DNA of 64,000 nucleotides, taken from the NCBI RefSeq assembly GCF_024623785.1, contig NZ_JANKBZ010000040.1, positions 1-64,000 on the forward strand. Reading direction: 5' to 3'. How positions within the stretch are numbered: the stretch's first letter is position 1; each line of letters starts with the position of its first letter. Below are positions 1 to 64,000 of this stretch, in pieces. The notes beneath the pieces were generated by a model that was not told the origin of the DNA, ran no database searches, and saw nothing but the letters and a program-made list of their open reading frames with translations. This DNA is from Archangium lipolyticum. GTDB lineage: Bacteria > Myxococcota > Myxococcia > Myxococcales > Myxococcaceae. The translations under genes were made by a program, and so were the position numbers.

Positions 1-175
1 TGGCAACCTGGTCCAGCAGGCTCTTCTTGGCACCCTCGAAGCCGGACTTGAAGAAGTCGCCGACGACGCTCTTGAGGGCGTCCTTGATGCCGCTGAGGGC
101 GTTGCCGCCGAGGAGCTTACCGATGCCACCGAGGTTGATGTTGGGAAGCTTGAAACCACCGATGTTCAGGCCCAT
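1..175 (-). CDS. Glycine-rich hypothetical protein, N-terminal part only
   Basis: The gene runs off the left edge of the window, so only the first 58 codons are visible. It begins MGLNIGGFKLPNINLGGIGK and continues as an amphipathic helix-like stretch rich in Lys, Leu and Ser. The ATG at 175 is preceded by a good ribosome binding site (GAAGGAG), so the start is well supported. There is no signal peptide or recognisable domain. It lies downstream of, and on the same strand as, the wall hydrolase gene, but an apparent terminator separates the two. Function unknown. Confidence 0.6.
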   Translation of the reverse strand, partial: MGLNIGGFKLPNINLGGIGKLLGGNALSGIKDALKSVVGDFFKSGFEGAKKSLLDQVA

Positions 176-318
176 GACGTTCTCCTTCGTGCCGGCGGCG
201 TGAGTGCCGCCCGGCCTACAAACAGATTATCGCAACTGCCCCGCCGGAGTTTCCTGGGGGATTTTTTTTCCGGCTTTTTTCCTCCGGTCCCCCCATGGCC
301 CCCTCGAGCGCCGGGCGC

Positions 319-363
319 ACGAAAAACGAAGGACCGCGGCCGAGGGGGGGTTGGCCGCGGTCC
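319..363 (-). terminator. Rho-independent terminator after the wall hydrolase gene
   Basis: On the minus strand a perfect 11-bp stem, GGACCGCGGCC paired with GGCCGCGGTCC (331-341 and 353-363), is followed by the T-rich run TTCGTTTTTC. It lies about 60 bp past the stop of the hydrolase gene that ends at 423, and would end that transcript before the glycine-rich gene. Confidence 0.75.
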
Positions 364-422
364 TCGTGCCCCCTCGCCCGGAGAAGAAAGGGGGACTTGG
401 AACCAGGAAATGGAGCCGTGAA

Positions 423-2120
423 TCAGGTCAGCACGTCGAGCGCGCGGTTGTAGTACGCCTCGCGGCTGGCGAGCCCGTTGTAGCCGCCGTTGATGCGGCG
501 GGTGACCTCACGGAAGTTGCCCGCGTCCGCGTAGGTGTTGAGGTTGCGCGTGTTCCAGAACCAGGCGGCGGTGCGGAAGCCCACGTCGGGGTCGGCGGCG
601 CGGGTCGGGTTGTTCACCAGGTCGATGCCCAGGGCCTTGCCGGCGGCCGCGTAGTTGGCGCGGCCGGTGAGCTGGATGGGGCCGCGGCCCTTGAAGCGCT
701 TGCCGTCGCCCGGCTGGGTGTTGCCCAGGTCCTTGCGGCCCTCGTAGGCGGCACCGGAGGCGATCTCCTCCATGTAGCGGAACTCGCCGCTCTCGTGGGC
801 CAGCTGCGCGAGGAAGGCGGCCTGGCGCTTGGGGGTGTTGATGCCGGCCTCGGCCATGGCCTTGTTGAGGTGGGGCAGGTACTGCTCGGCCTTGGCCTGC
901 GAGAGGTTGGGCATGATCTTCCGCAGCTGCGCGAGCGACACGCCGCCCTTGGTGCCGGGCTCGGAGGGGCCGGTGACGGGGCCGGGGCCGGTGGAGCCGC
1001 CCACCTTGGCGCCGAGCTTCTCGAAGGCGGCGCGCGTCTTGGGCCCGTAGTAGCCGGTGTTGGGCACGCCGTGGGCGGCCTGGAACTCCTTGAGGGCCGC
1101 CTCGGTCTTGGGGCCGAAGATGCCGGGGCCGGTGTTCATCTCGGCCTGGGTGAGATTGCCGGCCTTCACCAGGGCCTTCTGGAGCAGTTCCACGTCCTTG
1201 CCGCGAGCGCCCTTCTCCAGGTCCCCGGCGGGCAGGGACATGCCCTTCACGGAGCCGCCCGAGGAGTTCTGGCCGGCCACGGGGCCGCTGCTGCTGCCGG
1301 CCGGAGCGGTGCCCGGGCGCGGGTTGCCACCGGTGAAGGTGACGAGCTCGCCGGTGCTCTTGTAGTTCTTGGGGCCGCCCACGAGCTTGCCGTTCTGGAG
1401 CTTGAGGGCGATCTCCTTCCCGGTGGCGGGATCGTTGGCGTAGTAGGTGTCGCCCTTGCGGTGGGTGACGGTGACCCAGTGGTCGGTGCCGTTGGAGCCG
1501 CCGCCGGAGCCGGCCTTGTAGTCCACGCCGATGACGACGGGGCGGCCGGCGTCGATCTGCTTGTTGATGTTGGACATGCTCCAGCCGGGCTTGGTGGCTC
1601 CGAGGCCGGCCATCTTGGCGGCCTGGCCCCAGATGAGGCCGTTGCCGGAGTAGCCGCCGTTCTTGTCGAGGTAGGCGTCGAGCTCGCCGGGGTTGATGAC
1701 CTTGCCGGTGATCTTGCTCATGGCCATGGCGGTGGAGGTCATGGCGCAGCCGGCGGCGGAGATGGAGGAGCTGGTGCCGAGGGTGCGGCCTCCCCACTGG
1801 GAATCGCCCTGGCGGTACATGGGGGTACCGTCGGCGGAGGTGGGGAAGGTACGGCCGTTGTCATCGCGCACGGGGCCGGCGGCACGGCCACCCGAGGCGG
1901 CCGGCTGCTCGAAGTTGTCGCCGCTCTGGGAGGGGTTGGCGCGAGGCGTCTTGGTGCCAGGAGCGTCGAAGCCGTCGGGGATGGTCAGCTTCTGCCCGAC
2001 CTTGATGAGATCGGGATCCTTGATGTTGTTGGCCTTGGCCAGCTTGTCGACGGTGGTGTTGAACTTCTGGGCGAGCGTCGTCAGGTTGTCGCCGCGACGA
2101 ACGGAGTAGGTGGTGCTCAC
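423..2120 (-). CDS. LysM / C39-like peptidase / PG-binding / GH19 chitinase-like cell-wall hydrolase
   Basis: A multidomain peptidoglycan hydrolase. From the N-terminus it has a LysM domain (about residues 4-50, YSVRRGDNLTTLAQKF), a papain-like C39-type peptidase domain (about 105-245, Cys in AAGCAMTS, His in TDHWVTV, Asp in ANDPATG), a PG_binding_1 domain (about 310-380) and a GH19 chitinase/lysozyme-like domain (about 400-565, acid in AHESGEF, then GRGPIQLTGRANY). Family knowledge says these bind peptidoglycan, cut peptides and cut glycan strands. The GTG at 2120 is chosen because GGAG lies 8 nt upstream and the protein then begins at LysM. An in-frame ATG at 2168 has no ribosome binding site. 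No signal peptide is visible, which is odd for a wall enzyme and suggests release by lysis or a dedicated export route. A terminator follows at 319-363. Confidence 0.88.
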   Translation of the reverse strand: MSTTYSVRRGDNLTTLAQKFNTTVDKLAKANNIKDPDLIKVGQKLTIPDGFDAPGTKTPRANPSQSGDNFEQPAASGGRAAGPVRDDNGRTFPTSADGTPMYRQGDSQWGGRTLGTSSSISAAGCAMTSTAMAMSKITGKVINPGELDAYLDKNGGYSGNGLIWGQAAKMAGLGATKPGWSMSNINKQIDAGRPVVIGVDYKAGSGGGSNGTDHWVTVTHRKGDTYYANDPATGKEIALKLQNGKLVGGPKNYKSTGELVTFTGGNPRPGTAPAGSSSGPVAGQNSSGGSVKGMSLPAGDLEKGARGKDVELLQKALVKAGNLTQAEMNTGPGIFGPKTEAALKEFQAAHGVPNTGYYGPKTRAAFEKLGAKVGGSTGPGPVTGPSEPGTKGGVSLAQLRKIMPNLSQAKAEQYLPHLNKAMAEAGINTPKRQAAFLAQLAHESGEFRYMEEIASGAAYEGRKDLGNTQPGDGKRFKGRGPIQLTGRANYAAAGKALGIDLVNNPTRAADPDVGFRTAAWFWNTRNLNTYADAGNFREVTRRINGGYNGLASREAYYNRALDVLT

Positions 2121-2308
2121 GGTGGGTGCTCCGTGGAGATTGGGTTTGGTGAACAGCGTTGAACCCATTCTCGCAGCTCAATAGGAAAGGTTTCCTGGGA
2201 GCCCCAAAAAAGTGGCGATTCCCCCTGCGGAGCACGCGAATGTGACTGGGAACAGGGGTGGGAACGCACTCCGCGTGCGCGAGCACGTCTCGGAGGCAGA
2301 CAGCGGCC

Positions 2309-5248
2309 TCACCCCGCCTTCGCGCCCACGTCATCCCGCCCGGCGAGCCGTGCCACCGCTTCGATGAGCACTCCCCGCTCCAGCGGCTTGGACAGGTGCA
2401 CCTGGAAGCCCGCGCGGTAGGCCTTCCGCGCGTCCTCGGCGCTCGCGTACGCCGTGAGCGCGATCGCCGGCACCCACTGGTCCCTCGCTTCCGCCCAGGC
2501 TCGCACCCGCCTCAACAGCGCGTGTCCGTCCTCCCCCGGCAGGCCGATGTCCGACACCAACACGTCCGGCAACGCGGCCGTCAGCCTCTCCATCGCCTCG
2601 GCCGCGTTGCTCGCCGTGCTCACCTCCGCGCCCCGCTCGCGCAGCATGAGGGCAATCAGCTCGCGTGCGTCCGCCGCGTCCTCCACCAACAGCACCTTCA
2701 CCTCGTCCAGCTTCACCGCCGGCGCCGTCTCCGCGCCCGGCAGCACCTCCGTCTGCACCTCGGGCAGCACCGCCGGCACCGGCAGCGTCACCATGAAGGT
2801 GGACCCCCTCCCCTCCCCCTCGCTCTCGGCCCGCACCACGCCCCCGTGCAACCCCACCAGGTGGTGGACGATCGCCAACCCCAAGCCCAGTCCACCGTGC
2901 TCGCGCGTCGCCGAGCCGTCCGCCTGCCAGAAGCGCTCGAAGAGGTGCGGCAGCGAGTCCGCTCGAATCCCCTTCCCCGTGTCCGTCACCCGAACCCGCA
3001 GCTCCCGCTCGCTCCGGTCCACCCGCACCCGCACCTGCCCTCCCGCCGGGGTGAACTTCACCGCGTTCACCAGCAGGTTCCAGCACACCTGCTGCAACCG
3101 CCCCGGGTCCCCCACCAGCATCGCCGTGCCGTTGCCGCCCACGTCCACCTCGAGCGACAACGACACTCCCTTCTGCTCCGCGTGCGGCCTCACCACCTCC
3201 ACCGCCGCCTGCACCACCCCCACCAGCTCCACGCCCCGCCGGTGCAGCATCAGCTTGCCGGTGATGATGCGCGACACGTCCAGCACGTCTTCGATCAGCT
3301 GCGCCAGCGTGCGCGCGTTGCGCTCGATGACGGCCAGCCCCTTCTCCACCGCCTTCGCGTCGCTCTGCCGGTTGCGCAGCATCTGCGTCCAACCCAGCAC
3401 CGCCGTCAGCGGCGTGCGCAGCTCGTGGCTCATCACCGCGAGGAACTCGTCCTTCGCGCGGTTGGCCGCCTGCGTCTCCGCCATCAGCCGCGTGTTCTCG
3501 ATCGCCACCGAGGCCATGCGCGCCAGTTGCACCAGGATGGCCTCGTCCTCGGCGCTGAAGTCCCCCTCGTGCCGGTCCGACAGCTGGATGAGGCCCAGGT
3601 TGCGCCCGTCCCTTCCCACCAGGGGCGCCGCCAGCCAGCCGCGCAGCGGCGGGTGCTTCGCCTTGTACCGGCCGAAGTCCTTCCAGGCCGGGTGCGACTC
3701 CAGCTCCACCTGCGTCAGCCTCATGGGCAGGTTCAGCCGGCACACCCACGAGTAGATGCCCGTCCCCTCCGGCGACTCCTTCCAGTCGCGCCACGCCCCA
3801 TACCGCTCCGACATCGACGTGGCGTGGATGGCCTGCGACCAGCTGCCGTCCACCGTCAGGCTGGTGACGGCCTGATGCGCGCCAATCACCTCGCGCGCCT
3901 GCTCCGTCACCGCCCGCAGCACGTGCTCGACCGAGTCCGCCTCGCTGATGACGAGCGCGGCGCTCGCCAGCCCCTGCAACTGCATGGCGTGGCGCTGCTC
4001 GCGCGCGAGCAGCCGCTCCAGCTCCGCCTCGCCCTGGCGCTGGCGGGTGATGTCCCGGTGGGCCCCCACCCACTCGCGCACCGTGCCGTCCCTCTCCAGC
4101 ACCGGCACCGCGCGCGCCAGCACGGAGCGGTACGTCCCGTCGCGGTGCCGCAACCGGTGCTCCATCAGGTAGGGCGTGCGCGTGGAGAGCGCGGACTCCC
4201 ACGTCCTCGCGGTGCGCTCCCGGTCCTCCGGATGCACCGCATCCAACCAGCCCCAGCCCAGCAGCTCCTCGCGCGTCTGCCCCGTGAAGGCCCGCCAGCC
4301 GGGCTGGTCCTCCATGAACTCGCCCGACGTCGGCGTCACCCAGATGATGTCGGAGGTGGCCGTCACCAGCGAGCGGAAGCGCTCCTCGCTGTACCCCAGG
4401 TCGCGAGCCAGCGTCTCCGCCGTGCGGCGCGAGCGCACCAGGTCCGTCACGTCGTAGGCGAAGATGGCCACGCCCTCCACCCGTCCGGCGGCGTCGCGCT
4501 GCGGGTGGTAGGCGATGTCGAAGAACATCTCCTCCGGCGGTGCGCCCTGGCGAGGCACCCTCACCGGCCGGGCCCGCCCCACGTAGGAGCTGCCGGAGAG
4601 GTACACCCGGTCCATCACCTCGAAGACGCCCTGGCCCTCCAGCTCGGGCAGGGCCTCGCGCGCCGGCTGGCCCACCAGGTCCCTGCCCCCGTAGAAGCGG
4701 CGGTGCAGCAGGTTGGAGAAGACGAAGCGGTGCTCGGCCCCCCGGGTGATGCTGACGGCGGCGGGCGCCAGCATCAGCATCTCCTGGAAGCGCGTGCGCT
4801 CGCTCTCCACCGCCGCGCGCGACGTCTGCTCCGCCGACAGCAGCCGCACCCGCTCGTTCTCCGCCAGGCGCCGCTCCGACACGTCCCGGGTGAAGATGAC
4901 GAGGCCCTCGCCCGAGGGGAAGGCGCGCGACTCCAGCCACACGCCCGCGGGATGGAAGAAGTCCTCCAGGGACACGAGCGTCCCCGCGTCCATGGCCCGG
5001 CGCCAGGCGGGGGCGAAGGCGGTGTCCTCCGCCTCGGGCAGCGCGGTCCACAGCTCCTGTCCCAGCAGTTGCTCGCGCGAGCGGCCCAGCAGCCTCTCCC
5101 CCACGGCGTTGAGCCAGAGGAAGCGCCACGCCTTGTCCACCACGAGGATGCCGTCGGTCACGCCGTCGAGCAGCGGATCAAAGCCCGACGGGGCCCGCCT
5201 CTCCGGCCCCCCGGTCGGAGTTCTTGACGGCTCGCGCGTTTCCATCAT
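2309..5248 (-). CDS. Hybrid sensor histidine kinase with PAS, GAF and receiver domains
   Basis: A soluble hybrid two-component kinase of about 979 residues. It has PAS domains (about 20-120, 145-260 and 280-400), a GAF-like domain (about 420-560), a HisKA dimerisation domain with the phosphoacceptor in VMSHELRTPL (near 605), and a HATPase domain (NLLVNAVKF, DTGKGI, GLGLGLAIVHH, from about 726). A C-terminal receiver domain has its acceptor Asp in VLVSDIGLPGEDG (near 900) and Lys in LSKPLE. No membrane segment is seen, so it should sense a cytoplasmic signal. The start is taken at ATGATG (5248). The open frame reaches 5473, but that extension is low-complexity. No separate response regulator is adjacent, so output probably goes through the fused receiver to an unlinked partner. 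Confidence 0.93.
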   Translation of the reverse strand: MMETREPSRTPTGGPERRAPSGFDPLLDGVTDGILVVDKAWRFLWLNAVGERLLGRSREQLLGQELWTALPEAEDTAFAPAWRRAMDAGTLVSLEDFFHPAGVWLESRAFPSGEGLVIFTRDVSERRLAENERVRLLSAEQTSRAAVESERTRFQEMLMLAPAAVSITRGAEHRFVFSNLLHRRFYGGRDLVGQPAREALPELEGQGVFEVMDRVYLSGSSYVGRARPVRVPRQGAPPEEMFFDIAYHPQRDAAGRVEGVAIFAYDVTDLVRSRRTAETLARDLGYSEERFRSLVTATSDIIWVTPTSGEFMEDQPGWRAFTGQTREELLGWGWLDAVHPEDRERTARTWESALSTRTPYLMEHRLRHRDGTYRSVLARAVPVLERDGTVREWVGAHRDITRQRQGEAELERLLAREQRHAMQLQGLASAALVISEADSVEHVLRAVTEQAREVIGAHQAVTSLTVDGSWSQAIHATSMSERYGAWRDWKESPEGTGIYSWVCRLNLPMRLTQVELESHPAWKDFGRYKAKHPPLRGWLAAPLVGRDGRNLGLIQLSDRHEGDFSAEDEAILVQLARMASVAIENTRLMAETQAANRAKDEFLAVMSHELRTPLTAVLGWTQMLRNRQSDAKAVEKGLAVIERNARTLAQLIEDVLDVSRIITGKLMLHRRGVELVGVVQAAVEVVRPHAEQKGVSLSLEVDVGGNGTAMLVGDPGRLQQVCWNLLVNAVKFTPAGGQVRVRVDRSERELRVRVTDTGKGIRADSLPHLFERFWQADGSATREHGGLGLGLAIVHHLVGLHGGVVRAESEGEGRGSTFMVTLPVPAVLPEVQTEVLPGAETAPAVKLDEVKVLLVEDAADARELIALMLRERGAEVSTASNAAEAMERLTAALPDVLVSDIGLPGEDGHALLRRVRAWAEARDQWVPAIALTAYASAEDARKAYRAGFQVHLSKPLERGVLIEAVARLAGRDDVGAKAG

Positions 5249-5478
5249 GGTCGCGAGAACTGGCTTACCAGAGCACGGTGACGCGTGCTCGCGAGCGGGG
5301 CCCGGATTGTTGGACGGCGACCGGAGGAGCCGGCCCCTCTCGTCCTCGAGTGCAGCCCCAGGTAGGAGTAGCGGACACCCGGGGCAGCGTGAAGCCCGCC
5401 CGGGGAGGAAGAGGGCGGCCCCGGGGCCTCCGGCCTTGTGTGTGAGGGAGCCTTCCGTTAGCAGTCGGACCACACGCC

Positions 5479-6132
5479 ATGTCCACCGACGTCACGACTC
5501 CCTCCACGCCCGCGGCGCCCGCCGCGAACCGTTTCCTCTGGGTGGCGCTGGCCGCCGCCGTGTGCCTGCTGCTGCTCGGGATGGCGCTGCTGCGCCAGCG
5601 CACCGCGACCCTGGAGCGCTACGGCCAGCTCCCGGCCTTCACCTTCACCCGCCAGGACGGCAAGCCCTTCGGCCTGGAACAGCTGAAGGGCCGCCCCTTC
5701 GTGGCCAACTTCATCTTCACCCGCTGCCCCACCATCTGCCCCGTCTTCACCCAGAAGATGGCGCGCTTCCAGAAGCAGACGGCGGACATCGGCGGACAGC
5801 TGGCGCTCGTCTCCTTCTCGGTGGACCCGCAGTACGACACGCCCGAGCGCCTCACCGCGTACGGCGCGAAGCACGGCGCGGACCCGGCGCGTTGGAGCTT
5901 CCTCACGGGCGACTACAACGCGCTCAAGGAGACCGTCGTCGGCGGCTTCAAAATGGCCATGGGCCGCAACGAGCAGGACCCGGATGACATCCCCAACATC
6001 TTCCACGGCTCGCACTTCGTGCTGGTGGACCGCACGGGGGAGATTCGCGGCTTCTACAACAGCGAGCACGACGACGCGGTGGAGAAGCTGCTGAGCGACG
6101 CGCGCCAGCTGGTGCGCGACGGCGGCCAGTAA
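5479..6132 (+). CDS. SCO1/SenC family copper chaperone/thioredoxin-like protein
   Basis: A membrane-anchored SCO family protein of 217 residues. An N-terminal membrane segment (about 18-38, FLWVALAAAVCLLLLGMALL) is followed by a thioredoxin fold with the copper/redox motif CPTIC (Cys83 and Cys87) and a conserved His in HGSHFVLVDRTG (near 176). In the family these residues bind copper and help assemble the CuA site of cytochrome c oxidase, or act as a periplasmic thiol reductase. It is divergent from the hybrid kinase, with about 230 bp between them. No oxidase genes are adjacent, so its client cannot be told from context. Confidence 0.9.
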   Translation: MSTDVTTPSTPAAPAANRFLWVALAAAVCLLLLGMALLRQRTATLERYGQLPAFTFTRQDGKPFGLEQLKGRPFVANFIFTRCPTICPVFTQKMARFQKQTADIGGQLALVSFSVDPQYDTPERLTAYGAKHGADPARWSFLTGDYNALKETVVGGFKMAMGRNEQDPDDIPNIFHGSHFVLVDRTGEIRGFYNSEHDDAVEKLLSDARQLVRDGGQ

Positions 6133-6135
6133 CCG

Positions 6136-6681
<546 letters not shown>

Positions 6682-6832
6682 CTTGCGCTCCTTCGAGAGG
6701 GGGCCGGGCGGACGGGCGGGCGGCGAGGAGTCTGACACCCTTCCCGGGAGGCCGGGTCATGACGCGGTGCTTCCAACCGGAGCCCGCGTGCATACCTTGG
6801 CCGGAAAGACGACGCAGAGGGAAGGGACACAC

Positions 6833-7357
6833 ATGCTGACGACTGCGACGGACCTGGTGGGGCGGCTGAAGGATGCCGTGACGAGGGTGGGCACCGAGGG
6901 TGTGCGGGTGGTGATCGACACGCTGGTCTCGGCTGCGGACGAGGTGGACAAGCTGCAGGAGCTGTGGCCGAAGCAGGGGCGTGGGGCGAAGGTGAAGCGC
7001 GAGCCGGCCCGAGGGGCGCGGAGCGCCGAGCAGCAGGCGGCGATGGAGCCCGACCTGTACCGGCCCATCGCGGACCGGCCGGTGAGGAAACGCCCGGAGC
7101 GGCAGCAGGTGGCGCCGGAGCAGGTGCAGGCCACGGCGGAGCTGGTGCTGGAGGAGGCGAGGGCGGTGGAGGAGCGCATCAAGAAGGCGCGGCCCGCCCG
7201 TAAACCCCTGAAGGTGGCGGGGCTGGAAGAGGAGAAGCCGAAGCGGAGGACGTCGGGACGCAAGGCGACGCCCACGGCGACGGCCGCCGCCCCCAAGCGA
7301 GCCAAGGCACCGGAAGGGGGCTTCAAGGCGAAGCGAGGACAAAAACACCGTCACTGA
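6833..7357 (+). CDS. Small basic hypothetical protein
   Basis: A protein of 174 residues with no recognised family. An N-terminal helical part of about 45 residues (MLTTATDLVGRLKDAVTRVG onward) is followed by a long Lys/Arg/Ala/Pro-rich, probably disordered tail ending KRGQKHRH. Such tails often bind nucleic acid, but that is inference. The ATG at 6833 has GAAGGG 6 nt upstream. The longer open frame from 6683 overlaps the macrodomain gene's start region and is rejected. A repeat element begins 9 bp after the stop. Confidence 0.7.
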   Translation: MLTTATDLVGRLKDAVTRVGTEGVRVVIDTLVSAADEVDKLQELWPKQGRGAKVKREPARGARSAEQQAAMEPDLYRPIADRPVRKRPERQQVAPEQVQATAELVLEEARAVEERIKKARPARKPLKVAGLEEEKPKRRTSGRKATPTATAAAPKRAKAPEGGFKAKRGQKHRH

Positions 7358-7366
7358 GCCCCACCA

Positions 7367-7468
7367 CCCCTCTCCCTCCGGGAGAGGGACGGGGAGAGGG
7401 TATCAAACCACCCAGGTTGAACCCGTGAATGCCCCCTCTCCCTCTGGGAGAGGGCTGGGGTGAGGGTC
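7367..7468 (+). repeat. 102-bp composite of two 38-bp palindromic repeats
   Basis: Two tandem copies of the dispersed palindromic repeat (7367-7404 and 7431-7468) flank a 26-nt spacer. Each copy has the inverted repeat CCCTCTCCC/GGGAGAGGG around a three-base loop, followed by a GGGG(T/A)GAGGGT-type tail. The same 102-bp arrangement, same spacer length included, recurs at 9842-9943. It lies between convergent gene ends. Confidence 0.9.
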
Positions 7469-7472
7469 AATT

Positions 7473-7500
7473 CCGAGTCCCGAGTCCCGAGTCCCGAGTC
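7473..7500. repeat. Four exact tandem heptamers
   Basis: The heptamer CCGAGTC is repeated four times without interruption, directly after the composite palindromic repeat. It is non-coding and 27 bp from the stop of the next minus-strand gene. Copy number may vary between strains. Confidence 0.9.
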
Positions 7501-7526
7501 CACCCAAGGGGAGAACCCGGCCCGCG

Positions 7527-8108
7527 TCACCTGCGCGTGACCTTGGGGGCGGTGGCGCGAGGGAGCACCTTGCTGCGCATGCGCGAGGAACTCTTCACGG
7601 TGATGCCGGAGGCCTTCAACTGGGCGGCCTTCTCGGCGGCGAGACGTTCGGCCTCGGCCTTGCGAGCGGCCTCCTCGGCGGCGAGCTGGGCGCGGCGCTG
7701 GGCGAGCACCTCGCGCATGCCCTCGGCGGTGAGGTCCACCTGGGCGAGGTGGAGCCGATAGAGGAGGTCCTCGCGGAGGGAGCCCTTGGCGCGAGCGGGC
7801 TCGATGGAACCGGAGAGCCCGACGACGATCTTGGGACGCTCCTCCTGGGTCTGGAGGCAGCGGACGATGAGGCCCTGGGAGGGGAAATCGAGGCGGGCGA
7901 CATCGGGGATGAAGACGACGCCGCGACGCTGGCGGAGGGCGTCGACAACCTGGGAGGACTGACGGACCTCCACGAGGGGGCCCTCATGGGCAAAGTGGCG
8001 AGCCGAGGCAGCGGCCCACGTGCGCCGCTCGTCCTCGGTGCCCCCGCTCAACAGCACCGAGGCGCGGTTCGTCACGAGCTCTTCTTCGCGGTACCCTCGC
8101 GGTGTCAA
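7527..8108 (-). CDS. Degenerate sigma-54 activator (bEBP) AAA+-like protein
   Basis: About 193 residues that align by eye with the core of NtrC-type activators but lack their catalytic parts. Where Walker A should be there is VLLSGGTEDERRTW with no GxxGxGK. Walker B is replaced by GVVFIPDVARL, the GAFTGA sigma-54-contact loop is missing, but the sensor-like REDLLYRLHLAQVDL is well kept. The C-terminal part is a charged Ala-rich helix and a basic tail rather than an HTH domain. The TTG at 8108 is taken as start because GGAGG lies 6 nt upstream; the open frame reaches 8144. It probably cannot hydrolyse ATP and may be a regulatory or binding relic. Confidence 0.7.
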   Translation of the reverse strand: MTPRGYREEELVTNRASVLLSGGTEDERRTWAAASARHFAHEGPLVEVRQSSQVVDALRQRRGVVFIPDVARLDFPSQGLIVRCLQTQEERPKIVVGLSGSIEPARAKGSLREDLLYRLHLAQVDLTAEGMREVLAQRRAQLAAEEAARKAEAERLAAEKAAQLKASGITVKSSSRMRSKVLPRATAPKVTRR

Positions 8109-8373
8109 AGGCAGACCTCCCCCGTCATTGACTGCTTTTGACAAAGCCTAACGCAAATCGGGTTTCCCGTCGAACCCTGCAAGCGCGCGGGGGCCGACAA
8201 TTCGGCCTCGGATGCGCTCTTTCCCCAATATTTCCACCCAGTTGCAGAAAACCGTTGGAGCCCACACAACCCGTGAGGGGGGATACACGGGGAGGACCCG
8301 GGATGACTTGGTGCGTCGGAACGTTCCCAGGAGCCCTGGGAGCGGTCAGACCCGCCACACGACGAAGCCCCCA

Positions 8374-9732
8374 TCACGCGTGGAGGACCATGACGGGCCT
8401 GCGGCAGCGCGCCACCAGTGCCCGGGCCACCGCGTCGCTGAGGTAGCTGGCGGGACCTGGGGCATGGGACGTGCCCAGGCACACCAGGTCCACACCCTCG
8501 CGCTCGGTGGCCTGGCAGATGGCCCGGGCCACGTCATCACCGGTGACGCCCTCCACGGTCCAGTGCACATCCTGGGCGCCTTCCTCGTGAGGCACCATCG
8601 CCCGCAGCCGCGCCAGGACGTCCGAACGCTCCTGGGGAGGCTCGGGCAGCACGCCGTAGTGGTCCATCACCCACGTGCGCTCCGAGGCCTTGAGCCGGTG
8701 CACGTGCAGCAGGTGCACGCGGCCGCCGGGGCGCACCAGCGAGCGGGCCTGGGAGATGGCGCGGGTACTGGCCTCGGAGAAGTCCACCGGGACGAGCACG
8801 GCGCGCGGCGGCACGGACCTGCGGGCCACCGGATGGGAAGGAGGCACGCACGCCACGGACTGCTCGGCGTGGCGCAGCACGCCCGCGGACACCGAGCCAT
8901 GCCACAGCCGGGCGAGACCTCCGCGCTGGTGGGTGCCCACCACGACGAGGTCCACGCCGCGCGCATGCGCCACGTGCAGCAGGTGGTCCGAGGGGCGGCC
9001 GAAGCCCGGCTCCAGGTGCAGCTCCAACCGCCCTTCTCCGGGCAGCGACCCCACGCGCTCGGCCAGCTCGCGCATCAGCACGCGCTCCACCTCCGGGTCG
9101 AGCACCTCGATGCGGCGTACCACCGGGTCGAGCATCTCCAGGTGCACGGGGGTGTGGATGCCCAGACGCTCGCGCTCCTCCACGGGGGAGCACACGGAGG
9201 CGGCCACCACGTCACAGGGGCCGACGCGGCGCAGCTCGTGCAGCCACGCCAAGGCGCACTCCGAGGTGGGCGAACCATCCACGCCGACGAGCACCTGCAA
9301 CCGGCGCCCACCGCGCGCCCAATCCGCGAGGGAGGCACCCTCGCGGCGCACGACGAGCACGGGCACGTGGGCACACTGGACGATGCGCTCGTGGACGGGG
9401 GCGCGGCGCCACGAGACAGGCCCCCAGCCCTCGGCGGCGAGGACGAACAACCGGGCATCCCGGGTGAGCTCGTCCTCCAGGAGCACCTTGCCAGGAGGCC
9501 CCTCGAGCAGGCGCGGTTCGACCGGGAAACCGGGAGTCCGAAGACGAGCGGCCTCGGCGTCGAGACGCCTCCGGGCGTCATTCAGGGAAGCAGGTCCCTC
9601 GGGAATGGGGTGCTCGCCGTCGAAGACGCCGAGGAGCCACAGCGGTTCACCCAGCTTGGCGGCGAGGGCGGCGGCGGCATTGGCGGCACGGACGGAGGAC
9701 TCCGACAGGTTGGTTGCGCAGAGCACCGGCAT
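8374..9732 (-). CDS. Universal stress protein with three UspA domains
   Basis: A protein of 452 residues made of three successive UspA-type domains, against one or two in most family members. Starts of domains are seen at MPVLCATNLSESSVRAANAA, LQVLVGVDGSPTSECAL and RAVLVPVDFSEASTRAI. The middle domain ends with an ATP-binding-like loop, VGTHQRGGLARLWHGS, and the last with LGTSHAPGP. Usp proteins bind ATP or act as scaffolds in stress and stasis. The ATG at 9732 has GGGAGG 5 nt upstream. Upstream lies a composite repeat (9842-9943). A 265-bp gap with no gene separates its stop from the next gene on the same strand. Confidence 0.9.
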   Translation of the reverse strand: MPVLCATNLSESSVRAANAAAALAAKLGEPLWLLGVFDGEHPIPEGPASLNDARRRLDAEAARLRTPGFPVEPRLLEGPPGKVLLEDELTRDARLFVLAAEGWGPVSWRRAPVHERIVQCAHVPVLVVRREGASLADWARGGRRLQVLVGVDGSPTSECALAWLHELRRVGPCDVVAASVCSPVEERERLGIHTPVHLEMLDPVVRRIEVLDPEVERVLMRELAERVGSLPGEGRLELHLEPGFGRPSDHLLHVAHARGVDLVVVGTHQRGGLARLWHGSVSAGVLRHAEQSVACVPPSHPVARRSVPPRAVLVPVDFSEASTRAISQARSLVRPGGRVHLLHVHRLKASERTWVMDHYGVLPEPPQERSDVLARLRAMVPHEEGAQDVHWTVEGVTGDDVARAICQATEREGVDLVCLGTSHAPGPASYLSDAVARALVARCRRPVMVLHA

Positions 9733-9841
9733 GACGGCCTCCCAGAGAGGGCGCGGAATGTCCTCTACGAAGGAAAACCCACGAGGAGAGGATGGCCATC
9801 GAGAAGGTGTACGGAAGACCTGCGCGCGGACGCACGCTCCT

Positions 9842-9943
9842 CCCCTCTCCCTCCGGGAGAGGGACGGGGTGAGGGTACCGAGCCCTCCAGGTTGACTCCG
9901 TGTAAGCCCCCTCTCCCCCTGGGAGAGGGCTGGGGTGAGGGTC
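9842..9943 (+). repeat. 102-bp composite of two 38-bp palindromic repeats (second example)
   Basis: Copies at 9842-9879 and 9906-9943 enclose a 26-nt spacer whose core, CCAGGTTGA, matches the composite at 7367-7468. Length and order are identical between the two composites. It lies between the GspG-like gene stop and the universal-stress gene start, both on the minus strand. Confidence 0.9.
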
Positions 9944-9961
9944 TACGGGCAGCGCCCCGGA

Positions 9962-10348
9962 CTACCGAGGGGCCAGCACCGAGTGCCCGTCATGATTCGT
10001 ATGGTCCTGATTGGGCCCATTGCCGCCGCGCAGCCCATCCTGACCCAGGGACTGCAGGAAGGGCCGCTGCCCGTCGCTGGAGTAGACGTAGGGGAGACCC
10101 CAGGGGTCCACGGGCTCGGCGGGGAGGTACTTGGGAACGAGGAACGAGAGGCTGCCCTCCTCGGGAAGGGAGCCGTTCGCGGCGCGCCAGGACTCGAGGG
10201 CGGCGAGGATGCGGTTGAAGTCGGAGTGCACCTGGACGGCGGCGGGGTCGTGCTTGCCGCGGATGCCGAGCACCACGATGACGCCGATGACCACGAAGGA
10301 GATCGGCAGGAAGATGAGCAGGAAGTGGGGGCGGCGGCGCTGACTCAC
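9962..10348 (-). CDS. GspG-like (type II secretion pseudopilin C-domain) membrane protein
   Basis: About 128 residues. An N-terminal membrane segment (FLLIFLPISFVVIGVIVVLG) precedes a globular part whose end resembles the C-terminus of GspG major pseudopilins (PVDPWGLPYVYSSDGQ, then GQDGLRGGNGPNQD). The prepilin peptidase signature (Gly before a Phe/Met and Glu at +5) is absent, so it may be a fixed membrane protein rather than a pilin subunit. The GTG at 10348 has GGAGG 5 nt upstream. An ATG at 10375 would overlap the stop of the cyclase gene. It sits 20 bp after the cyclase gene and is probably cotranscribed with it. Confidence 0.75.
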   Translation of the reverse strand: MSQRRRPHFLLIFLPISFVVIGVIVVLGIRGKHDPAAVQVHSDFNRILAALESWRAANGSLPEEGSLSFLVPKYLPAEPVDPWGLPYVYSSDGQRPFLQSLGQDGLRGGNGPNQDHTNHDGHSVLAPR

Positions 10349-10368
10349 GGAGTCCTCCGGGCTCCGGA

Positions 10369-11883
10369 CTACCACAGGGCGCGGAAGAGGGGCACCGGAT
10401 GTGGCTTGCCCTTGAGACGTACGGGTGGCAGCTCCTCGAAGCCGGCCTCATGGCCGGTGAGCAGCTCGACGGTGCGCTCGCCGACCAGGATTTCCCCCGG
10501 CCCGGCGATGGCGCACAGACGGGCGGCGACATTCACGGAGTCACCGATGCAGGTGTACTCGGTGCGCATGGCGCCGCCGATGTTACCGGCCACGGCCATG
10601 CCCGAGTTGATGCCGATGCCCAGCTCGAGGGTGAGGGGGCGGCCCTCGCGGGTGGTGGCCCACTCGGCCTCGGCGCGCTGACGCAGTTCGACCATGAAGG
10701 CCATCATCATCTTGGCGGACTGGAGGGCGCGCAGCGCATCATCCGGGCGGAACACGGGGGCGCCGAAGACGGCCATGAGCCCATCGCCGAGGAACTTGTC
10801 CAGGGTGCCGCCGCAGGTGAGCACCGCGTCGGACAGCCCACCGAGCACCTGGTTCAACACGCCGACGGTCTGCTCGGGGGGAAGACTGTCGGCGAGCCCG
10901 GTGAAGTTGCGGATGTCGGCGAAGAGGATGGTGACCTCGCGCTTCTCGCCGGTGAGCACGACGGAGTCGGGGCTCTTGAGGATCTCCTCCACGACGGCGT
11001 CGGAGGTGTAGCGGGCGAAGAGCTTGCGCATCCGCTCCGTCTCGCCGGTGCGGCGCATGACGCTCTCGATGCGCGCGGCGAGCTCGTCCATGGAGGCGGA
11101 CTTGTTGACGTAGTCATCGGCGCCGGCGCGCAGACCCCTGACACGCTCGGTGTCGTTGTCGTTGGCGGTGAGGATGATGACGGGCATGGCCCGGGTGGGG
11201 CCTTCCTTGAGGCGGCGGCACAGCTCCATGCCGTCGATGCCGGGCATGTCGAGGTCGCTCAGGACGATGGCGGGCTGCACCTTGCCCACCTGCTCCAGGG
11301 CCTCGTAGGGATCCTGGAAGCAGATGACCTCGTAGCCGAGCGACACGAGCCCGTCCTGGACGAAGGCGCAGGCCAGGGGGCTGTCATCCACCACCACGAC
11401 GCGGTGATGACCCTCCTGCTGCTGGGTGCGAGGGGCCTCCTGGCGGCCGGAGACGCGGCCCTGGAGGGCGAGGCCCTCATAGAGCTGCTTGTAGGAGCAG
11501 TACCCGTTCTCGACGAGGATTTCGCCCAGCTTGCGGCCGGTGCGGCGCTGGAGGGCGAGCGCCTCGTCGAGCTGGGAGACGGAGAGATACTTGAGCCCCA
11601 CGAGCACTTCGCCGAGGGGGGGCTGGATGGGGGTGATGCCCTGGAGGGGGGTGTGCAGACCGAGCGCCTCGCCGAGGGCGTCCTGAATCTGCTCGCGGGT
11701 GACGTAGCCGAGGGAGATGAGGGCCTCGCCGAGCCGTTGCCCGTTGAGGGACTGGAGGGCGAGGGCCTCTTCGATCTGATTGGGCGTGACGATGCCGAGC
11801 TTGAGCAGGAGCTCGCCGAAGAGCGGGCTGTCCGCGCGAACCGCGGGGCGGTTGCTGCCATCGGCGCGCTCCTGGGGCGCCAT
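10369..11883 (-). CDS. MshEN-like / receiver / class III adenylate cyclase
   Basis: A signalling protein of about 504 residues. The N-terminal 20-150 holds two repeats resembling the MshEN/T2SSE-N fold that can bind c-di-GMP ([20 protein letters not shown] and [20 protein letters not shown]). A receiver domain follows (about 158-275, acceptor Asp in [12 protein letters not shown]). A class III nucleotide cyclase is C-terminal (about 310-495), with metal-binding Asp in [11 protein letters not shown] and [14 protein letters not shown], and the transition-state motif [10 protein letters not shown]. It should make cAMP under control of phosphorylation and perhaps c-di-GMP. The ATG at 11883 is chosen because the longer frame to 12138 translates a palindromic repeat. 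No strong ribosome binding site is seen. Confidence 0.9.
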
Positions 11884-12070
11884 GGGGTCCAGGACCGGAC
11901 GGGTCAACGGGCTCTCCACCAGTGAGAAGGGTAAGGTCGGGGTCCAACAGTACCCCACCGCACGGGATGGAAACACTCGGGAGGGACGCTCCCCCGGCCG
12001 TTCGCCAGGCAGCCGGAAGAAATCCTGATCCCACCCATGTCCCCACCCAGCCTCCCCCCTCCCTTCCCCT

Positions 12071-12107
12071 CCCTCTCCCTCTGGGAGAGGGTCGGGGTGA
12101 GGGTATC
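12071..12107 (+). repeat. 38-bp palindromic repeat, single copy
   Basis: A single copy of the dispersed repeat with stem CCCTCTCCC/GGGAGAGGG. It lies between the stop of the multi-GAF kinase gene (12148) and the start of the cyclase gene (11883). Confidence 0.88.
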
Positions 12108-12147
12108 TGGACCTGGGGGTGCGACCTGAAATCACCACTCGGAGTCA

Positions 12148-15018
12148 CTACTCGCGAGGAAGCTCCACGGTGAAAGTAGACCCCTCCCCTGGAGCACTGC
12201 GTACGGAGATATAGCCGCCGTGGGATTCAATGATCTCCCGTGAAATCCACAGTCCCAGACCGAGCCCGTGGAACTGCCTGCCGGTGGCGGCGCGCTCGAA
12301 GCGTTCGAAGATCCGGGCCTGGTCCTCGGGAGCGATGCCAATCCCGGAATCCTTCACCACGAGCCGGGCGCGGCCCGTGTCGCCGGACTCCACGCGAACC
12401 TCCACGGGCAGACCCCGCCCATACTTGGCCGCATTGGACAACAAGTTCCCCACCACCTGCTCCAACCGGACGCGGTCCCACCGTCCCAGGACCTGTGCGT
12501 CAGCCACGAGCCGCACCTCGCTGCCCACACGGGCGAGCGCCTCGGACATGCGCCCCACGGCGTCGCGAGCCAGCACCGACAGGTCCAGCTCCTCGCGCTC
12601 CAGCTTCATCTTCCCCGAGGTGATGCGGCCCGCGTCCATCAGCTCGTCGATGAGCGCCCCCAGCCGCTCGCTGGTGCGCTCGGCCTTCTCCACGCGCTCG
12701 GACAGGCCCGGGGTGGTGGCCACGTCGCGCGCCATGCGCGCCAGCAATTGAATCTGGAGCCGCAGCGCGCTCAGGGGCGTCTTCAGCTCATGACCCGCCA
12801 CCGAGAGGAAATCATCGCGAAGGCGTACGGCCTCGGTGGCCGCGCCGTACAGCCGGGCGTCCTCGATGGCCAGCGCGGCCCGCTCCGCGAGGCTCCGCAG
12901 CAGCAGCTGATCCTCCTCGCCATAGGGGCGCCCGCCGGCCACGTCGCGCACCACGCCGAGCGTGCCGAACACCCGCCCCTTCACCGCCAGCGGCACCACC
13001 AGCAGGCTCTGCGATCCATACCTTTCCAGGTAGGGCAGGTACTCGGGCAAACCGCCGGACGCACGCGCCTCCTCCACGTCCACGTCCGGCAACAGCATCA
13101 CACGCCCATGGGCGACGACCCCACCGTGGAGCCCCTCGCCCAGCCGCTGCCGCCGGGCGTGCACCGTGCCGGCCAGCAACCAGCGCGCCTCGGGGTCCGG
13201 GTGGTGGATGGTGACGGGCTCCAGGAAGGCGCCGTCCTCGGCCATGAGCTGGAGCACGCACCCGTCGCCCACCACTTCGGACACCTTCCGGGCAATCACA
13301 TCCAGCACCGCGGGCAGGTCCAACCCCGCCTCGGCCAGCAGCCGGTCCACGTCCACGAGGATGCGCAGGCGGGCGGCGTTGCGGCGGGACTCGGCCTCGG
13401 CGGCGCGGGCCTTGCGCAGCAGACGCGCGTTGTCGATGGCGAGCCCCGCGCGGGCGGCCAGGTCCTCCGCGAGTGACAGATCCGCCCCGGTGAAGGGCGT
13501 GCGCGCCGGCCCGCGCACGAAGGACATGGAGCCCAGGGTGCGCTGGCGCGCCACCAGGGGGACGATGATGAACGAGCCACCCGCGTCCTGCCGCGAGGGG
13601 GAGGAGCCCTCCGCCGGAACCTGCGAGGCGGGCACCACGCCGGTGACGAGCTGCGCGCGTCCGGTGCGCACCACGTCGGCGATGGCCGAGGGCCGGGCGC
13701 GATCCGGGGTGAATTCCAGGAGCTTGTCATGCAACAGCGAGCGCTCGGGCTCGGAGTGCTGCACGGTGAGCCGCCGCAAGGCGCCGTGCTCGTCGAGGAA
13801 GTCCACGGCGCACCAGTCCGAGAAGACGCCCACCGCGAGCTGCGCCACGCTGGCCACCGTCGACTCCCACTCCAGCGAGCCGGACAGCAGCACGCCCGCG
13901 TCCGCCAGCAATTGCAGCCGCTGCCCGGCGGCCTCCGCGAGCAGGCGCGCGGTGCGCTCGTTCTCATAGAGGCGCGCCCGTTCGAGGGCCTGCGCGCACT
14001 GGCGGGCCAGGCCCAGCATGAGGGTGCGCTGCAACTCGGTGAAGTGCCGCGCCTGGGCGAAGCCGAAGGCCAGCAACCCCAGACAGCGCTGCTCCACCAT
14101 GAGCGGAAGGAAGGCGAAGGCCTGACAGGACTGGGTGACCAGGTACACGGAGAAGGCGGGATAGCGGACCCGGGCCTCCTCCAGGGACTCCAGCCACACG
14201 GGCATCCCCCGGGCGGCCGCGTCGTAGCCGGGCATCTCGGGCATTGTCCTGGGCAGGGTGCGCAAGGTGGCGAAGGACTCCGGACTGGCGCCCACCGCGG
14301 CCACCAGCTCCACCGAGCGCCCATCCGCCGAGACCTGATGCACGGTGCCGCCCACGGCGCCCACGGCGGGCACGCCCAGCTCCAGCACGGCCCGGCCCAC
14401 GTCCTCACGGGTGAGGGCGCGGCCGAAGGCCTCCGTCACCGCCTGGAAGCTGGTGAGGCGCAGCAGCTCGGCCTGCTCGGCCTCGGCGCGGGCCTGGAGC
14501 GCGGCGGTGCGTCCGGAGGCCACCAGCCGGCCCCGCTCGATGGCGAGCCCGGCCAGCTGCGCGTAGAGGGTGAAGCGCCGCGTCTCCTCCGGGGTATAGG
14601 CCCGCAACTCGCACGAGGGCCCCAGCAACACGCCCACGCACCCGCCGCTCGAGGTGAGCACGGACAGCGCCAGCAGCGACACGGCTCCCATCCGGGCCAT
14701 CGCCTCGGCCAGCACCGGCTCCAGCCCCGGCTCTCCCCGGTGGAAGAGCCACGGCGTCCGCTCCAGACGAGGACCATCCAGCAGGCAGCGCCCGCATGCG
14801 GCCACCGCATCCGGCGCCAGGCCGGGCGAGGCCTGTGTCAGCAGCAACCCGTCCGTGTCCAACCATGCCACCGCCGCGCGCTCCAGGCCCAGTGAGGCCC
14901 CCGCGCAATACACCACCTCCTGCAACACCGCCGAGGCCGACGGCGAGGACGCGAGCTGCTCCAGAGCGCGAGACATGCGCTCCACCGCGACGACGAAGTT
15001 GTTTCCGGGCACTTGCAT
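12148..15018 (-). CDS. Multi-GAF sensor histidine kinase
   Basis: A cytoplasmic histidine kinase of about 956 residues. Roughly the first 720 residues hold four GAF-like modules. Then come HisKA (phosphoacceptor in SVAGHELKTPLSAL, near 741) and HATPase (NLLSNAAKYGRG, KDSGIGI, GLGLGLWISREII, from about 856). There is no receiver domain and no membrane segment. GAF modules bind small ligands, nucleotides or chromophores, but none can be named here. The ATG at 15018 is chosen because a purine-rich GGGGGTAGGGG precedes it; the open frame reaches 15099. No response regulator is adjacent. Confidence 0.92.
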   Translation of the reverse strand: MQVPGNNFVVAVERMSRALEQLASSPSASAVLQEVVYCAGASLGLERAAVAWLDTDGLLLTQASPGLAPDAVAACGRCLLDGPRLERTPWLFHRGEPGLEPVLAEAMARMGAVSLLALSVLTSSGGCVGVLLGPSCELRAYTPEETRRFTLYAQLAGLAIERGRLVASGRTAALQARAEAEQAELLRLTSFQAVTEAFGRALTREDVGRAVLELGVPAVGAVGGTVHQVSADGRSVELVAAVGASPESFATLRTLPRTMPEMPGYDAAARGMPVWLESLEEARVRYPAFSVYLVTQSCQAFAFLPLMVEQRCLGLLAFGFAQARHFTELQRTLMLGLARQCAQALERARLYENERTARLLAEAAGQRLQLLADAGVLLSGSLEWESTVASVAQLAVGVFSDWCAVDFLDEHGALRRLTVQHSEPERSLLHDKLLEFTPDRARPSAIADVVRTGRAQLVTGVVPASQVPAEGSSPSRQDAGGSFIIVPLVARQRTLGSMSFVRGPARTPFTGADLSLAEDLAARAGLAIDNARLLRKARAAEAESRRNAARLRILVDVDRLLAEAGLDLPAVLDVIARKVSEVVGDGCVLQLMAEDGAFLEPVTIHHPDPEARWLLAGTVHARRQRLGEGLHGGVVAHGRVMLLPDVDVEEARASGGLPEYLPYLERYGSQSLLVVPLAVKGRVFGTLGVVRDVAGGRPYGEEDQLLLRSLAERAALAIEDARLYGAATEAVRLRDDFLSVAGHELKTPLSALRLQIQLLARMARDVATTPGLSERVEKAERTSERLGALIDELMDAGRITSGKMKLEREELDLSVLARDAVGRMSEALARVGSEVRLVADAQVLGRWDRVRLEQVVGNLLSNAAKYGRGLPVEVRVESGDTGRARLVVKDSGIGIAPEDQARIFERFERAATGRQFHGLGLGLWISREIIESHGGYISVRSAPGEGSTFTVELPRE

Positions 15019-15174
15019 GCCCCTACCCCCCAGCCCGGCCCCCTGTCGCACCGAGCATGGAAAGGCACTCTTCCACGACCGGGAATCACCGCCCACCACC
15101 CCCCGTGACGGAGCGTCCGGTTCAAGATGAACGAACTTATCCAGCCTGTCCGGTTTGTCCGGCTGCTCACGCTT

Positions 15175-16314
15175 TCAATGCTCGTAGACGCGGAGCACGG
15201 CGAAGAGGATCTCCATCACGATGAGGAGGACGACGGTGAGCTCCAGGGTGTGGCTGCGGTCGGTATCCACCTCGCCCTTGAGCAGGCCATACGTCTGGGC
15301 CAGCAGCTGCTGCTTGCGCGTCACCGAGCCCTGCCACGAGGGGATGCGCATGCGCTTGACGGCGGCCTCGTAGACCTTGGCCAGGTAGAAGTCGCCAATG
15401 ATCTTGAGACTGTTCTCCACGCGCTCGATGAACTCGTTGAGGTCCACCAGGGTGGCGAGCGTCTCGCGGGCCAGGGCGCGGTAGGGACTGCGGAAGAGGG
15501 CCCACCAGCCGTGACGCCGGGCCTGCACCTCGTCATGGATGCGGGCGATGTGGGCATCCAGCAGGTAGTCGTAGTAGCGGAACTCCAGCAGCTGGGCGTT
15601 GGCGACCTCCAGCAGGTCCGGAATGTCGCCGGAGCCCGAGGGCTCGTAGACGAAGGCGCTGTTCCAGTCGACGACGACCAGGTCATCCACGGTGTAGCTG
15701 AAGCGGGACTGGGTGACGGCCTCGCGCTCGCGGGAGGACAGGGGCTTGGAATCCACCTCGCCCAGCAGCACCCGGGCCAGGTCCGCGTGGGCCAGCAGCT
15801 CTTCGGCCGAGGGGTTGCCCTCGATCCGCTCCACGAAGAGGACGGTGTAGCTCTCGTTCTGGTCCCACAGGTGCGCCCCCTGTACGGCGGGGGCAATCAT
15901 CCTGCGCACCGACTCGATGAGCTCCAGGGCGAGCTCCTCCAGGGCGACGCTGTCATACAGCTCGTCGGCGAGCGCGGTGAGCGATTCGAAGATCGTCCCC
16001 GACGCCACCGGCACGCGGAGGATGATGGAGGCGGCGCCGTGGTCGAAGAGGCGCGCCGTCACATCCACGGTGACGGGCCCGTGGCGCAGCGCGAGCGCGC
16101 GCCGTCCCAGTTCGAAAGCCAGGGGTGGGTTGGGCAGCTGAAGGTACTGGCTGTTCTCGCGGCCGAGCTTGAGGCGGCGGGCATCCGCGGAGACAACACG
16201 GCGGGCGTGCTCAAGGTTGATCTCCTCCGCGATGTCGAAGGTGCGATAGCAGAGTACCTGGGCCTTCTCGAGGATGAACGGAGCCGCGGCCATGAGGGGC
16301 CGCAGCTTACCCAC
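15175..16314 (-). CDS. DUF155 (RMD1/YagE-like) membrane-anchored protein
   Basis: A protein of 379 residues. It matches the DUF155 family (yeast Rmd1, mammalian RMND1, bacterial YagE): a mixed N-terminal domain, a long helical section (about 200-340) and a C-terminal hydrophobic helix just after the conserved RSHTLELTVVLLIVMEILFA. Mitochondrial members anchor ribosomes to membrane; the bacterial role is unclear. The GTG at 16314 follows the stop codon of the Uma2 gene directly, so the two are probably coupled. An ATG at 16293 is an alternative start. Confidence 0.8.
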   Translation of the reverse strand: MGKLRPLMAAAPFILEKAQVLCYRTFDIAEEINLEHARRVVSADARRLKLGRENSQYLQLPNPPLAFELGRRALALRHGPVTVDVTARLFDHGAASIILRVPVASGTIFESLTALADELYDSVALEELALELIESVRRMIAPAVQGAHLWDQNESYTVLFVERIEGNPSAEELLAHADLARVLLGEVDSKPLSSREREAVTQSRFSYTVDDLVVVDWNSAFVYEPSGSGDIPDLLEVANAQLLEFRYYDYLLDAHIARIHDEVQARRHGWWALFRSPYRALARETLATLVDLNEFIERVENSLKIIGDFYLAKVYEAAVKRMRIPSWQGSVTRKQQLLAQTYGLLKGEVDTDRSHTLELTVVLLIVMEILFAVLRVYEH

Positions 16315-16875
16315 TCATTCCGCCCACAGAAGGCGCAATGGAAGCTCCAGCGCACCGAAAGGTTCGGCACGAACGGTGCTTGCGCCCGAGTGCAGAGCCG
16401 TCAGGGAGTAGCGGCGGCCGTCGAGCTCGAGCACCTCCAGGGTGCGCACCTCGGGGTCCACGAGCCACACGTGCTGGATGCCCTCGCGGGCGTAGAGGGG
16501 CAACAACCGGGCGCGCTCCTCGGGGTGCGAGAGCACCTCACAGACCCAATCCGGGGGGAGGGCGATGCCGGAGGAGCCGCGAGGCAGGCGGGGGATGCGC
16601 TCACGGCGCCAGCCGAGCAGATCCGGGGCGATGGGGCTCTGCCCGAGGTGGATTTCGAGACCGGAGAGCAGGAGCCAGGAGCCGGGGGCGCCGCGGCCGG
16701 CGCCATAGGTGGCGATGAGCTCGGCGCCGAGCTGGGAGGCGGCGTACGCATGGAGCGTGGCGGCGCGAGGGCTGACGGCGGGGCGCGTGGCCCGGGGGAT
16801 GGCTCCCGGGCGGCGGGAGGGATAGGGCTCGAGGTGGGCGAGAGGGCTGGAGCTTTCGAGCGTCATGGCGGTCAT
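16315..16875 (-). CDS. Uma2 family (DUF820) PD-(D/E)XK nuclease-fold protein
   Basis: About 186 residues of the Uma2/DUF820 family, which has a restriction-endonuclease-like fold but no established activity. Visible signatures are APDLLGWRRERIP, PPDWVCEVLSHPEER and YAREGIQHVWLVDPEV. The first 50 residues are variable and Pro/Arg-rich. The start is set at ATG 16875 (MTAMTLESS); the open frame reaches 17364, but upstream sequence is Ser/Pro-rich shadow coding. Its stop abuts the DUF155 start. A second Uma2 gene lies at 35135-35722. Confidence 0.85.
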   Translation of the reverse strand: MTAMTLESSSPLAHLEPYPSRRPGAIPRATRPAVSPRAATLHAYAASQLGAELIATYGAGRGAPGSWLLLSGLEIHLGQSPIAPDLLGWRRERIPRLPRGSSGIALPPDWVCEVLSHPEERARLLPLYAREGIQHVWLVDPEVRTLEVLELDGRRYSLTALHSGASTVRAEPFGALELPLRLLWAE

Positions 16876-16921
16876 GGCGCGCCATGATGGGGGAGGGGTC
16901 TGACATGCCCTCGGCGGGTCG

Positions 16922-17674
16922 CTAACCCCCACTCTCGGTACTTGAGAGGGCGTCGGTGAAGTCCATCTGGGCGGAGAGGCTGTCGGAGAAGCGCTGGGCG
17001 CAGTCCGGGGTGGGGCTGGGGACGAGGGCGCACTGGCGTTTGGCGAGGGCCTCGGGGCCGGCGGCGGCGCGGTCCAGGCGCTCGTTGTAGGACTTCCAAT
17101 CCTCCTTGGCGAGCTGGCGCATGGGCAGCTCCGACTCCTCGACGTGGGCGGGGGCGCGGGCGGCGGCCTCCTTCGTCCTGGCGCGGTAGGACTGGAGGGA
17201 CTCACGCCCCTTGCGGGCCGGCTCGGCGAAGCCCTGGAGGGCCTGCTGGATGGCATTCCAATCCTTGCGAGCCCAAGCATCGGCGTAGAAGCCGCGCCAG
17301 GCGAACTGCTGCTGGAGACAACCACTCTCGGTGAAACCATAGCCGGTGCCCATGGAGCGCTCACCGGTGGAGAGGTCCACCCAGTTGGACTCCTCGACAG
17401 CGGCGCAGGCGTCGGCCATCCAACGGTTGTAGTCGGCCTGCAAGGACATCCAGTCCTTGAAGGCGGAGGGGTTGGACTTCTTGAGGGGGAGGAGGACCTT
17501 GTCGAGCGCCTTGTTCATGGCCTTGCGCAGGCATTCGGCGCGCTTCTGCTCCAGGAACTTCATCTCGACGTTGGAGTCGGGAGTCTGCTTTGGAGGAGGA
17601 CAGGCCTTCTTGGACCAGGACTCGACGGGAGCGGGGCTGGCGGCGAGCACTGCGGCGAGGGAGAGCGCGAGCAT
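16922..17674 (-). CDS. Secreted hypothetical protein, possibly LprI/DUF1311-like
   Basis: About 250 residues with a signal peptide (MLALSLAAVLAASPAPVESW). The mature part is Cys-containing and mostly helical. The arrangement RAECLRKAMN, then LQADYNRWMADACAAV, then TESGCLQQQFAWRG recalls the LprI/DUF1311 domain, which inhibits lysozyme in some bacteria; this is a weak resemblance. The ATG at 17674 has a G-rich run upstream. A longer frame to 17710 would spoil the signal peptide. Confidence 0.65.
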   Translation of the reverse strand: MLALSLAAVLAASPAPVESWSKKACPPPKQTPDSNVEMKFLEQKRAECLRKAMNKALDKVLLPLKKSNPSAFKDWMSLQADYNRWMADACAAVEESNWVDLSTGERSMGTGYGFTESGCLQQQFAWRGFYADAWARKDWNAIQQALQGFAEPARKGRESLQSYRARTKEAAARAPAHVEESELPMRQLAKEDWKSYNERLDRAAAGPEALAKRQCALVPSPTPDCAQRFSDSLSAQMDFTDALSSTESGG

Positions 17675-17737
17675 GCCCCCGCTGTAGCACGGGAGGGGAG
17701 GGAGCCCCAATGCGCCCTCCCCCCACCCGAAGCGGAC

Positions 17738-17917
17738 TCAGTCCTCCGGCGAATGCGGAGGGAAGACAACGGGCTTGCCGGGGCCGGGAGCGTCATCGGG
17801 TAGGTTGCCGATGTGGCCGGGCGTGGGCACCGGCCGGTCTCCCGCCTGGCGTTTGAGATGACCCTCTTCGTCCTCTGGAAGCGGTGGCTCGTGCTTGGGC
17901 CTGTCGTGCTCGGCCAT
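17738..17917 (-). CDS. Small Pro/Asp-rich hypothetical protein (59 aa)
   Basis: A short gene starting MAEHDRPKHEPPLPEDEEGH and ending PPHSPED. The ATG at 17917 has a near-perfect ribosome binding site, AAGGAGGAG, at the right distance, the best evidence that it is real. The peptide is hydrophilic, Pro-, Asp- and His-rich, with no hydrophobic core, so probably disordered. It sits between the tryptophan dioxygenase and the LprI-like gene on the same strand. Function unknown. Confidence 0.7.
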   Translation of the reverse strand: MAEHDRPKHEPPLPEDEEGHLKRQAGDRPVPTPGHIGNLPDDAPGPGKPVVFPPHSPED

Positions 17918-17983
17918 GGTGTCTCCTCCTTTTCCTGCTCAAGCTAGGAATGAGACACGCAGTGGACAGCCCAGACAGGCGTC

Positions 17984-18838
17984 CTACCTGCCGACCGGGG
18001 GGGCGAGCGCGGTTCGCACGTCCCAGAGCTCGGGGAAGAAGCGCAAATCCAACGCCTTGCGCAGGAAGCCCACGCCCGAGGACCCTCCCGTGCCCGGCTT
18101 GAAGCCGATGACTCGCATCACCGTCATCATGTGGCGGTAGCGCCAGAGCTGGAAACGCTCCTCCACATCCACCAACTTCTCGCACATCTCGTAGGCGTCC
18201 CAGTACCGCTCGGTGTTCTCATAGATGTGACGGAACACCTCCATGACCGCATCGCTCTTCTCATACGGCTGGCGCCAGTCGCGTTCGAGGCGGTCCGCCG
18301 GCACCCCGAGCCCCTTGCGTCCCAGGTGGCGCAGGAACTCGTCATACACGCTGGGAGACTCCAGGATGCGCTCCAGCTCCGCATGCACCCCGGGCAGGTG
18401 CCGGAAGGGCCCGAGCGCATGGGCGTCCTTGTGGCCCAGCAGGAACTCCAACGCGCGGTATTGATGGCTCTGGAAGCCCGAAGCCTGTCCGAGCGCACCG
18501 CGGAACTCGAGGTACTCGTTGGGGGTGAGTGTCTCCAACACGCTCCACTGCTCGAAGAGCATGCGTTGGATGTGGCCCACGCGGGAGAAGATCTTGAACG
18601 AGGGCTCCAGATTGTCCGACTGGATGTAACGGATGACGGCCGTCAGCTCATGCACGAGCAGCTTCATCCACAGCTCGCTCGTCTGATGCTGGATGATGAA
18701 GAGCAGCTCGTCGTGGTGGGGCGGCTGCGAGCGGGGCACCTGCGCGGACAACAGTCTGTCCAACTGCAGATACTCTCCGTACGTCGTCCGTCCGGCCAGG
18801 TCGGTGAAGATTCCGGGCTCCAGCTCGCGCTTGTTCAT
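17984..18838 (-). CDS. kynA: Tryptophan 2,3-dioxygenase
   Basis: About 284 residues, the usual bacterial length. This haem enzyme opens the indole ring of L-tryptophan to N-formylkynurenine, the first step of the kynurenine pathway. Family blocks are clear: LTYGEYL-like [47 protein letters not shown] and the C-terminal [17 protein letters not shown] with the haem-ligand His, followed by [14 protein letters not shown]. The ATG at 18838 is used; the frame reaches 18874. No other kynurenine-pathway gene is in the window. Confidence 0.95.
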
Positions 18839-18853
18839 GAAACCAAGAATGAC

Positions 18854-18913
18854 GGGCTCGCCACGAGCCCGCAAGAACCGGACCTTCCTCGCTGGGGGAG
18901 AGGGAAGGTCCGG
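18854..18913 (-). terminator. Two hairpins after the AT-hook gene
   Basis: A perfect 11-bp stem, CCGGACCTTCC/GGAAGGTCCGG (18878-18888 and 18903-18913), and a second 7-bp stem, GGGCTCG/CGAGCCC (18854-18860 and 18864-18870), lie between the AT-hook gene stop and the dioxygenase start. On the minus strand TTCTTGC follows the first stem. Probably a terminator for the AT-hook gene, though the T-tract is short. Confidence 0.55.
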
Positions 18914-18941
18914 CTCATGTCCGGTTCAACCGGAATGGGAC

Positions 18942-19484
18942 TCAGCCCGCGTTCTTCTGGGACTCGGCCAGCGCCTTGGCGGCGGCGCGACCGCGCGGCA
19001 GCTTGAGGTCCTCCACGCTGTTCGGCTCGGCGTAGTCCACCCAGGCCGACGGGCGGCGGTTGGTCTTCTCGAGCATGCGCAGCTTCTGGTAGTGCGCGGC
19101 GCAGTACCCCTTGGTGCGGCTGGGCTTGCCGCAGCCGATGATGGCGCAATCACGCGCACCACCCTCGGCGGCCGGCTTGCGGCCGCGCTTCTTGCCACCG
19201 GACGAGGCCGCCACGGGAGCCGGCGCCGCGCTCCGGGCGGGACGGCCCGGGCCACGACGGCCCGCGCCGCGGGCAGCAGCAGCACCGCCGCCGCCACCAC
19301 CGCCAGCCACGCCGAACAGGGGGCCCACGGCGCTGGCCAGGGGCGCCAGCTGCTCCGCCACGCTCCGGAGCTTGTCGAGATCCGCCGTGCCCTCCTCCAG
19401 CCGCGACACCAGCTCGCGCAGCGGCTTGAGCTGCGACTCGATCTCGTTACGAACCATCTCCCGGAATGCCTTGTCGACCGACAT
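18942..19484 (-). CDS. AT-hook and zinc-binding DNA-binding-like protein
   Basis: About 180 residues. An N-terminal helical, coiled-coil-like part (about 1-60, MSVDKAFREMVRNEIESQLK) is followed by a Gly/Ala linker. Then come AT-hook-like motifs (RRGPGRPARS and KKRGRKPA), then a compact zinc-binding-like segment, CAIIGCGKPSRTKGYCAAHY (Cys-Cys-Cys-His), and a charged tail. AT-hooks bind the minor groove of AT-rich DNA. The domain mix suggests an architectural or regulatory chromatin protein. The ATG at 19484 follows GAGAGGATA. Its own upstream region is markedly AT-rich, which would suit autoregulation. Confidence 0.8.
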   Translation of the reverse strand: MSVDKAFREMVRNEIESQLKPLRELVSRLEEGTADLDKLRSVAEQLAPLASAVGPLFGVAGGGGGGGAAAARGAGRRGPGRPARSAAPAPVAASSGGKKRGRKPAAEGGARDCAIIGCGKPSRTKGYCAAHYQKLRMLEKTNRRPSAWVDYAEPNSVEDLKLPRGRAAAKALAESQKNAG

Positions 19485-19539
19485 GCTCGCGTATCCTCTC
19501 TGCGATGGGCCCATCTCAATCCCGAGACGGCTCATCTGG

Positions 19540-19680
19540 GGGTCATCGTAGGAAGCTCATTCACACAACCGCTTCCCAGTCATAACTCCACAGATACACG
19601 ATTTGTCGATGAAAAAGAAATAAGGTTGTTTCTAAATTTCACGGTCGAGCCTTTCGCACGGCCGTGATCCAAACCCTCGA
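19540..19680 (-). promoter_or_regulatory. AT-rich leader upstream of the AT-hook gene
   Basis: In an otherwise GC-rich window this stretch holds long A/T runs such as GATGAAAAAGAAATAAGG and TTTCTAAATTTCA (around 19608-19642). It lies directly upstream of the AT-hook gene start (19484, minus strand). It probably contains its promoter and is a natural binding site for an AT-hook protein. No single promoter could be fixed. Confidence 0.5.
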
Positions 19681-19686
19681 CTGAAT

Positions 19687-19710
19687 GCCTGTTCAGTCTA
19701 TTGAACAGGC
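19687..19710. terminator. Perfect 9-bp inverted repeat over the stop of the hemerythrin-like gene
   Basis: GCCTGTTCA (19687-19695) and TGAACAGGC (19702-19710) are separated by six bases and overlap the last codons of the minus-strand gene ending at 19698. No T-tract follows, so it may be a terminator, an mRNA-stabilising hairpin or a protein-binding site. Confidence 0.45.
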
Positions 19711-20189
19711 ATCTCCAGCTCTGGCACCGCGCGGAACGCACGACGGGTGCGTCGCATTTCCATCCACAATGTCTCGCGTGTGGCCGCCAGCGCCCGGACG
19801 AGGTCAGCCTGTTCATGGGCTGCGAGTGCCGAGGCCAGACGAGGAAAGAGCTGTAATTCCAACGAACGCACATGCGCGAGCGCCGCGTCCTCCATGGCCC
19901 CGAGCCTGGCGAACCACTCCGGGCTGCCCCGGGGGAAACACTCCAACTCGGCCATCAACTCGTGCAACGTCAGGAGGACCTCCGCCTCCTGGAGGGCCCG
20001 CGCGTGGCCCTCGACCCTGACCACCAGGGGCTGCACATGACGCTCCGTGAGCCGGACGTGCAGCCAGAGCGCCTCCAGCATCCTCTCCACCCGCTCCGCT
20101 GACGGCACCTCGCCCTCGCCCGACTCCAGCGCCGCGAAGCACTCCAGCAACTCCCACTGCTTCCCAGACAACATCTCGAAAGGCCCCAT
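19698..20189 (-). CDS. Hemerythrin (HHE)-like helical protein
   Basis: About 163 residues, almost all helical. The pattern of His and Glu residues resembles hemerythrin HHE cation-binding domains: LWLHVRLTERHVQPLVVRV, then LLTLHELMAELE, then ALAHVRSLELQLFPRLASAL. Such domains bind a di-iron centre that senses or stores oxygen or nitric oxide. Not all usual ligands are obvious, so metal binding is uncertain. The ATG at 20189 has GGAGG close upstream. The frame reaches 20366, but the extra part is low-complexity. Confidence 0.65.
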   Translation of the reverse strand: MGPFEMLSGKQWELLECFAALESGEGEVPSAERVERMLEALWLHVRLTERHVQPLVVRVEGHARALQEAEVLLTLHELMAELECFPRGSPEWFARLGAMEDAALAHVRSLELQLFPRLASALAAHEQADLVRALAATRETLWMEMRRTRRAFRAVPELEMPVQ

Positions 20190-20333
20190 GGCCCTCCAAC
20201 CATCGGCACCCCGGCAGGTGTGGACAACCCACCGCCACCGGAGGCCGCCTGGCAACCACCGCCCTCCCGCCTTCCTGACAGGCGTTGAGCCGCGAGCAAC
20301 CCATTCAACGACATTCTCGGAACCTGGGAGGGG

Positions 20334-21116
20334 TTGGCAGGCGGACGAGCGGCGGTCTTCTGTCATCCGCGCGGGGCATCTCCATCTTCAGACCCCGTGG
20401 ATGCCGCACCGAACCCCTTGCGCCGTGCCTTCTTCCGCTTCGCCGAGACGGGCGCGGCGCTCTCGGCGCGCTATCACCGCGCCCGCCTGTTGGGAGCCGA
20501 GCACCTGCCCTCCGAGGGCCCGGTGCTGCTCGTGGGCAACCATGGCCTGTGGGGCTACGAGACACCGGCCTTCTTCCACCTCATACACCGTGCAACAGGC
20601 CGCTACCCCCTGGGGCTGGCCGAGAAGGGTTTCTTCAAGATACCGCTGGTGCGTACGCTCCTGCCCTGGCTGGGGGGTGTGGAGGGGACACGGGAGAACG
20701 CGCTCGCCTCGTTGCAGGAGGGCCACCTCGTCGTCTGCTATCCGGGGGGCGCGTGGGAGACCTTCAAGAAGCCCCGGCACCACTACGTGCTGCGCTGGGA
20801 GGGAACGCTTGGCTTCGCGCGGCTCGCGGCCCAGGCCGGGGTGCCCATCGTTCCCTTCGCCGGCTTCGGGGTGGACGACACCTTCCTGTGTCCGGATGAC
20901 GAGCGGCTGTGCGTGCCCCTCGCGCCCGGAGAGAAGTACCGGGTACCGCTGGGCATCGGCCTGGGTCCGCTGCCACTGCCCGTGAAGATGACCTTCATCG
21001 TCGGTGCGCCACTGCGGCCACCACCTCCAGATGCACCCGAGTCCCGGTTGAAACACTTCCGTGACCGCGTCGCCAGCACGGTGCTCCGCCTTCTCATCCG
21101 AGCGTGCCATGCGTGA
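20334..21116 (+). CDS. Lysophospholipid/glycerol acyltransferase family protein (LPLAT)
   Basis: Up to 260 residues. It resembles the LPLAT acyltransferases of the MGAT/DGAT2-like branch: GPVLLVGNHGLWGYETPAFF carries the catalytic NH motif, followed by KGFFKIPLVRTLLP, GVEGTRENA and VVCYPGGAWET. It should move an acyl chain from acyl-CoA onto a glycerolipid. The TTG at 20334 is a tentative start with a G-rich run just upstream; a GTG further in is possible. Its end overlaps the next gene by 8 bp, so it begins an operon with the hydrolase and proline dehydrogenase genes. Confidence 0.85.
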   Translation: MAGGRAAVFCHPRGASPSSDPVDAAPNPLRRAFFRFAETGAALSARYHRARLLGAEHLPSEGPVLLVGNHGLWGYETPAFFHLIHRATGRYPLGLAEKGFFKIPLVRTLLPWLGGVEGTRENALASLQEGHLVVCYPGGAWETFKKPRHHYVLRWEGTLGFARLAAQAGVPIVPFAGFGVDDTFLCPDDERLCVPLAPGEKYRVPLGIGLGPLPLPVKMTFIVGAPLRPPPPDAPESRLKHFRDRVASTVLRLLIRACHA

Positions 21117-21969
21117 AGCCACCCTTCCCGCCATCCCCCGGCTCGTCCCCGAGCCGGAGGAGATTCAACAGGGGTATGAGCTGTCCTTCGAGCAGCGGAT
21201 GGTGCGTGGCGCTCCGGTGCGCCTCTTCACCTTCCCCGGCGGCAGCCTGGACGCGTCCCGGACCGTGCTGTGTCTGCCTGGATTGGGAGCCTCTGGACGC
21301 TCGTTCGCTCCCATGCGTCCGCTGGCACCCGAGCACCGGTTCCTCCTGTGGACCCCGACGCCGCAGACGCCCCTGACCCATACACCCCTCCAATGGAACA
21401 TGGCCTCGCTGGAGCACCCGGACGCGGGGCTGCCCGAGCGCTTCGCCCTGGTGGGCTCGTCCTTCGGAAGCCTCATCTCCATCGCCTTCGCGCTGGCCCA
21501 CCCCGAGCGGTTGAAGGCGCTGGTGCTGGTCTCTCCGGTGGCCAGCGTGCACCGGGTGCGCAGGTGGGCCCTGGCCCTGTCGACGCTCGTGCGCATGCCC
21601 AAACCCTTCGCCTATGTCTTCGCCCCCACCGTGGCGCGCATCCTGGGTGGACGCCACCTGCCCCCCGAGGGCCGGGCGGAGATCGTCCGCGAGGCGCGCC
21701 GGCTGTCGCCCCTGGAGCTGCTGCGGCGGTTGGAAGACATCCTCGCCGCGGACTACCTGGATGACCTGGAGCGCCTGCGCGTGCCCACGCTCATCCTCCA
21801 CGGCGCCAGGGATTTGCTGGTGCCCCTCTCGTATGCGCGGGACGTGGCCTCGCGCATCCCCGGCTCGCGGCTGGAGGTCATCCGCGAGGCCAGCCACCTG
21901 CCGTACATGAGCCACACGGATTCCTTCAACGCCTTCGTCGGCGACTTCCTCGCCCAGCACGACTCGTGA
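21109..21969 (+). CDS. Alpha/beta hydrolase
   Basis: About 286 residues with the alpha/beta-hydrolase fold. Visible elements are the oxyanion region VLCLPGLGASG, the nucleophile elbow VGSSFGSL, the acid in LHGARDLLVP and the His in EASHLPY. The substrate is unknown; between an acyltransferase and proline dehydrogenase, a lipid or ester is a reasonable guess. The ATG at 21109 overlaps the end of the acyltransferase gene. The earlier ATG at 21061 lies deeper inside that gene and is less likely. Confidence 0.88.
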   Translation: MREATLPAIPRLVPEPEEIQQGYELSFEQRMVRGAPVRLFTFPGGSLDASRTVLCLPGLGASGRSFAPMRPLAPEHRFLLWTPTPQTPLTHTPLQWNMASLEHPDAGLPERFALVGSSFGSLISIAFALAHPERLKALVLVSPVASVHRVRRWALALSTLVRMPKPFAYVFAPTVARILGGRHLPPEGRAEIVREARRLSPLELLRRLEDILAADYLDDLERLRVPTLILHGARDLLVPLSYARDVASRIPGSRLEVIREASHLPYMSHTDSFNAFVGDFLAQHDS

Positions 21970-21976
21970 CACATCC

Positions 21977-22912
21977 ATGGACCAGGCCACCCAACTGTCC
22001 CGCTCCGCCCTGCTGTTCCTCTCACGCCGTGAGGGATTGAAGGACGTCGCCACCGGCGTACCGGCGCTGCGCCGCATCTCCCGCCGCTTCATCGCGGGCG
22101 AGACGCTGGAGGAAGCCGTCGCCGCGGTGAAGGAATTGAACGCGCGCGGGCTGACCGTCTCCTTCGACCACCTCAACGAGGCGGTGCGCAACGCGGACGA
22201 GACGCTCGACGAGGTGCGCGAGTACCTCCGTCTCCTGGCGCGCATCGACCAGGTGGGCGTGCGCGGCAACGTGTCCTTGAAGCTCACGCAGTGCGGCCTG
22301 CTCTTCGACCCGGAGCTGGCGCTGCGCAACGCGCGCGAGGTGGTGGCGGACGCGAAGCGGCGCGGCACCTTCGTGCGCGTGGACATGGAGCAGAGCGAGG
22401 TGACACAGGCCACGCTGGACGTGGTGCGCGCGCTGCACCGCGAGTTCGGCCAGCCGCACGTGGGCGCGGTGCTGCAGAGCTACCTCTACCGCACCGAGGC
22501 CGACGCGCGAGCCCTGTGCGCCGAGGGCATCCGCATCCGCCTGTGCAAGGGCGCCTACCTCGAGGGTCCCGAGGTGGCGTACCAGGACAAGAAGGACGTG
22601 GATGAGAATTACGTGCGTGCCATGCGCATCCTGCTCGACAGCGGGCTGTACCACGGCATCGCCACGCACGATGAGCGGATGATCGACGAGACGCTGGCCT
22701 ACGCCCGGAAGAGGGGGCTGGCGCGCGGCGCCTTCGAGTTCCAGATGCTCTATGGCATCCGGAGGGACTTGCAGGAGCGGCTGGTGGGGGAGGGCTACCC
22801 GGTGCGCGTCTACGTGCCGTATGGCAGGCACTGGTACCCGTACTTCATGCGCCGGCTCGCGGAACGTCCGGCGAACGTCTGGTTCGTGATGAAGAACCTG
22901 CTGAAGGGGTAG
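21977..22912 (+). CDS. Proline dehydrogenase
   Basis: A 311-residue, single-domain FAD-dependent proline dehydrogenase (not fused to P5C dehydrogenase as in PutA). It oxidises proline to pyrroline-5-carboxylate and passes electrons to quinone. Barrel signatures include VSLKLTQCGLLFD, IRLCKGAYLEGP and the C-terminal substrate-binding YFMRRLAERPANVWF with the RRxxE pattern. It starts 7 bp after the hydrolase gene and is surely in the same transcript. Proline is a preferred carbon source for many myxobacteria. Confidence 0.93.
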   Translation: MDQATQLSRSALLFLSRREGLKDVATGVPALRRISRRFIAGETLEEAVAAVKELNARGLTVSFDHLNEAVRNADETLDEVREYLRLLARIDQVGVRGNVSLKLTQCGLLFDPELALRNAREVVADAKRRGTFVRVDMEQSEVTQATLDVVRALHREFGQPHVGAVLQSYLYRTEADARALCAEGIRIRLCKGAYLEGPEVAYQDKKDVDENYVRAMRILLDSGLYHGIATHDERMIDETLAYARKRGLARGAFEFQMLYGIRRDLQERLVGEGYPVRVYVPYGRHWYPYFMRRLAERPANVWFVMKNLLKG

Positions 22913-22928
22913 GACCCCGGGAGAGGCC

Positions 22929-23456
22929 CTACCGCTTCTCGTCCTCACGGCTCTTGCGGGAGAACACCTTGCGCACCTTCCCGACGAACCGGAAGGTCAG
23001 CTCCTGCACCGAGTGGGTGGCGACCCAGAGGGCCGTCACGCTCACCATCAGGTAGAGCACCCACGTCGGCGCTCCGGCGGCGGCCACCCTGTCGAGCCGC
23101 TCCAGGGCATCGCCAATCTCCTCGTTGGAGACGCGCCGGGTGGTGCCCACGCTCACCAGGTCCAGGAAACGCCCCGCGCGCCGGACCGCCGGGAAGCGCG
23201 ACTCCTGGCGCGCCTGCTCCTCCGCCGGCACCCCACGCGCCACCCACGCCATGCTGAACGGATCCGTCACGGGCTCCGGATCCAACAGCATGGGAGGCGG
23301 GAGCGGCTCGGGCCGCTGGGGCTCGCAGGGGACCGCGCGGAACACCGTCCGGCGCGAGTCCGTGAGGCCGTCCTCGATCTCCCCCTGCATATCGAACGCG
23401 CTCAGCAACGGCATCCGCGCCCTGCGCTCGCGCTCATATAGGTCTCGGACATCCAT
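22929..23456 (-). CDS. Hypothetical single-pass membrane protein linked to PadR
   Basis: A protein of 175 residues. The N-terminal 130 residues are soluble and Pro/Arg-rich. One membrane helix follows (about 131-152, PTWVLYLMVSVTALWVATHS), then a basic cytoplasmic tail ending RKSREDEKR. No family recognised. The start at 23456 overlaps the PadR stop by one base, so the two are translationally coupled. PadR-linked membrane proteins are often the regulator's target or partner, which is only context here. Confidence 0.75.
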   Translation of the reverse strand: MDVRDLYERERRARMPLLSAFDMQGEIEDGLTDSRRTVFRAVPCEPQRPEPLPPPMLLDPEPVTDPFSMAWVARGVPAEEQARQESRFPAVRRAGRFLDLVSVGTTRRVSNEEIGDALERLDRVAAAGAPTWVLYLMVSVTALWVATHSVQELTFRFVGKVRKVFSRKSREDEKR

Positions 23457-23767
23457 CAGAATGCCTCCGCGGGTTGCAACAGGTTGAGCAGGGCCATGCG
23501 TTGCTCCCTGGCCACTCGCCGCCCGTCCCCTGTCAGCTCGTAGTACCGCCTCGGACGTCCACCACGCTCGGGCATGGGCTCCCCATCGAAGCTGCGCAGC
23601 AACCCCTCCCGCTCGAGCGCCTTGAGCGCCGGATACACCGACCCCTCGTTCAGACTGATCTTCCCGTTCGTCTTCTCCCGAACCCGCTCGATTATCTCCA
23701 ACCCGAACCCCTTCTCGCCGATCAGTGACATCAGGATGGCAGTCCTAGCGGAGATCGGGGTGTCCAT
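23456..23767 (-). CDS. PadR family transcriptional regulator
   Basis: About 103 residues of the PadR winged-helix family. Recognition helix and wing are plain: NEGSVYPALKALEREGLL and GGRPRRYYELTGDGRR. PadR proteins usually repress neighbouring genes and release DNA on binding a small molecule. The ATG at 23767 gives the family-typical start MDTPISARTAILMSL; no ribosome binding site is seen. An inverted repeat at 23800-23822, just upstream, is a likely operator, and a similar one lies at 24145-24159. Confidence 0.92.
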   Translation of the reverse strand: MDTPISARTAILMSLIGEKGFGLEIIERVREKTNGKISLNEGSVYPALKALEREGLLRSFDGEPMPERGGRPRRYYELTGDGRRVAREQRMALLNLLQPAEAF

Positions 23768-23799
23768 AGTAGGGCAGAGTAACCGGAAATTCACGGAAC

Positions 23800-23822
23800 G
23801 CAACCTAGATTCTTGAGGTTGC
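23800..23822. promoter_or_regulatory. Candidate PadR operator upstream of the padR gene
   Basis: A perfect inverted repeat, GCAACCT and AGGTTGC, with a 9-base centre. Read on the minus strand it is GCAACCTCAAGAATCTAGG followed by TTGC, close to the repeat at 24145-24159 (GCAATCCTCAAAGATTGAGG). Position just upstream of the regulator suggests autoregulation. Confidence 0.6.
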
Positions 23823-23875
23823 GCCTACTTCTTTCCAACACAACTGAAAATCTCGACTTCCGAGAACAAACATTC

Positions 23876-24100
23876 TCAGGCGCAGAGAGCCTCGGGGCCC
23901 GAGGGCCTGGACGTCTCGGACTGGGAGTTCGCGGGTGCCGGTGAGGTGCTCTCGAGAGCCACGGTGCTCCGCGGCTCCACGGCCAGCACGGGCTGGCGCG
24001 ACGAACGGCTGATGCCGTCGTCCAGGCCACTCCACCATTCCACCCACTGCGCCCCCATCCGCCTCTCATTCAGGAGGGACACCGGTGCGTGCTCGAACAT
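23876..24100 (-). CDS. Small 74-residue protein upstream of padR
   Basis: A short gene starting MFEHAPVSLLNERRMGAQWV and ending SGPEALCA. The ATG at 24100 has a strong ribosome binding site (GGGAGGTG, 6 nt away). The N-terminal half is charged and Trp-rich; the C-terminal half is Ser/Pro/Thr-rich with a single Cys next to the last residue, a form also seen in leader-peptide precursors. No family is recognised. It lies upstream of padR on the same strand, and the second operator-like repeat is 45 bp upstream of it. A longer frame to 24418 is rejected as shadow. Confidence 0.6.
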   Translation of the reverse strand: MFEHAPVSLLNERRMGAQWVEWWSGLDDGISRSSRQPVLAVEPRSTVALESTSPAPANSQSETSRPSGPEALCA

Positions 24101-24144
24101 CGAAACACCTCCCTGGGCCGAAGGGTTGACGTTCGAAACCCTAT

Positions 24145-24159
24145 CCTCAATCTTTGAGG
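24145..24159. promoter_or_regulatory. Candidate PadR operator upstream of the 74-residue gene
   Basis: The palindrome CCTCAA-TCT-TTGAGG, flanked by ATTGCAA, lies 45-60 bp upstream of the small gene start. It shares its flank and arm order with the repeat upstream of padR, so one regulator may bind both. Confidence 0.55.
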
Positions 24160-24421
24160 ATTGCAACTTTTCACTTGAGCTGTTCTTCACCACGGCATTC
24201 CCCGTTGCCACGAACGAACCGGAACGCCGCGCGGGTCTACGGTGCCACCGGGCCGATCGCTCCGATGGCACCACGGACCCGCTGTGGTGCCACCGGCGCC
24301 GGCCTGGACGGTAGATACCGTGACGCTCTGACACAGGGGGGGCGGCCCCCCCACCGGGGACTCCCGCCTGCCCCGGACTGAATTGACAACTATCGGACAG
24401 GGAGGCCCGTCCCCTCACGGA
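24160..24421. other. Non-coding interval
   Basis: No supported gene was found between the 74-residue gene's operator and the cysteine-rich gene. It contains the G-C hairpin GGGGGGG-CGG-CCCCCCC at 24336-24352 and two partial copies of GGTGCCACCGG (near 24240 and 24290). The hairpin lies past the stop of the minus-strand cysteine-rich gene but lacks a T-tract, so a terminator call is uncertain. Confidence 0.4.
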
Positions 24422-24628
24422 CTAGCGGAGGCAGTAGCACCTGAACGAGGAGCAGTCGCCGCTGCCGGGACCATCACAGCGGGCGTCGCAATCGGAATCC
24501 TTCGCACACTCGATGATGATTTCGCGGGTCGGCTCCTGCGACTCCGGCCGGGCTCCGGCCGAGAAGCCCACGCCCAGACCCAGCACCAGCGCCGCCATCG
24601 TCCAGAGACCCTTGACCTGCTTGCTCAT
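24422..24628 (-). CDS. Small secreted six-cysteine protein
   Basis: A 68-residue precursor. A signal peptide (MSKQVKGLWTMAALVLGLGV, cleavage probably after FSAGA) leaves a mature peptide of about 42 residues with six Cys: ECAKDSDCDARCDG and DCSSFRCYCLR. Six Cys in so short a chain suggest three disulfides, as in knottin or defensin-like folds. The ATG at 24628 has AAAGGAG at good distance. No family is assigned. It could be a secreted toxin, inhibitor or signal. Confidence 0.75.
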   Translation of the reverse strand: MSKQVKGLWTMAALVLGLGVGFSAGARPESQEPTREIIIECAKDSDCDARCDGPGSGDCSSFRCYCLR

Positions 24629-24730
24629 GTGTCGCTCTCCTTTGGGTAGAATCCGGCGAAGCCGGACAGCTCATTATTCAACAGGAACTCTCCCGAAGGA
24701 GAAAGAGAAGAGAACCGGGACGAGGAGGAC

Positions 24731-26137
24731 TCAGTGTTGGCGGGCGTCGTGGCCGAGCTCCCGGGCGGCGTCCTCCTCGGGGTCCGGACGCTTGTCGCGC
24801 ATGGTCACGAACTCCTCGGCGGCCGTGGGGTGGATGCCCACCGTCGAGTCGAGCTGCTTCTTGGTGACGCCACACTTGAGCGCCACCGCCAGGCCCTGGA
24901 TGATTTCGGGAGCGTCGGCGCCCACCATGTGGAAGCCCAGGACGCGCCCGCTGTCACGCTCGACGACGAGCTTCATCATCGAGCGCTCGTCGCGCCCGCT
25001 CAGCGTGTGCTTCATGGGCCGGAAGTTGGACACGTAGACGTCCACCTTGCCGTGACGCTCACGGGCCTCGCGCTCGGTGCACCCCACGGTGCCCACGGGG
25101 GGCTGGCTGAACACGGCGGAGGCCACCCCCGTGTGGTCCATCTTCGTGGGGTTGTCGTGGAAGAGCGTCTCGGCCAGCGCGCGCCCCTCGGCGATGGCCA
25201 CCGGCGTGAGGTTGATGCGGTCCGTCACGTCGCCCACGGCGTAGACATTGTCCACGCTGGTGCGAGACCACTCGTCCACCTCGACCGCGCCGCGCTCGTC
25301 CAGCCGCACGCCCACCTCCGCCAGGCCGATCCCCTGGGTGTTGGGCACGCGCCCCGTGGCGTACAGCACCGCGTCCGCCTCGAGCGTGTCCCCCATCCGC
25401 GTCAGCAGGCTCAGCGTGCCGTCCGCCCGCTTCTCGATGTCACGGACGAAGGTCTCCGGCCGCAGGTCGATGCCCTTCTTGCGCATCTCCTGGGTGAGCA
25501 TCGCGCGGATGTCGTTGTCGAAACCGCGCAGCACGGTGTCGCCCCGGATGAGCATCGTCACCTTGGCGCCCAACGCGTTGAAGATGCCCGCGAACTCCAC
25601 CCCGATGTAGCCCCCGCCCACGATGGCGATGCGGCGCGGCAGCTCCGGCAGGCCCAGCGCTCCGTCCGAGGAGATGACGTGCTCGATGCCCGGCACCTCG
25701 GGGAGGAACGGACGCGAGCCCGTGGCCACCAGGATGCGCTCCGCCGTGTAGCGCTGGCCGCTCACCTCGACCGTGTGCGCGTCCACCAGCCGGCCCCGAC
25801 CCTCGATGAGCTTCACCCCCGAGTCCCGGAGCAACCGCCTGTACACACCATCGAGCCGCTCCAACTCCTTGTCCTTGGCCTCCTGGAGCTTCTTCCAATC
25901 GAAGCCGGGCTCGGAGAGGGACCAGCCGTAGCCCGCCGCGTCCTCGAAGTCATGACGGAAGTGGGCCCCGTAGACGAGCAGCTTCTTGGGCACACAACCG
26001 CGGTGCACACACGTGCCACCGATGCGGTTGTCCTCGCAGATGGCGACGCGAGCACCGTACGAGCCCGCGCGGCGGCTCGCCGCCACACCGCCCGAGCCCG
26101 CGCCGAGGGTGAACAGATCAAAGTCGTACTGGGGCAT
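24731..26137 (-). CDS. gor: Glutathione-disulfide reductase
   Basis: About 468 residues of the class I pyridine nucleotide-disulfide oxidoreductases, best matching glutathione reductase. FAD site LGAGSGGVAASRRA, redox disulfide GGTCVHRGCVPKK, NAD(P)H site IVGGGYIGVEFAGIF with Arg in LIRGDTVLRGFD, second FAD motif NVYAVGDVTD and catalytic HPTAAEE are all present. It keeps glutathione reduced at the cost of NADPH in the cytoplasm. The ATG at 26137 has GGAG 6 nt upstream. The open frame to 26740 passes through two palindromic repeats and is rejected. Confidence 0.93.
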   Translation of the reverse strand: MPQYDFDLFTLGAGSGGVAASRRAGSYGARVAICEDNRIGGTCVHRGCVPKKLLVYGAHFRHDFEDAAGYGWSLSEPGFDWKKLQEAKDKELERLDGVYRRLLRDSGVKLIEGRGRLVDAHTVEVSGQRYTAERILVATGSRPFLPEVPGIEHVISSDGALGLPELPRRIAIVGGGYIGVEFAGIFNALGAKVTMLIRGDTVLRGFDNDIRAMLTQEMRKKGIDLRPETFVRDIEKRADGTLSLLTRMGDTLEADAVLYATGRVPNTQGIGLAEVGVRLDERGAVEVDEWSRTSVDNVYAVGDVTDRINLTPVAIAEGRALAETLFHDNPTKMDHTGVASAVFSQPPVGTVGCTEREARERHGKVDVYVSNFRPMKHTLSGRDERSMMKLVVERDSGRVLGFHMVGADAPEIIQGLAVALKCGVTKKQLDSTVGIHPTAAEEFVTMRDKRPDPEEDAARELGHDARQH

Positions 26138-26155
26138 CGCGTCTCCGCTCTCTCT

Positions 26156-26193
26156 CCCCTCTCCCTCCGGGAGAGGGCCGGGGTGAGGGTATC
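26156..26193 (+). repeat. 38-bp palindromic repeat
   Basis: A copy with CCCTCTCCC/GGGAGAGGG arms, 19 bp upstream of the glutathione reductase start. It faces the copy at 26347-26384, which is in the opposite direction. Confidence 0.88.
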
Positions 26194-26346
26194 CGTCACC
26201 GTCTCCCACACCGTGAACGAGAAGAATCGACCTGATCCGCTGCTCCGTGAAGCAAGTTCCACGCTGCCCACGAGCCCATTCGGTGAGAAGCAGACGATCT
26301 GTCGCCACTGGCCGGCGCTCGGTCGCACGGTCTCGGGGCGGGGAAA

Positions 26347-26384
26347 GACCCTCACCCCAGCCCTCTCCCAGAGGGAGAGGGGGC
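26347..26384 (-). repeat. 38-bp palindromic repeat, inverted copy
   Basis: The reverse complement is identical by eye to the copy at 7431-7468, about 19 kb away. It lies 69 bp upstream of the small membrane protein gene. Confidence 0.9.
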
Positions 26385-26452
26385 ATACACGGGTCCACCG
26401 TCGGGAAACCCCTACCTTCACCTCGAAGTGGCTCCTGAATGCGGAGGTGGGT

Positions 26453-26902
26453 GTGGAACGTGGAGAAGTCAGACGTCCGCCGCGAGGACTCGGCGCGGGA
26501 GTCCTCGGAACCCTGGCCCTGACCGCCTGGGAACCCCTGCGCGACTCCCTGCTCGGGCACCCGCCTCCATATTCGGTGCCCTCCATCGCCAGGAGGGGCG
26601 CGCGACGGTGGCTCGGAATCCGGCTCGGCCGGCGCGAAGCTCGACGGTGGGGCCTCTTCATGCGCTGGGTTTATGGCCCGGCCCTGGGCGTGCTCTATGC
26701 GTGGCTCCGGCCCTCGCTGCTCTACCCCGCGCGCCTCCACGGGCTCACGCTCGGCGCGGGAATCTGGCTGTTCGAGCGGCTCGTCTTTCCGCGCCTGCGG
26801 GTCACTCCGCCGCCACGCGACTGGTCCTCCGCCGAGCGACGGTTGCTCGCGCTCCAGACCTCGGTCTTCGGACTCGTCACGGAGGCGGTGCTTTCACGGT
26901 GA
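26453..26902 (+). CDS. Small integral membrane protein
   Basis: About 149 residues with three or four hydrophobic helices (GLGAGVLGTLALTAWEPL, MRWVYGPALGVLYAWL, GLTLGAGIWLFERLVF, ALQTSVFGLVTEAVL) and basic connecting loops. No family recognised with certainty. The GTG at 26453 is taken as start because GGAGG lies 5 nt upstream; the same frame is open far upstream, but that is antisense to the glutathione reductase gene. A palindromic repeat follows the stop by 2 bp. Confidence 0.65.
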   Translation: MERGEVRRPPRGLGAGVLGTLALTAWEPLRDSLLGHPPPYSVPSIARRGARRWLGIRLGRREARRWGLFMRWVYGPALGVLYAWLRPSLLYPARLHGLTLGAGIWLFERLVFPRLRVTPPPRDWSSAERRLLALQTSVFGLVTEAVLSR

Positions 26903-26904
26903 CG

Positions 26905-26941
26905 GATACCCTCACCCCGACCCTCTCCCGGAGGGAGAGGG
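26905..26941 (-). repeat. 38-bp palindromic repeat
   Basis: An inverted-direction copy starting 2 bp after the stop of the small membrane protein gene. It could act as its transcription end hairpin. Confidence 0.88.
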
Positions 26942-27030
26942 AGGGAGGGGGCCAGCCCCTGGTTGCGGATGGGACTCCTCTCTCCCCAATTTGAGTCGGT
27001 GAACGCTGCAAGCGTCCGGAGGAGCGGCGA

Positions 27031-27366
27031 ATGTGGGCTCGCTGGTTGAACGTCATCCTGGGCTTCTGGTTGATTTCGAGTCCCTTCGTGCTCGGCTATC
27101 GCATCCAGGAGGCACAGCTCAATGATCTGTGCGTGGGCCTGGGCGTCATCCTCCTGGAGCTCGCGGCCATCGCCATCCCCAAGCTGCGCTACGCCAACAC
27201 CGTGCTCGCCCTGTGGCTCATCGTCTCGCCTTTCGTCCTGGGCTTCGGCGGCTATCGCACCGCGACCCTCAATGACGTCATCGTGGGCCTGCTCGTCGGC
27301 GCGCTGTCGCTCGTCTGGGACCACCGGGTGTGGACTCCCCATCGCAGGCCCCTGACCGAGGCCTGA
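27031..27366 (+). CDS. SPW repeat membrane protein
   Basis: A 111-residue protein with two copies of an SPW-type repeat: LNVILGFWLISSPFVLGY and VLALWLIVSPFVLGFGG, each a membrane helix ending in SPF-LG, with a further helix after each. SPW proteins are small bacterial membrane proteins of unknown role. The ATG at 27031 has GGAGGAG upstream. Confidence 0.85.
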   Translation: MWARWLNVILGFWLISSPFVLGYRIQEAQLNDLCVGLGVILLELAAIAIPKLRYANTVLALWLIVSPFVLGFGGYRTATLNDVIVGLLVGALSLVWDHRVWTPHRRPLTEA

Positions 27367-27464
27367 CGCTTCGTCCGTTGCACGACTGCGGCGCGAAGGA
27401 CTCCGGCACCCGCGAGCCGCTCGGGTGTACTGCATGGCGGCCCGCGTCTCCCCAGGAGGGCCTC

Positions 27465-27944
27465 ATGCGGACACTCTCGAAGCTCTACCTCGCCACGGGC
27501 GCCGTCGCGCTGAGCGCGTGCACCGTGCTCTCGAAGGAGCAGACCCCCGTCTCCAGGCAGACCTGTGCGCCCGAGACCGTCGCGCTCATGAAGAAGTTGA
27601 GCGTGGAGTCTGGCCAGCGGGGCACCCTGACGCTCGAGTCCTCACAGCCGGGAGGTGCCGAGGACTACGGCGTCTACCGCCAGGGCCCCATCACGAGCCA
27701 ACTGGCGAGCGACGTGGGCGGGCTGCCCGCGGGGACGCTCGTCGAAGGCGTGCTGTGGATCGACACGGGCAAGGTCCAGGTGCACTACACCCAGGCCCGC
27801 CTGCCGGATGGACAGGTCCATCCGGTGTGCCTGGTGCTCGGCTCCTCGGCCCCGGGAGGCATCTACGCCGAGGCGGGCACCACCCCCAGCGCCATCACCC
27901 TGCCCAAGACGGCCCCCGTCACCGTGGTCGACAAGTTCGAGTGA
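27465..27944 (+). CDS. Lipoprotein, paralogue of the one at 28818-29402
   Basis: A 159-residue lipoprotein with signal peptide and lipobox (LATGAVALSACTVL, Cys19). The mature part shares a pattern with the lipoprotein at 28818-29402: a Cys start, a GP(I/V) turn, then VEGVLWIDTGKVQVHY and a PDGQVHPVCLVL end. In myxobacteria such proteins commonly occur near DUF2381 genes and Ser/Thr kinases; their role is unknown. The ATG at 27465 has CAGGAGGG upstream; the longer frame from 27330 is rejected. Confidence 0.8.
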   Translation: MRTLSKLYLATGAVALSACTVLSKEQTPVSRQTCAPETVALMKKLSVESGQRGTLTLESSQPGGAEDYGVYRQGPITSQLASDVGGLPAGTLVEGVLWIDTGKVQVHYTQARLPDGQVHPVCLVLGSSAPGGIYAEAGTTPSAITLPKTAPVTVVDKFE

Positions 27945-27985
27945 CCTACTCCACGAGCGGCCGGGATTCGGCTCTATATGGGGTG

Positions 27986-28141
27986 ATGACGCGCATGGAC
28001 GACGCCGAGAACTCCGCCCAGGAGGAAACCACGCAAGAGCAACTCGCCGAACTCGACAGGCGGCTCGCAGAGCTGGATGAGCACCCCGAGGCGGGTGAAT
28101 CCTGGGATACGGTCAGGGCACGCATCCTCGACTCGTTGTGA
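27986..28141 (+). CDS. Short antitoxin-like protein (addiction-module-like), orphan
   Basis: A 51-residue acidic peptide starting [20 protein letters not shown]. Its second half, [19 protein letters not shown] followed by [10 protein letters not shown], resembles the C-terminal half of the addiction-module antitoxin family PF09720, whose members end with a W-E-VRARL pattern. The usual 70-80 residues are not reached, and no RelE-like toxin follows; the next gene is YigZ. It may be a remnant or an antitoxin acting on an unlinked toxin. Confidence 0.5.
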
Positions 28142-28184
28142 AACGCCCGCTCGAACACCGGAATCCCGAGGACTCGAATCCAGG

Positions 28185-28811
28185 ATGGAAGAAAAACGCT
28201 ACCTCGTCCCGGCACGGCTCCATCGGGTGGAGCAGGAGATCCAGCGCAGCCGCTTCATCACCACGGTTGCCCCAGCTCCGACCGTGGAGGAGGCCAAGGC
28301 GTTCATCGCCCGCGTCCGCGAGGAGTTCGCCGATGCCAACCACAACTGCTGGGCGTACGTGGTGGGACCCCCCGGCTCGACTGGAATGGCGGGCATGAGC
28401 GATGACGGAGAGCCGCACGGCACTGCGGGCCGGCCCATGCTGACTGCACTACTCCACGGCAGCGTGGGGGATGTGGCTGTCGTCGTCACCCGCTACTTCG
28501 GCGGGACGCTCCTGGGCAAGGGCGGATTGGTGCGGGCCTACACTGGCTGCGTCCAGCAGGGGCTCGAGAACCTCCCCACCACCGAGCGCGTGCGTAAGGC
28601 CCGCCTGCGCATCGAGCTCGAGTACGCGAGCGTTGATGGTGTCCGCCGGATGCTCGCCACCCATGAGGCCGAGATCCTCTCGGAGGAGTACGCCGCTACC
28701 GTGGGGTATCAGCTCGAGCTTCCCGTCACCCGGCTCGAGGCGTTCCAGACCGCGCTGCTCGACCTGACGAACGGACAGGTGCTGCTCGAAGTACTCGACC
28801 CCGAGAAGTGA
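28185..28811 (+). CDS. YigZ/IMPACT family protein
   Basis: About 208 residues of the YigZ/IMPACT family. Family blocks are clear: [47 protein letters not shown] and [25 protein letters not shown] proteins act in translation control in eukaryotes; bacterial YigZ is of uncertain role. The start at 28185 gives the normal N-terminus; the open frame begins at 28077 but overlaps the antitoxin-like gene. Confidence 0.92.
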
Positions 28812-28817
28812 CGTGGC

Positions 28818-29402
28818 TCACTTCTCAGGTGGGCTCCGAGGAGCCGGCGGTGGCTTGTAGACTTCCCGGGAGATGTACGCCTTGGGTCGGTCAACGGAGT
28901 CCAGCTCGCCATAGCGGGCAACCACCCTCACCATGGCAACGTTGTCCTGGATGATGGCAACACTCGGGGGAGACACCGGGTCCTTCACCTGCCCACCGCT
29001 GTCATCGACCTCAGCGCAGAAAGGCACCCGGCGCCCTCCAGGAACCTGCGCCGCGTCATAACGAACGATGACATTCTCTCCCGCCGTCCAGACCTGCCCG
29101 AACAGCCGAGTCCTCTCAGGCAGTTGCTTGTAGGGCATGTCGACGTAGCCCACGACAGGACCTTCCTCCAGCCGCGTTGGGCCCCTCTCTCCCAACCGCT
29201 CATCCATGATGATGGGCAAGATGTCTCCTGGCGCGATGCCCAGTTCCGCCATTGCGGCGAGAGACGCCCGAGGGCAATCCTGGAGTCCGGGTGTTCCATC
29301 AGGCCGTAAGCGGACACCAGAGCACCCGGCGACCAGCGCCGCCAGGGCGAGCAGGTGGAGCCATCTTCTCGAAAACGGGTCTGGATTTCTCGACGTGGGC
29401 AT
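28818..29402 (-). CDS. Lipoprotein, DUF2381-linked
   Basis: A 194-residue lipoprotein with lipobox LAALVAGCSG. It is a paralogue of the lipoprotein at 27465-27944: EEGPVVGYV, LFGQVWTAGENVIVRYDAAQ and GRRVPFCAEV line up with the matching parts there. It lies 69 bp after the DUF2381 gene on the same strand and is probably cotranscribed with it. The C-terminus is Pro-rich (YKPPPAPRSPPEK). Function unknown. Confidence 0.8.
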   Translation of the reverse strand: MPTSRNPDPFSRRWLHLLALAALVAGCSGVRLRPDGTPGLQDCPRASLAAMAELGIAPGDILPIIMDERLGERGPTRLEEGPVVGYVDMPYKQLPERTRLFGQVWTAGENVIVRYDAAQVPGGRRVPFCAEVDDSGGQVKDPVSPPSVAIIQDNVAMVRVVARYGELDSVDRPKAYISREVYKPPPAPRSPPEK

Positions 29403-29471
29403 GTAGCGGAAGCGTGGCAGGAAACAGGGCGGGGCGCCAATGTGCCGGGCCCAAGGTGAGCGACCTGGGCT

Positions 29472-30392
29472 TCAGAGCTTCATGTCCAAGTAGCGGATCT
29501 GCCACTCGGGACCATCAGGAGCCACGAGATGAAAGGAGTAGAGGTCCTTGTCCGCCGATGATGGCGTCCGGGTGACGAGCACGACGCGCCCGCTTCCTCC
29601 GGGTGGGATGGTGGACGGACGAGCACGGACGACGACAGGCAACAGTTCCTGGGTCCTGCTGTTGAGAAGCAGCAACTGTTTCAGTGTCCAGCTCTTCTTG
29701 CGGTGACGGTTCGTCACGAGGATGACGCAGGCCGAACGCCCGGCGAGACGCACGCACCAGGCCTGAGCCAGAACATCCTCGCTCCCGGCCAGGACGGGAC
29801 TACCTCGCACCAGATATCGGGAGGCCTCGTCGTCGAGCAGCAGCACCGCGATGGAGACATCGGGGTTGAACTCGTCGTCGCGGTAGCGTTCGAGCTCGGC
29901 CTGTGACCGCGCGTGCTCGAGCTTGAGCGCCTCGTACTCGGCGCTCACTTTCTCGAGCGTGACCCGCAGCGCCCCAGGTGTAGCCGGGTGGAGGAACACG
30001 TCCACCTGCACGTCCGCCAGTGCGGGAGGGCTCGGAACGAGAGCGAAGGACAGGGACGTACCGTCCGCCAGCCGGACCCGCAGAGGCAAGCGGGGCCATA
30101 ACCACGTGCTCGTCGGGGGATGAAGCAGCAACAACCGGCCGGAGACCACCAACCACTCGAAGGGAGACGGGCCCTGCGCCTGAAGTCGTGTCCCTGCCGG
30201 ATCCAGCTCGGACTCGAAGCGCACCACCGTGGGAACGTCGGCGGCGATCCGGATCTCCGCCTCACGGCCCGAGGGCAGTTCGGAGATCACAAGATGGCGC
30301 TGTGGCGTGGGCTCCGCCCGCGTGACTCGCGGCAACAAGAGAACCAGCAGCAGAGCGGCACTGGACATCCAGGAGCGGGCAGGGAGATGCAT
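29472..30392 (-). CDS. DUF2381 / TIGR02268-type myxobacterial exported protein
   Basis: A 306-residue protein with signal peptide (SSAALLLVLLLPRVTRA). It fits the TIGR02268 Myxococcus paralogous family (DUF2381): an N-terminal beta domain ending near LRVRLADGTSLSF, a coiled coil (about 145-175, VSAEYEALKLEHARSQAELE) and a C-terminal domain with VTNRHRKKSWTLKQLLLLN. Members are commonly next to Ser/Thr kinase or lipoprotein genes in myxobacteria. The role is unknown. It heads a two-gene unit with the downstream lipoprotein. Confidence 0.85.
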   Translation of the reverse strand: MHLPARSWMSSAALLLVLLLPRVTRAEPTPQRHLVISELPSGREAEIRIAADVPTVVRFESELDPAGTRLQAQGPSPFEWLVVSGRLLLLHPPTSTWLWPRLPLRVRLADGTSLSFALVPSPPALADVQVDVFLHPATPGALRVTLEKVSAEYEALKLEHARSQAELERYRDDEFNPDVSIAVLLLDDEASRYLVRGSPVLAGSEDVLAQAWCVRLAGRSACVILVTNRHRKKSWTLKQLLLLNSRTQELLPVVVRARPSTIPPGGSGRVVLVTRTPSSADKDLYSFHLVAPDGPEWQIRYLDMKL

Positions 30393-30532
30393 GCCCGGTG
30401 GATTCTATTCCACGCCCCACTCCGCAGGTAGAGCCTCGAATCCAACTTCTTGAAGCAGGTACTCTCACCCCTCGTGCACCTGAGCCCCCTGCACAGCAGG
30501 GGCATGCGCACGCGGAGGCTCGTCACGGCGTG

Positions 30533-33500
30533 CTACTTGGAGGCGGCGCGCTGGAGTTCCTCCAGGAAGGCCGGGAGTTGCGCGTGGTCACTGTAGGAGA
30601 TGACCCGCACGTTGTACTCGCGCTCGTAACGGTCGCGGTCGTTGTCGCTCGGGTCCTTCAACAGTGCGTAGTGGCTGCGGGCCGCGGACTTGAACGCATC
30701 TGCGTTCCACTTGAGTACGAGGTCAAGATCCAGCGGGTCATTCATCCCGTAACCGATGAACAAGAACGTGTACTGCTGGAGCAGGTGGCTCAGGACCGCC
30801 CGGTAGGACGGGTTGGAGCGAACCTCGTGGTATTCGCGCTCGGTCATGACCACGGTGTCGTGGCGCTCCGCCGTCCCGTGGACCTTGAGCAGGACATGGC
30901 GGCCTGACTCCAAGTCGTTGAGAGCCAAGTCGGACTCCCTCCAGGTGTAGACCTGCCTGTGCTGCGTCTCCTGGACCCGTTCGAGGAGCGAATCATAGTT
31001 GGTGGTCAGGATCGCTCGGGCACCGAGCCGCGCCACGGACTGGTGCGCCATCCCCGGGGCTGCATCCGCAGGACGGAAGATGTCGTTGAGGGCCTTCTGG
31101 TAGTCGCGAGCCAGGGCGGAGCGCAGGGAGCCAAGATCCGCGAGCATGACCTCGAGACGCATGCGTCCCTTGAACAGAGCACGCCTGGCTTGGATGCTCT
31201 GCTCGTCCATGGCGCCCCATCGCGCACAGGCATCGAGCAACCGCTGGGGAAGCTGCTGCCACGTGGGGAAGCCGCCCTTGACGTCACGGCCGAGCGAAAG
31301 GCCAGAGCCAATGAACAAGGCGAGCGTATTCGAGCGATGCGCCTCAAGAACAGGTTCCGGAAATTGGATGCTCATGCGGGGTTCGGGTGGAACCACGTTC
31401 ACAGGAGTCAGACCCTCCTTGGAGCTAGATGACTCCATTTCGAGAATCCAGATGTTTCCGATCTCATCCCCTGCACAGATGACATCGGATGTGGATGCAA
31501 CCGAGAGAAAGGCCCCAACTCCGTAGAGCGTATGAAGGCATCGGCCCGAGTCGATGTCCCACAACGACAACGTCCCATCTTCGGATGCGGATACTACACG
31601 GCGCCCATCCGGTGTCACCGTGCAACCTCGCACGCTTCCCGTGTGCCCCTCCAAGGTGACCAGTTCTCGCCCCGTCTCTACCTCCCAGACCTTCAGCCCT
31701 CCGAAAAGGGACGCCGAGACCACACGCCGCCCATCCGGTGTCACCGCATAGCTCCACACCGTAGACCAGTCACCCTGCAACGTGGCCAACTCCTGCCCCG
31801 TCTTCACCTCCCACACCTTCAGCGTCCTATCGGAGGATGCGGACACCATGCGCTGACCATCTGGAGTCACCGCACAGCCCCACACTCCAATCCAGTCGCA
31901 ATCCGGCAGGGTCAACTCCCGTCCTGTCCCCACCTCCCGCACCTTCAAAGTCCCATCGTGGGATGCCAACAGCACGTGCTTCCCGTCCGGCGACACAGCA
32001 CAGCCCCACGCACTCCCGAGCCCCTCCAGTCTGGCCAACTCCCGTCCTGTCTCCACCTCCCACACCTTGAATGATCCATCGTCGGATGCTGCCACCACGA
32101 GCCTGCCGTCGGGCGTCACCGCGCACCCCAACGTCCTCCCGTGCCCCTCCAGCGTAACCAACCTCCGCCCGGTCTCCGCTTCCCATACCTGCAGCGTCCC
32201 ATCATCGGATGCTGACACCACACGTCTCCCGTCCGGGGTCACCGCACAGGCCAGGACCTCGCCCCTATGCTCTCCTTGAGTGGCCAGTTCCCGCCCCGTT
32301 CCGACATCCCACACCTTCAGCGTCCCATCATCGGACGCCGACACCACGCGCCTGCCATCCGGCATCACCGCGCAGCCCCGCACCGGGAACCGATGGCCCT
32401 TCAAGGTAGCCAGTTCCCGCCCCGTTCCGACATCCCACACCATCAACGTCCCATCGTCGGACGCCGACACCACGCGCCTGCCGTCCGGCATCACCGCACA
32501 GCCCCACAGATTCCTCCCACGACCATTGAGGGTGGCCAGCGCTCGCCCTGTCCTTACCTCCCATACTTTCAGCGTCCCATCGGTGGATGCCGACACCACG
32601 CGCCTGCCGTCTGGCATCACCGCGCAGCCCCACACTGGGGCTTTGTGCCCCTCAAGGGTGGCCACCTCTCGCCCCGTCTCCACCTCCCATACCTTCAGTG
32701 TCCCATCGGTGGACGCGGACACCACTCGGCTCCCATCCGGCATCACCGCACAATGGTTTACCGTATTCCCATGACCTGCCAGGGTGGCCACCTCTCGCCC
32801 CGTCTCCACCTCCCACACTTTCAGCAACCCATCAGTAGACGCTGACACCACGCGTCTCCCATCCGGCGTCACTGCGCAGGCCCACAGCTTCCCCCCGTGC
32901 CCTTTCAGGGTGGCCAGTTTCAGCCCCGTCTCCACCTCCCACACCATCAACGTCCCATCGTCGGACGCCGACACCACACGTCTCCCGTCCGGCATCACCG
33001 CGCAGCCCCACACCCGCCCCTCATGGCCTTCCAGGGTGGCCAACTCCCGCCCCGTCTCTACTTCCCAGACTCTCAGCGTCCCATCAGCGCACGCCGACAC
33101 GACTCGGCTCCCGTCCGGCGTCACCGCGCAACCCCGCACCTCCCCTCCCTGACCCGCCAGGGTGCGCTCACTGCCTCCTGTCCTCACGGGATGGCGCAAG
33201 CGCAGCGCAGGCGCTCCTTCCGGAAAGCGCAGCGTCTTTTCAATCCGCGCTGCCGTCCATCCTGAAGAGCGCAGCCGGTTGTAAACGAGCAGGGCCAGTG
33301 CTTTCGGGTCCTTCCTCAACCAATGCGACTCGGCCCGAATAGCTCCATGGAGGATCCTCGAACACTCGGGCTCACGTCCTCCTCCCGCCTCAGCAGCACT
33401 CCGCAAGTCCTCCTCGACAGCAAGTACACCCGCCACGTGGCACTTCGCCTCGAGGTAGCCCAGGTCCGTGTAGAGCCTGCGAGCCAGTTCCCACTCCCCC

Positions 33501-34696
33501 ACCCTCAACCAATGCGTCACGCCATGGCGCAATGCATAATTCCAGCGAAAACCCCGCTCGGACGTCTCGACCGGCCACCGGCACAGATACTCCGCCAACC
33601 TTCGGTGCTCCGTCCTCTCTCGTCCTTCACCAAGCTTCGACAGGATGAAGCTCCGAAAGGATTCGTGAAAGAGTCGCCAAGCTTTTTCGCTCTTCCCGTG
33701 CCCCAACTCCTCCAGGAGGAATGACCGCGACACTCGCAAGAATCGCTCGCCATCATCCAGATCCTTCCACCCGGCCACCGCCGCCAGGCTCGACAGTGGC
33801 AGCGCCTCGCGGGCTACAGCCACCACACCTAGCCCCTCGATTGCCACCCTACGAAGCTCAGCGGGCAACCGCTGGATGCGCTCCCAGCTCTCATCGAGCA
33901 GCGCCTCCAAGCCTCGCGGCAACAACTCGGTCCGCCGCTTCTCGACGGGCTGCTCCCGCAGCCACTCCGCCAGCTTCATGGCGTAGAGCACATTGCCTTC
34001 GGCTCGTCGCACCACCTCATCCACGAAGGCCGACGTCAGCGGTGGCGCGAAACCGGGCGCCATGTGCTCCCAGTACTGACGCACCACCTTCTTGTTCGAT
34101 CCCGCCCACCGCTCGCCATTCAGATCGATGGTGCGAAGGCTCTCCCGCGCCTCCAGCCAGCTCAGGTACGGATACGTAGGCCGCGAAGCACACAGCACCT
34201 TCACCCCAGGTGGCAACACGTGCGGCAAGAAGCGCGGCAGCGGATTGGTGCCCTCGGAGTCCTCCTCGACTTCATCGAGCCCATCCACCACCAACACAAG
34301 CCGCTCCTGGCGTGGCACTAGCACCTTGGCCGATATTCGCTGCAGCAGTTCCCGCAGACGCGACTCGGGCCGTGCATCTGGAGTGGCGAGTTCGGGGTAC
34401 AGCATCTCTACCTGCGCCGCCAGGTTGCGCTTCACCACCTCGGGCCGGTCCCAGTCATCCACGCCACGCCGCAGGAAGTGGTGCGGCGGCACCGGAAGTC
34501 CCGCCTGCTCACGTCGCTTGATCCACTCGGCCAGCAGCGCGCTCTTGCCTATCCCTGGCCCGCCCTTGACCAGCACCCACCCGCGCGACTGAGTACCCAG
34601 CAGGATTGCATCCAGCTCGGTCATCACGTCCTCTCTCCCGAGCAGCGCTTCGTGGCGTCCCCGTTCCTCCTGGAAGTCGATGATGTCGCTCGCCAT
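30533..34696 (-). CDS. STAND NTPase with 14 WD40 blades and C-terminal SIR2 domain (candidate defence protein)
   Basis: About 1387 residues. A NACHT-like STAND NTPase at the N-terminus has Walker A GGPGIGKS (45-52) and Walker B LVLVVDGLDE (133-142), with helical regions to about 510. Thirteen clear WD40 repeats (519-1062) plus one degenerate blade give fourteen, two seven-bladed propellers. A SIR2_2-type domain (about 1125-1387) follows, with FIGSG (1128-1132), TTNYD (1231-1235), KVHG (1271-1274) and FIGYG (1313-1317). Bacterial SIR2 domains of this kind degrade NAD+ in antiphage systems, and STAND proteins sense phage proteins. The ATG at 34696 is chosen because the extra 34 residues to 34798 are in the divergent promoter. 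Inference: a one-gene abortive-infection protein. Confidence 0.88.
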   Translation of the reverse strand: MASDIIDFQEERGRHEALLGREDVMTELDAILLGTQSRGWVLVKGGPGIGKSALLAEWIKRREQAGLPVPPHHFLRRGVDDWDRPEVVKRNLAAQVEMLYPELATPDARPESRLRELLQRISAKVLVPRQERLVLVVDGLDEVEEDSEGTNPLPRFLPHVLPPGVKVLCASRPTYPYLSWLEARESLRTIDLNGERWAGSNKKVVRQYWEHMAPGFAPPLTSAFVDEVVRRAEGNVLYAMKLAEWLREQPVEKRRTELLPRGLEALLDESWERIQRLPAELRRVAIEGLGVVAVAREALPLSSLAAVAGWKDLDDGERFLRVSRSFLLEELGHGKSEKAWRLFHESFRSFILSKLGEGRERTEHRRLAEYLCRWPVETSERGFRWNYALRHGVTHWLRVGEWELARRLYTDLGYLEAKCHVAGVLAVEEDLRSAAEAGGGREPECSRILHGAIRAESHWLRKDPKALALLVYNRLRSSGWTAARIEKTLRFPEGAPALRLRHPVRTGGSERTLAGQGGEVRGCAVTPDGSRVVSACADGTLRVWEVETGRELATLEGHEGRVWGCAVMPDGRRVVSASDDGTLMVWEVETGLKLATLKGHGGKLWACAVTPDGRRVVSASTDGLLKVWEVETGREVATLAGHGNTVNHCAVMPDGSRVVSASTDGTLKVWEVETGREVATLEGHKAPVWGCAVMPDGRRVVSASTDGTLKVWEVRTGRALATLNGRGRNLWGCAVMPDGRRVVSASDDGTLMVWDVGTGRELATLKGHRFPVRGCAVMPDGRRVVSASDDGTLKVWDVGTGRELATQGEHRGEVLACAVTPDGRRVVSASDDGTLQVWEAETGRRLVTLEGHGRTLGCAVTPDGRLVVAASDDGSFKVWEVETGRELARLEGLGSAWGCAVSPDGKHVLLASHDGTLKVREVGTGRELTLPDCDWIGVWGCAVTPDGQRMVSASSDRTLKVWEVKTGQELATLQGDWSTVWSYAVTPDGRRVVSASLFGGLKVWEVETGRELVTLEGHTGSVRGCTVTPDGRRVVSASEDGTLSLWDIDSGRCLHTLYGVGAFLSVASTSDVICAGDEIGNIWILEMESSSSKEGLTPVNVVPPEPRMSIQFPEPVLEAHRSNTLALFIGSGLSLGRDVKGGFPTWQQLPQRLLDACARWGAMDEQSIQARRALFKGRMRLEVMLADLGSLRSALARDYQKALNDIFRPADAAPGMAHQSVARLGARAILTTNYDSLLERVQETQHRQVYTWRESDLALNDLESGRHVLLKVHGTAERHDTVVMTEREYHEVRSNPSYRAVLSHLLQQYTFLFIGYGMNDPLDLDLVLKWNADAFKSAARSHYALLKDPSDNDRDRYEREYNVRVISYSDHAQLPAFLEELQRAASK
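31511..33142 (-). repeat. Tandem WD40-coding repeat array (13 units of about 126 bp)
   Basis: Thirteen units of 41-42 codons with nearly the same DNA in several neighbours; the codons for PDGRRVVSASDDGTL and TGRELATL recur with few changes. Such sameness points to recent duplication or gene conversion, and to possible copy-number change. It lies inside the STAND gene. Confidence 0.9.
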
Positions 34697-34755
34697 ACCC
34701 GCCCAGTATGTTAACAGAGCACGCGTCCCCCCTTCGTTACCCATGCCGCACCGCA
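34697..34755. promoter_or_regulatory. Divergent promoter of the STAND gene and its neighbour
   Basis: Only 59 bp separate the two divergent starts. It holds CAGTATGTTAACAGAG, with the palindrome GTTAAC and the most A/T-rich bases of the gap, so the -10 regions may overlap. No certain -35 was seen. Confidence 0.45.
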
Positions 34756-35118
34756 ATGAGCACCGAGCTGGAAAAGGTCCTGAATTCACTTGGAGCATTG
34801 GCCGGGCAGCACTCCAGTAAGCAGGAAACAGTGTTCACCCTCGAGACGGCGGCCAAGGCGCTCCACTTCATCCGGCACATCGGCAGGATGAATGACTTCT
34901 GGGAGTACGCCAGGGTCTTCAACACCGAGGAAGCCTGGCCGAAGCCCCTGCACTCCTTCGCCACTCGGGATGAGGCCCTGACCTGGTTGCGCACCCAGTC
35001 GAATCTTCCCTATGAGGCTGTGCTGGAAGTATCGGGTGCGCTCTACAACGCCGCACGTAGAAGCGACGGTGAGTGGACCCTCATCCGATTCCCCTCGCTC
35101 GAGGAGTTGGAGGACTGA
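34756..35118 (+). CDS. Hypothetical protein divergent from the STAND gene
   Basis: A 120-residue soluble protein, mixed helix and strand, starting MSTELEKVLNSLGALAGQHS. No family recognised. Parts such as FATRDEALTWLRTQSN and the C-terminal DGEWTLIRFPSLEELE suggest a small compact domain. It is divergent from the STAND-SIR2 gene with only 59 bp between, so shared control is plausible; whether it is a partner, an inhibitor or unrelated is open. The start is set at ATG 34756; the frame begins at 34708. Confidence 0.7.
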   Translation: MSTELEKVLNSLGALAGQHSSKQETVFTLETAAKALHFIRHIGRMNDFWEYARVFNTEEAWPKPLHSFATRDEALTWLRTQSNLPYEAVLEVSGALYNAARRSDGEWTLIRFPSLEELED

Positions 35119-35134
35119 ATCCCAGGTTGGGGCA

Positions 35135-35722
35135 TCAGGGCCCGGGTGCCTGTGTGGACCTGGGAGCCCAGAGACGTCCAAGGTCGAGCGGCTCGGCGTC
35201 GAAGGGCTCGGCACGCACCACGTCCTCTCCTCCGTGGTGCGCCGCAAGCTGCCAGCCCTGCGATCCTCGATGGTAGATCTCCAACGTGTGAGCTCGCGGG
35301 TCCAACAACCACGCGTGGCTCACACCCTCCTGATGATAGAGGGACAGCTTGCGCCCCCGATCCAGCGCGACCGTGGAGGGAGACAACACCTCACAGACCC
35401 AATCGGGCGCCAGCTCGATGAAGGGCTCATCCCGTTCGAACAACCCGGGTGCCCTCTCTCGGCGCCAGCCCGCCAGGTCAGGCACCAGCACCTGCCGACT
35501 GAAGTGCCACTCGGGCTCCCTCACGATCCACCAGCCGCCCGGTCCTCGCGTCCCTAAGCAGAAGGCGTCCCCCAGCTTCGACAGGAGCACCGAGACGGCC
35601 CACAAGTTCCACGCGGATGGCCGGGGAAAGGCGTACAGCTCGTCGTCGATGATCTCCCCCACCCACCCCGGCGGTAACGCCTCGATGTCCTCGTAGGTGG
35701 CTGGACGCTTTCCCCGACCCAT
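35135..35722 (-). CDS. Uma2 family (DUF820) protein
   Basis: A 195-residue Uma2/DUF820 protein with the complete family pattern: YEDIEALPPGWVGEIIDDEL at the N-terminus, VPDLAGWRRER, LAPDWVCEVLSPST and the catalytic-like RGRKLSLYHQEGVSHAWLLD. The fold is PD-(D/E)XK-like, but activity is unproven. It is convergent with the 120-residue gene, 16 bp apart. It is more complete at the N-terminus than the Uma2 gene at 16315-16875. Confidence 0.88.
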   Translation of the reverse strand: MGRGKRPATYEDIEALPPGWVGEIIDDELYAFPRPSAWNLWAVSVLLSKLGDAFCLGTRGPGGWWIVREPEWHFSRQVLVPDLAGWRRERAPGLFERDEPFIELAPDWVCEVLSPSTVALDRGRKLSLYHQEGVSHAWLLDPRAHTLEIYHRGSQGWQLAAHHGGEDVVRAEPFDAEPLDLGRLWAPRSTQAPGP

Positions 35723-35805
35723 CTCCGCTCCTCCCGCGGGCCTTCCTGCCCGACCGCTCGCATTCTACAGGAAGGTCTGACGGGAGAGGTAGTGCCGCCC
35801 TCCGC

Positions 35806-36789
35806 TCAGCGCGCCGCGCGCGCCAGCCCGGTCACTCCCAACACCACACCGCCCGCCAGCGCCGCGAGGCCCGCCGCCAGCGAGTAGCGCTTCCACTTCG
35901 GCGTGGGCGGCACCGGGCCATAGGGGCCCACGCTCCTCGCCATCGGATGGAAGAGATTGCCCTCGGGCCGCTCGACGGGCTCGTCACGCATCTGCATCCG
36001 CGCGCCCCACCGCCCCATGATGAACCTACCCACCGCCGGGGCGACCCCGTTCAGCCACAGTATCAGCCTGCCCTGCAGGAACACCGGCACCGACGTCTTC
36101 CCCGGGTTCCTCGCGCACCGCACCACCGCTCGCGCCACCACGTCCGGGTCATACGTCGGCGGCACCGGCTTGGGCGCCAATCCAAACATCGTTGGCGCGT
36201 GCGCGAACATGTTCGTCGCCACCGAGGGCACCAGCACGTTCGACACCTGGATGCCCGAACCCACCAGCTCCATCTCCAGGCTCTTCGCCCACCCCAGCGT
36301 CGCGTGCTTGCTCGCGGAGTACGCCGACAACAACGGCGCCGAGCCCTTCGACAACATCGACTGGATGTTGAGGATGTGCCCACTGCCCTGCTGCCGGAAA
36401 TGGGGCAGCACCGCCCGCGCGAAGCGCATGAAGCCAAAACAGTTGATGTCGAAGATGCGGGTGATGTGCTCCCACGGCAGCTCGTCGAAGAGGCCGTAGG
36501 ACTGCACCCCCGCGTCATTCACCAGGATGTCCACCCGGCCGTAATGCGCCAGGCATTCGCGCACCACCTGGTCCACGTCCCCCTGCACCGTCACGTCCCC
36601 GGGCACCGCGATGCACTCCACGCCCTTCTCCCGCATCAGGTGGCGCAGCTTCTCCAGCGCCTCCACCCGGCGCGCGGTGATGCACAGCCTCACCCCCGCC
36701 TCTCCCAGCCGCACCGCCGCCTGCCAACCCACCCCGCTCGATGCCCCCGTCACGATGGCGACCTTGCCCCTCAGGTCCTGGCGAGCCAT
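35806..36789 (-). CDS. Short-chain dehydrogenase/reductase with C-terminal membrane anchor
   Basis: About 327 residues. A classical SDR Rossmann domain (VTGASSGVG, VNDAG in place of NNAG, Ser in NIQSMLS, catalytic YSASK) is followed by an extension and a C-terminal hydrophobic helix (YSLAAGLAALAGGVVLGVTG) that should anchor it to the membrane. Substrate unknown. The ATG at 36789 has GGAGAGGA immediately upstream. The frame runs on to 37143 without support. Divergent from the FAD oxidoreductase gene. Confidence 0.9.
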   Translation of the reverse strand: MARQDLRGKVAIVTGASSGVGWQAAVRLGEAGVRLCITARRVEALEKLRHLMREKGVECIAVPGDVTVQGDVDQVVRECLAHYGRVDILVNDAGVQSYGLFDELPWEHITRIFDINCFGFMRFARAVLPHFRQQGSGHILNIQSMLSKGSAPLLSAYSASKHATLGWAKSLEMELVGSGIQVSNVLVPSVATNMFAHAPTMFGLAPKPVPPTYDPDVVARAVVRCARNPGKTSVPVFLQGRLILWLNGVAPAVGRFIMGRWGARMQMRDEPVERPEGNLFHPMARSVGPYGPVPPTPKWKRYSLAAGLAALAGGVVLGVTGLARAAR

Positions 36790-37028
36790 GTCCTCTCCTC
36801 TGTATCCCGGTTCCCGCCGCCAGCCCTCGGGCCCGCTCGGCGGCCCCACGTGGCACTCCGCCGGGGAAGGATGGGAATTCCCGCCCCCTCCCGGCATCCT
36901 GCCCTCCCCTCCTCCCACGCCCGCCCGCCCGGATTCCGTGGCACCGGCCGACCCCTGACGTCCACTGATGAACGCAAGCCATTGGCATCTTCCTCGCGTA
37001 CCCATCAGGTCGGGTGAAGCTAGAGGAC

Positions 37029-38462
37029 ATGAGCTCGGTGCTCGATGCGGTCGTCGTGGGCGCGGGCCCCAACGGGCTCGCGGCCGCCGTCTCCCTGGCC
37101 CGCGCGGGCCGCTCGGTGCGGGTGCTCGAGGCAGCCCCCACACCCGGCGGGGGTGCGCGCTCCGCCGAGCTCACCCTCCCCGGCTTCGTCCACGACGTCT
37201 GCTCCGCCATCCATCCCCTCGCCGCCGCCTCCCCCTTCTTCCGCCAACTCCCCCTCGGTGCCCATGGGCTCGAGTGGGTCCACCCCGATGCCCCCCTCGC
37301 CCACCCGCTCGAGAACGGCACCGCCGCCCTCCTCGAGCGCGGCCTCGAGGCCACCGCCCAGGGGCTCGGCCCCGACGCCGACACGTATGTGAGATGGATG
37401 CGCCCCATGGTGCGCGCCTTCGACGACGTGATGGCCCAGATGGCCGACCCCCTGCGCCTCCCCCGCCGCCCCCTCCGCCTCGCCCGCTTCGGCCTGCGCG
37501 CCCTCCGCCCCGCGCACTCGCTCGCCAGGAACGCCTTCCGCGGCCCCCTCGCCCGCGCCCTCTTCGCCGGCTCCGCCGCACACTCCTTCTCCGCCCTCGA
37601 ACGCCCCTTCACCTCCGCCTTCGGCATCCTCCTCCTCGCCTCCGGCCATGCCGTCGGCTGGCCCTTTCCCCGTGGCGGCACCCAGAAGCTCGTCGACGCG
37701 CTCGTCAGCTACCTGCGCGCGCTCGGCGGCGAGGTCGTCACCGGCCACCGCGTGTACAACGTGGATGAGCTGCCCCGCGCCCGCGCCGTGCTGCTCGACG
37801 TGACGCCCGCGCAGCTCGTGAAGCTCGCCGGCCACCGGCTTCCTCCTCACTACGTCGAGGCGCTCAAGCGCTTCCGCTACGGGCCCGGTGTCTTCAAGGT
37901 GGACTGGGCCCTCTCCGGTCCCATTCCCTGGCGCGCCGCCGCGTGCGCACGCGCGGGCACCGTGCACCTCGGCGGTACGTTGGAGGAGATCTCCGCCAGC
38001 GAGGCCGCCGTCGCACGCGGCGAGGTCCCCGAGTCCCCCTATGTGCTCGTGGCCCAGCACACCCTGTTCGATGGCAGCCGCGCCCCCTCGGGCCAGCACA
38101 CCGGCTGGGCCTACTGCCACGTACCCCATGGCTGCACCGAGGACATGACCGGGCGCATCGAGGCCCAGATGGAGCGCTTCGCCCCCGGCTTCCGCGACCG
38201 CATCCTCGCCCGGCACACGCGCTCGCCCGCGCAGTACGAGGCCTACAACGCCAACTTCATCGGCGGCGACATCTCCGGCGGCGCCATGGAGGGAATGCAG
38301 TTGTTCGCCCGGCCCATGGCCCGCCTCGTCCCCTACGCCACGCCCGACCCGCGCCTCTACCTGTGCTCGTCCTCCACCCCGCCCGGCCCCGGTGTTCACG
38401 GGCTGTGTGGCTTCCTCGCCGCGCGGGCGCTGCTCGCCAGCGAGGTGTGGCGCAAGGGCTGA
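37029..38462 (+). CDS. FAD-dependent oxidoreductase, phytoene-desaturase-like
   Basis: About 477 residues of the NAD(P)/FAD-dependent oxidoreductases related to phytoene desaturases (CrtI-like). The N-terminal FAD-binding fold is clear (VVVGAGPNGLAAAVSLARAG, then VLEAAPTPGGGARS), and the C-terminal FAD contact is SSTPPGPGVHGLCGFLAA. No carotenoid gene is adjacent, so it is not necessarily a carotenoid enzyme. The ATG at 37029 (after TAGAGGAC) is preferred over GTG 37014. Confidence 0.88.
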   Translation: MSSVLDAVVVGAGPNGLAAAVSLARAGRSVRVLEAAPTPGGGARSAELTLPGFVHDVCSAIHPLAAASPFFRQLPLGAHGLEWVHPDAPLAHPLENGTAALLERGLEATAQGLGPDADTYVRWMRPMVRAFDDVMAQMADPLRLPRRPLRLARFGLRALRPAHSLARNAFRGPLARALFAGSAAHSFSALERPFTSAFGILLLASGHAVGWPFPRGGTQKLVDALVSYLRALGGEVVTGHRVYNVDELPRARAVLLDVTPAQLVKLAGHRLPPHYVEALKRFRYGPGVFKVDWALSGPIPWRAAACARAGTVHLGGTLEEISASEAAVARGEVPESPYVLVAQHTLFDGSRAPSGQHTGWAYCHVPHGCTEDMTGRIEAQMERFAPGFRDRILARHTRSPAQYEAYNANFIGGDISGGAMEGMQLFARPMARLVPYATPDPRLYLCSSSTPPGPGVHGLCGFLAARALLASEVWRKG

Positions 38463-38596
38463 CAGGCACTCCCTCGGCCCATAAACACCTGGAATCCCAG
38501 CCTTTTCCTGGCCGGAGATGACGGTGGGGTCTGTTTTTTCTTTTTTCCTGGGACGAACGGGATTTCGGGCCCTCCTCCTCATTGGAACCCGACCCC

Positions 38597-39808
38597 ATGA
38601 CTCCAGAATCCCTCCATCGCTCCGCTTCCCCTCCGGTGAATGACCCGGCCCGCCGTGGGTCGAAGATCGCGATCGCGCTCGGAGCCGTGGCCCTGCTCGC
38701 GGCCGTGGCGCTGCTCTCCCGCGGTTCTTCCGAGGACAGCGGCACGCCCGAGGCGCGCCAGGCCCAGACGCCCGGTGCCCAGCCCTCGGGCCCCGCTCCT
38801 TCCATGGCCGCCGCGCCCACCGGACAGGGCAAGCGGGCCGAGGAGAAGCCCCCCCGGTTCAACAGCACCCTCTGCTGGGAGGACCTGGAGCAGTTCAACG
38901 ACAACGTGACCCTGGAGACGTTCCGCGAGTGGGCCCGGCCCCTGCTCGCCGTGAAGGATCCGCTCGTCCTCGAGTACCTCAAGGGCCGTCTGGCCGAGCT
39001 CATCGGCAATGACGAGGGCCGCGCCAGTGAGGTTCTCGGCTGGGCTCGCGAGGCCTCGCCCGCGGAGTTCAAGCTGCTCATGGGCGGCATCCGGGGCTCC
39101 GAGGCCCTGCCCAGGCTCGCCGCGCAGCTCACGTCCCTGGGGCTCGACGAGAGCCTCGACCTGGGGCGGCGCGCGGGCTTCCTGGACGAGCTCCAGCGCA
39201 TGCCCCGGCTCGAGCCGGCGGCGCTCGACAAGCTCGCCGCCTTCGCCCAGGACGCCTCCTCCGGCGAGGCCGGCTGGGTCACCACGCGCGCCATCGGCCG
39301 GGTGATGCAGGAGGACTACAAGAAGACCGGCAACGCCAAACCCTACCTCGACAAGCTCCTCACCATCGGCACCCAGTCCATGGATGAGCAGGTCCGCTAC
39401 CTCGCGCTCGAGATGGAGATGCACGCCGAGGCGCCGCTCGACACGCAGGCCACCGGGCGGCTGGCGAAGCTCCTCTCCACCGAGGGCAGCGAGGACGTCC
39501 GCATGGTGGCCGCGCACGACCTGTCCCTGTCCGAGGACAAGACCCAGGCCCTGGAGATCTTCTCCAAGAACTTCGAGACCGAGAAGGACCTCTGCGTGCG
39601 CTGGTCCCTGTTCCGCTTCGCCGCCCGCACCGCGGGGAAGGACGCGCTCCCCGTCATGGCGAACATGGCCCTGAGCGACCCGCGCTTCCAGGCCCAGTAC
39701 CAGCACTTCGAGCGGCTCTACGCCAGCGGCATCGTCGACTTCGGGCGCATCTGGTTCTCCCTGCCCACGGACGATCCCTTCGGCTGTCTGGACCGCCACG
39801 AGGAATGA
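38597..39808 (+). CDS. Membrane-anchored helical-repeat protein, first of an M23 peptidase operon
   Basis: About 403 residues. One N-terminal membrane helix (KIAIALGAVALLAAVALLS) is followed by an Ala/Pro-rich linker and then many helix pairs resembling HEAT-like repeats, ending DDPFGCLDRHEE. It has the same layout as the next gene and overlaps it by 4 bp (ATGA). No enzyme motif. Probably a periplasmic helper for the M23-like peptidase encoded two genes on. The T-rich stretch at 38530-38550 lies upstream. Confidence 0.75.
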   Translation: MTPESLHRSASPPVNDPARRGSKIAIALGAVALLAAVALLSRGSSEDSGTPEARQAQTPGAQPSGPAPSMAAAPTGQGKRAEEKPPRFNSTLCWEDLEQFNDNVTLETFREWARPLLAVKDPLVLEYLKGRLAELIGNDEGRASEVLGWAREASPAEFKLLMGGIRGSEALPRLAAQLTSLGLDESLDLGRRAGFLDELQRMPRLEPAALDKLAAFAQDASSGEAGWVTTRAIGRVMQEDYKKTGNAKPYLDKLLTIGTQSMDEQVRYLALEMEMHAEAPLDTQATGRLAKLLSTEGSEDVRMVAAHDLSLSEDKTQALEIFSKNFETEKDLCVRWSLFRFAARTAGKDALPVMANMALSDPRFQAQYQHFERLYASGIVDFGRIWFSLPTDDPFGCLDRHEE

Positions 39809-40827
39809 AGTCCGGAGCCCACCCCATGACACGCCCCTTCCTCCGCATGAACGTGCTTCCCACCCTGACGCTCGCCGTCAGCCTCCTCGCCCCGGCGCTG
39901 GCGCTGGCGCACCAGCCGGCCCCCTCGTCCGAGGCCCCCGCCCTCAAGGCCGGAACCTGCTCGGTCCAGGGCCTCATGGACTCCATCCGCCGCGGGCTCC
40001 ACTCGAAGTCCGAGGCCTACAAGCTCTACCTGCGCACGCTGCTGCGCGAGTCCGCCGTCAACCTGCCCCTCGCCGAGCTCCAGGCCGCCTTCGACCGCGA
40101 GTACGACCCGGTCATGGTCGAGCACCTCGCGGCCGCCCTGGTCGCGCGCACCGAGCGCGGCCTGGAGGACGAGTCATTCCAGCGCGTCGCGAAGCGCGCC
40201 CTGGAGGACAGGGACCCGAGCCTCCGCGCCGCCACCGTCCGTGCCATGCGCCGCACCGGCGCGCTGGAGCGCACGGGGGACATGTACGAGCGCCTGGTCC
40301 GCGACCCCTCGCCCGAGGTGCGCATGGAGGCCGCGACCAACCTGGTCGAGGACAACCTGGAGGTCTACGGCGGTCACCATGGCCCCGCCGCCGACTCCGC
40401 CGTGGCCGCGGCCGCCGCCTCGACGGATCCCAAGGTGACGGCGAAGGTCCTCGGCCAGCTCATGACCGGAGACATCAGCGCCGGGTCGGCCCGCAAGCTC
40501 GAGCAGCTGCTCGGCAGCGACTCCGCCGAGGTCCGCGCCGCGGCGTCCACCGCGCTGGGAGGCGTGCCCGTGGCGGAGATGGCCAGCGCCCGGCAGGCGC
40601 TCACCGGCATGTACCGCGGCGAGAAGGACCCCACCGTGCGCAAGGCCATCCTCCAGAGCGTCGCCCGGCTCGGCTTCTCCAGCGCCGTCCCCGAGCTCCA
40701 GCGGCTGCGCGGCGTCGACCCCAGCCTCGCGCCGGAGATCGACACCTGGATTCGAGTCCTCGAGATGAACCACCAGGATTGGAGCCTGATCCTGAGGGAG
40801 AAGCAGAGGCTGCAACAGGCTCGGTAG
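39805..40827 (+). CDS. Secreted HEAT-repeat protein
   Basis: Up to 340 residues with a signal peptide (LPTLTLAVSLLAPALALA, cut before HQPAP). The mature protein is built of HEAT-like helix pairs, for example DPSLRAATVRAMRRTGALER, then DPSPEVRMEAATNLVED and DSAEVRAAASTALGGVP. HEAT repeats bind other proteins. The ATG at 39805 overlaps the stop of the preceding gene; ATG 39826 is an alternative. It probably cooperates with the M23-like peptidase gene that follows 44 bp later. Confidence 0.8.
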   Translation: MKSGAHPMTRPFLRMNVLPTLTLAVSLLAPALALAHQPAPSSEAPALKAGTCSVQGLMDSIRRGLHSKSEAYKLYLRTLLRESAVNLPLAELQAAFDREYDPVMVEHLAAALVARTERGLEDESFQRVAKRALEDRDPSLRAATVRAMRRTGALERTGDMYERLVRDPSPEVRMEAATNLVEDNLEVYGGHHGPAADSAVAAAAASTDPKVTAKVLGQLMTGDISAGSARKLEQLLGSDSAEVRAAASTALGGVPVAEMASARQALTGMYRGEKDPTVRKAILQSVARLGFSSAVPELQRLRGVDPSLAPEIDTWIRVLEMNHQDWSLILREKQRLQQAR

Positions 40828-40871
40828 CAGATCCCCCCGGGGGCCGGTCCACCGGCCCGAGAGGAACCACG

Positions 40872-41393
40872 ATGCGTAAGGCAATGAAGACCACCCTGGC
40901 TGTCCTGGCACTCATCCCCGCCGCCGCCACCGCCGCCTACCGGGTCGGCTCGCCCTTCCCGGGCGACGTGACGGCCACCACCTACTACTCGAGCGGCACC
41001 TTCCACGGCGCCGTCGACATCTCCAGCCGCAACGCCTGCGGCTACTGGGGCGTCGAGACCGGCGTGGTCGGCTCCATGTACTGGAACGTCACCATCCGCA
41101 CCACCGCCGACGTCTGCTACGGCAACGGCAGCGGCAACCAGAACGAGGTGAAGCACACCTTCGCCAACGACTTCGTCATCCGCCAGTGGCACTTCCTCCA
41201 GGAGCCCACCTCGGTCGACAAGACCTGCGACCGCTGCCAGATCGGCGACGAGGGCGGCACCGGCAACGTCACCGGCCCCCACACCCATATGCAGTACGAC
41301 CGCTACGGCACCAACAACACCTCCTGGTACTCGAGTTACACCTCCAAAGGTGAGTTCCTCGACCGCGGCGAGACCGTCGGCTACATCCAGTAG
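40872..41393 (+). CDS. Secreted M23-like metallopeptidase
   Basis: About 173 residues with a signal peptide (MKTTLAVLALIPAAATAA). The zinc-ligand pattern of M23/LasA-like endopeptidases is present: FHGAVDI (His45, Asp49) and GPHTHMQ (HxH, near 137-139). M23 enzymes cut glycine- or stem-peptide bonds in peptidoglycan, and myxobacteria secrete similar beta-lytic enzymes to lyse prey. Two disulfides are likely from the four Cys. Third gene of the operon with the two helical-repeat proteins. Confidence 0.82.
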   Translation: MRKAMKTTLAVLALIPAAATAAYRVGSPFPGDVTATTYYSSGTFHGAVDISSRNACGYWGVETGVVGSMYWNVTIRTTADVCYGNGSGNQNEVKHTFANDFVIRQWHFLQEPTSVDKTCDRCQIGDEGGTGNVTGPHTHMQYDRYGTNNTSWYSSYTSKGEFLDRGETVGYIQ

Positions 41394-41427
41394 TTGGAGC
41401 GCGCGGCTTCGACGCTCATGAGCGGCG

Positions 41428-41443
41428 GGGAGGCTTGCCTCCC
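41428..41443 (+). terminator. Hairpin after the M23 operon
   Basis: GGGAGG-CTTG-CCTCCC forms a 6-bp stem 35 bp after the M23 stop. No T-tract follows, so it is a weak terminator candidate. Confidence 0.4.
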
Positions 41444-41577
41444 GGCCTGTTCGTGAGCGCTCGGCCGCCCTCCTCTTCCTGGATTCTCCCAGGGCAGGCA
41501 GGCGAGCTCCGAGACCCTGGACGGGAAGTTCCGCCGCGCGACGTTGCACGGGGCCCGGCCTGCGTTACCTCTGATCA

Positions 41578-41772
41578 ATGACCGAAGTTCAGAGAACACC
41601 CCGTGACTACATGATTCCCGAGGGCTGCCCCGTCTGCGCGGCGGATCTGCCGGTGCGTGTCACCGCCTCGGGGCCCAACGGCGTCTGCAAGCACTGCGGG
41701 TGGTTCGGCCGTCCTCTCGTCACGGTGACCCACCAGGGCCTGCGCATCTCCTTCCAGGGCGCACAGGCGTGA
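41578..41772 (+). CDS. Small zinc-ribbon-like protein
   Basis: A 64-residue protein with two CxxC pairs (GCPVCAAD and VCKHCGWF), a typical zinc-ribbon. The rest has no family. No strong ribosome binding site is seen before the ATG, so the start is moderate. Function unknown. Confidence 0.65.
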   Translation: MTEVQRTPRDYMIPEGCPVCAADLPVRVTASGPNGVCKHCGWFGRPLVTVTHQGLRISFQGAQA

Positions 41773-41784
41773 GGCACTGAGGCG

Positions 41785-41822
41785 AATACCCTCACCCCGT
41801 CCCTCTCCCAGAGGGAGAGGGG
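41785..41822 (-). repeat. 38-bp palindromic repeat
   Basis: A copy of the dispersed repeat between the zinc-ribbon gene stop and the formate dehydrogenase start, in inverted direction. It starts 12 bp after the stop. Confidence 0.88.
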
Positions 41823-41886
41823 TTGTTGTCTCCTGGCTCTCCCATGTCCAGATTGGGTCCTGAAGCGCGTCCTCCGGAGGCTTGCC

Positions 41887-44800
41887 TTGGGACTCCTCGA
41901 CCTGTTCTCCCGCTGGCCCCTCATCCGTCAGCTCCAGGAGAAGGACTCCACCGCCCTCGGTGACACGGCCATGAGCGAGCGCAGCCGCCACCTCGCGCCG
42001 CGCACCCTCCACGCCGACAAGGTCGTCCCCTCCATCTGCCCCTACTGCGCCGTCGGCTGCGGCCAGAAGGTCTACGTCCAGGGCGACAGGATTCTCGACA
42101 TCGAGGGCGATGAGGACTCGCCCATCTCCCGCGGCCGGCTCTGCCCCAAGGGCGCCGCCACCTTCCAGCTCGTCACCGGCAGTCATCGGCTCGACACCGT
42201 CCTCTACCGCCGCCCCGGTGGCACGCAGTGGGAACGCATCCCCCTCCACCAGGCCCTGGACATGGTCGCCGAGCGCGTGAAGAAGACGCGCGACGCCACC
42301 TGGGAGGACACGAACGACAAGGGCGAGGCCGTCCACCGCACCCTCGGCATCGCCCACCTCGGCGGCGCCACGCTCGACAACGAGGAGAACTACCTCATCA
42401 AGAAGCTCTTCACCGCCGGACTCGGCATCGTCCAGGTGGAGAACCAGGCTCGAATATGACACTCCTCCACGGTGCCCGGTCTGGGCATCTCGTTCGGCCG
42501 AGGCGGTGCCACCACGTTCCAGCAGGACCTGGCGAACGCGGACTGCATCCTCATCATGGGCAGCAACATGGCCGAGTGTCACCCCGTGGGCTTCCAGTGG
42601 GTGATGGAGGCCCGTGAGCGCGGCGCCACCCTCATCCACGTGGACCCGCGCTTCACCCGCACCAGCGCCATGGCGGACACATACGTGCCCCTGCGCGCGG
42701 GCTCGGACATCGCGTTCCTCGGCGGCCTCGTCCACTACATCCTGGAGAACGAGCGCTACTTCCACGACTACGTCGTGAATTACACCAACGCCCCCGCCAT
42801 CCTCCGCGAGGACTTCCAGGACACCGAGGACCTCGACGGCCTCTTCAGCGGCTACGACCCGGACAAGGGCTCGTACTCTCCGCACACCTGGCAGTACGAG
42901 AACATGGACGGCGTCGTGCCCGCCGCGGGCCACAAGGAGCTCTTCGCCGAGCCCGGCGCCGGCGGCCACGGCAAGGTGCGCGGCAAGCACATCACCGAGG
43001 TGCCGAGCGACAAGACGCTCCAGCACCCGCGCTGCGTCTTCCAGGTGCTCAAGCGCCACTACGCGCGCTACACGCCGGCCGTCGTCTCGCGCATCTGCGG
43101 CGTCCCCCAGGAGCTCTTCCTCCAGGTGGCCCGCACGCTCTGCGACAACTCGGGCCGCGAGCGCACCAGCGCCTTCTGCTACGCCGTGGGTTGGACGCAG
43201 CACTCGGTGGGCGTGCAGAACATCCGCACCGCCGCCATCATCCAGCTGCTGCTCGGCAACATCGGCCGGCCCGGCGGCGGCATCATGGCCCTGCGCGGCC
43301 ACGCCTCCATCCAGGGCTCCTCCGACATCCCCACCCTCTACAACCTGCTGCCCGGCTACATCCCCATGCCGCACGCGCCGGACGCGCAGCGCTTCGACCA
43401 GTACCTCCACAACAACGAGTCCGCCAGCGGCTGGTGGAGCAACTTCCCCAAGTACGTCGTCTCCCTGCTCAAGGCGTACTACGGCGACGCCGCGACGAAG
43501 GACAACGACTGGGGCTTCCACTGGATACCCAAGCTCACCGGCGACCACTCGCACATGACGACCGTCGCCGACATGGCCGATGGCAAGGTGAAGGGCTACT
43601 TCGTCCTCGGCGAGAACCCCGTCGTGGGCTCCATGAACGGCGCCCTGCAGCGCAAGGCTCTGGGCAAGCTCGACTGGCTCGTGGTCAGCGACCTGTCCCT
43701 CACCGAGACGGCCGAGTTCTGGCGCACCGCCCCCGAGGTCGTCCGCGGCGACGTGCGCCCCGAGGACATCCAGACCGAGGTCTTCTTCTTCCCGTGCGCC
43801 GCGCACACCGAGAAGGACGGCTCCTTCACCAACACCCAGCGCCTGCTCCAGTGGCACCACAAGGCAGTCGAGTCACCCGGTGAGGCGCGAAGTGATCTGC
43901 ACTTCATCTTCCACCTCGGGCGCCGGCTGAAGGAGCTCTACGCGGACTCCACCGAGGAGAAGGACAGGCCTCTCCAGGCCCTCACCTGGGACTACCCGAC
44001 GAAGGGCCCTCGCGAGGAGCCCGACGCCGAGGCCGTGTTGAAGGAGATCAGCGGCTATACCGTGGCGGACGGCGCCCCGGTGCCTGGTTTCTCGGAGCTG
44101 AAGGACGACGGCTCCACCGCGTGCGGCTGTTGGATTTATTCGGGCAGCTACGCGGACGGGGTGAACCAGCCGGCGCGCAGGAAGCCCGGACGGGAACAGA
44201 CGTGGGTGGCATCCGAGTGGGGTTGGGCCTGGCCCGCCAACCGGCGGCTCCTCTACAACCGCGCCTCAGCGGACCCCGAGGGCCGCCCCTGGAGCGAGCG
44301 CAAGAAGTACGTCTGGTGGGACGCCCAGCAGGGCAGGTGGACGGGCGAGGACGTGCCGGACTTCATCGTGGACCGGCCGCCCTCGTACCGGCCCCTGCCG
44401 GAGACCCATGGCGTGGACACGCTCTCGGGCACGGACCCGTTCATCATGCAGGCGGACGGGAAGGGCTGGCTCTTCGCGCCGAGCGGGATGATGGACGGTC
44501 CGCTGCCCACGCACTACGAGCCGCTGGAGTCGCCCGTCCGCAACTTCCTCTACGCGCAGCAGTGCAACCCGGCGCGCTACGAGTACCGGCGCCGGGACAA
44601 TCCCCTGCACCGCGCCTGGGCGGACCCGCGCTACCCGTATGTCCTCACCACGTACCGCCTCACCGAGCACCACACCGCGGGCGGCATGTCGCGCTGGCTG
44701 TCGTGGTTGAGCGAGCTGCAGCCGGAGATGTTCGTCGAGGTGTCTCCGGAGCTGGCCGCCGAGGCGGAGTTGGAGAACGGCGGCTGGTGCACGCTGTACA

Positions 44801-45150
44801 CGGCACGTGGAGAGATTGAATGCCGGGTGCTGGTGACGGAGCGCATCCGCCCGCTGCAACTGGACGGGAAGCGGGTGCACCAGGTGGGCCTGCCGTACCA
44901 CTGGGGCTACACGGGACGCGTGCGGGGAGAGAGCGCCAACGACCTGCTCGGCTTCACCGCGGATCCGAACGTCTCCATCCAGGAGTCCAAGGCGCTCACC
45001 TGCAACCTCCTCCCCGGGAGGCGCAGCCGGTACCGGCGCGCGGCCATGGGCTGGGAGCCGTGGCCCCTGCCTCCGGGCGTGGTGGACGTCCCGAGGGACC
45101 TGGAGGGCGTGGGCCCGCACGCGGAACAACCTCCGCAGGAGAAGGAGTAG
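41887..45150 (+). CDS. fdnG: Formate dehydrogenase catalytic subunit, selenocysteine-containing
   Basis: A 1087-residue molybdopterin enzyme in which TGA at 42457-42459 (residue 191) is read as selenocysteine: the context NQARI-U-HSSTV matches the active site of FdnG/FdoG proteins, and the frame carries on for 896 codons. The [4Fe-4S] site is CPYCAVGC plus LCPKG (Cys51, 54, 58, 86). It oxidises formate to CO2 with bis-MGD cofactor. Start TTG 41887 has GGAGG 6 nt upstream and gives MGLLDLFSRWPLIRQL, seen in relatives; no TAT signal is evident. The SECIS hairpin is at 42471-42489. It forms an operon with the iron-sulfur and membrane subunits. Confidence 0.95.
42471..42489 (+). promoter_or_regulatory. 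SECIS element for selenocysteine insertion
   Basis: Starting 11 nt after the TGA, GGTGCCC-GGTCT-GGGCATC forms a 7-bp stem (one G-U pair) with the loop GGTCT, which carries the bulged U/loop G-U features bound by SelB in E. coli fdhF. This explains why the in-frame TGA is not a stop. Confidence 0.88.
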
Positions 45151-45156
45151 CGCTCC

Positions 45157-45954
45157 ATGGGACAGAAGGGCTTCTTCACCGACACCACGCTCTGCATCGG
45201 CTGCAAGGCCTGCGAGGTGGCCTGCAAACAGTGGAACCAGTTGCCGGATGACGGCTTCCAGTTCACCGGCATGTCCTACGACAACTCGGGGCACCTGGGC
45301 TCGTCCACCTGGCGGCACGTGGCCTTCGTCGAGCGTCCAGTGCCGAGCCCCACGCAGAACACCGCGGGGATGGCCTTCTCGTGGCTGATGGCCTCGGACG
45401 TGTGCAAGCACTGCCAGCGCGCGGGGTGCCTGGAGGCGTGCCCCACCGGCGCCATCATCCGCACGGAGTTCGACACCGTGTACGTGCAGCCGGACGTGTG
45501 CAACGGCTGCGGCTACTGCGTGACGGCGTGCCCCTTCGGCGTCATCGACCGGCGCCAGGACGACGGGCGCGCATGGAAGTGCACCCTCTGCTACGACCGG
45601 CTCGGCGAGGACATGACCCCCGCCTGCGCCAAGGCGTGCCCCACCGCCTCCATCCAGTTCGGGGATGTGGATGAATTGCGCGAGCGGGCCCACCGGCGCG
45701 TGGAGCAACTGCACGACAAGGGATTGGACGCGGCGTACCTGTACGGCGCGGACGCGGAGAACCAGCCAGGGACTGGCGGGCTGAATGCGTTCTTCCTGCT
45801 CGTGGACAAGCCCGAGGTCTACAACCTCCCGCCGGACCCGGTGGTGCCGACGATGAAGGGGAAGGATGCCTGGACCTCGATGGGGTGGGGGGCGCTGGGC
45901 ATGGCCGTGGTGGCCATTGGCGCGGTGCTCCTGGGACGCGAGGTGGCGCGGTGA
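45157..45954 (+). CDS. fdnH: Formate dehydrogenase iron-sulfur subunit
   Basis: A 265-residue ferredoxin-like subunit with four [4Fe-4S] clusters: CIGCKACEVACKQW, CKHCQRAGCLEACP, CNGCGYCVTACP, CTLCYD and CAKACP. A C-terminal membrane helix (WGALGMAVVAIGAVLLG) anchors it. It carries electrons from the catalytic subunit to the membrane partner. The ATG at 45157 has AAGGAG upstream and starts 6 bp after fdnG. Confidence 0.95.
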   Translation: MGQKGFFTDTTLCIGCKACEVACKQWNQLPDDGFQFTGMSYDNSGHLGSSTWRHVAFVERPVPSPTQNTAGMAFSWLMASDVCKHCQRAGCLEACPTGAIIRTEFDTVYVQPDVCNGCGYCVTACPFGVIDRRQDDGRAWKCTLCYDRLGEDMTPACAKACPTASIQFGDVDELRERAHRRVEQLHDKGLDAAYLYGADAENQPGTGGLNAFFLLVDKPEVYNLPPDPVVPTMKGKDAWTSMGWGALGMAVVAIGAVLLGREVAR

Positions 45955-47180
45955 GTGACGACATCCGGCCCGAGGATCTGGAGAAGCGGCAGGACGGGCG
46001 CAACATCGACTCGCGGCTGGGAGTGCTGGCCGGAGAGGGCGCACAGCAGCGGGTGAGAGGCATCGACGAGGCCAATCCCTCGCGCGACCTGCTGCGGACA
46101 CGGCCCTCGCAGTCGGGCGTGAACGCGGAGTCACCGAGCTACTACGGGCAGCCAGCCATCAAGGAGCCCGTGTGGATCTGGAGCATCCCGCTCTACTTCT
46201 ACGTGGGCGGTGTGGCGGGCGCGGCGAGCGTGCTGGGCGCGGCGGCGGATATCTTCGGTGGGAAGCGGATGGAGGGACTCGGGCGCCGGTGCCGGTGGGT
46301 GGGCACGGCGGGCGACATCGTGAGCTCGGGGCTGCTCATCTACGACCTGGGACGGCCCGAGCGCTTCCTGAACATGCTTCGGGTGTTCCGCCCCACATCG
46401 CCCATGAGCGTGGGCTCCTGGGTGCTGGTGGGCTCGGGGGCGATGAACACCGCGTCCCTGCTGTTCGCCGGCCGGCGCGGCTGGCTGGGGCGCGCGGGAG
46501 AGGGAGCGGCCATCGCGGCGGGCTTCCTGGGATTGCCGCTCGCCGGGTACACGGCGGTGCTCATCGCCAACACGGCGGTGCCCGTGTGGCAGGCCACGCG
46601 CAAGTCGCTGCCACTGCTGTTCATGTCCTCGGCGATGGCGGGCGCCGCGAGCCTCCTGGAGCTGCTGCCACATCCGCGAAGAGAGGAGAGGGTGCTCCAC
46701 CTGTTCGGCTCGGTGGGCAAGGTGGGCGAGTTGCTGGCCGGAGTCGCGGTGCAGCACGAGGCCTCGCGAATGGAGGTGCTCGAACGGCCGCTGAAGCACG
46801 GACCCTCGGGGACACTGTGGAAGGCGGCCAAGGTGTGCACCGCGGCGTCACTGGCGCTGGGCGTGTGGCCGGGCCAGCGCAAGTGGATGAAGGTAGCGGG
46901 GGCACTGCTGGGCTCGGCGGGGGCACTGCTGACACGCTTCTCGGTGTTCCGCGCGGGCAAGGCATCGGCGGCCGACCCACAGGCCACGTTCCAGCCGCAG
47001 CGCCAGGGAATGGGCGCCGCGGAGGTGACGGGGCACACGCACGCATCGGACGGGAAGCCGTTCAAGTTCCCGCTGCCGGTGTTGCATGAACAGCCGGTGC
47101 TGCCTCGAAGGGGGCTATCGGCAGCGTGGCATCAGGAGTCGGAGCAGGAGCCAGAACCTTCCTCGGGTCCTTCGCCCTGA
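45951..47180 (+). CDS. NrfD/PsrC-type membrane subunit (quinone side)
   Basis: A 409-residue polytopic protein of the NrfD/PsrC family. An N-terminal cytoplasmic part of about 65 residues is followed by membrane helices, with the family motif EPVWIWSIPLYFYVGGVAGA and later LIYDLGRPERFLNMLRVFRP. It takes electrons from the iron-sulfur subunit to quinone, in place of the cytochrome b subunit of E. coli FdnI. GTG 45951 overlaps the fdnH stop, so coupled translation is clear. The C-terminal tail is hydrophilic. Confidence 0.9.
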   Translation: MSDDIRPEDLEKRQDGRNIDSRLGVLAGEGAQQRVRGIDEANPSRDLLRTRPSQSGVNAESPSYYGQPAIKEPVWIWSIPLYFYVGGVAGAASVLGAAADIFGGKRMEGLGRRCRWVGTAGDIVSSGLLIYDLGRPERFLNMLRVFRPTSPMSVGSWVLVGSGAMNTASLLFAGRRGWLGRAGEGAAIAAGFLGLPLAGYTAVLIANTAVPVWQATRKSLPLLFMSSAMAGAASLLELLPHPRREERVLHLFGSVGKVGELLAGVAVQHEASRMEVLERPLKHGPSGTLWKAAKVCTAASLALGVWPGQRKWMKVAGALLGSAGALLTRFSVFRAGKASAADPQATFQPQRQGMGAAEVTGHTHASDGKPFKFPLPVLHEQPVLPRRGLSAAWHQESEQEPEPSSGPSP

Positions 47181-47239
47181 GCCGGACTCGATGGCGGATT
47201 CTCGTGGGCGAGATGCGTCTCCAGGGAGCACTCTCCTCT

Positions 47240-47800
47240 TCATCGTTCTGATGATGTCCCGGGCGTGATGAGGCCATCAAGGGTCGCGTACTGCTTCGTC
47301 GTGAGCACCTCGAGCATGAGCGGCGTGTAGTCCGGGAACAATCTCTCCGCCAGCTCACCGAGCTTCAGCGCCTTTTCCAGGGTCTCCCTCGTGCGCTCGT
47401 CGTTCCAGTAGCGAATCAACCCCCGCCAGGAGTCCCTGACCGTCTCCAGTGCCTTGGCGCCGGCCTCTTCATAGAGCCTGGCGGCCTCATGAGGAGCGTT
47501 GCGGTAGGTGTCGAGGAAGTAGCCGAGCTCCACGACGGCGGGAGCACTCCGGTACGAGCTCAGGACGGCCAGCTCCAGCAGACGCTGGATTTCGGAAAGC
47601 CTGTCCTCGAGTTCCCGCCCGGGCTCCTCGAACTTCAGCAGCCGCCAGGCCAGGAAGAGGAGGTTCTGTGTGAACGCGGGGCACGCCTCGGCCAGCTCCC
47701 TGTGCGACCTCAATTGGTCAGGGTTTCCCATATCGGCCTCGGCATCCCGCCGAGCCTCCCGGAATCTCGCGACCAGCTCGTCGAGCTCCACGTGCGACAT
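47240..47800 (-). CDS. Helical TPR-like hypothetical protein
   Basis: A 186-residue all-helical protein, probably TPR-like (for example LAVLSSYRSAPAVVELGYFL and APHEAARLYEEAGAKALETV). No enzyme motif. Its ATG at 47800 follows directly on the stop codon of the upstream frame (47804-47806), so it is coupled to that gene. Convergent with the formate dehydrogenase operon. Function unknown. Confidence 0.75.
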   Translation of the reverse strand: MSHVELDELVARFREARRDAEADMGNPDQLRSHRELAEACPAFTQNLLFLAWRLLKFEEPGRELEDRLSEIQRLLELAVLSSYRSAPAVVELGYFLDTYRNAPHEAARLYEEAGAKALETVRDSWRGLIRYWNDERTRETLEKALKLGELAERLFPDYTPLMLEVLTTKQYATLDGLITPGTSSER

Positions 47801-47803
47801 GGC

Positions 47804-48263
47804 TCACCTCACCGTGCCCGTCTTCTCCATGACCCGCGCTGGATCCTCGAGCAGCTTCTTGACCATCTTCAGTTGGGCCTCCGTCGCGAGGCTGAAATCC
47901 TTCTTCTCCAACATCTGCTTGATCTCGAACAGGGTGTAGTCCTTGAGCTGCGAAGGGAAGTCCTTCGCACGTTGGAGGGAGGCCTGAAGCTGCCCCACCC
48001 GGGTGTTCAACAGTGAGATCTTCTGCAGCTTCTCCGCTACCTGCGGCTTGGAGAGCAGTCCCGAAGAACTGCCCATTCGCAATCAGCATGTTGATGCGCG
48101 TGCTGACGGTCCCGCCTTTGATGCGAACTCCAGCCTCGGGCTCGTCGAATGAAACACGTGCCGCCTGCCGAGGAGTGGATGTGTCTCGAGTGCCGCCAGT
48201 GGCATGACCACACGCATGGGCGAGGAGAATGAGGACACCACAAAAAGCCCTCCAGAGCGGCAT
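47804..48263 (-). pseudogene. Frameshifted gene: exported N-terminus plus coiled-coil C-terminus
   Basis: The N-terminal frame starts at ATG 48263 behind a strong ribosome binding site (GGGAGGGGGG) with signal-peptide-like MPLWRAFCGVLILLAHACGH, and runs through VSFDEPEAGVRIKGGTVSTR. Convincing coding then moves to another frame, GLLSKPQVAEKLQKISLLNT, continuing to a stop at 47804 next to the following gene. That second frame begins only at TTG 48082, right after a TGA, with no ribosome binding site. The 460-bp span is one base more than a multiple of three. A one-base insertion near 48060-48085 is the simplest reading; sequencing error or programmed frameshift are alternatives. The intact product would be about 150 residues. 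Confidence 0.65.
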
Positions 48264-48374
48264 GACCCCCCTCCCTCTTCGGCACCAGGAGTTTGGGTGC
48301 ATTGTACCCTGACGCCCCCAGAGCCGGCACCTCCAGGAGGTCGAGGGCATCGGCCTCGGAGTAGGCTCGCGTCC

Positions 48375-49988
48375 ATGAGCACTCGCGCAACGAGCATCTG
48401 GGGCTGGGGCTACGCGGACAAGTTCCCCGATGCCGAGGCACGCCGCGCCCTCGGGGAGCAGGTCTCCGCGCTCCTCGGTGCACCCCCGCTGGAGCCCCGT
48501 GAGCCCGCTGCTGCCGACGCCCTGCGCCTCCCGCGTCCCCGCATTGCTCCGCCCGAGGCGTTGACGGCGCTCTGCTCGTCCGAGGATTCCGACCGCGCCG
48601 CGCATACCTACGGCAAGGGCTATGGGGATCTCGTGCGGGGCTTCCACGGGGACTTCTCCTCCGCTCCCGACTTCGTCGCCCGCCCCCGCACCGAGGAGGA
48701 CGTGCGCGCCATCATGGACTGGTGCGGCGACCACCGCGTGGCCCTCATTCCCTTCGGCGGAGGCACCAGCGTCGTGCGCGGCGTCGAGGCCGCCATCGGT
48801 GACGGCTTCCGCGGCGCCGTGTCCCTCGACATGCGCGCCATGGACCGCGTCGTCGAGGTGGACCCCGTCTCCCGCGCCGCTCGCATCCAGGCCGGTGCCA
48901 CCGGCCCCGTGCTCGAGGCGCAGCTCGCCTCCCACGGCTTCACCCTTCGCCACTTCCCCCAGTCCTTCGAGTTCTCCACCCTCGGCGGGTGGATCGCCAC
49001 GCGCGCCGGGGGTCACTTCGCCACGCTCTACACGCACATCGACGACCTGGTGCAGTCCACCCGCATGCTCACCCCGCGCGGCCTCTACGAAACGCGCCGC
49101 CTCCCAGCCTCCGGCGCCGGCCCTGCTCCGGACAGGTTCGTGCTCGGCTCCGAGGGCACGCTCGGGGTCATCACCGAGGCCTGGGTGCGCGTCCAGCTCC
49201 GCCCCCGCTTCCGCGCCAGCGCCAGTGTCCACTTCTCAGACTTCACCTCCGGCGCTCGCGCCGTCCGTGAGATCTCCCAGTCCGGCCTCCATCCCTCCAA
49301 CTGCCGCCTCCTCGATGCGCGAGAGTCCTTCCTCAATGGCGTGACGGGTGATGGCTCCTGTGTGCTCGTGCTCGCCTTCGAGTCCGCCGATCATCCGCAG
49401 CAGGCGAAGATGGAGCGCGCGCTCGCCATCACCGCCGCACACGGGGGCGAGTGCCGGGAGGGAGCCCGCTATCGCTCCGAGGAGACGGGCTCGCAGGCGC
49501 GTGCCGGTGGTGCGGCCGACAGCTGGCGCTCGGCCTTCATCGAGGCGCCGTATCTGCAGAACGTCATGGTGAGCCTCGGCGTCATCGCCGACACCTTCGA
49601 GACCGCGTGCACGTGGGACCGGTTCGATGACCTCCACGGTGCCATCCTGGAGTCCATGCGCGGTGCCTTGGAGCGCATCTGCGGCGGTGGCTCGGTGAGT
49701 TGCCGCTTCACTCACGTCTATCCGGACGGGCCCGCGCCCTATTACACGTTCATCGGCCCGGCGAAGCCCGGCGGTGAGTTGCAGCAGTGGCTGGAGCTCA
49801 AGCACGCGGCGAGCGAGGCCGTGATGGCTCACGGAGGCACCATCACCCACCACCACTCCGTGGGACGATTACACCGCCCCTGGTACGACCGCGAGCGCCC
49901 CGAACCCTTCGCCCTCGCACTGAAGGCCGTGAAGGGGGCACTGGATCCTCAGGGGATTCTCAACCCGGGTGTCCTCGTGGGGCCCTGA
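48375..49988 (+). CDS. Alkyldihydroxyacetonephosphate synthase-like FAD enzyme
   Basis: About 537 residues of the FAD-linked oxidase superfamily (PCMH type), matching AGPS: FAD loop ALIPFGGGTSVVRG, SFEFSTLGGWIATRAGGH, then GSEGTLGVITEAWVR, and the active-site His run THHHSVGRLHRPWYDRERP. AGPS swaps the acyl chain of acyl-DHAP for a fatty alcohol, making ether lipids. Myxobacteria make ether lipids during development. The start is set at ATG 48375; the longer frame from 48204 is rejected. A palindromic repeat follows by 5 bp. Confidence 0.9.
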   Translation: MSTRATSIWGWGYADKFPDAEARRALGEQVSALLGAPPLEPREPAAADALRLPRPRIAPPEALTALCSSEDSDRAAHTYGKGYGDLVRGFHGDFSSAPDFVARPRTEEDVRAIMDWCGDHRVALIPFGGGTSVVRGVEAAIGDGFRGAVSLDMRAMDRVVEVDPVSRAARIQAGATGPVLEAQLASHGFTLRHFPQSFEFSTLGGWIATRAGGHFATLYTHIDDLVQSTRMLTPRGLYETRRLPASGAGPAPDRFVLGSEGTLGVITEAWVRVQLRPRFRASASVHFSDFTSGARAVREISQSGLHPSNCRLLDARESFLNGVTGDGSCVLVLAFESADHPQQAKMERALAITAAHGGECREGARYRSEETGSQARAGGAADSWRSAFIEAPYLQNVMVSLGVIADTFETACTWDRFDDLHGAILESMRGALERICGGGSVSCRFTHVYPDGPAPYYTFIGPAKPGGELQQWLELKHAASEAVMAHGGTITHHHSVGRLHRPWYDRERPEPFALALKAVKGALDPQGILNPGVLVGP

Positions 49989-49993
49989 CGGAA

Positions 49994-50035
49994 GACCCTC
50001 ACCCCGACCCTCTCCCAGAGGGAGAGGGAGAGGGG
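49994..50035 (-). repeat. 38-bp palindromic repeat with extended tail
   Basis: An inverted-direction copy between convergent genes, 5 bp after the AGPS-like stop and 13 bp before the SDR stop. The purine run GGGAGAGGGAGAGGGG is slightly longer than in other copies. Confidence 0.88.
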
Positions 50036-50048
50036 ATGGACGTGTCGC

Positions 50049-50831
50049 TCACAGGCCCGCCATCATCCCTCCGTCCACCGTCATCACACAGCCATTCACG
50101 TACGACGCGTCCTCCGACAGCAGCCACGCGATCGCCTTGCCCGCCTCCTCCGGCCTTCCAATCCGGCCCATCGGAATCCTCGGCAGGTAGAACTGTGTCT
50201 CCGCCTTCTCCGGCGCCCCAGGCGAAATCCTCTCGAATACCCCCTCCAGCATCGGCGTGCGGTGCGCCCCGGGGCACACCACGTTCACCCTCACCCCCTC
50301 CTTCGCGAACTCCAACGCCGCCGTCTTGCTCAGCCCGTGCATCCCGTGCTTCGCCGCCACGTAGGCCGACCCCATCGCCGTCCCCGTCAGCCCGTTCACC
50401 GATGACACGTTCACGATCGCCCCTCCCCCCGCCTTCACCATCGCCGGTATCTCGTACTTCATGCACAGCCACACGCCCCTCAGATCCACCCCCATCACCC
50501 GGTCGAACTCCTCCTCGCTCAGCTCCGTCAGCGGCACCAGCTGCATGTCCCCCAACGCCGCGTTGTTCACCGCCAGGTCCAGCCGGTCCCACTTCCCCAG
50601 CACCGTCTCCACCATCCGCTTGATGTCCTCGCCCTTCGCCATGTCCGCCTGCACGTAGAGCGCCTCCACCCCCTCCTCCCTCAACGCCCGCTCCGCCGCC
50701 TCGCCCCGCTCCCGCGTCCTCGCCACCAGCGCCACCTTCGCCCCCGCCTTCCCCAACTCCCGCGCCGCCGCCAGCCCGATCCCCGAGCTCCCCCCCGTCA
50801 CCACCGCTACCTTTCCCGCGATTCCCTTCAT
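50049..50831 (-). CDS. Short-chain dehydrogenase/reductase
   Basis: About 260 residues of the classical SDR family: cofactor loop VTGGSSGIGLAAARELG, NNAALGD, Ser in VNVSSVNG and catalytic YVAAKHG, ending VNGCVMTVDGGMMAGL as in FabG-like proteins. Substrate unknown. The ATG at 50831 has a G-rich site upstream (GGGGGCGGAAC). Divergent from the Ser/Thr kinase gene, with 215 bp between. Confidence 0.9.
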   Translation of the reverse strand: MKGIAGKVAVVTGGSSGIGLAAARELGKAGAKVALVARTRERGEAAERALREEGVEALYVQADMAKGEDIKRMVETVLGKWDRLDLAVNNAALGDMQLVPLTELSEEEFDRVMGVDLRGVWLCMKYEIPAMVKAGGGAIVNVSSVNGLTGTAMGSAYVAAKHGMHGLSKTAALEFAKEGVRVNVVCPGAHRTPMLEGVFERISPGAPEKAETQFYLPRIPMGRIGRPEEAGKAIAWLLSEDASYVNGCVMTVDGGMMAGL

Positions 50832-51046
50832 GTTCCGCCCCCTGTTCCTCGTGTGTGGGCCGCGAACATACCCGGCCCCTCTCCCATTCCTTCGTGGACC
50901 CCCGGTAGCGGCCACGACTCCCCACCAGGAAAAGGGTCCGCTCCCCCGAGCACGCGCGAGCGGTTCGTGACAAACTGTCCACCATCGCTCAACTCCACCG
51001 TGAGTCGAGAGCTCCCGGGGGGGACACCTCGCCCATTGGGCCTTTC

Positions 51047-52936
<1,890 letters not shown>

Positions 52937-53042
52937 CCCGAACCAGGAGGGAAATGCCCGAGGCGTGACATCCCGATTTCTCGGAGGGTGAACGAGTCTC
53001 ACGGCTCCCCACCCGTCCGTGCTAACTCCCCGCCGACAACCT

Positions 53043-53759
53043 ATGTCCTCCCAGGCATCACCTTCCTCTCCGTCGGCCGTGCCCCCGCGCGTGCAGCGCG
53101 TGGCCTTTCACGCCGTGGTCTCCGGCCTCACCCCCCTCATCCCCGTTCCCTTCCTCGATGAGTACGCGCTGCGCCGCGTTCGCGAGCAGATGGTGCGCGC
53201 AATCCTCCGCGAGCGCGCCCTCTCCGCGCCGGATCGCACCGTGACGGTGCTCGCCGGCCTCTACCCGCGTCAGGGCAGCCGTCTCCAACAGTTCGCCAGC
53301 AAGGCGGCCCTCTTCTCGCTGCGGCTCGCCTGGCGCAAGGCCTACAGGCGTCTGGCCACCGCCCTGTGGGTGAAGGACTGCGTGGACATGGCCTCCATCT
53401 CCCTGCACCACGGCTATCTGCTTCAGCACGCGCTCGAGCGGGGTGACCTCGACGCGCTCAACCTCGCCACCGAGGACACCGCGCGCCGCGTCCACTCCGC
53501 CATCGACGCCGCCTGCAAGGAGCTGGACGCGCGCCCCGTCAACCAGATCCTGCGCCGCCTCTTCGACGGCAGCCGGCTGCTCGTCGACGAGCTCTCCAAG
53601 GCCCTCGAGAACTGGAACGGCGCTCCCCGCACGCCCAAGCAGGACGAGGACCAGGAAGTGGCCTCGCTCGCCGAGCGCCTCGCCGCCGCCATGTGGGAGG
53701 AGCGCGGCTACTTCCAGTCGCTCGAGTCCCTCTACGTGAAGCACCTCCAGTCCCGCTGA
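53043..53759 (+). CDS. Hypothetical protein
   Basis: About 238 residues, mainly helical. The N-terminal part (FHAVVSGLTPLIPVPFLDEY) is mildly hydrophobic and resembles the short hydrophobic entry of EcsC-like proteins, a weak match. A long amphipathic region (about 140-230) follows. No enzyme motif. The start is placed at ATG 53043; the frame begins at 53019. It is 107 bp after the kinase gene and may be in the same unit. Confidence 0.65.
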   Translation: MSSQASPSSPSAVPPRVQRVAFHAVVSGLTPLIPVPFLDEYALRRVREQMVRAILRERALSAPDRTVTVLAGLYPRQGSRLQQFASKAALFSLRLAWRKAYRRLATALWVKDCVDMASISLHHGYLLQHALERGDLDALNLATEDTARRVHSAIDAACKELDARPVNQILRRLFDGSRLLVDELSKALENWNGAPRTPKQDEDQEVASLAERLAAAMWEERGYFQSLESLYVKHLQSR

Positions 53760-53846
53760 GCACCGCGCATCCGGGCTGTCCCATCCCTCCGGCCAGCGTA
53801 GACTGCGACCCGACACCACGGGTCACCCCACCCTGGAGGATACTTC

Positions 53847-54659
53847 ATGGCCGACCTGTTCGACGCCGTGCGCCGCGGAGACATCGCCACGGTGGAGGCC
53901 CTGTTGGAGAAGAATCCGCGGGCCATCGCCCGGGGAGATACCCTGGGTATGACGGCGCTGATGTGGGCCGCCTGGCGGGGAGATGCGCCCCTGCTCCGCC
54001 TGCTGCTGGCACGCGGCGCGAACCCCTCCGTGAAGGACATCCGGGGCACCACCGCGCTGATGCTGGCGGCCGAGCAGGGCCGCACCGAGGCGGCGCGTGT
54101 CCTCGTGCCCCTGGCGGGGGAGGACGAGCGCGGCGAGGCGCTGCGGCACGCGGCGGGCACCGGCCACATCGAGGTGGCGTGCTTCCTGTTGGACGAGGCG
54201 GGCGCGGCGCTCGAGTACGGCGGCACCGACGGAAAGACACCCCTCACCTGCGCCGTCCTCGGAGGCCACGCCGCGCTGGCCGAGGAGTTGCTGCGCCGGG
54301 GCGCCAACCTGGAGGCGCGCAGCTCCACCGTCCTGCCCCTCGAGGACCGGAACGACTCCGGCTGGCACCCGCTGCACTACGCGGCGGACCGGCGGCACCC
54401 GCTGCTGGTGCAGTTGCTCCTCACGGCCGGGGCCCAGGTGGATCCGCAGACCACCGAGGGCACCACGCCGTTGATGCTGGCGGCCCGGCGGGGAGACGAG
54501 GACTGCCTCCACCTGCTGCTTCGGGCCGGGGCGGATCCCCTCCGCCAGAACGCGCACGCCAGCTCCGCCCTGTCACTGGCGCGCAAGCATGGCAAGCCGG
54601 GCCTCCTTCAGCTCTTCGGGCCCGTGGGCGAGGACCGGCCCGGTGGCGGCCGGAACTGA
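53847..54659 (+). CDS. Ankyrin repeat protein
   Basis: A 270-residue soluble protein of about seven ankyrin repeats, for example DTLGMTALMWAAWRGDAPLL, then GTTALMLAAEQGRTEAARVL and GTTPLMLAARRGDEDCLHLL. The first repeat and the last are cap-like. Ankyrin proteins bind partners; none is known here. The ATG at 53847 has GGAGG upstream. It converges on the copper enzyme gene, 15 bp apart. Confidence 0.92.
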   Translation: MADLFDAVRRGDIATVEALLEKNPRAIARGDTLGMTALMWAAWRGDAPLLRLLLARGANPSVKDIRGTTALMLAAEQGRTEAARVLVPLAGEDERGEALRHAAGTGHIEVACFLLDEAGAALEYGGTDGKTPLTCAVLGGHAALAEELLRRGANLEARSSTVLPLEDRNDSGWHPLHYAADRRHPLLVQLLLTAGAQVDPQTTEGTTPLMLAARRGDEDCLHLLLRAGADPLRQNAHASSALSLARKHGKPGLLQLFGPVGEDRPGGGRN

Positions 54660-54674
54660 GCGCCAGCGCCCGCG

Positions 54675-55988
54675 TCACTGCGTCATGTAGAAGAGCCCGA
54701 GGCACATCTCGTCCCCGGTGCCCTCGCCCCAGTTGACCTCCCGGGCACCCGGAGTGCTGTTGTCCCAGTGGCACTCGAGGTGGATGGAGTCACCCGGGTT
54801 CACCACCTTCGACTGGGTGAGGGCATAGGAGCCCTGCCAGTGGAAATCCCACCGGGGAATGTCGAGCAGGCACTCGCTTCCACCCGCGCCGCGGCGGATC
54901 TCCATCCGCGTGCGCGTGCCCAGCGTGTGCATGTGCAGGGCGACGTTGTGCACGGTGATGGGCTTGCCCTTCTCGAAGACGCCCCCCGTGAGCTGGTCGA
55001 GCACGGACGTCGGGTCCGCTCCCCACGCGTGGACGACGTCCGCCTGGCCCGCGGGGATGTTCATGGTCTTCTTGAGCACCCAATCGATGTTGGCCCAGGG
55101 CTGCACGAAGGCCACCTTGTCCACCGCCGTGTCCACCTTCATGGAGACCGAGGTGCGATCCGGACCGGCCTGCCCACCGTGCAGACCGTGGCCCGTGTTG
55201 TAGTGCACCTGGAGGATGACCTTGGAGCCGGCCGCCACGCGCATGCCAGTGCCCGCCGGGTAGTCCATGCCCAGGCTGCCCGGCGCCCACGAGCCGAGCC
55301 ACGCCATCTGCCCTCCATTCAGGCCCGGTCCGCCGAAGCAGGTGTAGCCCGGCCCCGGCTCGTTGTCGTCGAGCGCCTGGGCCGCGGCCACCTGGTTGGG
55401 CTCGGCCAGGTACGCGATGACGTGGTGGACGATGCTCGCGTTGCCCGGGTTGGCGCGGAAGCCGGTGACGTAGCGCTGGTCGCCGTACGGCCAGTCGATG
55501 AGGAAGCAGCGGTAGTCGTCCGGGCTCTGCTGGGGCGTGTACTCGACCGGCATCGACAGCGTGGCGTCCACGCGTGACAGCCCTCCGCCCGGCTGCGGCC
55601 GGGGATTCCTCGGTGCGTCGGCCGGGTTGCCCTCGGGGCCGCCCTCGTCCGCCCAGCGGGTGATGAGCGCCACCTCCTCGCTGCCCAGCGAGCGGTCATC
55701 CAGGTACTGCGCGCACTCCCTCGACGGAGGCCAGGGCGGCATGTGGCCCGACTGCACCGAGGCCTTGATGGCGTCGCGCTGCGCCTGGGCCTGCGCGTAC
55801 GTCTGGAGCGCGAAGGGCGCGATGCCTCCTTCCACGTGGCAGCTCCCGCACTTCTGTTGAATCAGCGGTCCCACGTTCTTGTGCCACGTGGCCGGTACCG
55901 GCTGGGGCGTGGGGTCCTTCGGCTCATCACACGAAGAGAGGACGGCGGCCGCGACCAGGAGCGCACCAGCTCCAATGACTCGACGCAT
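54675..55988 (-). CDS. Cytochrome c-domain lipoprotein fused to copper type II monooxygenase-like domain
   Basis: About 437 residues. A lipoprotein signal (LVAAAVLSSCDEP, Cys20) is followed by a short haem c region with CGSCH (47-51) and a MPPWPP axial-Met-like segment. A PHM/DBM-like copper domain then follows with HHV (SIVHHVIAY, near 186), QVHYN (near 260), HMH (ALHMHTLG, near 350) and a Met in GDEMCLGLFYM (near 427), the ligands of the CuA and CuB sites in eukaryotic peptidylglycine and dopamine hydroxylases. It probably hydroxylates an organic substrate outside the cytoplasm, fed by haem. The ATG at 55988 has AAGGAGGAG upstream. Confidence 0.85.
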   Translation of the reverse strand: MRRVIGAGALLVAAAVLSSCDEPKDPTPQPVPATWHKNVGPLIQQKCGSCHVEGGIAPFALQTYAQAQAQRDAIKASVQSGHMPPWPPSRECAQYLDDRSLGSEEVALITRWADEGGPEGNPADAPRNPRPQPGGGLSRVDATLSMPVEYTPQQSPDDYRCFLIDWPYGDQRYVTGFRANPGNASIVHHVIAYLAEPNQVAAAQALDDNEPGPGYTCFGGPGLNGGQMAWLGSWAPGSLGMDYPAGTGMRVAAGSKVILQVHYNTGHGLHGGQAGPDRTSVSMKVDTAVDKVAFVQPWANIDWVLKKTMNIPAGQADVVHAWGADPTSVLDQLTGGVFEKGKPITVHNVALHMHTLGTRTRMEIRRGAGGSECLLDIPRWDFHWQGSYALTQSKVVNPGDSIHLECHWDNSTPGAREVNWGEGTGDEMCLGLFYMTQ

Positions 55989-56113
55989 GCGGAGACTCCT
56001 CCTTGGGGGAGCGTGCATTCTCTCCGCGCACGTCCCTCCCAACCCTCCTCATGTGGCGAGAATCACCAGAAGTGGACGACAGCCCGCGAGCCAGTGACGC
56101 GGAGCGAGCACGC

Positions 56114-56641
56114 TCAGTGAAGCAAGCCGCCCGCGCCGCCCTCGCTGGAGCCCGAGCGCCCCTGGATGCGCGACACCGCCTCCTTGAAGCTCGCCATGTA
56201 CCGGCGCAGCCGCGCGTCCATCTCCACCGAGGGGCTGTCGTAGCGCGCCAGGCACAGCGTCACCGCCCGGCCTCGCAGCGGCATCTCGCCCGGGAGCGTC
56301 GTCTCGCGTGCATCACCGAACACCAGCCAGTCCAGCCCCCACAGCGACTCCAGCAACTTGCCGAAGTGCTCCGCCATCTCCTCGCGCAGCGGCTCGGGCA
56401 GCCCGGGCACGTCCCCGTACTCCGCGCAGTCACGCAGGAAGCGCTCCACCACCTCGTCCTCCTCGGGACGCTCCGGCACCTCGTGCGAGAAGGAGAACGC
56501 CATCGCGCCCTCCAGCAGCCGCGCGAGCTCCTCCCCACGCGTCACCAGCGCCAGCCGCGGAGCCTCCTCCTGCCGTGCCGCCCCATCCAGGCGCAGGAAT
56601 GTCTCCCCCGCCATCGTGTCGAGTCTCATCCTGATCGCCAC
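56114..56641 (-). CDS. Hypothetical protein
   Basis: A 175-residue soluble protein with no known family. A beta-rich start (ETFLRLDGAARQEEAPRLAL) leads into charged helices and ends with a Gly/Ser tail. The GTG at 56641 has GGAGG 5 nt upstream. It lies upstream of the copper enzyme gene on the same strand, 125 bp away. Confidence 0.65.
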   Translation of the reverse strand: MAIRMRLDTMAGETFLRLDGAARQEEAPRLALVTRGEELARLLEGAMAFSFSHEVPERPEEDEVVERFLRDCAEYGDVPGLPEPLREEMAEHFGKLLESLWGLDWLVFGDARETTLPGEMPLRGRAVTLCLARYDSPSVEMDARLRRYMASFKEAVSRIQGRSGSSEGGAGGLLH

Positions 56642-57063
56642 GTTCCCCTCCGGAACCCGCGCCCCTCACAGTACAGGGGCTCGCGCCCCGACGGCAGGAT
56701 CATCTCATCCACTCCCCACTCCCGCCCCGGGTCACTGTCCACGAAGGGAGCACCCGCTGTCTCTTTTCAGGACAGTCCTCGGGTGGGCCCATAACCCCTG
56801 GGACTCACTGCGCTTTTGACGGTTTCCAGCCTTCTCACCTCCTCACGGCGTGAGATTGACTGGTGCATCAATGCTCCACTTTCGCGGACGTGACGCGACG
56901 CGTCGTCCTGGGAATTCCAACGCGTGGGGTCTGGCGCGGGCCTTGCTCGGGTGCACGTGAGTCCGGAGGCGGCCCGACGCCCCCTGACTCCCCGAAACAC
57001 CCGCTGCACCTCATACCCCCCATGCCCTGACCGGGGCCTCCCGGCAGGGACACAGGAGTCTCC
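56642..57063. other. Non-coding region upstream of the lipase gene
   Basis: This 422-bp divergent gap holds no supported gene. It contains the palindrome CGACGCGTCG at 56896-56905 and a TTGACT at 56856-56861 without a good -10 at normal spacing. GGAG before ATG 57064 (ACAGGAGTCTCC) serves the lipase gene. The length suggests a regulated lipase promoter. Confidence 0.5.
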
Positions 57064-58173
57064 ATGAAGAAGCTCCACCCGCTCGTGCTGGCGCTCTGCG
57101 CTGGCACCCTCGGACTGGCCCCCGCCGCGCATGCTGGCGCGGCGAAGACCACCTATCCCGTGGTGTTCGCCCACGGCATGGCCGGCTTCGACAACATCCT
57201 CGGCTACGACTACTGGGGCGACGACTACGGCATGTTCGTCGGCGACACCTGCAGCCTCTTCGAGACGCCCTGCAACGAGGACATCGACAGCGGCCAGAAG
57301 AGCTTCGTGGGCCAGGTGCAGCCCTTCCAGACGTCCGAGGCGCGTGGCCTGGACCTGGCCAACGACATCGAGGGCTACATGGCCAGCACGGGCGCCACGC
57401 GCGTGAACCTCATCGGCCACTCGCAGGGCGGCCTGGACGCGCGCAAGGCGGCCAGGGAGCTCTACAACCGCAAGGGCTACACCGTGGTGTCCGTGCTCGT
57501 CAGCGTGTCCTCGCCCCACCGCGGCTCGCCGGTGGCCAAGTACATCCTGGACCTCAAGCCCGGCGTCTCCAGCGTCATCGCCGCCCTGGCGGAGATCTAC
57601 GGTGACATCGTCTACGGCTCCGGCAACGACGGCTACGCCGCCGCCAAGCAGCTCGTCTACAACGACTACAGCTCCACCGACGGGGTGACGACCGGCGCCA
57701 AGGCCTTCAACGTCAACAACCCCATCGACTCGCGCTACGCCTCCCGCTACGTGTCCCTCATCACCGCGCAGAACGGCAGCAGCGTGAACCCCGCGCTCTA
57801 CCTGGTGAGCGAGTTCTTCTACGACATCGACGGCGACGGCTACTGCACGGACGACTGCGACAACGACGGCGCCGCGGGCAAGGGCGACGGCTACGCCAAC
57901 GAGTCCGATGACGACGGCCTGGTGGGCATCAACTCGCAGCAGATGGGCTACCGGCTGAAGTACTCCGAGTCCACCTTCGGCTTCGACTCCGTCACCAACG
58001 ACGCCAACATCCCCTACCTGGGCAACATCAACGCGCCCACCTCGGCGCAGATGACCTCCACCTCGAGTGTCATCAACCAGGACCACCTGGACGTGGTGGG
58101 CGTGGGCCCGGACACCTTCGACGAGCCGGAGTTCTACGCCGCCATCTTCGACTACATCGCCACCTACGACTGA
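57064..58173 (+). CDS. Secreted triacylglycerol lipase (foldase-dependent type)
   Basis: A 369-residue secreted lipase like the Pseudomonas/Burkholderia family I type. A signal peptide ends near AAHAG; then oxyanion YPVVFAHGMAGFDNILGYDYW, nucleophile GHSQGG (Ser120), a family Asp in the calcium region (ESDDDGLVG, near 285) and His in QDHLDVVG (near 338). An Asp/Gly-rich insert (about 253-285, DIDGDGYCTDDCDNDG) resembles calcium loops and is not usual in shorter lipases. It hydrolyses fats outside the cell. The foldase gene follows. Confidence 0.93.
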   Translation: MKKLHPLVLALCAGTLGLAPAAHAGAAKTTYPVVFAHGMAGFDNILGYDYWGDDYGMFVGDTCSLFETPCNEDIDSGQKSFVGQVQPFQTSEARGLDLANDIEGYMASTGATRVNLIGHSQGGLDARKAARELYNRKGYTVVSVLVSVSSPHRGSPVAKYILDLKPGVSSVIAALAEIYGDIVYGSGNDGYAAAKQLVYNDYSSTDGVTTGAKAFNVNNPIDSRYASRYVSLITAQNGSSVNPALYLVSEFFYDIDGDGYCTDDCDNDGAAGKGDGYANESDDDGLVGINSQQMGYRLKYSESTFGFDSVTNDANIPYLGNINAPTSAQMTSTSSVINQDHLDVVGVGPDTFDEPEFYAAIFDYIATYD

Positions 58174-58199
58174 CGCACGACTCCCCCCGGAGGACCCTC

Positions 58200-59330
58200 G
58201 TGCGCGCGAGGGTCTTCCGGGGCCGGCCTCCTCCCCGCTTCCGCCCCCTCCCCCACATGACGTCGCCCATGAACCGACGGAAGGCTCCCCTGCTGCTGGC
58301 AGCCGTGCTGCTCCTCGCCGGCTCCGCCCTGCTCGTCTTCAAGACGCATCCCGAGGAAGGCGCGTCACCGGAAACGGACCCGGCGCGCGCCTCCGCGGCG
58401 ACGGCACCCGGCGCCCAGGCCCTCGCGGCCAGGAACCGGGGCCCCCCCGCCATCGCGGGCGACGCACTGGGGAGCGCCGCGGAGCCGCCGGGCGGGGACC
58501 TGGTCTCGTACCTGCGCTCGCGCTACGGCGCCCGCATCCACGACCCGCATACGCAGATGCGGATGCTGGAGCAGCTCATGCGCCACTTCCAGCAGCTCAA
58601 CCCCACGGGCTGGGAGGCGGACCTGCTGGCCGTCATCAAGCTGGCCTTCCCCGAGCTGTATGACGAGCTGGCCCTGCGGCTGCGCCAGCGGCTCGACTAC
58701 GAGAAGTGGATGAAGGAGCACCGCTCCGAGTTGCAGGACAAGCCCGCCGCCGAGCGCCGCGCCGCCGTCTGGGAGGAGCGCCACCAGCTCTTCGGCAAGG
58801 AGGTGGCGGAGAAGATCTGGGCCGCCGAGCTGCGCAACCAGGCCGTGGCCGACGCGCTCACCACCATCGACGCGCTCCCCAACGCCACCGTCCAGGACCG
58901 GATGGCGAAGTACAAGGAGAGCCTCGCCAAGGCCTACGGTGAGGGGACGCAGGCGTACATGCAGGCGCACCAGCAGGAGCTGATGAACCACTTCCTGGAC
59001 CTGGGCTCGGTGCAGAAGGACCTCGGGGCGATGCCGCCCGACCAGCGCGCGCGGAGCCTGCGCTCCATCCGCGAGGAGATGGGTCTGGACGAGGAAGCGC
59101 TGAAGCGCTGGGACGCGCTCGACCAACAGCGCGACGCCCGCTGGGAGGTGGGCTCGCAGTACATGTCCGAGCGCGAGCTGCTGGCCCAGCAGCACTCGGG
59201 GCCCGAGCTGGAGTCGAGGCTCCAGGAGCTGCGCGCGCGCTACTTCTCCACCGACGCGGAGACCATCGCCCAGGAGGAGGAGAGCGGCTTCTTCCGCTAC
59301 ACCCGCCCCCGGCAGTGGGGCCGCAACTGA
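58200..59330 (+). CDS. Lipase foldase (LifO family)
   Basis: Up to 376 residues of the lipase-specific foldase family. A membrane anchor (LLLAAVLLLAGSALLVF) and an Ala/Pro-rich linker precede a long helical part, with RRAAVWEERHQLFGKEVAEK and repeated acidic/basic helices as in LifO. Foldases hold the lipase during folding in the periplasm before type II export. The GTG at 58200 has GGAGGA 5 nt upstream and is preferred over ATG 58257 or 58269. It starts 26 bp after the lipase stop. Confidence 0.85.
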   Translation: MRARVFRGRPPPRFRPLPHMTSPMNRRKAPLLLAAVLLLAGSALLVFKTHPEEGASPETDPARASAATAPGAQALAARNRGPPAIAGDALGSAAEPPGGDLVSYLRSRYGARIHDPHTQMRMLEQLMRHFQQLNPTGWEADLLAVIKLAFPELYDELALRLRQRLDYEKWMKEHRSELQDKPAAERRAAVWEERHQLFGKEVAEKIWAAELRNQAVADALTTIDALPNATVQDRMAKYKESLAKAYGEGTQAYMQAHQQELMNHFLDLGSVQKDLGAMPPDQRARSLRSIREEMGLDEEALKRWDALDQQRDARWEVGSQYMSERELLAQQHSGPELESRLQELRARYFSTDAETIAQEEESGFFRYTRPRQWGRN

Positions 59331-59430
59331 GAGGAGAGACCCTCCGGGCGCGGTTTTCACCAACTGGTCCGATGGTCGGACCAGTTCGCGTGAAGCGCGC
59401 CCGGCGAGCCGGGGTCGTGCGAGGCGCGGC

Positions 59431-60213
59431 TCAGCGCGCGGTGTAGCCGCCGTCCACGACGAGCTCGGCGCCGGTGACGTAGCGCGAGGCGTCCGAGGCC
59501 AGATAGAGGATGGCCTCGGCGATGTCCTCGGGCTCGCCCATGCGGCCCAGGGGCGAGGCGGCCTCGAGCTTCTTCCAGGCCTCGTCCTCGCTGCCCACCT
59601 GCTGGACGAAGCCATCCCACCAGTCCGCGTTGTGCCAGATGGGCGTGCGCACGCCTCCGGGGAAGACGCAGTTGACGCGGATGCCGTCCGGCGCGCACTC
59701 CATGGCCACCGCCTTGCTCAGCATGCGCACCCCACCCTTGCTGGCCGAGTACGCGCTGGTGCCCGGGCTGCCCACGAGCCCCGACACCGAGGCGACGTTG
59801 ACGATGGAGCCGCCGCGCTGGCCCAGACGCATGGTGCGCACCGCGTACTTGGTGCCCAGGAAGGTGCTGTCCAGGTTCACCGCCATCTGCTCGCGCCACT
59901 CGGCCATGCTCATCTCCGCCACCGAGCGGGAGATGGCGATTCCGGCGTTGTTCACCAGCACGTCCAGCCGGCCGTAGATGTCGAGCGTGCGCGCCATCAC
60001 CATCTGCCAGGTGACCTCGTCCGTCACGTCATGCACGGAGAAGAGGGCCTGGCCACCGGAGGCGCGGATCTCCTGCGCCACCTGCTCGCCCGAGGGAGAG
60101 ATGTCGGTGACGACCACCCGCGCGCCCTCGTGGGCGAACAGCAGCGCGGTGGCACGACCAATACCCGATGCCGCCCCCGTCACGAGGGCCACCTTGTCCT
60201 TCAATCGAGTCAT
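59431..60213 (-). CDS. Short-chain dehydrogenase/reductase
   Basis: About 260 residues of the classical SDR family: VTGAASGIGRATALLFAHEG, VNNAGIA, Ser in VNVASVSG, catalytic YSASKGG and a C-terminal VTGAELVVDGGYTAR. An Asp after beta-2 (VVTDISPSG) favours NAD(H). Substrate unknown. The ATG at 60213 is chosen; the open frame reaches 60264. Confidence 0.9.
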   Translation of the reverse strand: MTRLKDKVALVTGAASGIGRATALLFAHEGARVVVTDISPSGEQVAQEIRASGGQALFSVHDVTDEVTWQMVMARTLDIYGRLDVLVNNAGIAISRSVAEMSMAEWREQMAVNLDSTFLGTKYAVRTMRLGQRGGSIVNVASVSGLVGSPGTSAYSASKGGVRMLSKAVAMECAPDGIRVNCVFPGGVRTPIWHNADWWDGFVQQVGSEDEAWKKLEAASPLGRMGEPEDIAEAILYLASDASRYVTGAELVVDGGYTAR

Positions 60214-60339
60214 TGAGACGGTATGACCCTCCGCCACCAGCGGGGGAAACTGGGGTGGTGCCACCTTACCCGAGTTGCCGAGCTTTCTTTCCCTCGAAAT
60301 GGAGCACCGGGCGATTGCACCCGGAGCGGAACGCGTGGG

Positions 60340-60879
60340 CTACCGGCTCCGAGAGCGGGTCCCCCGGCTCGGGCCGCGCCTTGCGGGGTCCTGCCTCGCG
60401 CCACCCCGCTGCGAGCTCCGCCCCTTCGTCTCGAGCACCGTGCGCGCCGCCGCGCTCCGAGGTGCCCGGCGCTCGCCGAGTGCCGGAGGGGTGCTCCGGG
60501 TCGTCCGGCGCGGCGTGGCGGCCTTCGTCGCCGCCTGCTCGGCCTGCTTCCGGCGATGGCGTGACGGCCCCACCTTCTCGCCCGTCTCCAGGTCCACCGA
60601 TTCGCGCGCGATGAGCTTGTTGAAGTTGCTCCGGTGGCCGTGCGCATGCGCCGAGTACACGAGCGCCAGGTTGCTCTCCTCGAACTTCGCGAAGAACTCC
60701 TCCCAGGAGATGGGCTCCAGTGTCCCCCGTCCCCCATAGCCCGGGAAGTCGATCCGCAGGATGCCCGCCTGGCCCTCGCCCCCCGTTCCCGTCACCATCG
60801 ACGGCCGTCCACAGCGAGCCTCCGCCCATTCGCGGATCTCGTCATGGTCGATCGTCACATGTGAGCTCTTCGTCGGCAT
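60340..60879 (-). CDS. Conserved hypothetical protein with basic tail
   Basis: About 179 residues. The N-terminal 80 form a small compact domain (DHDEIREWAEARCGRPSMVT, then ILRIDFPGYG and ISWEEFFAKFEESNLALVYS), a pattern seen in many bacterial proteins of unknown role, sometimes labelled as glucan branching enzyme without basis. The other 100 residues are Arg/Pro/Ala-rich and disordered. The ATG at 60879 has GGGGGTG upstream. Confidence 0.75.
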   Translation of the reverse strand: MPTKSSHVTIDHDEIREWAEARCGRPSMVTGTGGEGQAGILRIDFPGYGGRGTLEPISWEEFFAKFEESNLALVYSAHAHGHRSNFNKLIARESVDLETGEKVGPSRHRRKQAEQAATKAATPRRTTRSTPPALGERRAPRSAAARTVLETKGRSSQRGGARQDPARRGPSRGTRSRSR

Positions 60880-61032
60880 GGTGCACCCCCTGTGCAGGAC
60901 CGCCACGCCTGTCAGCGGCCTCTACCAGCAAGGGTGCACCTCGCCACCACCGGTAACCACCTCCGGACTCCGCGAGGAGCCCCCTTTTTCCACCACGTCC
61001 GGGACGTTGCCTCGCAGCCCGAGCGGAGGGCC

Positions 61033-63426
61033 TCACCTCACCGGAGGCTGACCCCCTGGCAGGGGAGGCGGCACGGACGCGGGAGCGGGAGCGGGCACGG
61101 GGGGCGTCTCCTGGACGGGCGGGGCCGCCAGACCCGAGGAGACCGCGGGCATGGGCGTGGCCTTGAGGATGCGCTCGAGCACTCCGCCGATGCCGGCGAA
61201 GTAGGAGATCTGGTGGACGCCGAAGCCCCACAGCAGGGCGATGAGCCGGTCGTTCATGCCGCCCCACGTCGGATTGTCCTGCCAGAGCACCTTGAGGCCC
61301 GCGACGGAGGCCACCGCCAGCATGAGGACCAGGATGATTCCGTCCGCGAAGCGGAGCCACTTCTCCAGCATCGCCAGGCCCTCGGCCGGAGCCCGTCCCT
61401 CGAGCTGCGGCAGGCGCAGCGACACGGAGTCCACCAGCCACTCGGGAATCAGACTCGGGCCCTGAAGCGGCTGCGCCTGGGCCGGCGCCGGTGCCGGCTG
61501 GGTGCCCCCCATCCTCAAGCCCGTGGACGAGACGGTCGAGGCCACGAAGTCCTTCCGGGCCTCGCCCAGCACGCGCAGGGACTCGGAGAGATTCCGCTCC
61601 CCGAGCAGCCTCAGGCTGCTCTCCGCCCCCGTCCGGGCGCGCTCCACCCGCTCCTTCTGCTGCGTCTGCCCCTCGCCCAGGGCCTGGAGCTGCTTGCCCG
61701 CCGCGTCGTACAGCGCCCGCCCGACGGTGCGCAGGTAGAACGACAGGCCATTCTCGTAGGCCCCCACCGCCGCCTCCGCCGAGGGCGCCAGCAGCTGCCG
61801 CAGCGGCGACAGCAGGAGCTCCACCTGCACCTTGAGCTCGCTCCACTCGGTCGCGGAGAGGAAACCCGGAGCCGGCCCCGCCAGCGACGCGCTCAGCTCG
61901 TCCGCGAGGAGCGAGGCCAGGGCGGCCCGCGCCTCATCGAACGCCGTGAAGGCCGCGCGCAGATCCTTCGTCACCAGGGCGCTCGCCTGCTCCAGCGACG
62001 GCTTCACCCGCTGCTCCAGCTTCCGGGTCGTCGCGGCGAAGGGGTCCCTCGTCGCCATCGTCGCGTTCAACTCCTTGTGGAACTCCTCGAGCCGCCCGGT
62101 GAGGTGCTGGCGCATCGCCGCCTCCATCTCCGAGGGGAGGCCCGCCAGCGTGGCCTCGGCCGTCTCCAGCTGGGCCCCGGTGGTACCCGGGTTGCGCAGC
62201 AGCCGCTCCACCTCCCCGAGCTTCGCCAGCGGTGCGCTCCGCAGGCTCTCCGGCTGCATCTCCTCGACGGAGCGCCGCAGCCGCAGCCAGTTGCGGGCAC
62301 AGGACACCTTGCGCTCGAGCAGCTCCACCTGCTCGGCGGTGACGTTCACCGTGAAGGCCGACAGCCCCTGGGAGGCCACGGAGACGAGCTGCTGGAGGGC
62401 CTGGGCCAGCTCACGCCCGTGGGCATCCCCCTCGGTGGACGTCTTCATCGCCTCCAGCGCCTGGGCCAGTCCCAGCACGCGGTGCTGGAGCACCATCCGC
62501 GGGCGCTCCTTCGTCAGGTACACGCGGATGACGAAGGAGATGATGACTCCGAGCGCGATGAGCACGAGCGCGACCCAGGAGCTCTCCCGCAGGTAGAGCG
62601 TGAAGGTCTTCTCCACGGGCGGAGCATCCGCCGAGGCGATGCGCAGGGTGCCTTCGTACTGGCCCGCCCCGCTCAGCTCGGAGAGCACGAGCCGCAGCGG
62701 CTTCGTCTGCCGCCGGTCGAGCAGCAGCGAGGGCCCATCGCCCTGCGTGTCCCCGGCGCCCGCGAGCTCCACCCGGGCCGAGGTCTGGAACACGACGGGA
62801 GCCGAGCCACTCTTGAGGGTCAGCTTCGCCAACGTCGGGGGGTAGAGCTTGACGGGCCGGCCCTCCTTCTCACGCAGGACGAGGTCGACCACGGCCGAGC
62901 TGCGGTACTCGCGGACATCGGCGTCACCGCGCGCCACCACCTCGTCGAGCTCGACATTGAGCGCCGGCCGCGGGCGGGTGACCACGAGCTGCGTGGTGGC
63001 ATGAGGGGCTCCGCCATAGACGAGCGTGAGCGTGGCCGTGTAGGTGCCCGGGGTGACGATGTCCGTCACGAGCCGGACGGCCTGGGACTTCATCGGCGCG
63101 AGGGAGAACTCCTCGAGCTCCTTGCTGCCATCCGCCGCCATGACCTGCACGGGGTAGGCCGTCACCCCCGACTCGTCCTTGAAGTCGGTGACGAGCAGCT
63201 GGGCCCTGTCGACCTGGACGTTGCCCGTCTCGTCGATGATGAGCTTGTGATCGAGCTGGGCGGAGTCGAGCTGCAGCCGGAGCGGCTGCTCGTCTAGCCC
63301 GCGGAAGACGAGCGTCCCGCCCTTGCCGGCCCCCTGCGCCCAGGTCTCCACCGAGAACAACAGCACCACCGCGGCGAAGAAGACTCCGAGAACTCGCGGC
63401 GCGCGCACCTTCGAACCATCACCCAT
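61033..63426 (-). CDS. Large membrane protein with extracytoplasmic N-domain and coiled coils
   Basis: About 797 residues with no assigned family. A signal peptide (VLGVFFAAVVLLFSVETWAQ) leads into a beta-rich extracytoplasmic region of about 260 residues. A membrane helix (WVALVLIALGVIISFVIRVY) is followed by about 340 residues of cytoplasmic helical and coiled-coil sequence, then two more membrane helices (GIILVLMLAVASVAGLKVL and RLIALLWGFGVHQISYFAGI) and a Pro-rich tail. The layout suits a membrane sensor or scaffold. The ATG at 63426 has GGAG 7 nt upstream. Confidence 0.75.
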   Translation of the reverse strand: MGDGSKVRAPRVLGVFFAAVVLLFSVETWAQGAGKGGTLVFRGLDEQPLRLQLDSAQLDHKLIIDETGNVQVDRAQLLVTDFKDESGVTAYPVQVMAADGSKELEEFSLAPMKSQAVRLVTDIVTPGTYTATLTLVYGGAPHATTQLVVTRPRPALNVELDEVVARGDADVREYRSSAVVDLVLREKEGRPVKLYPPTLAKLTLKSGSAPVVFQTSARVELAGAGDTQGDGPSLLLDRRQTKPLRLVLSELSGAGQYEGTLRIASADAPPVEKTFTLYLRESSWVALVLIALGVIISFVIRVYLTKERPRMVLQHRVLGLAQALEAMKTSTEGDAHGRELAQALQQLVSVASQGLSAFTVNVTAEQVELLERKVSCARNWLRLRRSVEEMQPESLRSAPLAKLGEVERLLRNPGTTGAQLETAEATLAGLPSEMEAAMRQHLTGRLEEFHKELNATMATRDPFAATTRKLEQRVKPSLEQASALVTKDLRAAFTAFDEARAALASLLADELSASLAGPAPGFLSATEWSELKVQVELLLSPLRQLLAPSAEAAVGAYENGLSFYLRTVGRALYDAAGKQLQALGEGQTQQKERVERARTGAESSLRLLGERNLSESLRVLGEARKDFVASTVSSTGLRMGGTQPAPAPAQAQPLQGPSLIPEWLVDSVSLRLPQLEGRAPAEGLAMLEKWLRFADGIILVLMLAVASVAGLKVLWQDNPTWGGMNDRLIALLWGFGVHQISYFAGIGGVLERILKATPMPAVSSGLAAPPVQETPPVPAPAPASVPPPLPGGQPPVR

Positions 63427-63516
63427 TTGAAGCTCCACCTGCTGGACACCCGTACCGGGCGGCACGTCGATTCACCGGCAGTGTCCCGTGCCTGACGCGT
63501 CCCGGCAAGGCATGGC

Positions 63517-64000
63517 CTAGGCGGGAGGGAGCCGGGCCAGGTAGCGGGCGAGGTCCTCCGGTGTATTCACGCTCACCACCGAGCGTGCGCCCGCGTCCAC
63601 GACGCGCAGTGCGGCCTCGGGGAGCGGCTTCGCCCGGCAGCGGGAGAGCAGGTGGCGCAGGGAGGGCTCCTCCGCGCGCAGCACCTCGCCCCAGGGGCCC
63701 GCCAGGCCGCGCCGGTACACCGCCAGCAACGGCTCCACCCGGCCCTCCACCGTGAAGCACACCGCGTCCACCTCGGGGCCCCGCTCGCCCAGCAGCACCC
63801 GCACCGCCGCATCCGCCACGAAGGGCATGTCACACGCCACCGCCAGCACCCACTCCGTCCTCGCGCCCACCAGCGCCGCCTGCACCCCTCCCGGAGCGCC
63901 CCGCCCGCGAACCACGTCCTCCACCGTCCGCACCCCGAAGCGCGCGTAGGGTCCCGGGTCGTTCGCCACCAGCAGCACGTCCCCGAACAGCCGCCCCAGG
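63517..64000 (-). CDS. mobA: Molybdenum cofactor guanylyltransferase, C-terminal part
   Basis: The gene runs off the right edge; about 160 C-terminal codons are visible. It matches MobA: VLLVANDPGPYARFGVRTVE, then GAPGGVQAALVGARTEWVL, AVACDMPFVADAAVRVLL and a C-terminal SVNTPEDLARYLA. The N-terminal GTP-binding LAGGxSxRMG loop lies outside the window. MobA adds GMP to molybdopterin to make the bis-MGD cofactor, which the formate dehydrogenase at 41887-45150 needs. Confidence 0.88.
   Translation of the reverse strand, partial: LGRLFGDVLLVANDPGPYARFGVRTVEDVVRGRGAPGGVQAALVGARTEWVLAVACDMPFVADAAVRVLLGERGPEVDAVCFTVEGRVEPLLAVYRRGLAGPWGEVLRAEEPSLRHLLSRCRAKPLPEAALRVVDAGARSVVSVNTPEDLARYLARLPPA

What the first reader, a model, noticed from the sequence alone, without database searches (positions are those of the whole stretch)
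30533..34696. STAND NTPase - 14-blade WD40 - C-terminal SIR2: a candidate one-gene NAD-depleting defence protein
Seen: Walker A GGPGIGKS only 45 residues from the start, Walker B VDGLDE, thirteen clear and one degenerate WD40 blades, then a SIR2_2-like domain with GSG, TTNYD, KVHG and FIGYG motifs. Known: SIR2 domains in DSR, Thoeris ThsA and SIR2-STAND (Avs5-type) systems consume NAD+ on infection, and in those the SIR2 part is N-terminal. Inference: here the effector is at the C-terminus, with a double propeller as sensor, so an infection signal bound by the propellers could trigger oligomerisation and NAD+ loss. I know of no described system with this order, but have not searched.
Basis: partly seen in the sequence, partly recalled or inferred. 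Interest (0 to 1): 0.9.

Follow-up and report, generated by a model that had tools for sequence, protein, structure and literature searches.

The report
Bacterial immune receptor with tail-end killer domain
This myxobacterial gene looks like a bacterial relative of animal, plant and fungal immune receptors, with a fast-changing two-propeller sensor and an NAD-destroying SIR2 domain at its tail instead of its head; in a sister species the copy at the same genomic site ends in a different NAD-type killer domain (TIR), which suggests a self-destruct receptor whose weapon can be exchanged.

Summary
The minus-strand gene 30533-34696 (1387 aa, an Archangium-type myxobacterium) is NACHT-type STAND NTPase, APAF-1-like helical region, 13 clear plus 1 degenerate WD40 blades, then a C-terminal SIR2 domain with an intact catalytic Asn/His pair (N1233, H1273 = ThsA N112, H152).

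Going further, I found eight more genes of the same NACHT-WD40 chassis in five other Myxococcaceae genomes. Five more end in SIR2, one in TIR and two in a nucleoside phosphorylase (PNP) domain. The TIR version sits at the same chromosomal site as the window gene. All three are known NAD- or ATP-destroying immune effectors, so the C-terminal slot is an exchangeable effector slot.

The flanking domains are orthologous between species, but the inner blades are not position by position. Blades are homogenised within each gene and vary mainly at five surface positions, four of which match those selected in fungal HNWD receptors.

Best reading: an infection- or non-self-triggered NAD-depleting receptor, a bacterial NLR with reversed polarity. 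Function is untested, and the window is no known-system defence island. No published system with this order was found in the library searched. Verdict: new variant of a known kind.

The parts
30533..34696 (-). complete gene, 1387 aa: STAND (NACHT) - helical - 14 WD40 blades - SIR2
33497..34696 (-). STAND/NACHT NTPase, residues 1-400, no N-terminal effector
   Evidence: Pfam NACHT 8e-10; Foldseek of the N-terminal model: Apaf-1 1e-7, Avs3 7e-7
34541..34564 (-). Walker A GGPGIGKS (residues 45-52)
34271..34291 (-). Walker B VVDGLDE (residues 136-142)
33182..33499 (-). helical region, residues 400-505 (a paralogue matches Pfam APAF1_C at 7.5e-5)
31535..33181 (-). 13 clear WD40 blades (two propellers with the 14th), the presumed sensor
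31433..31534 (-). degenerate 14th blade, residues 1055-1088
31361..31432 (-). variable linker, residues 1089-1112 (8-29% identical between orthologues): the junction after which SIR2, TIR or PNP follows
30536..31360 (-). C-terminal SIR2 domain, residues 1113-1387
   Evidence: Pfam SIR2_2 6.5e-30; PDB: FAM118B 1e-16, ThsA 3e-16, DSR2 2e-10, KomC 1e-8
30992..31006 (-). TTNYD; N1233 aligns with ThsA N112
   Evidence: alignment; invariant
30875..30886 (-). KVHG; H1273 aligns with ThsA H152
   Evidence: alignment; invariant
28812..35800 (.). variable insertion site between conserved flanks (28077-28811 and 35806-38462); the flanking genes are 8.2 kb apart here and 1.8 kb apart in G006

Best explanation
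It is a one-gene bacterial NLR with reversed polarity. The two WD40 propellers are a fast-diversifying sensor that binds an infection or non-self protein. Binding relieves inhibition of the NACHT ATPase, ADP is exchanged for ATP, the protein oligomerises, and the C-terminal SIR2 domains are brought together or unlocked and hydrolyse NAD+, stopping the cell (abortive infection). The C-terminal slot is modular: relatives on the same chassis carry TIR (NADase) or PNP (ATP/nucleotide-cleaving) domains there. Shown here: domain order, intact ATPase and NADase motifs, effector replacement at one chromosomal site, blade homogenisation and hypervariable positions, patchy distribution. Inferred: the ligand, oligomerisation, NAD+ loss, and phages as the trigger.
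For: Domains and motifs. SIR2 catalytic pair aligned with ThsA N112/H152, and profile matches to NADases ThsA, DSR2, KomC and to FAM118B. Same chassis with TIR_2 (7.5e-13) and PNP_UDP_1 (2.7e-16 and 1.3e-16) in the same slot; PADLOC names these domains as ThsB/CBASS TIR and PN-superfamily effectors. The TIR copy lies between the same flanks as the window gene. The NACHT tree puts TIR and PNP bearers among SIR2 bearers, at least two replacements. Blades: no positional orthology of inner blades; in the TIR copy 11 blades are 95% identical in DNA and all amino-acid variation lies in 5 of 42 positions, p = 5e-11. Foldseek: Apaf-1 and Avs3 for the NTPase, 2ymu and Apaf-1 for the propellers. One orthologue follows Mokosh-like mkoA/mkoB genes, another lies near dynamin-like and SNF2-helicase genes. 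Present in 6 of 195 Myxococcota genomes.
Against: No experiment. The immediate window is not a classical defence island; the strong PADLOC hits elsewhere in it look like a kinase and ATPases. The family is small and confined here to Myxococcaceae. An effector at the far end of the propellers would sit at the rim, not the hub, of an Apaf-1-like wheel, so proximity activation is not obvious. The NTPase model has low confidence (pLDDT 62). One orthologue has 10 rather than 14 blades.
Confidence: 0.6

Rival explanations
1. Allorecognition or kin discrimination: the receptor senses a polymorphic protein of non-kin bacteria (a delivered toxin or exchanged component) and kills or arrests the recipient, as the HNWD receptors do in Podospora. 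Same machine, different trigger.
For: Homogenised blades with four hypervariable positions matching the hnwd positively selected codons; hosts are social bacteria; no phage-defence neighbours in the window.
Against: One orthologue adjoins Mokosh genes. SIR2, TIR and PNP are the effectors used repeatedly in phage defence (PMC10952713). Nothing here points to a conspecific ligand.
Confidence: 0.22
2. A regulatory or developmental STAND protein in which SIR2 is a deacetylase or NAD sensor rather than a killer.
For: Myxobacteria have many WD40 proteins, several in this genome; SIR2 domains can be deacetylases (general knowledge).
Against: Closest solved relatives are NADases and FAM118B rather than classical deacetylases. 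Replacement by TIR and PNP makes sense for a shared nucleotide-depleting role, not for deacetylation. Patchy distribution at a variable site.
Confidence: 0.1
3. Chance fusion or decaying gene: SIR2 read-through behind an ordinary WD40 STAND protein.
For: None beyond the unusual order; the linker is poorly conserved.
Against: Same order in six genes, SIR2 domains 56-88% identical with catalytic residues invariant; same SIR2 subfamily at the C-terminus of another chassis in Polyangium.
Confidence: 0.02

Closest known systems
Antiviral STAND / bacterial NLR proteins (Avs, bNACHT), especially Avs5 (SIR2-STAND)
   Same: STAND NTPase coupled to a sensor and a SIR2 NADase; a single gene; Avs5 depletes NAD+ on sensing a phage protein (PMC12931631)
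   Different: In those the effector is N-terminal and the sensor C-terminal (PMC10952713, PMC10907252). Here the effector is C-terminal, the sensor is a WD40 double propeller, and the PADLOC Avs5 match covers only the SIR2 part (E 0.003)
Apaf-1 (animal apoptosome)
   Same: STAND NTPase, helical domain, two WD40 propellers; Foldseek hits on both halves; APAF1_C hit in a paralogue
   Different: No CARD; an enzyme sits behind the propellers instead of a recruitment domain in front
HNWD receptors (HET-E/HET-D/HET-R) of Podospora
   Same: NACHT plus WD40 array under concerted evolution, variation concentrated at the propeller interaction face; the four selected codons 7, 9, 25, 27 have the same 2-16-2 spacing as positions 10, 12, 28, 30 here (PMC2873952)
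   Different: The HET effector is N-terminal; eukaryotic allorecognition; different effector family
WRAP, Nostoc punctiforme (PDB 2ymu)
   Same: 14 near-identical WD40 blades in two propellers behind a bacterial STAND ATPase, suggested to act in immunity (PMC9218822); top Foldseek hit at 40% identity
   Different: WRAP forms the C-terminus and has no enzyme behind it; its TIR is on a neighbouring gene
ThsA (Thoeris), DSR1/DSR2
   Same: SIR2 NADase domain with the same catalytic Asn/His
   Different: N-terminal SIR2; sensor is SLOG (ThsA) or the C-terminal part of DSR; no STAND-WD40 chassis

Membership tests
STAND/NLR-type NTPase superfamily | P-loop NTPase with Walker A/B and winged-helix/helical region | tested here: met
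   Pfam NACHT/AAA_16/NPHP3_N; motifs invariant; Foldseek Apaf-1/CED-4/Avs3
STAND/NLR-type NTPase superfamily | repeat sensor domain | tested here: met
   13+1 WD40 blades
Antiviral STAND (Avs) / bNACHT as described | N-terminal effector, C-terminal sensor | tested here: not met
   No domain before the NACHT; SIR2 behind the propellers
Antiviral STAND (Avs) / bNACHT as described | protects against phage | not testable with these tools
   needs phage challenge
Avs5 | sequence match to the Avs5 family over its STAND and sensor | tested here: not met
   PADLOC Avs5 E 0.0027, SIR2 part only
Defence-associated SIR2 (SIR2_2) NADase | SIR2 domain with catalytic Asn and His | tested here: met
   N1233 and H1273 invariant
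Defence-associated SIR2 (SIR2_2) NADase | NAD+ hydrolysis on activation | not testable with these tools
   needs enzyme assay
Thoeris | ThsA SIR2-SLOG with ThsB TIR partner gene | tested here: not met
   No SLOG domain; no TIR gene among the neighbours scanned, no recurrent partner
HNWD-like rapidly diversifying WD40 receptor | blade homogenisation plus hypervariable interaction-face positions | tested here: met
HNWD-like rapidly diversifying WD40 receptor | formal positive selection (dN/dS above 1) and allelic polymorphism within a species | tested here: inconclusive
   pN/pS 0.70-1.08 at variable positions against 0.29-0.48 elsewhere, near saturation; no within-species alleles available
DGR-diversified sensor | reverse transcriptase beside the gene | tested here: not met
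   no RT near any copy in G000, G002, G003

The most novel reading that the evidence does not exclude
A class of bacterial NLRs with the effector at the C-terminus, behind a WD40 double propeller that renews its specificity by blade shuffling and diversification of a few surface residues (as fungal HNWD receptors do), and with interchangeable NAD/ATP-destroying effectors (SIR2, TIR, PNP) swapped at a variable chromosomal site.
Probability: 0.55. Interest if true: 0.85.

Novelty: new variant of a known kind. Interest (0 to 1): 0.75.

Why it matters
Known bacterial and eukaryotic NLRs are usually described as effector first, sensor last. A conserved family with the order reversed, yet using the same nucleotide-depleting effectors in one exchangeable slot, would show that NLR signalling does not need the effector at the hub of an apoptosome-like wheel, and would let the activation geometry be tested. 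The blade pattern, near-identical repeats differing only at the recognition face, suggests a bacterial counterpart of fungal non-self receptors and offers natural sets of sensors that differ at a few residues, a direct way to read out what the propellers bind.

Tried and rejected
Recent permutation from the N-terminal SIR2-NACHT-WD40 protein of the same genome (G000:C19) was rejected: its SIR2 lies in a distant clade. DGR mutagenesis of the blades was rejected: no reverse transcriptase near any copy. A two-gene system was rejected: no shared partner among orthologue neighbourhoods. A known-system defence island in the window was not supported. Viral contigs gave no relative of the SIR2 subfamily; plasmids gave only distant SIR2 proteins, at most 30% identical. 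A more distant chassis search (E up to 1e-12) found no further members. The genome-contig scan with SIR2 gave eight loci, only Archangium, Polyangium and one MAG close. The Foldseek list for the C-terminal model is swamped by propellers, so the SIR2 fold rests on sequence-profile matches and predicted secondary structure. The automatic blade finder undercounted some proteins; counts rest. Two sets of fragments were first requested out of frame and redone. A profile of the NTPase half found no PDB chain by sequence beyond WD40 fragments.
Full report
OBSERVATION. The minus-strand ORF 30533-34696 encodes 1387 residues. Pfam finds NACHT/AAA_16/NPHP3_N at residues 18-176, a WD40 array, and SIR2_2 at 1228-1366 with E 6.5e-30. 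Nothing precedes the NTPase: 44 residues come before the P-loop. AlphaFold on residues 505-1387 (six-sequence alignment, mean pLDDT 78) gives about 54 strands in four-strand blades, then an alpha/beta domain. Foldseek ranks the 14-blade bacterial propeller 2ymu first, with full-length Apaf-1 fourth. The N-terminal model is weak (pLDDT 62) but its best Foldseek hits are Apaf-1, Avs3 and CED-4. By phmmer, N1233 and H1273 align with ThsA N112 and H152 (positions counted from the printed alignment). Profile search of the PDB gives FAM118B 1e-16, ThsA 3e-16, DSR2 2e-10, KomC 1e-8.

RELATIVES. The genome belongs to the genus of Archangium lansinium: G003 has the contig length of the record NZ_JAPNKA010000001.1. 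A search with the C-terminal 313 residues in 96 genomes of the family gave five full-length relatives in five other genomes at 54-83% identity, all with SIR2 within 6 residues of the C-terminus, and a two-gene variant in G035. In G035 the same SIR2 subfamily follows an unrelated small ATPase, beside a WD40-STAND gene. In Polyangium fumosum a 65% identical SIR2 ends a 2178-residue protein with pentapeptide and WD40 repeats and a Walker-motif ATPase. In a deltaproteobacterial MAG a related SIR2 (45-48% identical) is N-terminal to NACHT and an FGE-type domain, beside a reverse transcriptase gene. The SIR2 tree joins these nine with 100/98 support, and separates them from the N-terminal SIR2 of another NACHT-WD40 protein of the same genome.

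EFFECTOR REPLACEMENT. Searching with the NTPase half gave nine genes in six genomes of 195 Myxococcota. Genome G002 holds four. One ends in SIR2; one ends in TIR (Pfam TIR_2 7.5e-13; PADLOC ThsB 7.6e-17); two end in a nucleoside phosphorylase domain (PNP_UDP_1 2.7e-16 and 1.3e-16; PADLOC PN-superfamily effector). The homology runs through blade 14 (AGD..GN.W..E) and stops at a variable linker, after which SIR2, TIR or PNP begins. The TIR copy sits between the same flanking genes as the window gene, with the same downstream DUF2381 neighbour. In G003 the site has the SIR2 version; in G006 it is only 1.8 kb long and lacks the gene; in G004 it holds other genes. In the NACHT tree TIR and PNP bearers are scattered among SIR2 bearers, which needs at least two replacements. 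TIR and SIR2 deplete NAD+, and PNP effectors degrade ATP, in phage defence (review PMC10952713). Exchange among these three is what an effector slot predicts and is hard to explain if SIR2 were a deacetylase.

SENSOR. The flanks of the array are orthologous between G000 and G003 (NACHT 83%, SIR2 88%) but the WD region is 64% identical. Inner blades 2-12 (numbered 1-11 in the script) show no positional orthology: same-index identity 0.632 against a mean of 0.629, permutation p 0.39; nine of ten pairs have p above 0.05. End blades keep some signal, as the all-blade test shows for some pairs. In G076 the blades are one residue shorter (41 aa), and each gene has its own consensus: concerted evolution. 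Variation concentrates at positions 9, 10, 12, 28 and 30 of the 42-residue blade. In the TIR copy 11 inner blades are 95% identical in DNA; of 13 variable nucleotides 11 lie in those five codons (hypergeometric p 5e-11) and every amino-acid difference is there. Positions 10, 12, 28 and 30 have the spacing of codons 7, 9, 25 and 27, which are under positive selection in Podospora hnwd repeats and lie on the top face (PMC2873952). pN/pS at the variable positions is 0.7-1.1 against 0.3-0.5 elsewhere; values are near saturation, so I claim concentration of change, not formal positive selection. No reverse transcriptase lies near any copy in G000, G002 or G003, so this is not a DGR.

CONTEXT. None of the 45 other window proteins scanned, nor the nearest genes, is a convincing known-system component; the strong PADLOC hits look like a kinase and ATPases. 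One orthologue (G006) lies about 40 bp behind a third gene that follows mkoA- and mkoB-like Mokosh genes (PADLOC 1e-181 and 2e-105), another (G005) near dynamin-like and SNF2-helicase genes. No partner gene recurs next to the orthologues, so the system is one gene.

MECHANISM. The most likely reading: autoinhibited monomer, ligand on the propeller faces, nucleotide exchange, oligomerisation, SIR2 activation, NAD+ loss, arrest or death of the cell. The steps after the domain assignments are inferred from Apaf-1, Avs and ThsA/DSR. The C-terminal position puts the enzyme at the spoke tips of an Apaf-1-like wheel, so activation may work by release from the propeller or by contact between wheels. 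What triggers it, phage or non-kin bacteria, is open; I put about 0.6 on infection and 0.22 on allorecognition.

NOVELTY. In the open-access library (not most subscription papers) I found no NLR with this order and no report of C-terminal effector replacement. The papers read state the opposite order for NACHT and STAND systems. C-terminal effectors are known in vWA-MoxR conflict systems (PMC8195603), so the idea is not without parallel. I file it as a new variant of the STAND/bacterial NLR kind.

Noticed in passing
L099:2846-6241 (G006) and L096:8540-12100 (G034): FHA-GGDEF proteins with a C-terminal SIR2_2 domain: a second, unrelated case of SIR2 at the C-terminus, joined to a diguanylate-cyclase-type domain.
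   Followed up: partly
L061:5045-9741: Deltaproteobacterial MAG: reverse transcriptase gene beside a SIR2-NACHT-FGE protein, a likely DGR-diversified STAND receptor with a SIR2 closely related to the window's subfamily.
   Followed up: partly
L060:1292-7828: Polyangium fumosum 2178-aa protein with a nitrilase-like N-terminus (by eye, no Pfam hit), Walker-motif ATPase, pentapeptide and WD40 repeats and C-terminal SIR2: possibly two effectors on one receptor.
   Followed up: partly
L051:8461-12303 (G000:C39): Same genome: SIR2-CHAT-AAA_16-TPR protein, two candidate effectors on one STAND protein.
   Followed up: no
L043:5091-8966 (G035): 1291-aa protein with about 14 near-identical WD40 blades at its N-terminus, apparently a membrane segment and then a STAND-like ATPase, overlapping the ATPase-SIR2 gene: a split, rearranged version.
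   Followed up: partly
window 35135-35722 and 29472-30392: Uma2-type nuclease-fold gene and a DUF2381 gene flank the receptor at this variable site; DUF2381 recurs at the site in G002 and G004, Uma2 in G003, G004, G005 and as a fragment in G002.
   Followed up: no
L042:8090-11764 (G006): Orthologue with only 9 clear blades plus one degenerate, a loss of exactly four blades; such a count does not make two seven-blade propellers.
   Followed up: no
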